Below, in pieces: positions 1 to 44,391 of a stretch of 44,391 nt of DNA (position 1 is its first letter; every line of letters starts with the position of its first letter). The position numbers and the translations under genes are program-made. The notes under the pieces were generated by a model. That model was not told the origin of the DNA, did no database searches, and saw nothing but the letters and a program-made list of their open reading frames with translations. The stretch lies in NCBI GenBank assembly GCA_013334755.1, contig JAAXWX010000010.1:4353-48743 (forward strand), in the 5' to 3' direction. The stretch comes from Chlorobiaceae bacterium. Its GTDB lineage: Bacteria; Bacteroidota; Chlorobiia; Chlorobiales; Chlorobiaceae.

Positions 1-19
1 GAATGGTGTTTTCGTGCGG

Positions 20-60
20 AAAGCACCCCGGCTCATCATGATACTGTACCGGGGTGCTTT
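20..60 (-). terminator. Hairpin terminator after secreted-protein gene copy 1
   Basis: A perfect 12-bp inverted repeat (AAAGCACCCCGG at 20-31, CCGGGGTGCTTT at 49-60) with a 17-base loop lies 31 bases beyond the stop codon of the minus-strand gene. The stem ends in TTT on either strand, and the plus strand continues with a further T run, so it may work in both directions. Confidence 0.75.
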
Positions 61-91
61 GTTTTTCAGTCAGGTTCCTGCGTATTGTTGC

Positions 92-697
92 TTATATCGT
101 TGTTGCGGTGATGGTATACTGTCCACCGGTGTGCAGACCTGAGCGGCTGGTTTTGGAGAAATCCAGATCCATCTCGATGTTTCCGAACGTTGCGCCGCTT
201 TTGGTAATACCATTGACCTTTGTGGTGATCGAGCTTCCTGTGCTGGCGTTATCGCTGACCTTGACATTTGAAATCGAGATTTCGGAACCGTCAAGCGACA
301 TAACATCTTTTCCTGCAGGAACAGTTACTTCAACCTTGGCATTGCCGCTCTGTGAAAAACCCCTTACTGCCCAGACGTTGGAAAGTTTTACCGTGGTATT
401 ATTCCCGTCAAGTTCGAGTGCTGCGTTCATCAGGTTTGCTGCAGCAAGTTCTTCTCCACCGGAGGTTTTGCCATCCCAGGAAACATCCATGCTTCTGGTG
501 CCTTCGTTCAGCGCTTCTGAATCAGGTGTTGCAAAGTTCAGGGTGATGGCTGAGTAGTAGTGAAGCACGATGAATTCAGGAACCGTAACGGTGACATTGG
601 TTGTTCCGCTTGTTGATGCTGCGAAAGCTGGAGATGCAATCGTGATCGAAAGAGCTGCGGCGATTATGATGTTTTTGATTTTGTTGATGATGGTCAT
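92..697 (-). CDS. Secreted beta-rich protein, tandem copy 1
   Basis: A 201-residue protein of unknown function. It opens with a clear Sec signal peptide: Lys-containing n-region, hydrophobic stretch IIIAAALSITIA and a cleavage site after PAFA (about residue 25). The mature part is rich in Ser, Thr, Gly and Val with no Cys, and looks like an all-beta exported domain. It ends with GGQYTITATTI, reminiscent of the last strands of fimbrial, coat-protein-U or DUF4402-like beta sandwiches; that link is only a resemblance. The start at 697 is chosen because GGAG lies 8 bases upstream; an in-frame TTG at 757 would overlap the sigma-54-like promoter. It is identical in protein sequence to the gene at 1039-1644 and a clear paralog of 2883-3482 (shared LHYYSA, W-D/S-G, AVRG and HTGGQY segments). 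Likely surface or extracellular, possibly a fibre subunit (inference). Confidence 0.85.
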   Translation of the reverse strand: MTIINKIKNIIIAAALSITIASPAFAASTSGTTNVTVTVPEFIVLHYYSAITLNFATPDSEALNEGTRSMDVSWDGKTSGGEELAAANLMNAALELDGNNTTVKLSNVWAVRGFSQSGNAKVEVTVPAGKDVMSLDGSEISISNVKVSDNASTGSSITTKVNGITKSGATFGNIEMDLDFSKTSRSGLHTGGQYTITATTI

Positions 698-740
698 GAT
701 GACAGCTCCAGTTTCGTTTTGTTTGGTTATGACTATCATC

Positions 741-757
741 ATCAATAATCGTGCCAA
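741..757 (-). promoter_or_regulatory. Sigma-54-like (-24/-12) promoter, copy 1
   Basis: Read on the minus strand the sequence is TTGGCACGATTATTGAT. It matches the sigma-54 consensus TGGCACG-N4-TTGCW except that the -12 GC is GA; the GG and GA are separated by the required 10 bases. The expected transcription start is near 730, giving a leader of roughly 33 bases that contains the GGAG ribosome binding site before the ATG at 697. Predicted from sequence only. Confidence 0.55.
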
Positions 758-966
758 ACGATAAAACCGGGAGTTATGACCTATTTAACCTGTTTTATAA
801 ATGTGTTTTAAATGGATTGCTCCGCTATGGCAGGGAAGGATTCCTGGAGCGTATAAAAAAAAGGGAGATTGATGTAGAACGCTACAAGTGCACCGAATAT
901 CTGAACAGGTGTGTCAGGGGTGATCCATGTCAAACGTGATGCCTAAAGAATGGTGTTTTCGTGCGG

Positions 967-1007
967 AAAGCACCCCGGCTCATCATGATACTGTACCGGG
1001 GTGCTTT
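967..1007 (-). terminator. Hairpin terminator after secreted-protein gene copy 2
   Basis: Exact duplicate of the hairpin at 20-60, with the same 12-bp stem and 17-base loop. It lies between the two tandem genes, so each copy is expected to form its own transcription unit rather than one long operon. Confidence 0.75.
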
Positions 1008-1038
1008 GTTTTTCAGTCAGGTTCCTGCGTATTGTTGC

Positions 1039-1644
1039 TTATATCGTTGTTGCGGTGATGGTATACTGTCCACCGGTGTGCAGACCTGAGCGGCTGGTTT
1101 TGGAGAAATCCAGATCCATCTCGATGTTTCCGAACGTTGCGCCGCTTTTGGTAATACCATTGACCTTTGTGGTGATCGAGCTTCCTGTGCTGGCGTTATC
1201 GCTGACCTTGACATTTGAAATCGAGATTTCGGAACCGTCAAGCGACATAACATCTTTTCCTGCAGGAACAGTTACTTCAACCTTGGCATTGCCGCTCTGT
1301 GAAAAACCCCTTACTGCCCAGACGTTGGAAAGTTTTACCGTGGTATTATTCCCGTCAAGTTCGAGTGCTGCGTTCATCAGGTTTGCTGCAGCAAGTTCTT
1401 CTCCACCGGAGGTTTTGCCATCCCAGGAAACATCCATGCTTCTGGTGCCTTCGTTCAGCGCTTCTGAATCAGGTGTTGCAAAGTTCAGGGTGATGGCTGA
1501 GTAGTAGTGAAGCACGATGAATTCAGGAACCGTAACGGTGACATTGGTTGTTCCGCTTGTTGATGCTGCGAAAGCTGGAGATGCAATCGTGATCGAAAGA
1601 GCTGCGGCGATTATGATGTTTTTGATTTTGTTGATGATGGTCAT
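1039..1644 (-). CDS. Secreted beta-rich protein, tandem copy 2
   Basis: A 201-residue protein, residue for residue the same as the product of 92-697: Sec signal peptide ending at PAFA, then a Cys-free, Ser/Thr/Gly-rich domain with the LHYYSA segment near the mature N terminus and the GGQYTITATTI terminus. The start at 1644 has the same GGAG ribosome binding site. Having two identical genes with identical promoters points to a dosage effect for an abundant exported protein (inference). Its function is not recognised. Confidence 0.85.
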   Translation of the reverse strand: MTIINKIKNIIIAAALSITIASPAFAASTSGTTNVTVTVPEFIVLHYYSAITLNFATPDSEALNEGTRSMDVSWDGKTSGGEELAAANLMNAALELDGNNTTVKLSNVWAVRGFSQSGNAKVEVTVPAGKDVMSLDGSEISISNVKVSDNASTGSSITTKVNGITKSGATFGNIEMDLDFSKTSRSGLHTGGQYTITATTI

Positions 1645-1687
1645 GATGACAGCTCCAGTTTCGTTTTGTTTGGTTATGACTATCATC

Positions 1688-1704
1688 ATCAATAATCGTG
1701 CCAA
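1688..1704 (-). promoter_or_regulatory. Sigma-54-like (-24/-12) promoter, copy 2
   Basis: Duplicate of the motif at 741-757 (TTGGCACG, then TTGAT with 10 bases between GG and GA). It sits in the same position relative to the ATG at 1644. Confidence 0.55.
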
Positions 1705-2170
1705 ACGATAAAACCGGGAGTTATGACCTATTTAACCTGTTTTATAAATGTGTTTTAAATGGATTGCTCCGCTATGGCAGGGAAGGATTCCTGGAGCGTA
1801 TAAAAAAAAGGGAGATTGATGTAGAACGCTACAAGTGCATCGAATATCTGAACAGCTGTGTCAGGGGTGATCAGGATAATGGAGAATTGTAGAGGTATGT
1901 GAGAAAAGAGTCAGGCAAGCCGGTTTGTGGAACGTCCATTGAGGTGGTTCAGTATTTTCGCTCAGGTATTTAGCAGGGAAAAAGGGAATAAGTGTAGAAA
2001 GCTTATCATCGAATAGGAAAGTCCGCCACTTTGTTTCGTTCGTTCATGCAGAAATTCTTGACAGAGCAGTCCTGAAATGGCATCGAGGATAAATGACACG
2101 GAGTAAACGGGAAGGGCAATATGCTGTAAGACTTGGATTCCGGATGTTGGGACTGTGGCGGTAAGTACTA

Positions 2171-2773
2171 TCAGATATAGGTTATAATTACCTGTATTGT
2201 CCCTTTATAAGTCCCCGATTTTTTTGCGTTTGCGATATCAATCGTCAGGTTTGCGTAGCCATAGCAGATTTTATTCTTAGTGCCGGAGTTAGAAGAACTG
2301 CCGACAGTCTGGGCCGTAATTGTGGCGTTTATAGTCGATGAATTGTCATTGAGCAGAGAGAGCTTGTTTTCGATACCGCTTGTACTGAAAATGCGATAGT
2401 TTAAGTTGGTGAATGTCGGTCGAGGTTCGTTTTTTGGATAGAGATAGTACCAGATGGGGATAGTATTCCGCTGCACAACGCTTGATGAAAAAACCTGATC
2501 GAGAATCATATCCTGCCCAATGGCAGATCCATCCCAATTAGCATCAGCCGTATTGGTTCCTTCAGAGTATGCCGTTCCGGTTGATAAACCCAACTCGGAT
2601 AATTGTACAGCGTTAAGTGTTGCGGTCGTGTAGAACGTGAATGTTCCTGTATAGGTAGCTGCCTGAGCTGTTCCTCCATAAATGGAAGAGAAGAGAAATA
2701 AAATGGCGAATAGTGCAGTGACAAACCTTTGGATTGCAGGACTCCAAAAAGAGAGCCATGTAAAAGTTTGCAT
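2171..2773 (-). CDS. Secreted protein, divergent family member
   Basis: A 200-residue protein of unknown function. The chosen ATG at 2773 gives a long signal peptide (hydrophobic FVTALFAILFLFSSI, cleavage after TAQA about residue 38); an AAGAAG about 9 bases upstream is a weak ribosome binding site. A further ATG at 2836 is possible and would add 21 residues before the signal. The mature part shares layout rather than clear identity with its neighbours: a WDG element in the first third and a C terminus (KSGTYKGTIQVIITYI) with the Gly-Thr-Tyr strand pattern typical of fimbrial or coat-protein-like beta sandwiches. It lies between the duplicated genes and 2883-3482, all on the minus strand, suggesting one surface-protein locus. 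It also carries a Tyr/Trp/Pro-rich central insert (about residues 105-125) that the others lack. Confidence 0.75.
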   Translation of the reverse strand: MQTFTWLSFWSPAIQRFVTALFAILFLFSSIYGGTAQAATYTGTFTFYTTATLNAVQLSELGLSTGTAYSEGTNTADANWDGSAIGQDMILDQVFSSSVVQRNTIPIWYYLYPKNEPRPTFTNLNYRIFSTSGIENKLSLLNDNSSTINATITAQTVGSSSNSGTKNKICYGYANLTIDIANAKKSGTYKGTIQVIITYI

Positions 2774-2882
2774 TGTATATATCTTCTTTTGCAAGACAGA
2801 TGATGTTGATCGTTGTAGAAAATAAGGGGGACTCATTTCCAGGTGTTCTGCCTGAAAATTGGTATCTCTTCAAGCTAAAGTC

Positions 2883-3482
2883 TCAGATTGTTTCGGCTGT
2901 GATCTTGTATTGACCTCCAGTATGTGCTCCGGCTTTGTTTGTCTGTGAAAAATCAAGTGTCATTTTGACATTGCCCATTGTTGCCTGGGTTGTGGTAATG
3001 CCATTCAGACTGGTCGTGATGCTTGTACCAGAATGTCCCCCGTTATCGGAGATAAAGGTATCTCCTGTACCGTTTTTAATCAGGATTTTTGAGGTACCGG
3101 AAGTCAGGGTGTTGTTGACGACCGTCAGGGTAACTTTAGCGTTTCCCGAGGGTGAAAGACCCCGGATAGCCCATGCGTTGGGAATAGTCAGCGTCACCAG
3201 ATCTGGAACTACTTGATAAATATTGCTTGCAGAGAGCTGATTTCCTCCACTGGTTGCACCAGACCATGCTACATTCCAGTTGTTTCCACCCTGGTCTACA
3301 GCACCGTTACTGTCACTGAAATTAAGGTTAAGTGCCGAATAGTAATGCAGGATAATACAGTCGGGCAGTACTATTGAAACATTGGTTGAACCGGATTTCG
3401 TGGCAGCTGATGCCGGCATGTTACCGGCAAAAAAGATTGAAAGTGCCAGAGAGAGGCTTGTTAATATCGTTTTCAATTTCAT
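2883..3482 (-). CDS. Secreted beta-rich protein, paralog of the tandem pair
   Basis: A 199-residue exported protein. Start at 3482 is supported by GGAG nine bases upstream; an earlier ATG at 3497 has no such site. The signal peptide is MKLKTILTSLSLALSIFFAG with cleavage after PASA. The mature domain aligns end to end with the duplicated proteins: LHYYSALNLNF, NVAWSGATSGGN, AWAIRGLSPSGNAKV, SITTSLNGI and GAHTGGQYKITAETI. Function unknown. It is the first gene of the minus-strand cluster and has its own upstream region, where I see a sigma-70-like rather than a sigma-54-like promoter, so it may be expressed differently from the tandem pair (inference). One Cys is present in the mature part. Confidence 0.85.
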   Translation of the reverse strand: MKLKTILTSLSLALSIFFAGNMPASAATKSGSTNVSIVLPDCIILHYYSALNLNFSDSNGAVDQGGNNWNVAWSGATSGGNQLSASNIYQVVPDLVTLTIPNAWAIRGLSPSGNAKVTLTVVNNTLTSGTSKILIKNGTGDTFISDNGGHSGTSITTSLNGITTTQATMGNVKMTLDFSQTNKAGAHTGGQYKITAETI

Positions 3483-3596
3483 GACAGGGGACTCCATGAT
3501 TCAATGTTGCGCAGTAAGTAATGACTGTACTGCGAAGTTCAAGAAACCGGCAACAGTAAAACGGTACTGACAAATTTGATGCTGAATTTCTTTAAA

Positions 3597-3624
3597 AATA
3601 TACATAAATATTGTCGCGCAGCAA
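3597..3624 (-). promoter_or_regulatory. Possible sigma-70-like promoter for 2883-3482
   Basis: On the minus strand, TTGCTG (3619-3624) and TATATT (3597-3602) are separated by 16 bases in an AT-rich stretch. The -10 match is good and the -35 match is partial. It is divergent from the candidate at 3664-3692. Confidence 0.35.
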
Positions 3625-3663
3625 AATTCTGCTTCATGTCGCGAATGCCATGGAGTATTGATT

Positions 3664-3692
3664 TTGTTCTGTAACTTGGCTTCTTTTATATA
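3664..3692 (+). promoter_or_regulatory. Possible sigma-70-like promoter for the Fe-ADH gene
   Basis: TTGTTC (3664-3669) and TATATA (3687-3692) are separated by 17 bases, ending 39 bases before the ATG at 3732. The -35 is imperfect, so this is tentative. Confidence 0.3.
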
Positions 3693-3731
3693 CAGGAACT
3701 CTCTCATAAAGGCTCTATTTCATTTATAAGG

Positions 3732-4913
3732 ATGTTAAATCCGAATTTTTACCTGTTTCCTCTCCCGGCAATTCATTTCGGTCCCGGTCGATTTTCCTTG
3801 CTTGCAGAACTTGCCGGAACTTTTGGAAAAAATATTCTGGTCATCACAGGCCGGCATGCCCTTGAGCAGTCCGGGCGCTTGAGATCACTTCTTGATGCAC
3901 TTCGCGATGCGAGGCTGAACTCGTTTCATTTTGTTGTTGACCGGGAACCTTCTCCGGAACTTGTTGACGGTGCTGTCTCAGAATACAGGACGCTTTCAAT
4001 TGATGCAGTTCTGTCTGTCGGTGGTGGCAGTGTGCTCGATGCAGGCAAAGCCATTTCAGCCATGCTGCTGTACGATCTTTCGGTCGAGCGATTTATCGAG
4101 GGAAGGGAGGATTTTATACCGCATAACGGGAGAAAAGTCCCTTTTATTGCCGTTCCTACAACATCAGGTACCGGCAGTGAAGTAACCAATAACGCCGTTA
4201 TCAGCAGAGTTGGCCGGAACGGGTTCAAGCGCTCCCTTCGCCATGCATCCTTTGTGCCCGATATTGCCCTCATTGATCCTGAACTCATAGTCACGGTTTC
4301 GCCTGAACTGACTGCAGCATCCGGCATGGATGCCTGTACCCAGCTTCTTGAAGCCTATACGTCTCCTTTTGCGACACCCTACACCGATGCACTTGTCTTC
4401 AGCGGACTTGAACACTTCAGCCGTTCCTTTCTTTCTGCATGTACCGATCGGGCGGATGACAGCAATGTGCGAGGAGATATTGCCTATGCAGCCCTGATGT
4501 CGGGTATTGCGCTCGCCAATGCCGGTCTCGGGATTGTTCATGGTTTTGCTTCATCAGTCGGCGGATTGATCGATATACCTCACGGCACGCTCTGTGCAAC
4601 CCTGCTTGCGGAAGCGACAAGGGAAAATATTGCTCAACTCCGCATCATTGATGAGAAACATCCTGTACTCCAGAAATATGCAAAAGTGGGGTGCATGCTT
4701 TCAGGTTCTGTTGCTGAAGATCTCTTTTCAGATTGTAACAGGCTTCAGGCTACGCTGGATGAGTGGCAGGAGTTGCTCGGTTTTCCAGGATTGAGCAGTT
4801 ACGGTCTTCTCGCAGCAGATCTTGATGGTATTGTCAAGATCACCCGCAGCAAGAGCAATGCCGTTCAGCTTGATCATTCCGCCATGAAACGGATTCTCTC
4901 CAACCGTTTGTGA
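3732..4913 (+). CDS. Iron-containing (group III) alcohol dehydrogenase
   Basis: A 393-residue cytoplasmic NAD(P)-dependent oxidoreductase of the Fe-ADH family; substrate cannot be told from sequence. Seen: the nucleotide-binding GGGS at 97-100, PTTSGTGSE at 142-150, and the metal site GMDACTQ with Asp200, then VHG (His270) and PHG (His284) spaced 14 apart as in FucO. The position equivalent to the FucO ligand His200 is Gln204, and FucO His267 is Ser. The GxDALTQ version is known from a sub-branch of the family, so the enzyme is probably functional but may use its metal differently. Only AAGG directly abutting the ATG serves as a possible ribosome binding site, but no other Met is near and the family's F-x-P-x-x-I-x-F-G start fits. 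It converges with the SET gene with 10 bases between stop codons. Confidence 0.9.
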   Translation: MLNPNFYLFPLPAIHFGPGRFSLLAELAGTFGKNILVITGRHALEQSGRLRSLLDALRDARLNSFHFVVDREPSPELVDGAVSEYRTLSIDAVLSVGGGSVLDAGKAISAMLLYDLSVERFIEGREDFIPHNGRKVPFIAVPTTSGTGSEVTNNAVISRVGRNGFKRSLRHASFVPDIALIDPELIVTVSPELTAASGMDACTQLLEAYTSPFATPYTDALVFSGLEHFSRSFLSACTDRADDSNVRGDIAYAALMSGIALANAGLGIVHGFASSVGGLIDIPHGTLCATLLAEATRENIAQLRIIDEKHPVLQKYAKVGCMLSGSVAEDLFSDCNRLQATLDEWQELLGFPGLSSYGLLAADLDGIVKITRSKSNAVQLDHSAMKRILSNRL

Positions 4914-4923
4914 GAGATTATTT

Positions 4924-5394
4924 TTATTCAGGGGATGAACTTTGCCGGGTTATCCACCAATCATCCCCATAGCTGTAAAAGAGCTCTTCGCCCTTGCTGA
5001 TATTCCGTAACGCATAAAGGACAAGTTCCACACCAAGCGTCGTCTGTTCACGATAGTAGGCAACGTTGGGTGTCGAAGAGTGGTTAAAGAGCATTCCATT
5101 CCCCATTACCACAAGACGGGCGGTTTCTGTACTGCCGTAAAAGACGTAGTTCAGAAGTTCACCACCGATGTCCTGGTCGGTTACCTCAAGGGCTGGGCAA
5201 CGCTCTATGATATCACCCTCACTGATCTTTTTCAGGGCGAAAACCCCACGACCACTGACCGTTGAGCTTCCGACCGTGACCAATTTTCTGCGGATTTTCG
5301 ATGCCCTGCCGGTTATGAAGATTCCGATTGCAATGCCAGCAAGAATGCCGGTGACCAGCACGAATGATAATATTATATAAAGGTTAGCGGCCAT
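4924..5394 (-). CDS. Membrane-anchored SET-domain protein
   Basis: With the ATG at 5394 the protein has 156 residues. Residues 5-28 are one hydrophobic helix followed by a Lys/Arg-rich stretch (RASKIRRK), which places the rest in the cytoplasm. Residues 40-147 form a compact SET domain: GRGVFA (48-53), NHSSTPN (104-110, the cofactor/knot motif) and GEELFYSYG (135-143) followed by DDWW. SET proteins transfer methyl groups from S-adenosylmethionine to protein lysines; whether this one does is untested and its target is unknown. An upstream in-frame ATG at 5463 would add 23 polar residues before the helix. Neither start has a strong ribosome binding site. The usual Cys of NHSC is Ser here, and there is no Cys-rich post-SET segment. 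Confidence 0.85.
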   Translation of the reverse strand: MAANLYIILSFVLVTGILAGIAIGIFITGRASKIRRKLVTVGSSTVSGRGVFALKKISEGDIIERCPALEVTDQDIGGELLNYVFYGSTETARLVVMGNGMLFNHSSTPNVAYYREQTTLGVELVLYALRNISKGEELFYSYGDDWWITRQSSSPE

Positions 5395-5844
5395 AGGATA
5401 TTCAGTTGGACATTTTTTATACCGACATGTTTCAGGTAAAGAGATTGCAGAAAATACCTGCATTTGACAATATTGACAAAAGAAGCATGTTTACTATTCA
5501 ATATGATCTATGCGGTCAAAGAACAAGGGTTTCGCTTGATAGTATATTTTTTTTAAATCCTTTATACAGTTCAGATAACTCAAGGACTTCGTATACAAAA
5601 AAAAGACAGGGTGTTTTGTATGTAGCAGGCATAATTGTGCAGGTCACTATCTTTTGTACAGGAATATGATGGCCGTGCAGCTTTTTTCGCTTTATGGGCA
5701 ACTATCCTCTTTTGTCCTGCTTTAGTTTTCCATATATTTTGTAAAAGGTCTTAAAACAATAGCAGTGCAGTCTCTTCAGGTCTATCCCTGTTTTATCGTT
5801 TTCATGCCTTGTCAAGCCTCCCCCAACTCCAATTCGGGCTTTTT
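5395..5844. other. Intergenic region between SET gene and polysaccharide operon
   Basis: About 450 bases, AT-rich, with no convincing gene; short open frames here lack ribosome binding sites and protein-like composition. It must contain the divergent promoters. A weak candidate for the polysaccharide operon is TTGTCC (5712-5717) with TATTTT (5735-5740) at 17-base spacing. No riboswitch or strong hairpin was recognised. Confidence 0.5.
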
Positions 5845-8631
5845 ATGACATCCAGATATCGGATGATTTCCATTCTCGCATGTGGTATTGTTATCATCGT
5901 TATTACAGCATTCTTGTTTCAGCGCACACAGGGCTTTGAAAGTCATTACAGTGCCGGAGAACGTCTATATCTGGAGAAAAGTTATTCCAGGGCGCTGGCT
6001 GCCTTTTCTGCTGCCCATGCACGAAATCCCCTTGACGAAAAAACTTCATGGTATCTCTTTCTTACTTACAGCAAACTTAATCGAAAGAAAGAAGCTGAAG
6101 CGCAACTCTCGGATTTGAAAAGACACATAATAAAGGATAGCGGCATTCTCGCAGAACTGGGTTCCATCCATTACAGCAGGAATTCTTTTGGCGAAGCAGA
6201 GCGCAGCTACGCAGCAAGTCTTGCTGTAAAGGAAAACCCTGATATCAGGCGGAAATATGCCGAAGTACTTGTATGGCAGAAAAAATACAAGCGGGCATTG
6301 TTTGAACTTGACCATATTCTTCTCATCAAGCCTGCGGACAAGGTGCTCAGAGAGCTCAAGGCTGATGTTCTTTCCTGGGATGGACAACATGTCAAGGCTC
6401 TCGTTTTGTATCACGAACTTTACCAGACAGGCTATCACAAGAATGAAATCCTGAAAAAAATCACACAGCTTTCCGGTTCCGCTGTTCATGACTCATCAGC
6501 GACTCCTGTTGACGGGTTGAAAATGCCGGAAAAGGATTCAGGTTATCAAGGTGCCGGAAATATGATTAAACCGCAGCAGCAAAAGCATCCTTTTGTTGTA
6601 CTTTCTTCTCTTTCTGTCGACCAGAGCCGGAATAAGGAAGAGCGTTTTCTAAAGCTTCTTGGCCGCGATCCTTACAATAAAGCTCTTTTAAGGGAAGCTG
6701 TTTCGACTTATGAGTCTTCCGGAAATCCTGAAAAAGCCCTTCCGTATTATGAGCGCCTTCTTGACACTTATCCTGGTGATACCAGTCTTGCCCTTGCTGC
6801 GGCAAAAACTTATGCATGGGCCGGCAGGTATCCCAGGGCTTTGCAGCTTTACTCCAGGGTAATACAGAACGGCCAAGGCAGTGACAGGATTCGCGAGGAA
6901 TATGCCGATGTGCTCTACTGGGACATGCAGTATACCCTTGCTATAGCAGAGTATCAGTTACTCTGGAAAAAGGGAGTGCTAAAAAAGACACAAGCTCTCA
7001 ATTTCTCCCGTGCACTCATGGCATCAAGGGAGTATGTTTCAGCCGCTGAAATCATCGATTTTCTCACGAAGCGTTATCCGGAGGATGTTGAGGTACTGGA
7101 AGCAAGAGCTGACGTTTGTTTTGCCCTTAAGCAATATGATCGTGCAGAAAAACTGTATCGTGACTTGACCAGATCAAAACCGGAAAATCCGGCATATTAT
7201 AACAGGGTTGCCGATATCTTTGTGGCAAAGCATGACTATCAGCAAGCCATTGCAATAAGCCTCGATATTCTGCGGCGTTTTCCTGACAACGAGAATGCCC
7301 TGTTGACCATTGCCAGGGTTTCAAGCTGGCAGAAAGATTATAGCCTTTCACTTGAATATTATGACAGATTGCTTGCATCAGCCCATTCCGGTCCTCAGTA
7401 TTATCGGGAAAAGGCACGGGTACTCGGATGGACGAGAGCTTATGGGAAATCACTCCGTCTGTATAAAGAGGCTATCCGTTCTTACCCAGAGAACCAGGCT
7501 CTAAAGGCGGAATCGGAGGCAAAAAAATACTATTACCGAAACACCTGGAATCATGCCGTAAAAAATTACAGGGCATGGCTGCTTGCCGAACCGCATCATC
7601 CGGAAGCATTGTTTGACCTTGGGCAGCTTTTTTTTCAGCAGGCTCGCTGGAAAGAAGCCTCTGAAATCTATGACACCCTGCTTATCGATATACCTGACCA
7701 TCCTCAGGCGACAGTCGTGAGGAAAAAAATATCAGTTCTCTCCTCCCTGACACGTCTTGAAAGCGGAGTGGACTATTTCAGTGCGAGAAGCGCTCAACGC
7801 CTGAATGATGTGACCTGGAGCGGTTTTCATACGGCGCTTGATATTCCGATACACGAAAGAGAGACTCTTTTTATGAAGTTGGACAGGAAAAACTATCGTT
7901 TCGAAAATGGACGCCATACTCCGTTCAGTAATGTCGTAACGGCAGGGTTCGATTACCGCAACCAGCCCGATATCCACTTGCGGGCAGCTTACGGTTTCAA
8001 GCAGAACTCCGGCAATCTTGCGGACAGTCATACTGGCTTTATTGAAGCGGGCAGCATGCCTCTCGACAATCTTCATCTTGATTTTGGATTCCACCGGGAA
8101 GAGGTGATTGAAAATTACACAACGTTCCTGAACCATCTGCAGAAAAACCGGTGGCAGGGCAGAGTACATTATGACGGGTTCAGACGATTGAATGCCGGTG
8201 CCGATTACGCTCTTGAACGCTATTCGGACGGAAACAGCAGGGCAAATATCGGCATCGATCTCATGGCGCACCTTATGTATGAACCGAAACGGCTGAGCGT
8301 TACCTATCGGTGGCAGAACTATGGTTTCAGCGATCACCGGGCTGAGTATTTTTCACCGGCAACGTTCACCACCCATACAGCAGGCATTGAATGGCAGCAT
8401 TCTCTCAACAGCGAAGAACTGTTTCGGGGTGCAAACGATACCTATTATACCGCTGCTTACCGCATAAGTCTTGAACCGGGCAGCAGTCTCTCCCACCAGG
8501 TTCATGCAGGTATTTATAAAGACTGGAGCAAACGTTTTTCCGGCTCTCTCGATTACCAGCATACCTGGAACAGCAAGACAGAAATATACAAGGACGATCA
8601 GATCAATGCCGGCATCATGTGGTACTTTTAG
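5845..8631 (+). CDS. TPR-rich outer-membrane polysaccharide export protein (BcsC/PgaA-like)
   Basis: A 928-residue protein with a hydrophobic N-terminal signal or anchor (ILACGIVIIVITAFLF, about residues 10-25). From about residue 30 to 640 it consists of tandem tetratricopeptide repeats (patterns such as ALxLY..I, A..Y...L, YPE/NP at helix ends). The last 280 residues alternate aromatic and polar residues as in a beta barrel and end in WYF, the C-terminal aromatic signal of outer-membrane barrels. Proteins with this layout (BcsC, PgaA) guide an exopolysaccharide through the periplasm and across the outer membrane. It is followed by a GT2 synthase and a GH8 hydrolase in the same direction, which fits that role. 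I start at ATG 5845; ATG 5863 is also possible and a TTG at 5809 is unlikely. Which sugar it exports is not known. Confidence 0.85.
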   Translation: MTSRYRMISILACGIVIIVITAFLFQRTQGFESHYSAGERLYLEKSYSRALAAFSAAHARNPLDEKTSWYLFLTYSKLNRKKEAEAQLSDLKRHIIKDSGILAELGSIHYSRNSFGEAERSYAASLAVKENPDIRRKYAEVLVWQKKYKRALFELDHILLIKPADKVLRELKADVLSWDGQHVKALVLYHELYQTGYHKNEILKKITQLSGSAVHDSSATPVDGLKMPEKDSGYQGAGNMIKPQQQKHPFVVLSSLSVDQSRNKEERFLKLLGRDPYNKALLREAVSTYESSGNPEKALPYYERLLDTYPGDTSLALAAAKTYAWAGRYPRALQLYSRVIQNGQGSDRIREEYADVLYWDMQYTLAIAEYQLLWKKGVLKKTQALNFSRALMASREYVSAAEIIDFLTKRYPEDVEVLEARADVCFALKQYDRAEKLYRDLTRSKPENPAYYNRVADIFVAKHDYQQAIAISLDILRRFPDNENALLTIARVSSWQKDYSLSLEYYDRLLASAHSGPQYYREKARVLGWTRAYGKSLRLYKEAIRSYPENQALKAESEAKKYYYRNTWNHAVKNYRAWLLAEPHHPEALFDLGQLFFQQARWKEASEIYDTLLIDIPDHPQATVVRKKISVLSSLTRLESGVDYFSARSAQRLNDVTWSGFHTALDIPIHERETLFMKLDRKNYRFENGRHTPFSNVVTAGFDYRNQPDIHLRAAYGFKQNSGNLADSHTGFIEAGSMPLDNLHLDFGFHREEVIENYTTFLNHLQKNRWQGRVHYDGFRRLNAGADYALERYSDGNSRANIGIDLMAHLMYEPKRLSVTYRWQNYGFSDHRAEYFSPATFTTHTAGIEWQHSLNSEELFRGANDTYYTAAYRISLEPGSSLSHQVHAGIYKDWSKRFSGSLDYQHTWNSKTEIYKDDQINAGIMWYF

Positions 8632-8657
8632 GTAACGACTCTTAACATTGCAGTTTC

Positions 8658-10163
8658 ATGCAGGAGAAAAAAAACTTCAGGATTCTGGCAGCCCAGGTGA
8701 TCGTGCTGCTGATCGCCGTAACCATCTATATCCTTGCTCGCACCTATTTCCTTTACCAGGCCCGCTATGATAACTTTGAGCGGGTTTTCAGCATACTGTT
8801 TCTGGCTGCTGAAGTCTTTATCATGTTTCATGCCTTCGGTTTTTTTTCAAATATCCTTAGTGAGAGCCGGCAGCACGCTGAGCCTCTGCAGGCTGATCCT
8901 GGTCCGGATGCATCGGTGGCGATTCTGATTCCCGCCCGACATGAACCGAAGCAGGTTGTTGAAAACACGCTCCTGACTTGTCTTGGCCTTGCTTATCCCA
9001 ACAAGAAAATCTACCTGCTTGATGACTCCTCGATCGAGAGCTACAAGCAGGATGCCCGGGATCTTGCTGCTGCATACAGGGTTGAACTTTTTACCCGGCC
9101 AGATAACAGGGGGGCCAAAGCCGGGCTGATCAATGATGTCCTTAAATCGCTTACTGCAAAGTATATTGCTGTTTTCGATGCTGACCAGAATCCCATGCCG
9201 GGGTTTTTGAAAAAGGTGCTTCCCTTTCTCGAAGCTGATGAACGACTTGCCTTCGTTCAGACTCCCCAGTTTTATTCGAATACCGATGTCAGCCGGGTCG
9301 CACTGGTCTCGAATGTCCAGCAGGCGGTCTTTTTTGAGTATGTCTGTGAAGGCAAGTCATCGAAGGAATCCATGTTCTGTTGCGGTACCAACGTGGTGAT
9401 CCGCCGCAGCGCACTGGAGGATGTCGGGGGATTTGATGAACAGACCGTAACTGAAGATGTTGCAACAACGCTGAAGCTGCATCGGAAACACTGGAAATCG
9501 CTATACTACAATAAAGCCTATACTTTTGGCATGGCCCCCGAGGATCTTGGATCGTATTTCAAACAGCAGAATCGCTGGGCGATGGGCAACGTCCAGCTTC
9601 TGCGAAAGCTTATCGTCCTTTTTTTTACTGATATAAGGGTTCTTAAACCCATTCAGTGGTTTGAGTATACCATAACATCGACCTATTACTTTATCGGGTG
9701 GGCTTATCTTATCCTGATGATTGGCCCGATCCTCTATACCTTTTTTAATGTTCCATCATATTTTATGGACCCATCGGTCTACATGCTGACCTTTGTGCCC
9801 TACTTCATGCTTTCGCTCATGGTTTATTATTCGAGCATGGGAAAGAGAAACTACTCTATACTCAATATTTTCAGGGCTCAGATGTTGAGCCTGATGACCA
9901 TTCCGGTCTATATCAGGGCATCGATACTGGGACTTTTCAATATCCGGAAAGGATTCCAGATTACTCCCAAGGATGGAGTCCGGAGTGTGCCATTGAGAAT
10001 GCTCTGGCCTCAGCTTCTCTTGTGGGGTGTCCATGTCTCCGCGCTTACCTGGGGCCTTTTCAGGTTCTATTATGAACAGAACCTTGCACTCGGAATGAAT
10101 GTTTTCTGGCTCAGCTTCCATTGTTTCATTTTCAGCGGAATTTTTTATTTCAACAAGGAATGA
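8658..10163 (+). CDS. Cellulose-synthase-like family 2 glycosyltransferase
   Basis: A 501-residue integral inner-membrane enzyme predicted to polymerise a beta-linked polysaccharide from a nucleotide sugar. Two transmembrane helices lie at about 10-34 and 43-66, the GT-A domain at about 85-310 and several helices after 330. Catalytic motifs are all present: Asp122-Asp123 (LLDDSS), DAD at 174-176, TED at 265-267 and QQNRW at 303-307, plus FCCGTN (240-245), as in BcsA. Unlike BcsA it stops soon after the membrane helices and has no PilZ domain, so direct c-di-GMP control is not expected. It begins 26 bases after the TPR/barrel gene and overlaps the GH8 gene by 4 bases (ATGA), so the three are co-transcribed. 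The product could be cellulose or another beta-glucan; sequence alone does not decide. Confidence 0.9.
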   Translation: MQEKKNFRILAAQVIVLLIAVTIYILARTYFLYQARYDNFERVFSILFLAAEVFIMFHAFGFFSNILSESRQHAEPLQADPGPDASVAILIPARHEPKQVVENTLLTCLGLAYPNKKIYLLDDSSIESYKQDARDLAAAYRVELFTRPDNRGAKAGLINDVLKSLTAKYIAVFDADQNPMPGFLKKVLPFLEADERLAFVQTPQFYSNTDVSRVALVSNVQQAVFFEYVCEGKSSKESMFCCGTNVVIRRSALEDVGGFDEQTVTEDVATTLKLHRKHWKSLYYNKAYTFGMAPEDLGSYFKQQNRWAMGNVQLLRKLIVLFFTDIRVLKPIQWFEYTITSTYYFIGWAYLILMIGPILYTFFNVPSYFMDPSVYMLTFVPYFMLSLMVYYSSMGKRNYSILNIFRAQMLSLMTIPVYIRASILGLFNIRKGFQITPKDGVRSVPLRMLWPQLLLWGVHVSALTWGLFRFYYEQNLALGMNVFWLSFHCFIFSGIFYFNKE

Positions 10164-11278
10164 AGCCTTTTTTTCTTTCGCTGCTTTTTCTTTCGCTGCA
10201 GCTTATGATGATCAACTGTTCCGCAGCTCCAACGGATCCGGAGGAAATTGTCCGCGGCTCCTGGCTGCACTACAAACATGCCTATATTCGGGATGGAAGG
10301 GTCATCCGTCCGAAAAACAATAATGACACGGTTTCGGAAGGTGAGGCCTACGCAATGCTGCGTGCAGTCCTCATGGACGACAGAAAAACCTTCGACGAAT
10401 GCCTTTCATGGACGCAATCGTCACTTTCGCGCAAAGCCACCCATGGAGACGCGCTTCTTGCATGGCATTATGAGAACGGTATTGTCAGCGATTCCACCGC
10501 TGCGACAGATGCTGATATCGATTACGCCTATGCACTCCTCCTTGCTTTCCGTACATGGCAGGAGAGGCGTTATGTTGATCTTGCCCGTGAGGTGCTCGAC
10601 AGCATTCTCAAACTCGAGACTGTAGAACGTGATGGCCGGCTTTACCTTTTGCCCTGGCCTCAGATTGTGACCGAAACGGAGGCACTGTTACCCCAAAACC
10701 CATCCTACTATGCTCCCTCAAATTTCAAGCTCTTTTATGAAGTCAGCGGTGATAAACGGTGGCTCAAGCTTGCCGATACAGGCTATGACCTTCTCCGAAG
10801 TCTCCAGAAATCGTTCAACGGGGAAAAAGGATCAGGTCTTGTACCCGACTGGTGTGCTGTTGACATGCAGGGAAGGATAGTTCCTCTTTCTGGCCGTTCA
10901 TCGCTTTACGGCTGGGAAGCCACAAGGACTCCTCTGAGAATTGCAGCAGATTATCATCTTTACCATGACCTGCGGGCACTTGGTGTACTGAAGAGGTTTT
11001 CAGCATTTTTCGACAGTGAGTTCAGCCGCAATGGCAGAATTTTCAGCGAATATGCCTGTAACGGCACTACCTCGAATCCCTATGAAACACCACTCTTCTA
11101 CAGTGCCGCCTATGCGGCAGCGGAAGCAGCGGATTCCCCCACAGCTTCTCCCATCCTGGAACGACTTCGGGGATTTATCAAGCAGGAAGGAGAGGAATTC
11201 TGGTATCAGGATACGGAAGATTACTACGTCAACAGTCTTTCCTGGCTCGTGGAATATTATAAAACCCAAAAGAAGTAA
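10160..11278 (+). CDS. Glycoside hydrolase family 8 (BcsZ-like endoglucanase)
   Basis: A 372-residue exported enzyme expected to cut beta-1,4-linked chains in the periplasm. The start at 10160 overlaps the GT2 stop and is preceded by AAGG. A signal peptide covers about residues 1-22 (FLSLLFLSLQLMMINCSA); the Cys is not in a good lipobox because Asn precedes it. GH8 signatures are clear: SEGEAY with the proposed catalytic acid Glu60, and ATDADIDYAYALLLAF at about 115-130. Length matches BcsZ. Its place directly behind a GT2 synthase and an exporter is the classic context: the hydrolase trims or releases the polymer during export. No Bcs-type accessory gene (BcsB, BcsD) is adjacent. Confidence 0.88.
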   Translation: MKPFFLSLLFLSLQLMMINCSAAPTDPEEIVRGSWLHYKHAYIRDGRVIRPKNNNDTVSEGEAYAMLRAVLMDDRKTFDECLSWTQSSLSRKATHGDALLAWHYENGIVSDSTAATDADIDYAYALLLAFRTWQERRYVDLAREVLDSILKLETVERDGRLYLLPWPQIVTETEALLPQNPSYYAPSNFKLFYEVSGDKRWLKLADTGYDLLRSLQKSFNGEKGSGLVPDWCAVDMQGRIVPLSGRSSLYGWEATRTPLRIAADYHLYHDLRALGVLKRFSAFFDSEFSRNGRIFSEYACNGTTSNPYETPLFYSAAYAAAEAADSPTASPILERLRGFIKQEGEEFWYQDTEDYYVNSLSWLVEYYKTQKK

Positions 11279-11288
11279 CGGAGTTCCC

Positions 11289-11528
11289 ATGATCGAAAAA
11301 AACGAATTGCTCGAAAAACTCAGGGATGCGGCAAAAATGGAAGGGGCCCTTATTACCATATACTCAAACCATTTGACCACCATACTAGGCCATTCCAGAC
11401 TTGAGGAGGAGATACAGGCTGAAATAACATTTATTTTGAAAAAGCTGATAGGGGATTCGAAAAGGCACGACGATTTTATGAACGATCTTATCACATCAAT
11501 CTCAAAGAGCACCAAAAATGTTTATTAA
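11289..11528 (+). CDS. Small helical protein, half-ferritin-like (member 1)
   Basis: A 79-residue protein without signal peptide, predicted to be two long helices. GGAG five bases upstream supports this start, 10 bases after the GH8 stop, so it is probably translated from the polysaccharide operon mRNA. The pattern MEGALITIYSNHL in the first helix and DSKRHDDFMNDLI (from residue 56) in the second recalls one half of a ferritin- or rubrerythrin-like bundle, where E...Y and D/E-x-x-x-H supply metal ligands. Metal binding is an inference; the usual Glu of ExxH is Ser. It overlaps the next gene by 11 bases. Confidence 0.7.
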   Translation: MIEKNELLEKLRDAAKMEGALITIYSNHLTTILGHSRLEEEIQAEITFILKKLIGDSKRHDDFMNDLITSISKSTKNVY

Positions 11529-11748
11529 TGATGATTTTCTGGAATTTTTCGGATCCATGATGGAGCTCGAAAAGCAGCAGAGGGATTTACTGAAACAGAT
11601 TTCTGCAGAAGTCGTTGACCAGGATATCAAAGACTTGCTTATGAGGATAAGCATGGACGAGCAGCGGCATGTTGATCTCGTTCAGCGGATTATGGAACTT
11701 GTTGCAGGTGTTGCTGAACCGGATTCATCAATCGGGACAAAAATATAG
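11518..11748 (+). CDS. Small helical protein, half-ferritin-like (member 2)
   Basis: A 76-residue protein of two predicted helices. It has the most ferritin-like motif of the group: MELEKQQRDLL in helix 1 and MDEQRHVDLVQRI in helix 2, with Glu48-x-x-His51 as in diiron two-helix half-bundles. Starting inside the previous gene by 11 bases indicates translational coupling. A protein this small would have to dimerise to build a four-helix site (inference). No signal peptide. Confidence 0.7.
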   Translation: MFINDDFLEFFGSMMELEKQQRDLLKQISAEVVDQDIKDLLMRISMDEQRHVDLVQRIMELVAGVAEPDSSIGTKI

Positions 11749-11838
11749 CTCTCTTTGATACGGTTTTTTTGCTTGTCTGGCATGGTAGTTGATGATAATA
11801 GTATAGAGATCATCTGAAACCCCCAACAAGGAAAAACA

Positions 11839-12033
11839 ATGGCACAGAACTACAGAAATTTGCTGGACTCACTCGGTGCAATAAGCCTGTATGCAAAACA
11901 TGTGAAAAGCACACTTGATTTTTCAGGACTTGATGAAACATCCCGCAGAAAAATTGCCGCCATCCTCGACACAATGCTCGAAGAGTCCCGCAGTCAGGAA
12001 GAGGCTGTCAAGCAGGCCATCGCAGCGATCTAA
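11839..12033 (+). CDS. Small helical protein (member 3)
   Basis: A 64-residue protein with an AAGGA ribosome binding site six bases before the ATG. It keeps the length and two-helix layout of members 1 and 2 (YRNLLDSLGAISLYAKHV, then AAILDTMLEESRSQEEAVKQAI) but the ExxH position reads SRSQ, so the proposed metal ligands are lost. It lies 90 bases after member 2 and is followed by a strong terminator, making it the last gene of this transcript. Function unknown. Confidence 0.65.
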   Translation: MAQNYRNLLDSLGAISLYAKHVKSTLDFSGLDETSRRKIAAILDTMLEESRSQEEAVKQAIAAI

Positions 12034-12077
12034 CAAGACGTAAAGCACTTCCAAAGGAGTGTCCCCCGATCTTCTTT

Positions 12078-12122
12078 GCCGTACGAGCATGGTTACCCTT
12101 CCATGCCGTATGGCTTTTTTTT
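12078..12122 (+). terminator. Rho-independent terminator
   Basis: GCCGTACGAGCATGG (12078-12092) pairs with CCATGCCGTATGGC (12101-12114) as a 14-bp stem with one bulged A and one G-T pair around an 8-base loop; eight T residues follow at 12115-12122. It ends the transcript carrying the small helical proteins and possibly the polysaccharide genes. Confidence 0.85.
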
Positions 12123-12353
12123 GTTAACTGCTTGTATTTCATTTTTTCCTGCATGAAGCAACTGTCTTATCCTGGCGTTGCTGCAACTGTTTCATAATGA
12201 TCCCACCCGATCATGAGGATGACTTCGGATGCCAATTTTCAATATTCAGAACCTGTCAGGCTGTTTAAATTGCTTTTTAACTGGAGTTTTACTTCTGGCA
12301 CAGAATTTGATTCATTACGTATAAAGCATGAATCAAACAAAACGGAGCAAAAA

Positions 12354-12551
12354 ATGTTAAGCAGAGAGGTTTACCTGGACTACTTCGAACAGATTCTTGA
12401 TGTTCGTGCAAGGCTTACGGAACAGGCTGCAGAAATCGCAGAGCAGACCGACAGTCAAGCAGTAAGGGATGCTTTGAAAAGTATCGCCGATTCCGGCGGA
12501 CGTCAGATGGCTATGGCAGAGGAGCTGGCTGCTCTTCTAACCGCGGCCTGA
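12354..12551 (+). CDS. Small helical protein (member 4)
   Basis: A 65-residue protein. The start at 12354 is chosen for the GGAG six bases upstream; the open frame extends back to 12213 but that part looks non-coding. Layout matches the three preceding small proteins: helix YLDYFEQILDVRARLTEQAA, a short turn, then helix VRDALKSIADSGGRQMAMAEELAALL. As in member 3, the His of ExxH is absent. It lies beyond the terminator at 12078-12122 and therefore needs its own promoter in 12123-12350, which I could not pin down. Function unknown. Confidence 0.65.
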   Translation: MLSREVYLDYFEQILDVRARLTEQAAEIAEQTDSQAVRDALKSIADSGGRQMAMAEELAALLTAA

Positions 12552-12739
12552 GGAAACAATCACCTTGTCAGGTAAGCTCTGTTTGCGATAGCAGGATGCT
12601 TTCGAGATCGATGAAAGGTTATGCAGAAGTTGAAGTCGGACTTTCCAAAGGCGCATTCTTCCCGTTAATGGAAAAAGAGAGGGTATCCTTATATTCCAGC
12701 GTAAGCTCAAAAGCCTGAGGAAGAAATCGTGATGTTTAC

Positions 12740-13078
12740 ATGTGTGCTTTTCAGAATAAACCTGCGTCCAATACTTCTGTAATGGGAAAAGAAGAACAAG
12801 ACAATCCGGAACAAAAGAGAAAAAAGGTTCTCTATACCTCATTAGTCCAGCAAATTGTTGATGGCTGGGCTTTAGGCAAGCCGCCGCTTCAATCAACCGG
12901 TAAGCCCAGCGGATATTACCGGCTCACCAATTATCTTATGGAGTATATCCTCCACAACAATATCCTTCCTGAAGGAATTCACCCCATGCCTGAAGGACGT
13001 GATCGTAACAACAACCTTGAACCATCATTCCTGGTGGATTTCGACAGCATTATCGGAGACATATCCTTACCTGATTGA
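12740..13078 (+). CDS. Conserved-looking hypothetical protein
   Basis: A 112-residue soluble protein I do not recognise. It has a charged N-terminal region (GKEEQDNPEQKRKK), a possible helix YTSLVQQIVDGWALG, then YRLTNYLMEYILHNNILPEG and an acidic C terminus. No signal peptide or membrane segment. The ATG at 12740 lacks a well-placed ribosome binding site; the Met at 12782 is an alternative. It ends 18 bases before the VOC gene and may be co-transcribed with it. Confidence 0.5.
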   Translation: MCAFQNKPASNTSVMGKEEQDNPEQKRKKVLYTSLVQQIVDGWALGKPPLQSTGKPSGYYRLTNYLMEYILHNNILPEGIHPMPEGRDRNNNLEPSFLVDFDSIIGDISLPD

Positions 13079-13096
13079 TCAATTCCAGGAGAAACT

Positions 13097-13492
13097 ATGA
13101 AAACCAGCGAGTTATCGCCCTGCTTCGTCACAAAGGATATTGATGCCTGCCGCGATTTTTATCTGCGTCACGTTTCAGCAAAAGCTGTTTTTGATTGCGG
13201 CTGGTATATCAGCCTGCGGATTGGCAGAGATGGCCCTTCAATTCAGTTCATACAGCCTCAAGAGGGTATGGCAGAATTCAATGGTCAGGGAGTCATGCTC
13301 AATTTCAGGGTTGACAACGTTGATGCAGAACATGCAAGACTACTCGGTGCTGGAGTGAAACCTGCAATGCCGCTTGAAGACCATCCATGGGGTGACAGGG
13401 GATTTTCTATCATTGATCCCATTGGAACTTCTCTCTACATATACTCAGATCGTGAGCCGTCAGATGAATTCAAGCGATACTACAAAGCCTGA
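13097..13492 (+). CDS. VOC-family (glyoxalase/bleomycin-resistance fold) protein
   Basis: A 131-residue cytoplasmic protein of the vicinal oxygen chelate fold: two beta-alpha-beta-beta-beta units, the first opening CFVTKDIDACRDFY and the second NFRVDNVDAEHARLLGAG, ending with DPIGTSLYIY. AGGAG six bases upstream confirms the start. Family members are glyoxalases, dioxygenases or drug-binding proteins; the substrate here is unknown. The acetyltransferase gene starts inside its last 29 bases, so the two are translationally coupled. Confidence 0.8.
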   Translation: MKTSELSPCFVTKDIDACRDFYLRHVSAKAVFDCGWYISLRIGRDGPSIQFIQPQEGMAEFNGQGVMLNFRVDNVDAEHARLLGAGVKPAMPLEDHPWGDRGFSIIDPIGTSLYIYSDREPSDEFKRYYKA

Positions 13493-14000
13493 CAAAGGTT
13501 TTTCTTCCGACCACTTGATTGGCAGCATCACTTTCTCCATGGCCAACAGGAATGATTTGCCACAGGTACAGGCACTTTTATCAGAAAATGGTCTTCCCTA
13601 TGAGGATGTCGGTGAACACATAGAACATTTTTTGCTGGCCCGGGACAACGGCACGCTTGTTGGAACAGTCGGTGTCGAAGTGCTTGGAAGCGATGGACTG
13701 TTACGCTCGCTCTGCGTCAGCTTTAATTACCGCAACCGTGGGATTGCCTCAGAATTATGCAAACGTATCAAGGCATATTCACGTAATGCCGGAGTCTGCC
13801 GGCTCTACCTCCTGACCACAAATGCAAAAGATTTTTTCGCCTCCAGGGGATACTCGGTTTGTGCTCGTGAGAGCCTGCCGTCCACAGTACAAGGTACGGC
13901 GGAGTTTCGCTTCCTCTGCCCAAGCACGGCAGTGTGCATGGCGAAAGGAGAGATTCCAGATACTTGTGCAGCGGGAACTCGTCCTTCAAAAGGTTTTTAG
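13464..14000 (+). CDS. GNAT acetyltransferase, ArsN2-like
   Basis: A 178-residue GNAT-fold N-acetyltransferase. The ArsN2 pattern is visible: an N-terminal DLPQVQALLSENGLP, EHFLLARDNGTLVG, LLRSLCVSFNYRNRGIASEL (acetyl-CoA loop), LYLLTTNAKDFFASRGY and EFRFLCPSTAVCM. ArsN2 proteins are named for arsenic-resistance loci and are thought to acetylate small toxic or amino-acid-like substrates. No arsR, arsC or arsB gene is adjacent, so an arsenic role is inferred from resemblance only. The start at 13464 overlaps the VOC gene; the last 17 residues go beyond the usual end of the domain. Confidence 0.75.
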   Translation: MNSSDTTKPDKGFSSDHLIGSITFSMANRNDLPQVQALLSENGLPYEDVGEHIEHFLLARDNGTLVGTVGVEVLGSDGLLRSLCVSFNYRNRGIASELCKRIKAYSRNAGVCRLYLLTTNAKDFFASRGYSVCARESLPSTVQGTAEFRFLCPSTAVCMAKGEIPDTCAAGTRPSKGF

Positions 14001-14173
14001 CTTAATGGTTATCGGGCTACCAAGCGGCGGGTGTTGACTTTGAACGTAATAATGATAATGAATTCAGTATTGGTTGCTTATTTGCCCTAAGTGAAACAGT
14101 GCATTTGAGTTGAAAATACATGGAGTAACTGTTTTATGTCCCATGGTAAATCTGTAATTGAAGAGGGGTAAAG

Positions 14174-14434
14174 ATGCTCTCGGCAAAAAAATCCAGCTTG
14201 AAGCGATCCGTCTATGAGATGCCGGATTTTGTGGTCGCTGCATTGCGGGAACATCAACTTGATGAAGCTTACCGGTTACGCCCGCCGTACCAGCAAAACG
14301 ACTATATCGGCTGGATTACTCGCGCGAAACGGGATGCTACAAAACAGAAACGCCTCAATCAAATGCTGTCTGAACTCAAGAGTGGTTTGCTGTACATGAA
14401 CATGAAGTATACCCCGAAGCATCGCATGGAATGA
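14174..14434 (+). CDS. YdeI/OmpD-associated (bacteriocin-protection) family protein, short form
   Basis: An 86-residue soluble protein. The segment RPPYQQNDYIGWITRAKRDATKQKRLNQML followed by YM is the C-terminal signature of the YdeI/OmdA family, known mainly by name from bacteriocin protection; molecular role unclear. Many relatives carry an extra N-terminal DUF1905 domain, which is absent here. GAGGGG a few bases before the ATG supports the start. It stands alone, with about 170 non-coding bases on either side. Confidence 0.7.
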   Translation: MLSAKKSSLKRSVYEMPDFVVAALREHQLDEAYRLRPPYQQNDYIGWITRAKRDATKQKRLNQMLSELKSGLLYMNMKYTPKHRME

Positions 14435-14598
14435 TAACCGCAATGTCAAGCGTTATTGCGAATGTTATTTTGCCATCTTTCCAGATGAAATGATGGTACT
14501 TGTATGAAATACATGTACCAAGTAACGGAATGATAAGCTACTTTTTCAGGTTGTATACAGTTGAGTCTTAAAATAGAAATAATAACATTTTGTGAATA

Positions 14599-15003
14599 AT
14601 GAAGTTGACGACCTTTCTGAGATATATCTGGGCCTTTCCCAACACCGTAATCGGATTACTGTTGCTTCTTCCTTCGCTGTTTTCGGGCGGCAGGGTGAGG
14701 CGCGTGCAGGGTGTGCTGGAAATCACCGGCAGGGCTCCTGCCTGGGTGCTTCAGCATATTCCTTTCAGCGAACCCGTCACCGCGCTGACCCTTGGTCATG
14801 TTGTACTCGGAGCAGATGAAGAAACGCTTGAATGGTGGCGAAGCCATGAGTTGATGCATGTACGGCAGTATGAACGTTGGGGCCCTTTTTTCATTCCCGC
14901 ATATTTTTTCAGTTCATTTGCCGCCCATCTTAAAGGCAAGGACAGTTATCTCGACAACCGGTTTGAAGCTGAAGCGTTTTTCCAGCAACGGAAGGTTACA
15001 TGA
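14599..15003 (+). CDS. Small membrane protein with HExxH motif
   Basis: A 134-residue protein with one strong N-terminal membrane segment (about 12-29) and a second weaker one around 97-108. Between them lies HELMHVRQYERWGPFF with His83-Glu84-x-x-His87, the zinc-peptidase signature, and Glu123 in NRFEAEA could be the third zinc ligand, as in gluzincins. This suggests a minimal membrane metallopeptidase, but the protein is far shorter than M48 or M56 enzymes and activity is not established. No clear ribosome binding site. It lies 135 bases before the ABC exporter genes in the same direction. Confidence 0.65.
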   Translation: MKLTTFLRYIWAFPNTVIGLLLLLPSLFSGGRVRRVQGVLEITGRAPAWVLQHIPFSEPVTALTLGHVVLGADEETLEWWRSHELMHVRQYERWGPFFIPAYFFSSFAAHLKGKDSYLDNRFEAEAFFQQRKVT

Positions 15004-15102
15004 AAAGATAAGATGAATTTGAAAATAGGGTTACTTCAATGTCACTGTTGTTTTTTCAATTACAGAAGAGAAAATTCCAAACGGTTTTGCTCCCTTTTTT
15101 TT

Positions 15103-15205
15103 GTGCTAATAGTCAACAACATCTCCTATTAATGTAATGTGCAAATGGAAAATCCTGATGTGCTTGACTCTTTTGTTGACGTAAGTGCTGATAGTCAACA
15201 ACGTC
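15103..15205. repeat. Short direct repeat flanking the ABC gene start
   Basis: A 21-base sequence at 15103-15123 recurs at 15185-15205 with two A/G differences (core GTGCTRATAGTCAACAAC). The copies are 82 bases apart; the first is in the leader and the second falls within the proposed N-terminal extension of the ABC protein. Confidence 0.7.
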
Positions 15206-15915
15206 CCTCTGGTGAGGTGGTACTCAGGATCAGCGACCTGTCGAAATTCTATATGATGGGGGAGGTGCGGGTTGATGCGCTGAAGCATATTTCCCTTGAA
15301 TTTCATGCAGGTGAACTTGCGGTGTTGCTGGGGGCTTCCGGAAGTGGTAAATCAACCCTGCTCAATATTATCGGTGGTCTTGATGTGCCCTCGTCTGGCA
15401 AACTCTTTTTTCATGGCCGCGAGATTACTGCCGCCACAGAGGCGGAACTGACGGCTTATCGTCGTCGCTCGATCGGTTTTGTGTTCCAGTTTTATAATCT
15501 GATTTCAAGCCTGTCGGCGCTTGAAAATGTTCAGCTTGTAACCGAGATTGCCGATAATCCCATGCCAGCGGAGGAGGCGCTCAGGCTTGTTGATCTTGGC
15601 AATCGTCTGAACCATTTTCCGGCACAGCTTTCCGGTGGTGAGCAGCAGCGGGTGGCGATAGCGAGGGCGGTAGCGAAGCGGCCAGAACTGCTGCTCTGTG
15701 ATGAACCTACGGGGGCGCTTGATTTCCAGACGGGAAAATTGGTGCTCGATGTGATCGAAAAAGTAAATCGTGAACTGGGTACGACCACACTTGTTATCAC
15801 CCATAATGCTTCAATTGCGGGGATGGCCGACAGGGTTGTACGTCTGAGGAGCGGAGAGCTCTCCGAGGACAGGAGAAATCTTACCCGGATGTCGCCGTCG
15901 GAACTGGTCTGGTAA
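15145..15915 (+). CDS. ABC transporter ATP-binding protein (LolD/MacB type)
   Basis: A 256-residue cytoplasmic ATPase driving the FtsX-type permease encoded 8 bases downstream. Motifs: Walker [10 protein letters not shown] (63-71), Q-loop QFYN, signature LSGGEQQ, Walker [13 protein letters not shown] and switch His in VITHN. The first 25 residues before [12 protein letters not shown] are not part of the ABC fold and include the translated copy of a direct repeat, so a later GTG start near 15220 is possible; a GTG at 15139 is also in frame. Together with the permease and the HlyD-like protein it forms an efflux or lipoprotein-handling system; substrate unknown. No TolC-like gene is nearby. Confidence 0.9.
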
Positions 15916-15923
15916 AGAATCAG

Positions 15924-18287
15924 ATGAAGCCACTTCAGAGAAAGCTGCTGCGCGAACTGCTGCACCTCAAAGGCCAGATGCTTGCCGTTGCTGCTGTTGT
16001 AGCTTGCGGAATTTCGGTATTTGTCTCCATGAGCAGCGTGAAATATTCCCTTGAGGCTTCGAGGCAACGCTATTACAACAGGTTCCGCTTTGCAGATGTT
16101 TTTGTACAGGTCAAGCGTGCACCGGAATTTTATCGCGAAACGGTGAGCCGTATTCCGGGGGTGGCATCAGTCAGTACTCGTCTTATTGCCGATGTTACCC
16201 TTGATGTTCCGGGACTTGATGAACCGGCCACCGGCAGACTGGTATCGATTCCCGAGTACCGGACGCCGGTTCTGAATGATCTTTTTCTGAAAAAGGGGCG
16301 ATATATCGAGCCGGGCAAACCTGATGAGGTGATTGCCAGCAAACCCTTTCTTGAAGCCAACCACCTTGTTCCTGGTGACCGAATCAGCGCGGTGATCAAT
16401 GGTCGAAAACGGGATTTGCTTATTGTCGGCATGGGGCTCTCACCGGAGTATATCTATGAGGTACAGCCCGGATCGTTTTTCCCCGACAAACGCCGCTTTG
16501 GAGTTTTCTGGATGAGCCGGAGGGCGCTTGAGTCAGCAGTCGATATGAGCGGAGCTTTTAATGATCTTTCGCTGACGCTGGCTCACGGAGCTTCGGAAAA
16601 AGATGTCATCATGAAGCTCGACAACCTCTTCAAACGCTACGGTTCGCTTGGTGCTTATGGCCGCAGCGAGCAGCTTTCCGACCGTTTTATTGTCGATGAG
16701 ATCAAGCAGGTCGGAATCCAGATTACCTTTCTTCCGCTTGTTTTCCTTGCCGTAGCGGTCTTTCTGCTCAATATTGTGCTTCGGCGGATTGTGGCAACCC
16801 AGAGGGACCAGATCGCCGTCCTCAAGGCAATTGGATACTCCAATGAGGATGTCGGGCTGCACTATCTGGGCTTTGCCATGATCCCCACAGCATTTGGCGC
16901 GGTTATGGGTACACTGCTCGGTGCATGGCTTGGCAGGGAACTGATGAACATCTACGGTGAATTCTATAATTTTTCCGAGCTGGTCTATTACTTCCGATTT
17001 GAGGATGTTGCCCTTTCAGTTCTTTTGAGTTTTGCTGCCGCCATGTTCGGAGCACTCGGAGCTGTCAGGAAAGCTGTGCTCCTCCCTCCGGCTGAAGCGA
17101 TGCGCCCGGATTCTCCGGTGCTCTATAAACCAGGCATTTTTGATCGTGAGTCTCTGCGTAAAAAAATCCCTGTACCTGTCAGGATTATTGTGCGCAATCT
17201 GGAACGGCGGCCGTTGAAAGCAGCTCTTTCGGTGCTGATGATCTCGCTTGCTGTCGCTATTCTGATTGCGGGCCGTTATACCTATGACTCGGTTGACAGG
17301 ATGGTACAGGTCGAGTTCAGCGAAAAACATCGTGAGGATGTTACGGTTATCTTCAATAACCCGATGCCTCCCTCGGTACGTTTTAATATTGCTTCGCTTG
17401 ATGGGGTGCTCGCACATGAATTCTATCGTGAAGAGCCTGTCAGGATGAGTTTTGGACACCGTGCCCGACGTCAGTCGATCAAGGGAATGGACTCAGCAGA
17501 GGGACTGCAGCGGCTGGTTGACAAGTCAAGCCGTCAGTTCAGTCTGCCTCCTGACGGAATTGTTTTGACCTCTACGCTTGCGAAGATTCTTGGTGTCAGG
17601 CCCGGCGACAGGCTGCAAATTGATTTTCTGCAGGGCCGGCAGCGTCATGGAGAGCTTTTTGTCAGCAGTACCATTGATGAAATCCTCGGTCTCTCGGCCT
17701 ATATGGATATTGGTGCACTGAACCGTCTTGCGGGAGATGGAGGAGCACTTAATGCAGCATATCTGCGACTCGATCAGGCAAAAGCAGGAAAGCTGTATAC
17801 GACCTTCAAGAAGATGCCGGGAGTTGCCGGCATCATGATGCTGAAGGCGATGAAAGAGAGTTTTGATGAGCTGATTGCGCAGAGCATGACCACATCGACT
17901 GTCATTCTGACCTCTTTTGCCTGTATACTTGCTTTTGCTGTGGTGTATAACGGGGCGCGTATCTCTCTTTCCGAGCGGGCACGCGAACTCACAAGCCTCC
18001 GGGTACTTGGTATGACAAGAGCGGAAATTTCCTTTATTTTACTTGGCGAACAGGCCATGCTTACCATTACGGCTATCCCGGTAGGATTCATGATCGGTAT
18101 CGGACTTTCTGCACTGCTTGCGCGTGCTCTCAGTTCGGAGCTCTACCGCTTGCCCCTGGTGTTCAGTGCCTTTAACTTTCTTTTTGCCTTTGTGGTTATT
18201 GTTCTTGTCTCGGGTGTATCAGCTCTTTTGGTCAGAAAGCGCCTTACAGGCCTTGATCTTGTCGAGGTTTTAAAAACTAGGGAATAG
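15924..18287 (+). CDS. FtsX-like ABC permease with two FtsX domains
   Basis: A 787-residue inner-membrane permease. One helix at about 18-38 is followed by a large periplasmic MacB-like domain, then an FtsX domain with helices around 270-385; a second set follows (helix about 428-448, another periplasmic domain, FtsX helices about 650-780). Two FtsX domains in one chain means a single protein can supply both halves of the membrane part. Such permeases act mechanically on periplasmic substrates (lipoproteins, peptides, lipids). It is flanked by its ATPase and, 3 bases after its stop, the membrane fusion protein. Confidence 0.9.
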   Translation: MKPLQRKLLRELLHLKGQMLAVAAVVACGISVFVSMSSVKYSLEASRQRYYNRFRFADVFVQVKRAPEFYRETVSRIPGVASVSTRLIADVTLDVPGLDEPATGRLVSIPEYRTPVLNDLFLKKGRYIEPGKPDEVIASKPFLEANHLVPGDRISAVINGRKRDLLIVGMGLSPEYIYEVQPGSFFPDKRRFGVFWMSRRALESAVDMSGAFNDLSLTLAHGASEKDVIMKLDNLFKRYGSLGAYGRSEQLSDRFIVDEIKQVGIQITFLPLVFLAVAVFLLNIVLRRIVATQRDQIAVLKAIGYSNEDVGLHYLGFAMIPTAFGAVMGTLLGAWLGRELMNIYGEFYNFSELVYYFRFEDVALSVLLSFAAAMFGALGAVRKAVLLPPAEAMRPDSPVLYKPGIFDRESLRKKIPVPVRIIVRNLERRPLKAALSVLMISLAVAILIAGRYTYDSVDRMVQVEFSEKHREDVTVIFNNPMPPSVRFNIASLDGVLAHEFYREEPVRMSFGHRARRQSIKGMDSAEGLQRLVDKSSRQFSLPPDGIVLTSTLAKILGVRPGDRLQIDFLQGRQRHGELFVSSTIDEILGLSAYMDIGALNRLAGDGGALNAAYLRLDQAKAGKLYTTFKKMPGVAGIMMLKAMKESFDELIAQSMTTSTVILTSFACILAFAVVYNGARISLSERARELTSLRVLGMTRAEISFILLGEQAMLTITAIPVGFMIGIGLSALLARALSSELYRLPLVFSAFNFLFAFVVIVLVSGVSALLVRKRLTGLDLVEVLKTRE

Positions 18288-18290
18288 ATT

Positions 18291-19454
18291 ATGGTACTTT
18301 CCAAAACACAGCGCATTGCAGGACTATCCGTCGCGGTGGCTGCACTTATCCTTTTTTTTGTTTTCCGGCCATCTCCGCTTCCCGTTGATTCAGGAGTGGT
18401 CAGGCGGGGTCCTCTGCAGGTAACGCTTGAAGGTGAGGGTGTGACACGAGTGAATGACCGGTATGTTGTTGCAGCACCGGTAAGCGGAAAACTTGTGAGA
18501 GTGGAACTGGAAGAGGGGGACAGTGTCCGGAAAGGAAATGTGGTGGCAGCACTGCTTCCTCCTGAACTTGATACCCGCGAATATCGTGAAGCCTCTTCCA
18601 GGGCAGGATCAGCCCGGGCAGCTCTTGACGAAGCTATTGCACGGCAACGCAGGGTAATGCTCACACTTGCGCAGGCTGAGCGTCGTTACGGTCGTTATCG
18701 GAATCTGTACAGGGAAGGAGCTGTTTCAAAGGAGACATATGAACTTGCAGAGAACGAGGCTCAGACGCTGCGGAAAGAGGGCGAAGCTGCCCGTTCAGGG
18801 GTTGAGGCTGCCCGCTTTAACTTTGGGGCGGTTCAGGCACTTGTTGACCGTCAGGTAGCAGGTAAGCCTGTGAACGTTCTTTCTCCGGTTGACGGAAGGG
18901 TGCTCCGGATCCATGAAAAAAGTGAACGGGTGGTGATTGCCGGTTCACCGCTTGTCGACATCGGCGATCCTTCGGCGATTGAAATTGTTATCGACGTACT
19001 CTCTTCTGATGCTATCAGGGTAAAGCCTGGAAACAGAGTGGTAATCATGGACTGGGGAGGCGACAAGGAGCTGCAGGGTATAGTGAAAACTGTCGGACCA
19101 GCGGCTTTTACCAAAACCTCGGCACTTGGCATTGAAGAGAAACGGGTGAACATCGTAGCTGTTCTCAGCAAGGATGAACCGCTTCTTGGTGATAATTTCC
19201 GCGTTCAGGCAAGCATTGTGCTCCGTGAAGCGGCCGATGTGCTTCAGGTTCCGGTCAGCAGTCTTTTCAGGGGAAAAGATGGGTGGCATCTTTTTGTCAT
19301 TGAAGATGGAAAAGCGGTAGACAAGGCTGTGTCGATCGGCATGAGAGGTACCTTGCAGGCGCAGGTGCTCGCAGGGCTCAGGAAGGGGCAGAAGGTTGTG
19401 GTGCACCCTACCAACGAACTAAAGGATGGCATGTCGGTAAAGACTCAGGAATAG
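18291..19454 (+). CDS. HlyD-type membrane fusion (periplasmic adaptor) protein
   Basis: A 387-residue periplasmic adaptor with one N-terminal anchor (about 9-24). It has the split lipoyl domain typical of the family: VSGKLVRVELEEGDSVRKG in the first half and SPVDGRVLRIHEKSE in the second, separated by a long Arg/Glu/Ala-rich alpha-hairpin (about 90-190), then beta-barrel and membrane-proximal domains (FRVQASIVL..VPVSSLF). It should link the ABC permease to an outer-membrane channel encoded elsewhere. It is the last gene of the three-gene unit. Confidence 0.88.
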   Translation: MVLSKTQRIAGLSVAVAALILFFVFRPSPLPVDSGVVRRGPLQVTLEGEGVTRVNDRYVVAAPVSGKLVRVELEEGDSVRKGNVVAALLPPELDTREYREASSRAGSARAALDEAIARQRRVMLTLAQAERRYGRYRNLYREGAVSKETYELAENEAQTLRKEGEAARSGVEAARFNFGAVQALVDRQVAGKPVNVLSPVDGRVLRIHEKSERVVIAGSPLVDIGDPSAIEIVIDVLSSDAIRVKPGNRVVIMDWGGDKELQGIVKTVGPAAFTKTSALGIEEKRVNIVAVLSKDEPLLGDNFRVQASIVLREAADVLQVPVSSLFRGKDGWHLFVIEDGKAVDKAVSIGMRGTLQAQVLAGLRKGQKVVVHPTNELKDGMSVKTQE

Positions 19455-19520
19455 CGTTTTGAAGGGAATACATCTACCGGTACCTCTGACGATTCAAAAG
19501 AGCTGTTGCAGTTTCAAACG

Positions 19521-19543
19521 TAAGGAGTAACTTTATCTCCTTA
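19521..19543 (+). promoter_or_regulatory. Hairpin pairing the ribosome binding site with the start region
   Basis: TAAGGAG (19521-19527) and CTCCTTA (19537-19543) form a perfect 7-bp inverted repeat with a 9-base loop; the last A is the first base of the ATG. The only good ribosome binding site of the downstream flavoprotein gene is therefore within a stem and is 16 bases from the ATG, more than usual. A translational switch is possible but unproven. Confidence 0.45.
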
Positions 19544-20904
19544 TGAGCAAAAATGAAACAACAGCAGGTGATAGCGAAAAAACAGGCATTCGGCATTCGA
19601 CGATTCTTGTTATTGGCGGCGGTGCGGCGGGAATGGCTGCGGTCATTGCTGCGCGGCGAAGCACAAAAGCTTCCGGCGAGCCCTGTTCCATAACACTTCT
19701 TGAGCGGAATCCTCGTCCTGGAACTAAAATCAGAATATCAGGGGGCGGTAAATGTAATGTGACTCACCGGGGTACTCCGGCTGAGCTGCTTGAACTGGGT
19801 TTTCTGAGACGCAATGAAAAGCGTTTTTTGCGTCACGCTCTGTACAGCTTTTCAAACACTGATCTTCTTGCCCTTTTGCGTTCGAAGGGTATTGAGACCG
19901 AAGAACGGGCTGACGGGAAAGTTTTTCCAGCCAGCGGGGACGCTGCATCGATTGCCCGCTCGTTTGAGGGGCTGCTGAAAGAGTCAAGGGTTCAGCAACA
20001 CTATTCCTGCAGGGTTCAGAGTGTTGTACGAAACGGGGAACTCTTTGTTGTGACAACTGGGGATGAGGTGTTCACAACCGAATGTCTTGTTCTGGCAACC
20101 GGAGGTGTCTCCTACTCCAAAACAGGCACAACAGGCGACGGCCTTGTTATTGCCCGTTCGCTTGGCCACTCAATCATAAAGCCATCGGCGGCGCTGGCTC
20201 CGCTCTATACCATCAAGTCTCCACCAGCCTCTCTTTCAGGACTGGCGCTCCGTTCAATAAGCCTGGTTGCGGCTGCCGGCTGCCGGAGTGTTGAGCGACG
20301 TGGCGATCTGCTCTTTACGCACCGGGGCTTCAGTGGCCCTGCTGCACTCTCGCTTTCACGTGATGTAGCTGAGCTGATGGGTGAGTGCGGGAATTGTACT
20401 CTTTTTGCCAATCTCTTTCCTGAACAGAGCTTTGTTGAGCTTGAAGCAGAGTTTTTGCAGCAGGCCCGCAGGAATGGCGCTCAAATGGTACGCAAATTCC
20501 TCCAGGTATGCCCGATCGCTCCACCGAACGGTTCAATACAAGTGGCGCCTCATGGTACGCTTCCTTCCGCTCTTGTACCCTTTATCATGCGTCATGCAGG
20601 CCTTGAGAACGATCTAAACTGGGGCGGACTTCCGAGGGAGAAACGGCAATTACTGATCTCTGTGCTCAAGCGCTTTCCTCTCGGCAGTGTGCGTGAAGTT
20701 CCGATTGATCAGGGCGAAATTTCTGCCGGGGGTGTTTCCCTTGTTGAGGTTAATCCGAAAACCATGTGCTCAAGGATTGTCCCCAGACTTTTTATCTGCG
20801 GCGAGCTCCTTGACTACGCCGGTGAGATTGGCGGCTTTAACCTTCAGGCAGCTTTTTCCACTGGCTGGATGGCTGGAGTCAGTGCGGTTCAGTCTATAGC
20901 ATGA
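19543..20904 (+). CDS. HI0933-family FAD-dependent oxidoreductase (YhiN/BaiN type)
   Basis: A 453-residue flavoprotein. An N-terminal Rossmann FAD site (VIGGGAAGMAA, about 23-33), RPGTKIRISGGGKCNVTH (about 58-75), LATGGVSYSKTGTTGDG and C-terminal ICGELLDYAGEIGGFNLQAAFSTG are the hallmarks of this family. Its members are widespread NAD(P)/FAD enzymes, with few characterised; BaiN is a bile-acid reductase. Role here unknown. The first 20 residues are a polar extension before the FAD fold. It is not clearly in an operon: 88 bases separate it from the efflux genes and a terminator follows. Confidence 0.88.
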   Translation: MSKNETTAGDSEKTGIRHSTILVIGGGAAGMAAVIAARRSTKASGEPCSITLLERNPRPGTKIRISGGGKCNVTHRGTPAELLELGFLRRNEKRFLRHALYSFSNTDLLALLRSKGIETEERADGKVFPASGDAASIARSFEGLLKESRVQQHYSCRVQSVVRNGELFVVTTGDEVFTTECLVLATGGVSYSKTGTTGDGLVIARSLGHSIIKPSAALAPLYTIKSPPASLSGLALRSISLVAAAGCRSVERRGDLLFTHRGFSGPAALSLSRDVAELMGECGNCTLFANLFPEQSFVELEAEFLQQARRNGAQMVRKFLQVCPIAPPNGSIQVAPHGTLPSALVPFIMRHAGLENDLNWGGLPREKRQLLISVLKRFPLGSVREVPIDQGEISAGGVSLVEVNPKTMCSRIVPRLFICGELLDYAGEIGGFNLQAAFSTGWMAGVSAVQSIA

Positions 20905-20934
20905 AAGAGGGGATCAGCACCTGATACAAAAAAG

Positions 20935-20981
20935 AAAGCGCTGAGTTCTCTATATGTCTTTCAAGAGGAACCCAGCACTTT
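20935..20981 (-). terminator. Intrinsic terminator between convergent genes
   Basis: AAAGCGCTGAGTTCTC (20935-20950) pairs with GAGGAACCCAGCACTTT (20965-20981) with G-T pairs and a single bulge. On the minus strand the stem is followed by CTTTCTTTTTTG, so it serves the repeat-protein gene ending at 21003; it may also stop plus-strand transcripts. Confidence 0.75.
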
Positions 20982-21002
20982 CAGCTTATCACACACGATC
21001 CT

Positions 21003-21935
21003 TTAAGAGCAGGAATAAGCAGGCTCTTTTGTTGCAGCATCCATCACTCGCACTTCAAACCGGTATTCTTTGATGTCGAAGGAGAATTTCGGATTGTCGT
21101 GAAACATGACACGTTTTTTTTCAAAGCGAACTTTCATTGGAACACTTACCTTTCGCTCATCACCACAGACGTTGTTTTTTACTCCCGGATGGAAAAGCTC
21201 TCCCTTTTCCTCAGATATAGATACATGGACTGCATGGTCTACCGTACTGAGTGCCTCTATGGAGCCATCCTCTGCAAGCTGTACTGAGTTTATATCACCG
21301 TGAATCCCGTTCGGCTCGTTGTCGTAGGAGGTAATTATTCCGATCGGAGTAAGAATGTCAATTTTTTTGAGCGGTTCAAAGGATCGGATTGCTCCTGATT
21401 CATAGAATGCCAATCCTTTTCTCACCGTGATTTCACCCATCGGGGTCTCAACTGTGAGGGTCTGGCCAGGCCAGAGGGTGATGCTTTTCAGAGCACCGCT
21501 TTCGTAAAACTGCAGGCCAATAACCTTTGCGGAAAGGTTTCCTGCCGGTGAACTGAAGGTCAGGGTATCAGCAAGGGCGAACTCGTTCTTCCATGACCAG
21601 AAGCCGCTCAATTTTCCGTCAAGCGGAAAGATTCGTTTTATGCTGCCGTTTTTATGAAAGGTAACCAGTTCTGCAGGTATGGCTCCGACCGGCGTATCAA
21701 GCATGGTTTGCGATTGCAGGGCAATCGATTTCAGCGCACCATCCTTGTAGAAGTACATCGGTTTAACAGAGCGACGTCCCATATCTTCCGCTTCGTATTG
21801 AGGCACAAGGATTCCGTAAGGGGTGGTCAGGGTATTGTGCCGGGTGACAAGACAGCCATCAGTTTTTCCGTTTGAATAGAGTGTTCGGAACTCTACACCC
21901 GAAAGCTCGCCGTATATGGTATTGATCGTGGTCAT
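21003..21935 (-). CDS. TPxG / FYxxGaLKS repeat protein (MORN-like)
   Basis: A 310-residue protein, apparently cytoplasmic, built on about five repeats of 30-45 residues. Each unit has a TPxGxI strand (TPYGILVP, TPVGAIPA, SPAGNLSA, TPMGEITV, TPIGIITS), then most carry FYxxGalKSI (62-71, 93-102, 143-152, 177-186). The second motif resembles MORN-type beta-hairpins. Similar repeat proteins occur in anaerobes such as Clostridia without assigned function. ATG at 21935 is chosen over an upstream start at 21974 because GAGAG precedes it. The C terminus ends with YSCS. Single gene with its own terminator. Confidence 0.75.
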   Translation of the reverse strand: MTTINTIYGELSGVEFRTLYSNGKTDGCLVTRHNTLTTPYGILVPQYEAEDMGRRSVKPMYFYKDGALKSIALQSQTMLDTPVGAIPAELVTFHKNGSIKRIFPLDGKLSGFWSWKNEFALADTLTFSSPAGNLSAKVIGLQFYESGALKSITLWPGQTLTVETPMGEITVRKGLAFYESGAIRSFEPLKKIDILTPIGIITSYDNEPNGIHGDINSVQLAEDGSIEALSTVDHAVHVSISEEKGELFHPGVKNNVCGDERKVSVPMKVRFEKKRVMFHDNPKFSFDIKEYRFEVRVMDAATKEPAYSCS

Positions 21936-22316
21936 GATCTCTCTTTTTGTGTTATGTCTCCTGGCTCTTCTCATTTTCCCTGTCTATTATAAGCAAGTAT
22001 CAGGCCACAATGTTTGGAAGTATTGTAACTAATAATTATAAAACAAGTTGTCAGTATCTATTATCAATAGGAAGTCATGAAAATGAGGACAAAATGGTAG
22101 GAACCATATGGCGATCTACATTATGGTAGAAAATCTTGTAACAATCATGGTTCGTTAAAAGCGGAATCAAAAATAATTGTTTTTTTAAAGCTGTGCCCTT
22201 CTTTGCTGATCATTATATTCCGGACTTCCGGGTTTAAGCTGCTTCAGGGTAGTACAAGGTTTATTCCGTAAAGTCCAGTTTTATACACAGTTTTTTATTT
22301 TACAAGGTTGTTAAAG
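21936..22316. other. Divergent intergenic region upstream of cobU
   Basis: About 380 AT-rich bases between the divergent repeat-protein gene and cobU. Because cob genes often have a cobalamin riboswitch, I looked for a B12 box and did not find one. A near-palindrome CCGGACTTCCGG (22220-22231) lies about 85 bases before cobU; its meaning is unknown. No gene is convincing here. Confidence 0.5.
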
Positions 22317-22838
22317 ATGCCTAACATTTATTTTTTGACCGGTGGGGCACGGAGTGGTAAAAGTTCATTTGCTTTGCAGCTTGCCGTACCTTATAAGAAA
22401 AGGGTCTTTCTGGCTACTGCTGAACCCTTTGATGAGGAGATGCAGTGCCGAATCAGCAAGCACAGAGAAGAGCGGGCTGGAGAGTTCATAACGATTGAAG
22501 AACCAGTATCACTTGATCGTGCACTAAGGGAACTACCGCAAGGCACGGACGTGGTACTGCTCGACTGCCTTACAGTCTGGGCCGGAAACCTTATGCATTA
22601 TGCCGGAACAAATGGGGAAGGGGAGATCGAAAAACGGATTGAACTTTTTCTTGACGTATTGATCTGCCCGCCATGCGATATTATTCTTGTTTCCAATGAG
22701 GTCGGGATGGGAATTGTGCCGGAAAATGCCATGGCCAGGAAGTTCCGCGATGTCGCCGGAATCATCAACCAGCGGGTTGCCTCATTGGCTACGGAGGCCT
22801 GGCTGCTTTGCAGCGGTCTGCCGCTTCGATTAAAATAG
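22317..22838 (+). CDS. cobU: Adenosylcobinamide kinase / adenosylcobinamide-phosphate guanylyltransferase
   Basis: A 173-residue bifunctional enzyme of cobalamin assembly: it phosphorylates adenosylcobinamide and adds GMP to give AdoCbi-GDP. Seen: P-loop GGARSGKSS near the N terminus, a His in RISKHREER at the place of the guanylylated His, DCLTVWAGNL, and VSNEVGMGIVPENAMARKFRDV, all typical of CobU/CobP. ATG at 22317 with AAGG nine bases upstream is preferred over a TTG at 22308. First gene of cobU-cobT-cobS. Confidence 0.93.
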   Translation: MPNIYFLTGGARSGKSSFALQLAVPYKKRVFLATAEPFDEEMQCRISKHREERAGEFITIEEPVSLDRALRELPQGTDVVLLDCLTVWAGNLMHYAGTNGEGEIEKRIELFLDVLICPPCDIILVSNEVGMGIVPENAMARKFRDVAGIINQRVASLATEAWLLCSGLPLRLK

Positions 22839-22881
22839 ATTTGTGGAGTAACCTATAACATATATTGAGAGTACCATAATT

Positions 22882-23946
22882 ATGCATGAAGAGTTGCAGC
22901 AACTTCTGGATTGTATCAAGCCTGCCTCCCATTCGCTCAGCAATGCTGCGCAGGCCCATCTTGATGATCTGACCAAGCCGCAGGGGAGTCTCGGACGACT
23001 TGAGGAGATTGCCCTTAAATTTGTTCTGGCGACCGGCAATCTTGAGCCGGTTCTTTCAAAAAAGAAAATCTGCTGTTTTGCCGCCGATCATGGTGTGGCT
23101 GCTGAAGGGGTCTCGGCATATCCCTCAGAAGTGACCCCCCAGATGGTTTATAACATGCTCAATGGTGGTGCTGCCATCAATGTGCTGACGCGTCATGCGG
23201 GAATTGACCTTGATGTTGTGGATATGGGTGTCAGGCATGATTTTCCTGATTTGGCCGGGCTCATCAAAAGGAAAGTGCGTCATGGGAGTGCCAATATCGC
23301 TGAAGGAGCAGCCATGAGCGAAGCGGATGCATTACAGGCATTGCTTTGCGGGGCTGAGCTGGCGACTGAAGCATATGAGTCGGGATACCATATCCTTGGA
23401 ACCGGGGAGATGGGGATTGCCAATACCTCCTCGGCAACAGCACTATATGCTGTTCTGCTTGATGTGCCGGTTGAGAGCATCACCGGGAGGGGTACGGGTA
23501 TTGATGATGAGCGGTTGAGCCATAAAATCTCGGTTATCAAACGCGCACTTGAAGTCAATGCTTCCCGATTTTCAACTCCGTTCTCAGCACTTGCCGCACT
23601 TGGCGGATTCGAAATTGCAGCCATAACGGGATTTATTCTCGGAGCAGCCGCGCTCCGGGTTCCTGTTGTAGTCGATGGCTTTATCTCCTCTGCGGCAGCT
23701 GTCGTGGCACTCAAACTCTGTCAGACAGTTGATGACTTTCTCTTTTTCAGTCATCTCTCCCATGAAAAAGGGCACAGGGAAGTCATGCAGAAACTTGGTG
23801 CCAAGCCGATTCTTGATCTTGATCTTCGTCTTGGTGAGGGAACAGGTGCAGCAATCGCCATGCAGCTTATTGATGGGTCAGTGAAAATCTACAATAAAAT
23901 GGCAACCTTCAGTTCAGCAAGGGTCAGTGAAAAAAGTGAGGATTAA
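22882..23946 (+). CDS. cobT: Nicotinate-nucleotide-dimethylbenzimidazole phosphoribosyltransferase
   Basis: A 354-residue cytoplasmic enzyme that makes the alpha-ribazole phosphate lower ligand from nicotinate mononucleotide and a benzimidazole base. Family motifs: [53 protein letters not shown] and the C-terminal [10 protein letters not shown] containing the catalytic Glu. Full length. It starts 43 bases after cobU and ends 3 bases before cobS. CobT product joins AdoCbi-GDP from CobU in the CobS reaction, so the three adjacent genes complete the nucleotide loop. Confidence 0.95.
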
Positions 23947-23949
23947 GGT

Positions 23950-24702
23950 ATGTTGAGCGATATAGTTACAGCCGTGAGAACCCTTACGGTGATTCCTGTT
24001 CCGGGCAGGGATACCGAAACCTTCAGCCGTTCGCTGTACTGGTTTCCCTTGGTTGGGTTGCTTCTCGGGCTTATACAGGCAGCGCTCGGCTATTTCGGCT
24101 CTCGTTTTGCCTGGAATGAGCTTTCAGCTCTGCTTGTAATACTTGGCGGGATTGTCCTTACCAGGGGAATGCATGCCGATGGACTTGCCGACCTGGCTGA
24201 TGGATTCTGGGGTGGCAGGACGAGGGAAGCAGCACTGAAAATTATGAAAGATCCAAACGTCGGTTCCTTCGGTGCAATTGCTCTCTCTGGTATCATGCTG
24301 CTCAAATGGGTTATCCTCCTGAAACTTGTCGGGTCCGGAGCTTTTGAATTCATTGCTGCCGGTGTTCTGCTCGCCCGCTGGACGCAGGTTCTCCTTGCTT
24401 CATCGCTGCCTTACGCCCGCGAGGAAGGCGGAACAGCACAAGCTTTCGTGAGTGGCGCTGGAGTTCTGCATATAATCGTAACTTCAGGGCTGACGCTCTT
24501 TTTTCTCCTGACTCTTCTTCATGCTGACCTCTATGCTCTCGTCTTGGTGGTATCAGTCGCGCTTTCAGCAGCTGTTTTTACTGGAGTGTTGAGCTACCGC
24601 AAAATCGGTGGGGTTACCGGTGATGTGCTCGGTGCAGGAAGTGAGGTAACTGAGGTATTCGTCTGGACCGCAGCAGCACTGTATTCAGTGGTCAACGTTT
24701 AA
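23950..24702 (+). CDS. cobS: Adenosylcobinamide-GDP ribazoletransferase (cobalamin synthase)
   Basis: A 250-residue integral inner-membrane enzyme that joins AdoCbi-GDP and alpha-ribazole(-phosphate). Motifs: RSLYWFPLVGLLLG, MHADGLADLADGFWGG with the Asp residues that hold Mg2+, KIMKDPNVGSFG, and several hydrophobic helices. GAGG eight bases before the ATG; gap to cobT is 3 bases. It ends 21 bases before the end of a convergent gene. A downstream cobC phosphatase is not present in the window. Confidence 0.93.
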   Translation: MLSDIVTAVRTLTVIPVPGRDTETFSRSLYWFPLVGLLLGLIQAALGYFGSRFAWNELSALLVILGGIVLTRGMHADGLADLADGFWGGRTREAALKIMKDPNVGSFGAIALSGIMLLKWVILLKLVGSGAFEFIAAGVLLARWTQVLLASSLPYAREEGGTAQAFVSGAGVLHIIVTSGLTLFFLLTLLHADLYALVLVVSVALSAAVFTGVLSYRKIGGVTGDVLGAGSEVTEVFVWTAAALYSVVNV

Positions 24703-24723
24703 GATGGATTGATGATGCTTTCA

Positions 24724-24996
24724 TTATTTGAATTTTGCTCTTGCTTTCCTGAATGCCTTTTTTAGATTGTTCACGGCCACTTCCGCTCCATATCTAACCT
24801 CTTGCCAGGCGTCCTCAGTGCTGTGGAGAAGAGCAGTTGTTTTCGATGCGGCATGTTCACGTTGCTGTTTCAGTTCATCAATCTGCTGATGAAGTCTTTT
24901 TGTGATCTTTTCAGCCTTTTTCTCAAGCTTTGCGATCTCCTTGTCCCACAATTTGAGCTTGCGGCCAAGGTTATCAATGTACTCTTTTCGGTCCAT
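24724..24996 (-). CDS. Small coiled-coil protein
   Basis: A 90-residue, very highly charged protein, almost wholly alpha-helical with a coiled-coil heptad pattern (KLWDKEIAKLEKKAEKITKRL, then LKQQREHAASKTTALL) and an amphipathic C-terminal helix (AWQEVRYGAEVAVNNLKKAFRKA). This is the layout of small stress-linked coiled-coil proteins such as the sll1863 type; function is not established. No signal peptide, no clear ribosome binding site. Same strand as the DUF2141 gene, 38 bases downstream of it. Confidence 0.65.
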   Translation of the reverse strand: MDRKEYIDNLGRKLKLWDKEIAKLEKKAEKITKRLHQQIDELKQQREHAASKTTALLHSTEDAWQEVRYGAEVAVNNLKKAFRKARAKFK

Positions 24997-25034
24997 GGCT
25001 TTTTTTGATTGAATAGTTTGGTCAATGTCCAGGT

Positions 25035-25505
25035 TTATAAATACCTCATCGAAACTGTTACCTCAAGCTCTTTTGCATCAAGCGTAAATACGGAATCGTT
25101 GTATTTTGGTCCACCCATTCCGATTTTGGGATTGTTTGATACGCCGACCCCCTCTTTGGGTATACCGATGAATGTTGTATCCAGTTTCCCGTTATTGTTT
25201 TCGTCGTGCATGATACTGACGGCATACGTACCGTAAGGAAGGTTGTCGAAGACAACGTTATCAGAAGTACTGGTGATTTTTTTCAGTGCTGAGGCATAGG
25301 CCTGCTCATGTTTTCCTGGAAAACCTTTTTTTGTGTTATAAAGTGAAATGCCAAGCTTCCCTTCAAGGTTTTTCAGCGCCACAACACGCACGGTAATTTT
25401 GCCGAGATGGGCTGGGGTATCGCTTGCCTGAGGGTTTTCCTGAGCAAAAACGGCACTTGCAGTTGTAAAAAAGAGTGCAATAAAAATTGTAAAAAGTTTG
25501 TACAT
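25035..25505 (-). CDS. Exported DUF2141 protein
   Basis: A 156-residue secreted protein. Signal peptide MYKLFTIFIALFFTTASAVFA is cut before QEN. The mature part is a small beta domain of the DUF2141 family: GKLGISLYNTKKGFP, LPYGTYAVSIMHDENNNGKLDT (Ca-binding-like Asp/Asn loop), FIGIPKEGVGVSNNP and GGPKYNDSVF. Function of the family is unknown; probably periplasmic or outer-membrane associated. ATG at 25505 is chosen because it directly opens the signal peptide; AGG lies just upstream. Divergent from murB. Confidence 0.85.
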   Translation of the reverse strand: MYKLFTIFIALFFTTASAVFAQENPQASDTPAHLGKITVRVVALKNLEGKLGISLYNTKKGFPGKHEQAYASALKKITSTSDNVVFDNLPYGTYAVSIMHDENNNGKLDTTFIGIPKEGVGVSNNPKIGMGGPKYNDSVFTLDAKELEVTVSMRYL

Positions 25506-25694
25506 AGCCTGAAAAGATATATTTCTGGTGTTAAAAAGAGTATGATCAATCATATCGAGTGCTCATTCATTTTGAGAGTATAAAATAATATCGGCAATCA
25601 TAATCTCCTTTGCAAGAGAGTGAAGGGAACCTGTTTTATTGGTGTTTGTTCAGATAAATCTATTTAGATTTCAAAGTATAACAGTAATACCGAT

Positions 25695-27317
25695 ATGATT
25701 AATCATAATTCTTCAATTTCCGCTCCTGTTTTTGAAAATATTTCTCTTGGTGAAAGAGGCTATTACAAGATCGGGGGGAAAGCCCGTTTTTTTGCTCAAC
25801 CACGAAGTCCGGTGGAACTTGCTGATCTTTTACTCTGGAACCGCGATCAGCGTTTTCCGCTTGCTCTCATGGGCAGCGGCAGCAATATTCTTTTTTCTGA
25901 TAGAGATTTCCCCGGCATTATGATTTCATTCTTCGGGATGCAGCGCCTATGCTGGCTCTCTGATGATACGCTGTTCTGTGAAGCTGGTGTTGAAAATACC
26001 GTGATTGCCGAAGAGCTGTATTCAGCTGGTAAGGGAGGAGGAGAATGGCTTTACCGTCTTCCCGGGCAGATCGGAGCTACGGTAAGGATGAATGCCCGCT
26101 GCTTCGGTGGGGAGGTTTCTGAAATTACGGCTGGCATTCTTACCCTTTCGGTTGATGGCTGCCTGCGGTGGCAGTTGCCCGATGAGGTTTTTTATGGATA
26201 CAAGCATACCTCTCTTATGGAGAAACCGGAAATCGTGGTTGCTGTTGTGTTGCGTTTTCCGCAAACCCGTGATGCGCAGGAAATCGAATTTCTGATGCGC
26301 GGATATGAGAAAGAACGCACTGAAAAGCATCATTTCGACTTTCCAAGTTGCGGCTCGACCTTTAAAAACAATTATTCACTGGGGCGTTCGAGCGGCAGGA
26401 TTTTTGAAGAACTCGGATTTAAGGGGCAATTGGAAGGCGGTGCAATGGTCAGCGAACACCATGCCAATTTTATATATAACAGAGGAGAGGCAAGCGCAAC
26501 AGATGTGCTCAGGCTTGCTGCACGCATGAAAAAAGCGGCCTTCCAGGAAGCAGGAGCCGAACTCGATCTTGAAGTACAGTGCATCGGTTTGTTTGATGCG
26601 GAGCTGCTCGCATCATGTGGTGTAGGGTATTTTACTGATGAGCGAGATCCTTCAAAAGGGTGGTCCGGCCTGTTATGGTCCCCTCAAGCAGATGACGGGA
26701 TAGCAATGCCGAAGCCGGTCATTCCTTGTATTCTCATGCAAGGACCACTGTTGGGGTACTCATGTGTTGACAGGGAATTTCCTGCAGGTGTTTTTGTGGA
26801 AGTTGAACAGTTGATTTCGCTTGATGAAGCAGCCTCCACTCCCGAAGCATCATTTATTCGCTGGACAACCAATTACACTGATAAGGCTCTTTTTTCCGTG
26901 AAGCAACCTTCAAACATGCCTGCCGGGACTTTTACTGACGAATTATGGAACTACAGTGTTTCCGAACTGTTTATTGCCGGTGCCTCCGGCTCAGGCTATC
27001 TTGAATTTGAAATGACTCCGCAGGGGCACTGGGTTGCACTGCGCTTTGATAGTCCCCGAAAGCGGGCAAAAGGTTTTGAAATCCTTTCTCCCGAGCCATG
27101 GAGCAAGCATGTGCGTCTGCTGAATGAAAAGAGTCGTTTCGGTATGGAGTTGACCTATGAACTGCTGCAGCCTTTCATGACCGGCAAGCTTGTTGCCTTG
27201 CAGTGCTGTGGATCTTCCGGCAGGGGAGAGCTCGCACTTTTTCCATGGTGGTACAATCCATCACTACCGGCCGATTTTCATCAGCCGGATCATTATTTTC
27301 GGATTTTTCTTGCCTGA
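25695..27317 (+). CDS. murB: UDP-N-acetylenolpyruvoylglucosamine reductase with C-terminal DOMON-like domain
   Basis: A 540-residue fusion. Residues about 15-300 are MurB, the FAD enzyme that reduces UDP-GlcNAc-enolpyruvate with NADPH to UDP-MurNAc for peptidoglycan: YYKIGGKARFF (23-33), MGSGSNILFSD (59-69), LPGQIGATVRMNA (122-134), GSTFKNN with the catalytic Ser221 and LEVQ with Glu293. Residues about 360-540 are a DOMON/CBM9-like beta sandwich (ELWNYSVSELFI, YLEFEMTPQGHWVALRFDSPR). A DOMON-like tail on MurB is known as a subtype; its ligand is not. No signal peptide, so the extra domain works in the cytoplasm. No good ribosome binding site is seen. Its stop is only 9 bases from that of the convergent flxA. 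Confidence 0.92.
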   Translation: MINHNSSISAPVFENISLGERGYYKIGGKARFFAQPRSPVELADLLLWNRDQRFPLALMGSGSNILFSDRDFPGIMISFFGMQRLCWLSDDTLFCEAGVENTVIAEELYSAGKGGGEWLYRLPGQIGATVRMNARCFGGEVSEITAGILTLSVDGCLRWQLPDEVFYGYKHTSLMEKPEIVVAVVLRFPQTRDAQEIEFLMRGYEKERTEKHHFDFPSCGSTFKNNYSLGRSSGRIFEELGFKGQLEGGAMVSEHHANFIYNRGEASATDVLRLAARMKKAAFQEAGAELDLEVQCIGLFDAELLASCGVGYFTDERDPSKGWSGLLWSPQADDGIAMPKPVIPCILMQGPLLGYSCVDREFPAGVFVEVEQLISLDEAASTPEASFIRWTTNYTDKALFSVKQPSNMPAGTFTDELWNYSVSELFIAGASGSGYLEFEMTPQGHWVALRFDSPRKRAKGFEILSPEPWSKHVRLLNEKSRFGMELTYELLQPFMTGKLVALQCCGSSGRGELALFPWWYNPSLPADFHQPDHYFRIFLA

Positions 27318-27326
27318 CAAGAGTTT

Positions 27327-28193
27327 TTATAAATCAGCTGCAGGCATGCGGGAAACCTCGGCTGCAGTAAAGACCGGCCCCTCCTTGCAGACATAAATCG
27401 ACCCCACATTGCAGCGTCCGCATTTACCGACTCCGCATTTCATGCGGTTTTCGAGTGTTGTGTAGACGTTTTTTTCATCAAAACCAAGCTTCTTGAGCGA
27501 GATAAGCGTGAACTTGATCATGATTGGCGGCCCGCAGATGACCGCTATGCAGTTGTCCGGCGATGGTGCGGCCTCTTCAAGCACGGTGGGCACAAAGCCG
27601 ACTTTGTGCTTCCAGTCCGGGGATTCTCCGCCTGGATCTACAGTGAGGACAAGCTCAACATCCTCGCGCTGCTGCCACTCCTCCAGTTCATGTTTATAGA
27701 CAAGATCAGCCACGGTACGGGCACCATAGACAATGGTGACCTTGCCGAATTTTTCACGTTGGTCAAGGCATGACCAGATAACACTTCGAGTAGGCGGCAA
27801 AGCTATTCCCCCGGAAATGAAGAGGAGGTTTTTACCGTAAAACTCTTCAATGGGAAAGCGGTTTCCGTATGGACCTCGAAAAGTAATGAGGTCACCGATA
27901 TCAGCATTTGCCAGCGCGGATGTCACCCTGCCGGACTGCCGGAAGGTGCATTCAATATAATCCTTTCGGGTTTCAGGGCTTGCGACGCAGAAGGTGCTCT
28001 CTCCTTCGCCGTAAACTCCATAGAGCCCGAACATGCCGGTACGGAAGGTTTTCTTGAACTCCTCCTGATCGGCCGGGTTCTGAAACTCGAGTTTCAGGGT
28101 TCTCACGCCGGGTGCTTCGTCGTGGCGGGCTACGATTTTCGTGATAGCCGGTTTGTAGATGTTCGGTTGCGTGTTTTGGATGTTTTCTGTCAC
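27327..28193 (-). CDS. flxA: Flx/sulfhydrogenase-gamma-type FAD/NAD(P)-binding reductase (FlxA-like)
   Basis: A 288-residue cytoplasmic subunit that takes electrons from NAD(P)H. It has a ferredoxin-reductase fold: FAD region (about 20-130, GPYGNRFP), NAD(P) region starting LLFISGGIALPPTRSVIW, ICGPPIMIKF, and a C-terminal [2Fe-2S] knuckle CGVGKCGRC...VC. The same layout is found in AsrB, HydG and FlxA. It is the last gene of the seven-domain hdr-flx operon and its ATG overlaps the flxB stop by 4 bases. The neighbouring hdr genes favour FlxA over a stand-alone sulfite reductase or hydrogenase subunit, as no hydrogenase large subunit is present. Confidence 0.85.
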   Translation of the reverse strand: MTENIQNTQPNIYKPAITKIVARHDEAPGVRTLKLEFQNPADQEEFKKTFRTGMFGLYGVYGEGESTFCVASPETRKDYIECTFRQSGRVTSALANADIGDLITFRGPYGNRFPIEEFYGKNLLFISGGIALPPTRSVIWSCLDQREKFGKVTIVYGARTVADLVYKHELEEWQQREDVELVLTVDPGGESPDWKHKVGFVPTVLEEAAPSPDNCIAVICGPPIMIKFTLISLKKLGFDEKNVYTTLENRMKCGVGKCGRCNVGSIYVCKEGPVFTAAEVSRMPAADL

Positions 28194-29203
28194 GACTGTA
28201 ATTTTGATATCTCTTGTAAAGTCTCTGTAATACCCATGTCAACCGGGCACTGGCGCGAGCATCGTCCGCATCCGCTGCAGCTGTTCACACTGAATTTGCC
28301 GGGAAAATAGTTGAATTTGTGCATGATGCGCTGGCGCCATCGTGCAGATTGTGTCGATCGGGGGTTATGACCTGAAGTGTGCATGGTAAAGAGGGCAAAT
28401 GAGCAACTGTCCCAGTTTTTTCTTCTGATCCCGCTATAGGTGTCACCTTCGTCCTGGATGTCAAAACAGTGACAGGTGGGACAAAGGTAGGTACAGGAGG
28501 CGCAGCCGATACATCGCATCGAGATCTCTTTCCAGAATTTGCTGTCAAAGTTTTCCGGATTCTGCAGCCAGGTGACGCATGCGTCGAGGTTGAATTTTTC
28601 CGTAACAACTGCTGTCGGGGCAGCCTGATCAGAGCTTTCCTGAAGGAGGTCAGCAATCACGGCAAATGCTTCACGGCCCCTGTCAGTGATCTCCTCAACC
28701 TGCCATCCTCTGTTATTCTCAAGTGGACGAAGCAGGACATCGCAGCCTTTCGTGCTGTCTGGTGCGAGATCGAGAGATGTGCACATACAGAAATCATCAG
28801 CTTTTGTGCATGCAATGGTCACGATAACCGACTCATTGCGCCGATGAAACCAGAAATCATCTTTGTAATCCCATCCAAAAAGGGAATCATCAATGGCTAA
28901 ACCTGAAGCATCGCAGGCTCTTGCACCGAAAATGATTCTTTTTTCCTGAGGCGGAGGAAAATCAGCAGTGTCGATCTCACTTTTTTTAATGGTGTAGCGC
29001 AGCATTGGTTCTGTCTGAGGAAAAAAGAGCTCCTTGACTGAACGGTCAGGAAGTATCATTCCGAAATCAAAACCGGCACCATTTTCAACCACAGCATACC
29101 TTGAAATTGACTCTCCCTGTACAGGACCGATTACCGTCATGCCTGCCGAACGCCATCGTTCGACACAATTGTCAAGTTTATCACTTAAAAGGATTCTTGT
29201 CAT
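28190..29203 (-). CDS. flxB: Two-[4Fe-4S] electron-transfer subunit (FlxB-like, AsrA/HydB family)
   Basis: A 337-residue cytoplasmic iron-sulfur protein. The N-terminal two thirds carry GARACD and CTKADDFCMC, typical of AsrA/HydB subunits; the C-terminal third has two ferredoxin motifs, CIGCASCTYLCPTCHC and CSGCGRCSRQCP. It should wire electrons between the flavin subunit FlxA and the other iron-sulfur subunits. It lies 13 bases after flxC. No strong ribosome binding site, which fits coupled translation. Confidence 0.85.
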   Translation of the reverse strand: MTRILLSDKLDNCVERWRSAGMTVIGPVQGESISRYAVVENGAGFDFGMILPDRSVKELFFPQTEPMLRYTIKKSEIDTADFPPPQEKRIIFGARACDASGLAIDDSLFGWDYKDDFWFHRRNESVIVTIACTKADDFCMCTSLDLAPDSTKGCDVLLRPLENNRGWQVEEITDRGREAFAVIADLLQESSDQAAPTAVVTEKFNLDACVTWLQNPENFDSKFWKEISMRCIGCASCTYLCPTCHCFDIQDEGDTYSGIRRKNWDSCSFALFTMHTSGHNPRSTQSARWRQRIMHKFNYFPGKFSVNSCSGCGRCSRQCPVDMGITETLQEISKLQS

Positions 29204-29216
29204 ACGTTTTGGTTAC

Positions 29217-30047
29217 TTAGAGAATGAATGTCTCGGTGTCATCCTTTTTAAAACTTGCAAGTACCGGTTCCTGGGTCGGACTTAAACCGGCAAAATGATC
29301 GAATCCTTCAAGCACCATCTCGGCCATCCTCTGATTGATGAGGCGGAGGGGGATGTTTACCGGACATGCCCTGTCGCAATTGCCACATTGGACACATCGT
29401 CCGGAAAGATGAAATGCGCGAACGACATTCCATTCGAAATTTCCAAGTGTATGAGAGGAGGTATTGACCCATTGAGGCTGATTACTGTCGACAATACAGC
29501 GACGGCAATAACACATAGGGCAGGCCTGACGGCAGGCGTAACATTTAATGCATCGGGAAAACTCCTCCTGCCAGAAGTCGAATCGCTCCTGTTCGTTCAT
29601 CCTTTCAATACTTTCAAGCAGTGGTTCTTTGGATATTTGAGGTGAATTTTCCTTGATGTCGCTTAACAGCGCTGAAAAATCTTTCGAATGTCGGCCCTCC
29701 AGTGGTCTGACCTCCCGACCAGTAGAGTCGAATCCAAAAATCACGATCTGATCCATATTAAGCTGGTATTCTGCTGCAAGGATATTGATCGAGCGGATTC
29801 CTTCAGGGCGAAGAAAGATACCGACACGTTTCTCATCGCTCAGCAACCCTTCGGCAACAAGATACCCGGACAGGTTTGTTATGCAGGTACTGTCAAGCAC
29901 AAGCTGGTCGGCATCATCGGATGAACGGATAAAGAGCGGGCGACGCCGGTCGGGAGTTGATCCCGGCTTGTAACCGATCACCATTTTTACCGAGTCACTG
30001 GCAAGAAGCTCTTTTACCGTCGTTCTGTATTTTTCCTGTGTAATCAT
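29217..30047 (-). CDS. flxC: Iron-sulfur subunit FlxC-like
   Basis: A 276-residue cytoplasmic protein. The N-terminal part (LFIRSSDDADQLVLDSTCITNLSGYL) resembles the F420-hydrogenase beta-related domain of FlxC; the C-terminal part holds CIKCYACRQACPMCYCRRC and CVQCGNCDRACP, two [4Fe-4S] sites plus extra Cys. Likely an electron conduit between FlxB and FlxD/HdrA. It begins 12 bases after flxD ends. Confidence 0.82.
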   Translation of the reverse strand: MITQEKYRTTVKELLASDSVKMVIGYKPGSTPDRRRPLFIRSSDDADQLVLDSTCITNLSGYLVAEGLLSDEKRVGIFLRPEGIRSINILAAEYQLNMDQIVIFGFDSTGREVRPLEGRHSKDFSALLSDIKENSPQISKEPLLESIERMNEQERFDFWQEEFSRCIKCYACRQACPMCYCRRCIVDSNQPQWVNTSSHTLGNFEWNVVRAFHLSGRCVQCGNCDRACPVNIPLRLINQRMAEMVLEGFDHFAGLSPTQEPVLASFKKDDTETFIL

Positions 30048-30059
30048 TGTCCGTTGCTT

Positions 30060-30512
30060 TTAAAGGGTCGCCGGTGATTGAGCATCCTTGATCATCTGCT
30101 GATATTGATCAAAAGGACCGAGCTTACGGATATCTTCCGTAACACTGTTGATGAGATCAGCAAATTTGCTTCCTTCAGCCGCACTGATCCATGAATACTT
30201 TACCCGTTCAGGCGATATGCCTGTAAATTCGAGCAGGGAGCGAAATACCATCCATCTCCGGCGAGCATGGTAATTTCCATGGGTAAAATGGCAATCACCC
30301 GGATGGCAGCCACTTACCAGGACACCATCAGCACCTTTCTGCAGCGCTTTGAGAATAAACATTGGGCTGATTCTTCCGGTGCAGGGAAGTCGGACAATTC
30401 GCACATTGGGCGCATATTTCAGCCTGCTCGTTCCTGCAAGGTCAGCTCCTGCATAGGTGCAGTAAGTACAGACAAAAGCAATGATGTTCGGTTCAAATTG
30501 TTGTTCACTCAT
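30060..30512 (-). CDS. flxD: MvhD/FlxD-type [2Fe-2S] subunit
   Basis: A 150-residue cytoplasmic protein of the MvhD/FlpD family, which passes electrons to HdrA. Conserved Cys are at CTYCTYAGADLAG, LPCTGRI and SGCHPGDCHF, the pattern of the [2Fe-2S] site. GGAG seven bases before the ATG confirms the start. It is placed directly after hdrA (55 bases), as in other Flx-Hdr loci. Confidence 0.9.
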   Translation of the reverse strand: MSEQQFEPNIIAFVCTYCTYAGADLAGTSRLKYAPNVRIVRLPCTGRISPMFILKALQKGADGVLVSGCHPGDCHFTHGNYHARRRWMVFRSLLEFTGISPERVKYSWISAAEGSKFADLINSVTEDIRKLGPFDQYQQMIKDAQSPATL

Positions 30513-30567
30513 CGGCTTACTCCGTTAGCAAGGTATACTCTTCATTCATGATAAAAAAGGGGGCGTT

Positions 30568-32538
30568 TCAGAGGCCCATCACTTCGGCAAAGATCTGTTT
30601 TTCAGTAAAGCCTGCCAGATCGAGACTGTTTGAACGGCAGAAGGTGACGCATGTTCCGCATCCCTGGCAAAGGCCCGGATTGACATAGGCTACTTGTTTA
30701 ATAAGACGACCGGAGCGGTCGCAGATATCTTTTTTCTCGATAGCGTTATAGGGGCAGGCAAGAACGCAGCCCCAGCATCCAGCGCATGTTGCTTCGTTAT
30801 TAATGGCAATAACCGGTTCCCGTTCAAGTTTCTCCTTGCTGAAAAGGGCAAGTACCTTGCTGGCCGATGCTGATGCCTGGGCAACGGAGTCAGGAATATC
30901 CTTTGGCGACTGGCATGCTCCTGCAAGGAAAACTCCTGCAGTGGATGATTCAACAGGGCGGAGCTTGAGATGGGCTTCGTTGTAAAAGCCGTATTCATCA
31001 TAGGCAATACCGATGATTTTAGCGAACTCTTTCGCATTTGGCTGTGGTACCATCGCTGTAGCAAGGACAACCATATCGGCTGCTACGGTAACCGGTCGAC
31101 CGAGCAGGGTATCGACACCCCGCACCATCAGTTTGCCATTTTCCTGCCAGACCTTGCTCACCCTGCCACGGATATATGATGCTTCATCTTCTTCGATAGC
31201 ACGGCGGGTAAATTCATCATAGCCTTTTCCTGCTGCACGGATATCCATATAAAAGATATTGGTTTTTCCGCCATGCGCCTTGTGGGCGTAAAGCATGGCA
31301 TGTTTTGCAGTGTACATGCAGCATATCTTGGAGCAGTATCGTACTCCTTTAGACGGGTCTCGTGATCCGGCGCACTGGATAAAAACAACATTTTCCGGTT
31401 CCTTGCCGTCAGATGGGCGAAGGATTTTTCCGGCAGTAGGACCACTGGCTGTGGCGAGGCGTTCAAATTGCAGGCCGGTGATAACGTCAGGAAATTTACC
31501 GTACCCATACTCTCCATACATTGCCGTGTTCTGGATCTGGAATCCGGTAGCGACAACGATCGCTCCTATTTCAAGGTCAATGAATTCGTCCTGCATCTCA
31601 AAGTCTATCGCATTGATTTGACAGGATTTCTGGCACATTTTGCATTTGCCGTTCTTGAAATAGATGCAGCTTGCCGTGTCGATGATTGGTATGTTGGGTA
31701 CGGATTGGGCAAAGGGGGTATATATAGCCGTTCGTTTGCCAAGGCCGCAGTCAAATTCGCTTGAGATTTTTTTGACCGGACATTTGGTCATGCAGTCGCC
31801 ACACCCCGTGCATTTGTGTGTGTCAACATAGCGCGATTTCATGCGGATCCTGACCTTGAAATTGCCGATATAGCCATCAACACTCTCAACTTCAGCATAG
31901 GTAAGGAGGCGGATGTTGGGATGTTGGGCTGTTTCGACCATACGGGGGGTCATGATGCATTGCGAGCAATCGAGCGTAGGGAAAGTTTCTGACAACTGGG
32001 CCATGTGACCGCCAAGGGATGGTTCTCGCTCAACCAGAACAACTTCCTGTCCGGCGTTGGCAATATCAAGTGCCGCCTGCAGTCCAGCAATACCTCCTCC
32101 GATGACCAGAGCCCTGCGGGTTACCGGCACCTCGATAGGCTGAAGTTTGTTGTTGCGTTTTACCTTCTCGATCATTGAACGGGTGATATCCATGGCTTTT
32201 TCGGTCGCCATATCACTGTCGGTATGTACCCATGAACACTGTTCGCGGATGTTGGCTATTTCACAGAGATAAGGATTCAGGCCCGCTTCGGCGCATGCCT
32301 TGCGGAAAGTGGCTTCATGCATTCTTGGTGAGCATGCCGCTATGACTATACCGGTAAGATTGTTGTCGCGGATAGCTTTTTTGACGCTTTCCTGACCGGG
32401 GTCTGAACAGAAATATTTGTATTCAACAGAGACCGCAACTCCAGGATGCTCTCCCATGGCAGCGGCCAGTTTGGTACAATCAACCTTAGCTGCGATATTT
32501 TCGCCGCAGTGACAAATGAATACTCCAATTTTTGCCAT
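30568..32538 (-). CDS. hdrA: HdrA-like FAD/iron-sulfur subunit
   Basis: A 656-residue cytoplasmic flavoprotein, the centre of the complex and, in the family, the site of flavin-based electron bifurcation. N-terminal iron-sulfur domain (FICHCGENI, then CS..H), FAD site VIGGGIAGLQAA (145-156), LDCSQCIMTP, a ferredoxin pair CTGCGDCMTKCP (243-254) and CKMCQKSCQ, RYCSKICCMY, then a C-terminal ferredoxin domain with CAGCWGCVLACP and CQGCGTCVTFC. All cluster-binding Cys are present. Length matches methanogen and bacterial HdrA. The missing hydrogenase genes and adjacent flxABCD indicate NAD(P)H rather than H2 as donor (inference). Weak ribosome binding site. Confidence 0.92.
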   Translation of the reverse strand: MAKIGVFICHCGENIAAKVDCTKLAAAMGEHPGVAVSVEYKYFCSDPGQESVKKAIRDNNLTGIVIAACSPRMHEATFRKACAEAGLNPYLCEIANIREQCSWVHTDSDMATEKAMDITRSMIEKVKRNNKLQPIEVPVTRRALVIGGGIAGLQAALDIANAGQEVVLVEREPSLGGHMAQLSETFPTLDCSQCIMTPRMVETAQHPNIRLLTYAEVESVDGYIGNFKVRIRMKSRYVDTHKCTGCGDCMTKCPVKKISSEFDCGLGKRTAIYTPFAQSVPNIPIIDTASCIYFKNGKCKMCQKSCQINAIDFEMQDEFIDLEIGAIVVATGFQIQNTAMYGEYGYGKFPDVITGLQFERLATASGPTAGKILRPSDGKEPENVVFIQCAGSRDPSKGVRYCSKICCMYTAKHAMLYAHKAHGGKTNIFYMDIRAAGKGYDEFTRRAIEEDEASYIRGRVSKVWQENGKLMVRGVDTLLGRPVTVAADMVVLATAMVPQPNAKEFAKIIGIAYDEYGFYNEAHLKLRPVESSTAGVFLAGACQSPKDIPDSVAQASASASKVLALFSKEKLEREPVIAINNEATCAGCWGCVLACPYNAIEKKDICDRSGRLIKQVAYVNPGLCQGCGTCVTFCRSNSLDLAGFTEKQIFAEVMGL

Positions 32539-32642
32539 TAATTCAATCTTTTAGTATGAAGTCGCTGACCGGAATGGCGCACATGGAATTCCCCTGAAAC
32601 CAAGTGCCTCTTGTTCTTGTTTCTCCAAAGGTCTGGTGTTGC

Positions 32643-34136
32643 CTAAAGTTTTGAGACAAGGTCGAGTGCAGGCACAAAGTGCTCTCCTACAGCGACTTCA
32701 GAAGGTTCTGCACCGCAGGCAATTGCGACAAGCTCTGAAATATAGTAAACCGGCATTTCCTTGACATCCCCGAACCGCTTTCTCATGCTTCCCTGACGCA
32801 TGTCAAGATTAGCCTGACAGAGAGGACACGCGACCACGAAGGCATCTGCGCCGTTATCCACGGCGTTTTTTGCTATGGTGTGCGTCAGTTCTTCGACAAG
32901 AGGCTGTTGTGCAAGCGTGAGGCCTGCTCCGCAGCACTCAATCTTGAATGCCCAGTCGATGGGTGTTGCACCAAGGGCAGTCATGATTGCCTCCATTTTG
33001 AGCGGATTTTCCGGATCATCAAAACCCATATCTTCCATTGGACGAACCAGAAGGCAACCATAATAGCAAGCGAGATGGAGGCCGGTGAGAGGTTTTTTGA
33101 CCCTTTTTTTGATCTCTTCCGGATCCATTGCTTCAAGAAGCTGGGTAACTCCAATAAATTCCGCCGTGCAGGTTGGCTCTATGCCGGTAATCGCCTTAAC
33201 GTCCTCACGAAGTTCATGCGAATCCATAAGAGTTTTACGGGTAGTAACCTGACGGTTCTGGCAGGCAGCGCACGGTGCAAGGACAACTTGCAGTCCCTGT
33301 TTATCGGCAAGAGCCTGATTCCTTGCAGGCAGAAGCACGGCAAGCTTGTGATTGGTGGCGTGTGCCGATGTTGCTCCACAACAGTTCCAGTCCTCAATTT
33401 CCTGGAGTTTCAAACCGAGCAGGGAGCACATTTTTTTGACTGAGATATCATATTCCCGTGCCGTTCCACTTAGTGAGCATCCGGGATAATAGCCGATAGT
33501 CATGCCCGGCTTGATTGAAAGGGGAGCTTTTTCGATGAACTCTTTTTTTATCGGACGTCTTTTCGGTGCCGAAAGATGAGACTCTTTTTGGGCAGCTTCA
33601 AAAATCTTTGCGATTTGTTCCTTGCCTTTTACTCCGCCTTTTCCGGTAAGGGTATGTAACGGATTGATCTTTCCACTCTTGATCATCTTGACACCGGACT
33701 GGGCATCCTGAAGGAATGTTCTGGTGCGGAGCTTGTAACTGTTGATGAGTGAGAGTTCCTCGAGACGACCGTGTTTACGCACGTTGTTGAGAAAGGAAAC
33801 ATGAAAGGCGTTGACCAGTTTTTTTGCCCTGTTTTCCGAAACAATACCCTTGTCAAGTGCAAGTGCCCTGAGTGAGTCCATGGTAGCTGCTATATCCATG
33901 TTCTGCGGACAACGTGAAGTACAGGTCATGCAGCCGACACAGAACCATAGCGCATCACTTTTAAGGGCTTCTTCAATATAGCCGGCCTGGACAAGACGCA
34001 TGATTCTTGCTGGAGGATTATCCATAAATGCTCCAGCCGGACAGCCCGCCGTACATTTGCCGCATTGGTAGCAGCAGTTATAGTCATTTCCGGTGGACTC
34101 TTCAAGCTGATGCTTAAGGGTATCCGTTATTGACAT
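32643..34136 (-). CDS. hdrCB: HdrC-HdrB fusion, heterodisulfide-reductase-like catalytic subunit
   Basis: A 497-residue cytoplasmic protein joining two subunits normally separate. Residues 1-100 are HdrC: two [4Fe-4S] motifs CYQCGKCTAGCP (Cys22, 25, 28, 32) and CVGCMTCTSRCP (66, 69, 72, 76). After a 110-residue linker, HdrB has two complete CCG domains: Cys220, Cys252-253, Cys289/292 and Cys361, Cys401-402, Cys437/440, the ligands for non-cubane clusters that split disulfides. The natural substrate is unknown; DsrC has been suggested for related bacterial complexes. The ATG at 34136 is chosen; an in-frame GTG at 34151 would add 5 residues. It is the first gene of the operon, with a good promoter upstream. 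Confidence 0.92.
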   Translation of the reverse strand: MSITDTLKHQLEESTGNDYNCCYQCGKCTAGCPAGAFMDNPPARIMRLVQAGYIEEALKSDALWFCVGCMTCTSRCPQNMDIAATMDSLRALALDKGIVSENRAKKLVNAFHVSFLNNVRKHGRLEELSLINSYKLRTRTFLQDAQSGVKMIKSGKINPLHTLTGKGGVKGKEQIAKIFEAAQKESHLSAPKRRPIKKEFIEKAPLSIKPGMTIGYYPGCSLSGTAREYDISVKKMCSLLGLKLQEIEDWNCCGATSAHATNHKLAVLLPARNQALADKQGLQVVLAPCAACQNRQVTTRKTLMDSHELREDVKAITGIEPTCTAEFIGVTQLLEAMDPEEIKKRVKKPLTGLHLACYYGCLLVRPMEDMGFDDPENPLKMEAIMTALGATPIDWAFKIECCGAGLTLAQQPLVEELTHTIAKNAVDNGADAFVVACPLCQANLDMRQGSMRKRFGDVKEMPVYYISELVAIACGAEPSEVAVGEHFVPALDLVSKL

Positions 34137-34202
34137 CTGTATTTTTGACACGTGGTATAGGTTACTTTACGTGGAGTGGGTGGCGAAATGACACAACAAA
34201 GC

Positions 34203-34230
34203 ATTTTAAGGAAAAATACATTAATGTCAA
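34203..34230 (-). promoter_or_regulatory. Sigma-70-like promoter of the hdr-flx operon
   Basis: On the minus strand a perfect TTGACA (34225-34230) is 16 bases from TAAAAT (34203-34208). Transcription would start near 34196, giving a leader of about 60 bases before the ATG at 34136. Confidence 0.6.
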
Positions 34231-34500
34231 ATTAATCAGCCCTAATTATTTCCTTGTTTTTCAAGTGTGTGGAGATCAAAAAACGTCTTCAAAGATCGTC
34301 AAAAATTGGTCTTGTCACGGTAACGATTTCTGTATTAATCTTTCTCCATATAAACAATTGTTAATAACATGAACCGGAATCAAACCGTTCCAGATGTTAA
34401 ACGAAAAAAATTCATCCGAGTTCGCATCTGCTTTTTTTTATCTGCTATCCACGAGAATCAAATGTTTTCCACCCGTTGTCGGAAAATATCGGCAAGGCCA

Positions 34501-34528
34501 TTGATATGATACTCTTTTTGCTTATGAT
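34501..34528 (+). promoter_or_regulatory. Sigma-70-like promoter of alaC
   Basis: TTGATA (34501-34506) and TATGAT (34523-34528) at 16-base spacing, ending 49 bases before the ATG at 34578. Confidence 0.5.
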
Positions 34529-34577
34529 AGGGTGGCTTTTCATTTTTGTATCATGAATTTTTTTTCGTTACAAAACC

Positions 34578-35789
34578 ATGTTTGATGAAATAGAGTTTGA
34601 CAAGATCAAGCGCCTTCCCAAGTATGTCTTTGCAGCGGTCAATGAGCTGAAAATGGCTGAACGACGTGCCGGAGAAGATGTTATTGATTTTTCAATGGGC
34701 AATCCTGATGGACCAACCCCCCAGCACATAGTCGACAAGCTGGTAGAAAGTATCAATAAACCCAGAACCCATGGGTATTCGGTTTCAAAAGGGATCTACA
34801 AGCTTCGTGGTGCGGTAGGAACCTGGTATCAGCGTAAGTATAACGTTGATCTTGATCTTGATCGCGAGGTTGTCGCAACAATGGGTTCAAAAGAGGGATA
34901 TGTCCACCTGGTGCAGGCTATCACCAATCCTGGTGACCTTGCCATGGTGCCCGACCCCTGTTATCCCATCCACTCCCAGGCATTTATTCTTGCCGGCGGC
35001 AATGTTCACCGTCTGAAACTTGAACTGAACGACGATTTTACCCTTGATGAAGTTGGCTTTTTCCGAAACATTGAAAAAGCGCTCCGTGAATCTTCTCCCA
35101 AGCCCAAGTATCTGGTTGTTAATTTTCCAAATAATCCTACAACTGCCACTGTAGAACTTCCGTTCTACGAAAAGCTGGTAGATATTGCCCGGCAGGAGCG
35201 ATTCTATATTATCAGTGATATCGCCTATGCTGAACTCACCTATGACGGCTACATCACACCTTCTATACTTCAGGTGCCGGGAGCCAAGGATGTGGCTGTT
35301 GAGAGTTATACCCTCTCAAAAACCTACAACATGGCCGGATGGCGGGTCGGCTTTATGGTTGGTAACGCAAAACTGATTGGTGCTCTGGAAAAAATCAAAA
35401 GCTGGCTTGATTACGGCACCTTTACACCTATCCAGGTTGCCTCGACCATTGCGCTTACAGAAGACCAGAGTTGCGTTCAGGAAATCTGCGAGGTTTATCG
35501 GAAACGGCGTGATGTCATGGTCAAGAGCTTTGAAAATGCAGGCTGGCCAGTGGTAACTCCGCGCGCAAGCATGTTTGTCTGGGCCCGCATCCCTGAACTG
35601 TTCAGGCACATGGGCAGCCTTGAGTTCAGCAAGAAGCTGCTGACCGAAGGCAAGGTAGCAGTCAGTCCGGGCATAGGCTTTGGCGCTTATGGAGATGAAT
35701 ATGTGCGAATTGCCATGATTGAGAATGAGGAGCGAATCCGTCAGGCTGCCCGCAATATCCGCAAGTTTCTGCGTGATTACGAAGCTTGA
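34578..35789 (+). CDS. alaC: Alanine-type aminotransferase (AlaC-like)
   Basis: A 403-residue PLP enzyme of fold type I, expected to interconvert pyruvate and alanine with glutamate. It follows E. coli AlaC closely along its length: IKRLPKYVF, DFSMGNPDGPTP (38-49), HGYSVSKGI, GSKEGYVHL, NFPNNPT, SDIAYAEL, the Lys-bearing TLSKTYNMAGWR, and VSPGIGFGAYGD. Related family members act on LL-diaminopimelate, but the match to AlaC is better. No clear ribosome binding site; the leader is about 43 bases. Monocistronic, convergent with nnr. Confidence 0.88.
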   Translation: MFDEIEFDKIKRLPKYVFAAVNELKMAERRAGEDVIDFSMGNPDGPTPQHIVDKLVESINKPRTHGYSVSKGIYKLRGAVGTWYQRKYNVDLDLDREVVATMGSKEGYVHLVQAITNPGDLAMVPDPCYPIHSQAFILAGGNVHRLKLELNDDFTLDEVGFFRNIEKALRESSPKPKYLVVNFPNNPTTATVELPFYEKLVDIARQERFYIISDIAYAELTYDGYITPSILQVPGAKDVAVESYTLSKTYNMAGWRVGFMVGNAKLIGALEKIKSWLDYGTFTPIQVASTIALTEDQSCVQEICEVYRKRRDVMVKSFENAGWPVVTPRASMFVWARIPELFRHMGSLEFSKKLLTEGKVAVSPGIGFGAYGDEYVRIAMIENEERIRQAARNIRKFLRDYEA

Positions 35790-35848
35790 AGATTTTCGAC
35801 TATGGTATGGGCGGTAGGGGCCAGGAAACATGGATTAATTACAGAACA

Positions 35849-37432
35849 TTATTCCTGTTCAGTCTCAAAAATTTCTTGTATTGCTTGCGGGATGGCGTCA
35901 ACCACCATACCGGACGAGACCAGGCTTGCAACATCCTGAGCAAGGTCTCCGGCTCTGCCGTGAAACCATGCCGCTGCTCCAGCTGCATTGAAAAGATCTG
36001 ACCCTTTTGCCGCCAACGCTGAAATCATTCCGGAAAGTACATCTCCTGACCCTGCACTTGCAAGCGCTTCAGTTCCACTGGTGTTGATAAGAACCTGCCC
36101 TTCTGAACCTGCAATAATTGTAGGATTTCCTTTTAAAAGAAGAGTTACCCCATACTTTCGGGCAAAGTTTTTTGCTGTTTCTATTGGGTCGGCTGCAATT
36201 TTCTCAATCGGTATGTCACCGAGTCGACTGAACTCACCGTAATGTGGAGTGAGCACGACATTGGAACATCGACTTAGCGCATCAGACATTCCGATGCATG
36301 AAAGGGCGTAGAGTGCATCGGCATCAAGAATCAGTTTTTTTGTGGTGATGTCGGAACAGTTGAGCAGTTCCGCCATAAAATCGATTGCAGATTTATCGCG
36401 ACCAATACCGCAGCCGATCATTATGACATCTGCCCAGCGCGCTTTTTCGGCAATGGCAGAAATATCTCTTCCGATAACAACCGCTTCATGTAGCGCAATA
36501 TGCATGACATCGGCAAGCGAGATCGGCAGGGAGACGCAAAGGTATCCTGCGCCGGTTTTCAGTGCAGCCTTCACGGAGAGAATGGCCGCTCCAAGCATCG
36601 AGCTTTGCGAAGTTTGCGAACCGGCAATGATCAGCACCTTGCCGTTGGTATGTTTTGCGCTTGCTGCCTCTCTCAGGATGAACTGTTCAGCCGCAAAGTC
36701 CTGATCGATCAGCATACTGGAAGTGGGATCAACGAGAAAGCGGGGAATAGAGATTTCAGCAACATGAATCTCACCGCAGCACTCTGGCCCATCGTTAAGA
36801 TAAAAGCCTGTTTTCAGGAATGCCATGGTCACGGTAACATCAGCACGTATCGACGGGGTGGCAGAGAAGCCCGTCGTTGCATCGAGACCTGACGGAACAT
36901 CAACAGCAAAGGTAAGAGTATTAGTTCGATCTCTGAGGGCGTTGATGAGTTCTATGCCCTCATTGATGGGTGACGCAAGCGCCATTTCCTGTTCGGTAAG
37001 GCGAAGTCCTGTGCCGGATATGGCATCAATCAGTGCTTCGTAAAGTGATTCAGACACAAATGGCAGTGCCTCACCATAACTTTTAAAGATGCGCAGGTTC
37101 GTGTTATGCTCAGTGTAGGCTTCAAGAATGGCGAGCCCTTCTTGATTGACATCTTGCAGCAGAGAATCAGGGTAGAGGAGTATGAGATCGACTGAGGCTT
37201 CAAAGTTAAGCAGATGGCGCGTAATAACAAAACCGTCACCGCCATTGTTTCCTTTTCCGCAGACCACAAGAAAAGATGTGCCGGCCAGTGATTTCAGTCG
37301 CAGGGTCTCCCGGATTATACGGACGCATTCATGCCCGGCAAGCTCCATAAGGCGGGTTTCGCTGATATGGAGCTGCTCAACAGCCTTCCTGTCGGCCATT
37401 TGCATTTCAAGTGTGGTTAAAACAGGAAGCAT
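35849..37432 (-). CDS. nnr: Bifunctional NAD(P)H-hydrate epimerase / dehydratase
   Basis: A 527-residue metabolite-repair enzyme. The N-terminal half (about 1-225) is the YjeF epimerase (VVCGKGNNGGDGFVITRHL), which interconverts R- and S-NAD(P)HX; the C-terminal half is the ribokinase-like dehydratase (LILDADAL, VLTPHYGEFSRL, LLKGNPTII, GSGDVLSGMI), which restores NAD(P)H using ADP or ATP. AAGGAG five bases before the ATG. It starts 32 bases after purL and is the last gene of secA-purL-nnr. Confidence 0.93.
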   Translation of the reverse strand: MLPVLTTLEMQMADRKAVEQLHISETRLMELAGHECVRIIRETLRLKSLAGTSFLVVCGKGNNGGDGFVITRHLLNFEASVDLILLYPDSLLQDVNQEGLAILEAYTEHNTNLRIFKSYGEALPFVSESLYEALIDAISGTGLRLTEQEMALASPINEGIELINALRDRTNTLTFAVDVPSGLDATTGFSATPSIRADVTVTMAFLKTGFYLNDGPECCGEIHVAEISIPRFLVDPTSSMLIDQDFAAEQFILREAASAKHTNGKVLIIAGSQTSQSSMLGAAILSVKAALKTGAGYLCVSLPISLADVMHIALHEAVVIGRDISAIAEKARWADVIMIGCGIGRDKSAIDFMAELLNCSDITTKKLILDADALYALSCIGMSDALSRCSNVVLTPHYGEFSRLGDIPIEKIAADPIETAKNFARKYGVTLLLKGNPTIIAGSEGQVLINTSGTEALASAGSGDVLSGMISALAAKGSDLFNAAGAAAWFHGRAGDLAQDVASLVSSGMVVDAIPQAIQEIFETEQE

Positions 37433-37464
37433 AGCAGCTCCTTATTTCCCCTCAGTGGAAGGGT

Positions 37465-39747
37465 TTAGAGTTCATCAAGGTGAAGGGAGTGTTCTAACGA
37501 GTGATAATATGCCGATGCGAGTTCATCAGTCGCGAAGTGGAAAATCTCCTCTCCATTGATCGCGATACGGGCATCATGTTCAACAACTTTACCAATAACA
37601 CGAACAGGAACCTGATGCTTGACAGCCTCTCCAATCACCTCTTTTGCCTTGTCGGGAGAAATGCTCAGCACTACCCGTCCCTGAGCTTCTGAGAACAGCT
37701 GTTGCTGGATCATACAAGGGGAGCTGTTTGCATCTTCCAGATTAACACTGAATCCGAGAGGAGCATCATTATTCATGATCGCTTTTTCAGCCAGTGCAAC
37801 AAAGAGCCCTCCGTCGGAAACGTCATGGGCAGAATGGACAAGTTGTTTTGATGCAAGCGTCACAAGCAGATCCTGAAGGTTTTTTTCATGCACCAGATCA
37901 ATTGATGGAGCATTCTGGCCGGGTGTGTCGTACTGCATGACCAGATACTCTGACGCATCGAGCGTGAGTTCAGGATCACCAAGAAGAAGAATGGCATCAC
38001 CGGGATAGGTGAATGTGGATCCCACAAGGTTGTCAATATCGTCAAGCAGACCGATCATGCCGATAGTCGGTGTCGGATAGATTGCTGTTCTTACACCGCC
38101 GATGAATGTTTCATTATAGAAACTGACATTACCGCCTGTTACCGGCGTATTGAAGGCTCTGCATGCTTCACCCATTCCCTGAACCGCTGTTTTGAACTGG
38201 AAGTAAACCTCAGGTTTGTAGGGATTGCCAAAATTAAGGCAGTTGGTTATGGCCAGCGGTTTTGCACCGGAACAGGCAATGTTTCTGGCACATTCTGCAA
38301 CAGCTATCTTGCCTCCGGCTAACGGGTTGAGATAGACATAACGGGCGTTACAGTCAGTTTTCATTGCAAGCCCTTTGCGTGAACCCTTTATTCTGATTAC
38401 TGCAGCATCAGTATGACCAACCGGAGTTACGGTATTGGTCTGTACCATGGAGTCATACTGGCGATAGACCCACTGCTTGCTTGCAATATTTGGACGTGAA
38501 AGCAGTTCAAGGCTGATCGTTCTAAGATCAAGACGTTTATCATCTTCAAGTTTTGCTATCGGCGTATCCGGCTTTTTTTCTGCCGCTTCGCGTATATAGA
38601 CGGGTGCACCTCCTCCGAGTACCAGAGATTCAGCCGGGATTTCAGCAACAACTGCACCATGCTGAGATACTCTCAAAAGGTTGTCGTTCGTTACCTGTCC
38701 GATCACGACAGCAAGAACATCCCATTTCCGGTATATCTCAATGATTTTCTCCTCAAATCCTTTTTCAGCAACGATCAACATCCGTTCCTGCGATTCGGAC
38801 AGCATGATTTCGTATGCGCTCATGCCTGCTTCGCGGATCGGGACAAGATCAAGATCAATCTCTATGCCGCCGGATCCGGTTTTTTCGATCCCTCGTGCAC
38901 TCATTTCAGAGGTTGAACTGGTTATTCCCGCCGCACCCATATCCTGCAGACCGACAATATAGCCAGTGGCAATGGCTTCAAGGGTAGCCTCAAGGAGCAG
39001 TTTTTCAGCAAAAGGATCCCCAACCTGAACACTCGGTCGTTTATCCTCTGAAGCTTCACTGAGATCTTCCGAAGCAAATGTGGCGCCGTGAATACCGTCC
39101 CTTCCTGTCGAAGAGCCAACGATAAGTACCGGATTGCCTTCGCCAAGGGCTGTTGCACTGACAGTTTTATGGTGCTCAACGATTCCAACAGACATGGCAT
39201 TGACCAGAGGATTACCGGTATAACCCTCTTCAAAATAAATTTCACCGCCTACCGTCGGAACCCCGAATGAGTTACCGTAATCACCGATGCCACGGACTAC
39301 TCCATCAACCAGATAGCGGACATGAGGATCTTTCGGAGAACCGAATCTGAGGGAATTGAGTGATGCAACCGGACGAGCACCCATGGTGAAAATATCGCGA
39401 TGAATTCCTCCTACACCGGTAGCCGCGCCCTGATATGGTTCAACCGCAGAAGGATGGTTATGCGACTCAATTTTAAATGCAACGGCAAGGTTGTCTCCGA
39501 TATCAATCAGACCCGCGTTTTCTTCGCCTGCACCGGTCAGGAGAGAGCCGCCTTCGCGTGGAAGAGTTTTGAGTACCGCTATGGAATTTTTATAACTGCA
39601 ATGTTCAGACCACATGACGGAAAAAATTCCCAGCTCAGTAAATGAAGGGACTCTTCCGAGAATGGCACATATTTTACCGTACTCTTCACTGTTCAGACCA
39701 TGTTCTGCGGCAAGGGCAAGGGTGACTTCAACTTCAGTGTGTTTCAT
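37465..39747 (-). CDS. purL: Phosphoribosylformylglycinamidine synthase subunit PurL
   Basis: A 760-residue small-type PurL, the ATP-dependent synthetase of step four of purine synthesis; it needs separate PurQ and PurS, not found here. Motifs: [13 protein letters not shown] with the active-site His49, [53 protein letters not shown] and SAHDVSDGG. The start at 39747 lies 38 bases after the secA stop and has GGAG very close (2 bases) to the ATG; the frame extends into secA (to 39804), which is unlikely to be used. Confidence 0.95.
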
Positions 39748-39785
39748 AGCTCCTTTCGGTGGTTCATTCAATGGATCATTATGGT

Positions 39786-42700
39786 TCAGGACTGCTGCCC
39801 GCAACAGTTTTTATATTTTTTTCCGCTTCCGCAAGGGCAGAAGTCATTGCGACCCGGTTTTTTTTCAGCTATGACAGGCTGCTGCTGCACGGTCTCTTCA
39901 TTTTCCGTCCCAGTTTCATCCGAAGATACTGTATAGACGCTTTTTGCGGCTTCATGCTGTGCGACAAGTTTTTCCTGTCTGATCGCAGCTTTCCGCTGGC
40001 GCTCTTCAATCTCATGAGCTTCATCCGGGTTGACCGGGAAGAGCTTGAAGGCAAGGGAGAGGGTTTCGAGCTCAATATCTCGCAAGAGATCGATGAAAAG
40101 ACGAAAGGCCTCCTGTTTGTATTCGAGTAAAGGATCTTTCTGTCCATAAGCGCGCAAATTGATACCTTCACGCAGAGAATCGATCTCTCTGAGGTGTTCT
40201 CTCCAACGAAGGTCAATGACGCTTAGAACGGCATATTTTTCAATCTGCTGCATAATCTCTTCCGGCATCGCCGCCTCTTTACGGCGGTAGAAGGCGAGGG
40301 CTGTCTGGTACAGTTTTTCAGCCGTGGTCTCAATGCCTTCGCGCTCAAAGGTATCCCGTTCAGGCTTGAACTCGATGGAGAGTTCGCGCATCAACTGTTC
40401 CTCTATACCATCAACATCAAGCTGCTTGTGGTACTTCTTGATAACCTGGTCGCTGTAATCCCTGAGCAGATCAAGAATATCACTGGTCAGACGTTCCTTG
40501 AGAAGGCCGTTTCTGCGACGCGAATAAATAACTTCACGCTGCTGGTTCAAGACGTCGTCATATTCAAGCAGACGTTTACGGATTGAAAAGTTCTGTTCCT
40601 CCACTTTTTTCTGCGCTCGTTCGATTGATTTGGTGATCATGGAGTGTTCGATCACATCTCCCTCTTCATGACCAAGGCGATCCATAACCGAAATGACCCG
40701 GTCGGAACCGAACAGACGCATCAGTTCATCCTCAAGAGAGACAAAAAAGACTGACTCACCCGGGTCGCCCTGTCGTCCGGCGCGTCCACGGAGCTGACGG
40801 TCAATACGTCGTGACTCATGCCGTTCGGATCCAAGAATAAAAAGACCACCCAGTTCACGGACACCCGGGCCGAGTTTGATGTCGGTGCCACGACCAGCCA
40901 TATTGGTTGCAATAGTTACCGCATTTTTCTGGCCTGCTTCGGCAACAATTTCGGCTTCACGATCGTTTTGCTTGGCATTCAGCACGTTATGGACGATTTT
41001 TTTTGCGCGAAGCATTCTTGAAATGGTTTCCGAAACTTCAACACTTGTTGTACCGACAAGCACTGGCTGCCCCTTTTTCTGCAGCTCTTCAACTTTCAGT
41101 ACAACGGCATTATATTTTTCCCTGCGGGTTTTATAGACAAGGTCGTCCATATCCTTGCGGATAATGCTGGCATTGGTCGGAATGACAACGACATCAAGCT
41201 TGTAGATCTCATAAAACTCCGAAGCTTCGGTTTCAGCGGTGCCGGTCATTCCTGCAAGTTTTTTGTAGAGCCTGAAAAAGTTCTGAATGGTGATGGTTGC
41301 CATGGTCTGCGTTTCACCCTCAATCTTGACATTCTCCTTTGCCTCTATTGCCTGGTGCAGCCCATCGCTGTAACGGCGACCAGGAAGGATTCGGCCGGTA
41401 AACTCATCGACAATCATGACCTGTCCGTTCTGCACTACGTATTCGTCATCGCGTTCGAAAAGAGAGTAGGCTTTCAGCAATTGACTGATATTATGCAGCC
41501 GTTCGGAACGGTCGGCAAAAAGACGGTAGACCTCATCTTTTTTCTGGATTTTATCGGTAACACTGATAGAGGGATCGTTTTCAATGACAGCGACATCAGA
41601 ACCGACATCAGGCAGCATGAAAATATCACTATCCTGGTGGCTGAGCTTACTGAGAAACTCGCGCCCCTTGTCGGTCAGGTCAATCGTATTTGCTTTTTCG
41701 TCTACGGCGAAATAGAGCGCATCGTCAACCTCCTGCATGCGGCTTGAATTGTCTTTAAGGTATTCATTTTCAGTACTTTGCACCAGCTTAGCCACACCAA
41801 GCTGCGAGAGCATCTTGATGTAGCGGGTGTTTTTCGGCTGCCCTCGTTTGACGCGAAGCAGCGAAAGCCCGGCATCGAAATCGCCGGGCTTGGTTTTAAG
41901 CAGTTTTTCGGCCTCACCGAGATATGTTGCTACAAGCTGCTGCTGAGCGCGAACCAATTGCTCGATCCAGGGTTTGATCTCCTGGAATTTACTGTTGTCG
42001 GCATTGGGTACAGGTCCTGAAATGATAAGAGGCGTCCTGGCTTCATCAATCAGTACACTGTCCACTTCATCAACAATCGCATAGTAGTAGTTTCGCTGCA
42101 CCATCTCTTCAGGGGTTCCGGCCATATTGTCGCGCAAATAGTCGAAACCGAATTCATTGTTTGTACCGTACGTAATATCACAAGCATATTGTTCCCTTCT
42201 CTCCTCGGGCATCATGGTGTTGAGAATAACGCCCAAAGAGAGATTGTGAAAGGCAAAAACAGGGCTCATCCACTCCTTGTCTCTCTGGGCAAGATAATCG
42301 TTGACCGTCACGACATGTACACCTCTTCCTGTCAATGCGTTGAGAAAGACTGGCAGTGTTGAAACAAGGGTTTTTCCTTCACCGGTTGCCATTTCGGAGA
42401 TTTTTCCTGAATGGAGCACAATCCCGCCGATAAGCTGGACATCGTAAGGCACCATATCCCAGATCATCTCCCTTCCCATGACCAGATAGACATGACCTTT
42501 GAGGCGAACACAAGTCTCTTTTACGAGGGCAAACGTTTCAGGCAGGAGCTCCTCAAGTACGCCGGTTGTGGCCTGTTCATACTCTTCAGCCAGTGTGTCA
42601 AGCCGTGCGTTTATGCTCTCCGCCTCTTCAAGGTTGATATCAGGATTGTCAAGTTTCAGGGAGAGATTTTTTTTCTCCTGTTCTATTGGTTCAAGAACTT

Positions 42701-42863
42701 TCCTGACTCGTTGTTTCAGCTCAATCCCTTTTTCTCTCAGCTTGTCATCACTGAGCGATGCCAGGCTAATCTGCAATTCGTTGATTCTGCTGATTAATGG
42801 CTGGATTTTTTTTATGTCTTTTTCGTGCTTTGAGCCGAAGATCTTTTCAAATATTTTCAACAT
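39786..42863 (-). CDS. secA: Protein translocase ATPase SecA
   Basis: A 1025-residue motor that pushes unfolded preproteins through SecYEG. Walker [10 protein letters not shown] (158-166), [33 protein letters not shown] and [13 protein letters not shown] are present, and the C terminus is the zinc-binding SEC-C motif [13 protein letters not shown]. After the DEAD-type motif there is an insertion of roughly 100 residues (about 285-400), common to SecA of Bacteroidetes and Chlorobi, which makes it longer than E. coli SecA (901). AAAGG seven bases before the ATG. Heads the secA-purL-nnr unit. Confidence 0.97.
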
Positions 42864-43002
42864 GTACAGGCCTTTGTGCTCTCTAAGGTTTCAGATAAAT
42901 TTATTAAATGGCATTGTTTAGTATTTCTATTTCACTTTTCACAATGCCCAATTGATGCTCAAGGTATTGAATTACACATTGAGAAAAAAGCGGGATGCTC
43001 TG

Positions 43003-43030
43003 AAAAAAAGGGCAGGGAAGTGCCCATGCC
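43003..43030 (-). terminator. Intrinsic terminator downstream of the OGG-like gene
   Basis: On the minus strand GGCATGGG and CCCTGCC form a 7-bp stem (one bulged T, 5-base loop) followed by C and seven T residues. It lies 125 bases after the stop at 43155 and separates that gene from secA. Confidence 0.75.
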
Positions 43031-43154
43031 TCCCGACTTCAACCGCAAAGACAAAAATGGCTTATGCTGTTATTGATCTCCGGATGCAAGTTCATCAAAA
43101 AAACCTTTTCAATGATCGGCTGATTAAAGTGGTAAAATTCAAGTACCATTTACG

Positions 43155-44093
43155 CTAAAATGTTCGAAGTTTTTTTATCTCTTTGCGCCAGCAGTGAAAC
43201 AGGATATGGCCGGCATAGCCTGCAAGATCAGGATTTAAAAAAGTACGCGCCTCTGCGTCAAGATCAAGATAACTCGCCGGGCTTAAAGATCGCAAAGCTT
43301 TTGTGCTGTTAAACCATTTGCCAAGATATTGTTTGACATGGGTGTCGATCGGAAAAGCATCAAAACGGTCAAGACCAAAAAGTGCAATGCAATCGGCAAT
43401 TTTATAGCCCACACCTCCGATCCTGCAAAGAGTGTTGCGTAGCTCTGAAAGAGGAAGTTTCTGGCGGCTAAGGTAGTCAAGATCTATTCTTCCATCGGCA
43501 AACCCCTGAGCTGCAAGAATAATATTACGTGCTCTCAGACGATTATTGTTTGTACATCGGCTTAGCGCAATCGGGTCGGCTGAAGCAAGTCGTTCAGGAG
43601 AAGGGAATTGATGCACGATGATCTCCTTGCCTGAAAACGAGATACTTTTCGTTTCACCATAGGTCTGCCGAAGCATTGAAATCTGGTTTCTGATCAGACG
43701 CATTCCAATGCCTTGGGCGCACATGAACGAGATCATGGTTTCAAACGGATGTTGCCTCAGGATTCTTAATGGAAAATATTCCCCCAGGAGTTGCCAGATC
43801 TCCGGATATACTCGACAAAATTTCTCAGGAAAAACCTGTTCAGTATCGATGTCAAGTGCCAGATAGTGATAAAAATACTCACTTAAAGGTAATCCATTAA
43901 TCTCATTTTCTGAAGCAGTTATGTAGATTTCATTGCTTGATAGCTGCCGAATAATGACCGGAACTGAATACATTATTGATGAGTAGTATTTTTCATTATC
44001 ACCATGCAAATCCCATAAAAAAGTCTGACCACTGCACAACGTTTTATCAATACTTATTTCATTTTTAGTAATTATTTTACAGTAATTTATCAA
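43155..44093 (-). CDS. 8-oxoguanine DNA glycosylase (OGG family)
   Basis: A 312-residue HhH-GPD base-excision repair protein. GQTFLW at 22-27 is the OGG N-terminal signature; LRNTLCRIGGVGYKIADCIALFGLDRFDAFPIDTHV (split here: HhH at about 218-235) carries the catalytic Lys231 and Asp250, so it should be a bifunctional glycosylase/lyase that removes 8-oxoG. The residues matching the NNN wedge of human OGG1 read QGIG, a difference within bacterial forms. The only start that keeps GQTF is TTG at 44093, with no clear ribosome binding site; the first ATG is 41 codons later. Coding sequence near the start is more AT-rich than the rest. Confidence 0.87.
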   Translation of the reverse strand: MINYCKIITKNEISIDKTLCSGQTFLWDLHGDNEKYYSSIMYSVPVIIRQLSSNEIYITASENEINGLPLSEYFYHYLALDIDTEQVFPEKFCRVYPEIWQLLGEYFPLRILRQHPFETMISFMCAQGIGMRLIRNQISMLRQTYGETKSISFSGKEIIVHQFPSPERLASADPIALSRCTNNNRLRARNIILAAQGFADGRIDLDYLSRQKLPLSELRNTLCRIGGVGYKIADCIALFGLDRFDAFPIDTHVKQYLGKWFNSTKALRSLSPASYLDLDAEARTFLNPDLAGYAGHILFHCWRKEIKKLRTF

Positions 44094-44391
44094 GGCAAAT
44101 TATTTTAGTTATTAATACCGGAAACCAAGACAAGACAGTCTAATAAAGTGTGTTGGATGTGTAAGTCTAAAATATTTTAATTAAATAGATTAAATGTATT
44201 TACTTAAAAAATTTTTATAAAAAATAATAGGCGTTTTTTTCTGTATTATAATAATAAATCTATGGTTATATATTTTCATTATTTTAAGAAAAAATAAAAT
44301 ATATCAGTTATTTTTTTATTGGCTTGCATCAGTATTATTGTCTGTATCTTATGAAAAATTAAGATATATATCGATTTTATATGTCATATTA
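44094..44391. other. Extremely AT-rich geneless end of window
   Basis: About 300 bases of roughly 80 percent A+T, against about half in the coding regions, with stop codons in all frames and no hairpin terminator or gene. It must contain the promoter of the OGG-like gene. Confidence 0.6.

Follow-up and report, generated by a model that had tools for sequence, protein, structure and literature searches.

Conserved pairs of small helical-hairpin genes, one family with half-ferritin features, beside a predicted exopolysaccharide operon in Chlorobium

The window analyzed here, a stretch of 44,391 nucleotides from a 2.1 Mb Chlorobiaceae genome, carries four small genes (g1 to g4) on the + strand, 3' of a polysaccharide operon (Table 1). 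Judged by the domains that they encode, the three genes at 5809-11278, for a TPR/beta-barrel exporter, a GT2 synthase and a GH8 glycosidase, would form a cellulose-type, synthase-dependent exopolysaccharide operon. The GT2 protein reaches 251 bits against TIGR03030 (CelA), below the cut-off of 699, and yields no PilZ match at E-values up to 10; the GH8 protein reaches 130 bits against PRK11097 (BcsZ), below the cut-off of 299. The close spacing given in the initial annotation, a 10-base gap between GH8 and g1 and an 11-base overlap between g1 and g2, is correct. That annotation read the four genes as one series; their order and strand stand, but a strong predicted terminator splits g3 from g4. 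The start of g4 sits within a longer ORF, and homologues back the start chosen here. No Rfam family was matched in the window. A 112-aa ORF without a Pfam match follows the array (12740-13078). At the other end of the window, two identical ORFs for 221-aa secreted proteins (92-757 and 1039-1704, - strand) lie about 950 bases apart, either an exact tandem duplication or an assembly artefact, and a diverged relative of them is found at 2883-3497.

Table 1. Features of the operon and of the small-gene array (positions in the window)
Feature	Position	Strand	Description
TPR/outer-membrane beta-barrel export protein (PgaA/BcsC-like)	5809-8631	+	First operon gene; Pfam TPR; PgaA_barrel E 8.5e-4
Processive GT2 synthase (CelA/BcsA-like)	8658-10163	+	501 aa; Glyco_tranf_2_3 E 8.9e-28
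GH8 glycosidase (BcsZ-like)	10121-11278	+	PF01270 E 4.7e-43; start putative
g1	11289-11528	+	Family A helical hairpin, 79 aa; E18, Y25, H28, S36, D56, H60
g2	11518-11748	+	Family B half-ferritin hairpin (predicted), 76 aa; E18, E48, H51
g3	11839-12033	+	Second family A member, 64 aa; N-terminus shortened; H60 replaced by Q
Intrinsic terminator (predicted)	about 12078-12122	+	Between g3 and g4; stem-loop of -24.2 kcal/mol, z -7.1, then 8 T
g4	12354-12551	+	Second family B member, 65 aa; without metal ligands (G48, Q51)

Since the products are short and none of the four matches a curated protein family above its cut-off, they might be taken for unrelated or spurious ORFs. This reading is hardly credible and is refuted by conservation: the genes have homologues, with order conserved, in as many as 29 genomes; dN/dS lies between 0.03 and 0.25 for A, B, g3 and g4 in every computable pair, one B comparison being saturated. 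Such values, all below 0.26, indicate purifying selection, g3 and g4 included, and hence functional proteins, so that the four ORFs at 11289-12551 exist as genes, as had been proposed.

Profile comparisons resolve the array into two tandem pairs, with g1 and g3 in one family (A) and g2 and g4 in another (B). An A profile from which g1, g3 and relatives of the g3 type had been left out recovered g1 (5e-27) and g3 (1.8e-10) and left g2 and g4 unmatched; a B profile built in the same manner recovered g2 (9e-32) and g4 (2.5e-6) and left g1 and g3 unmatched. Profile-profile probabilities were 95.8% for A against the g3 type, 84% for B against the g4 type and 3% or less for the cross pairs, the similarity of A to B (hhalign probability 3%) being non-significant. 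Pairwise z-scores agree, at 8.5 for g1-g3, 4.9 for g2-g4 and -0.3 to 2.9 for the remaining pairs. With matches within the families and none across them, the array reads A-B and then A'-B'. A single family of four tandem copies is ruled out by these tests; thus, of the earlier proposal of duplication with ligand loss, the duplication and the loss stand and the common ancestry of all four genes does not. Nor did the profiles give four unrelated families, the outcome named in advance as fatal to the proposal: they gave two. The second pair is patchily distributed, with g3 homologues (68% identical) behind GH8 in two genomes and g4 homologues (51-60% identical) in three. In G015 and G035, A'-B' is the sole pair behind GH8, and G003 has B' alone, which points to an old paralogue rather than a recent local copy.

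Family B is, on profile and model evidence, a natural half-ferritin and a member of the ferritin-like superfamily. The AlphaFold model of g2 is a two-helix hairpin (helices 4-31 and 35-65, pLDDT 86.5). Matches of the B profile among PDB sequences include designed diiron hairpins (1mft, 1.4e-4; 5c39, 2.7e-4), the encapsulated ferritin (EncFtn) 5n5e and bacterioferritins. Pfam DUF2383 (PF09537) matches 15 of 20 B members, at best with 2.7e-6; g2 itself gives no match at E-values up to 10, and three relatives score 13-21 bits, under the curated cut-off of 30.8. In Foldseek the best matches of g2 include 5n5e, 1mft (DF2), EncB and EncC, with PA2169 lower down; E-values are weak (best 0.09), as expected for a hairpin, yet ferritin-like proteins prevail among the leading matches. 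The spacing of E18, E48 and H51 in g2 (30/33) equals that of E32, E62 and H65 in EncFtn. Among stand-alone B proteins of the g2 type, E18 and E48 are kept in 10/10 and H51 in 7/10, the other three having Q51. This ligand set is absent from g4, whose ferritin-like membership comes via the B profile. A mobile or phage origin was considered and dropped, no B relative being confirmed among viral contigs or plasmids, with weak PHROG matches only.

Family A is also modelled as a two-helix hairpin, longer than that of B (g1: helices 4-34 and 40-73, pLDDT 88), which bears out the two-helix layout first seen in the sequence. It gave no ferritin match by profile, Pfam, PDB sequences or Foldseek, and no significant relatives. 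The half-ferritin character first suggested for the array therefore holds for B (g2 and g4, by profile and fold) and is not supported for g1. The motif D-[ES]-x-R-H is present as noted (DSKRH in g1, DEQRH in g2, with Gln for the His in g3 and g4); because A has no significant similarity to B and no ferritin matches, it is weak evidence of homology. H28 and S36 of family A are invariant in 30/30 aligned sequences, g3 included; position 18 is commonly, not always, acidic, and H60 is likewise common without being universal. The distances of E18, D56 and H60 of g1 from the hairpin turn resemble those of E18, E48 and H51 in B, so that a mixed A-B site would fit, on geometric grounds only. Searches detected family A in 29 of the 86 genomes of the bacterial family and in no other genus among 394 genomes of the phylum from 170 genera; named matches, obtained by a degenerate-pattern search from a subset alignment, were all Chlorobium or other Chlorobiaceae. 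Family A thus appears to be previously undescribed and restricted to one genus.

The linkage of these families to the operon is conserved. GH8 of the operon is present in 27 of the 86 genomes, and A, of the g1 or g3 type, in all 27; A is found in two of the 59 genomes in which GH8 was not detected (G050 and G053). Co-occurrence is strong (Fisher p 2.5e-20), by a statistic that ignores shared ancestry. In 19 of the 27 GH8 genomes, no more than about 0.75 kb separates the A-B module from one end or the other of the operon, which upholds the expectation that the array would recur beside GT2 and GH8. Five genomes (G000, G056, G051, G045 and G069) have A-B immediately downstream of GH8, 10 bases away or overlapping it by 4-8 bases; nine have A followed by a fusion of B to a NotI-family domain (B::NotI, see below) behind GH8 after about 170-730 bases; G015 and G035 have A'-B' there; and in three (G017, G021 and G075) A-B precedes the TPR gene, overlapping it by 1 base or standing 50 bases away. 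Wherever the g1-type A occurs, B adjoins it, usually with an overlap of about 8-11 bases. That the association is kept in differing positions argues for function over inherited gene order; it is confined to one genus, so that the genomes are not independent. Pairing and linkage alike rest on conservation.

Several neighbouring genes were also observed. Most genomes with B::NotI behind GH8 have, between GH8 and A, a gene for a short peptide that we take to be Nif11-like, with a conserved C-terminal LPASEHW (L104:7902-8411, L106:8674-9351, L124:8040-8649 and similar). A NifH-family gene lies downstream in one locus (L101), and in Chlorobium ferrooxidans a gene for a di-haem cytochrome c peroxidase/MauG adjoins A-B on the opposite strand (L099:6292-7347).

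Many relatives encode a protein of about 360-540 aa in which B makes up the N-terminal domain and a NotI-family domain (E 7e-60) the C-terminus. All these fusions have K18 in place of E18 and lack the E18/E48/H51 set; together with the change of H51 to Q in three stand-alone B proteins, this implies that metal is not essential to every form. Any metal binding would thus not be uniform across the family. Eight genomes have A-B::NotI at a site apart from the polysaccharide operon, where it usually faces a second B::NotI gene in convergent orientation (L108:5562-8924, L109:6948-10341, L122, L125, L126 and L127). The A-coupled copy of such pairs has a decayed helix 2 of B, and in several genomes the second copy is preceded by the tail of A only, a pattern suggestive of an inverted duplication. 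The genus also has NotI domains that are not joined to B, among them stand-alone proteins of roughly 300 aa from other Chlorobium genomes (L136-L145), and the four Cys of the NotI family are conserved in fused and unfused forms. The genome carrying the window has no NotI domain.

We tentatively favor, at somewhat under even chances, a reading in which A and B constitute an obligate two-gene module, each protein a helical hairpin, that forms a hetero-oligomeric bundle assisting or regulating an exopolysaccharide machine without PilZ. A and B would most likely come together as a bundle of four or more helices, and this bundle, with stand-alone B, may retain the half-ferritin dimetal site of E18, E48 and H51. 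The module would then work in the cytoplasm as an accessory or regulatory subunit of the synthase-dependent machine linked to it, setting synthase activity, for example, by metal or redox state, and the ligand-less g3-g4 pair would be its structural or modulatory paralogue. As GT2 has no PilZ match, another kind of regulator could have a place in the operon. The A-B::NotI genes away from the operon in eight genomes speak against a regulatory role, as does A without detected GH8 in G050 and G053. A bolder version is decidedly improbable: A-B, as a natural hetero-oligomeric half-ferritin split between two proteins, would sense iron or redox state and thereby gate the PilZ-less, cellulose-type synthase in Chlorobium, B having been reused to control a NotI-type nuclease.

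Much of the same evidence bears on what else the module could be. The invariance of H28 and S36 in 30/30 A sequences, regardless of metal ligands, the K18 of every NotI fusion with the decay of helix 2 in the A-coupled copies, and the purifying selection on ligand-less g3 and g4 would all suit A and B as primarily an oligomerization or docking scaffold, in which ancestral metal ligands are being lost and B docks a fused partner, such as the NotI-like nuclease, or the synthase onto A. The retention of E18 and E48 in 10/10 stand-alone B proteins, needless for a pure scaffold, leaves this a possibility that we rate as low. Those ligands, with the EncFtn-like fold of B, could instead mark A-B as a split half-ferritin for iron handling (ferroxidase activity or buffering), neighbouring the operon through an iron-rich surface lifestyle and exerting no control on the synthase. 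C. ferrooxidans DSM 13031, a phototrophic iron oxidizer (PMC8125076), is among the A-B carriers. We consider iron handling unlikely, however, given that encapsulin is absent from the 86 genomes, that many members with degraded ligands are still conserved and that coupling to the operon by 1-11 bases suggests a direct role. A PCxxCH-type haem motif, a guessed proxy for cyc2, matched only short frames unlike cyc2 in the window's genome and three relatives.

The number of relatives with B::NotI, the strength of the NotI match (7e-60), its four retained Cys and a weak PADLOC match to REase_II raise a further alternative, that A-B::NotI was the founding restriction or DNA-cleaving system and that stand-alone A-B pairs are remnants without the nuclease, beside polysaccharide genes by chance. 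Stand-alone B keeps more metal ligands than the fusions, however, which makes the fusion appear the derived form; the genus also has NotI domains on their own; and the stand-alone A-B pairs show purifying selection and coupling to the operon. We regard this origin as very improbable.

With B, a half-ferritin lineage is added that does without encapsulins and whose gene always comes with one for an undescribed protein family; the linkage ties both to exopolysaccharide production in green sulfur bacteria, the iron oxidizer C. ferrooxidans among them. If the module is a metal sensor, it would point to a way in which such cells could adjust surface polysaccharide to iron, and an iron- or redox-sensing A-B would represent a class of regulator not known for polysaccharide secretion. 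Nothing relevant emerged when the literature was searched for cellulose operons that include ferritin-like proteins. The small size of the proteins would allow rapid biochemical tests.

Among known systems, the NotI-family endonucleases (PF12183) share their family with the C-terminal domain of B::NotI in the relatives and are absent from the window's genome. Small extra genes beside GT2, TPR exporter and GH8 genes recall, by description, the accessory subunits of Bcs cellulose systems (BcsD, BcsQ, BcsR and BcsF); the operon here differs in a GT2 without PilZ and in that no BcsB was seen in it. EncFtn proteins (EncB and EncC of M. xanthus, 5n5e of P. furiosus) are, like B, two-helix half-ferritins with the E...ExxH pattern and 30/33 spacing, whereas B has a constant partner from another family and is linked to a polysaccharide operon. 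EncFtn assembles as a metal-dependent decamer whose diiron site lies at the dimer interface. Encapsulin (PF04454) is absent from all 86 genomes, control genomes being positive, and no GSLK-type C-terminal localization tail was seen by eye in stand-alone B proteins; without a shell gene in the 86 genomes, a role of B as encapsulin cargo is ruled out and A-B is not an encapsulated-ferritin system. Designed diiron hairpins of the DF type (1mft, DF2) resemble B as helix-loop-helix units of about 50 residues with E and ExxH; DF2 is a designed homodimer that forms a diiron bundle, whereas B is natural and encoded with A. The closest Pfam family for most B members is the ferritin-like four-helix-bundle family DUF2383/PA2169 (PF09537, TIGR02284), from which B differs as a single two-helix hairpin of about half the length of the family's domain.
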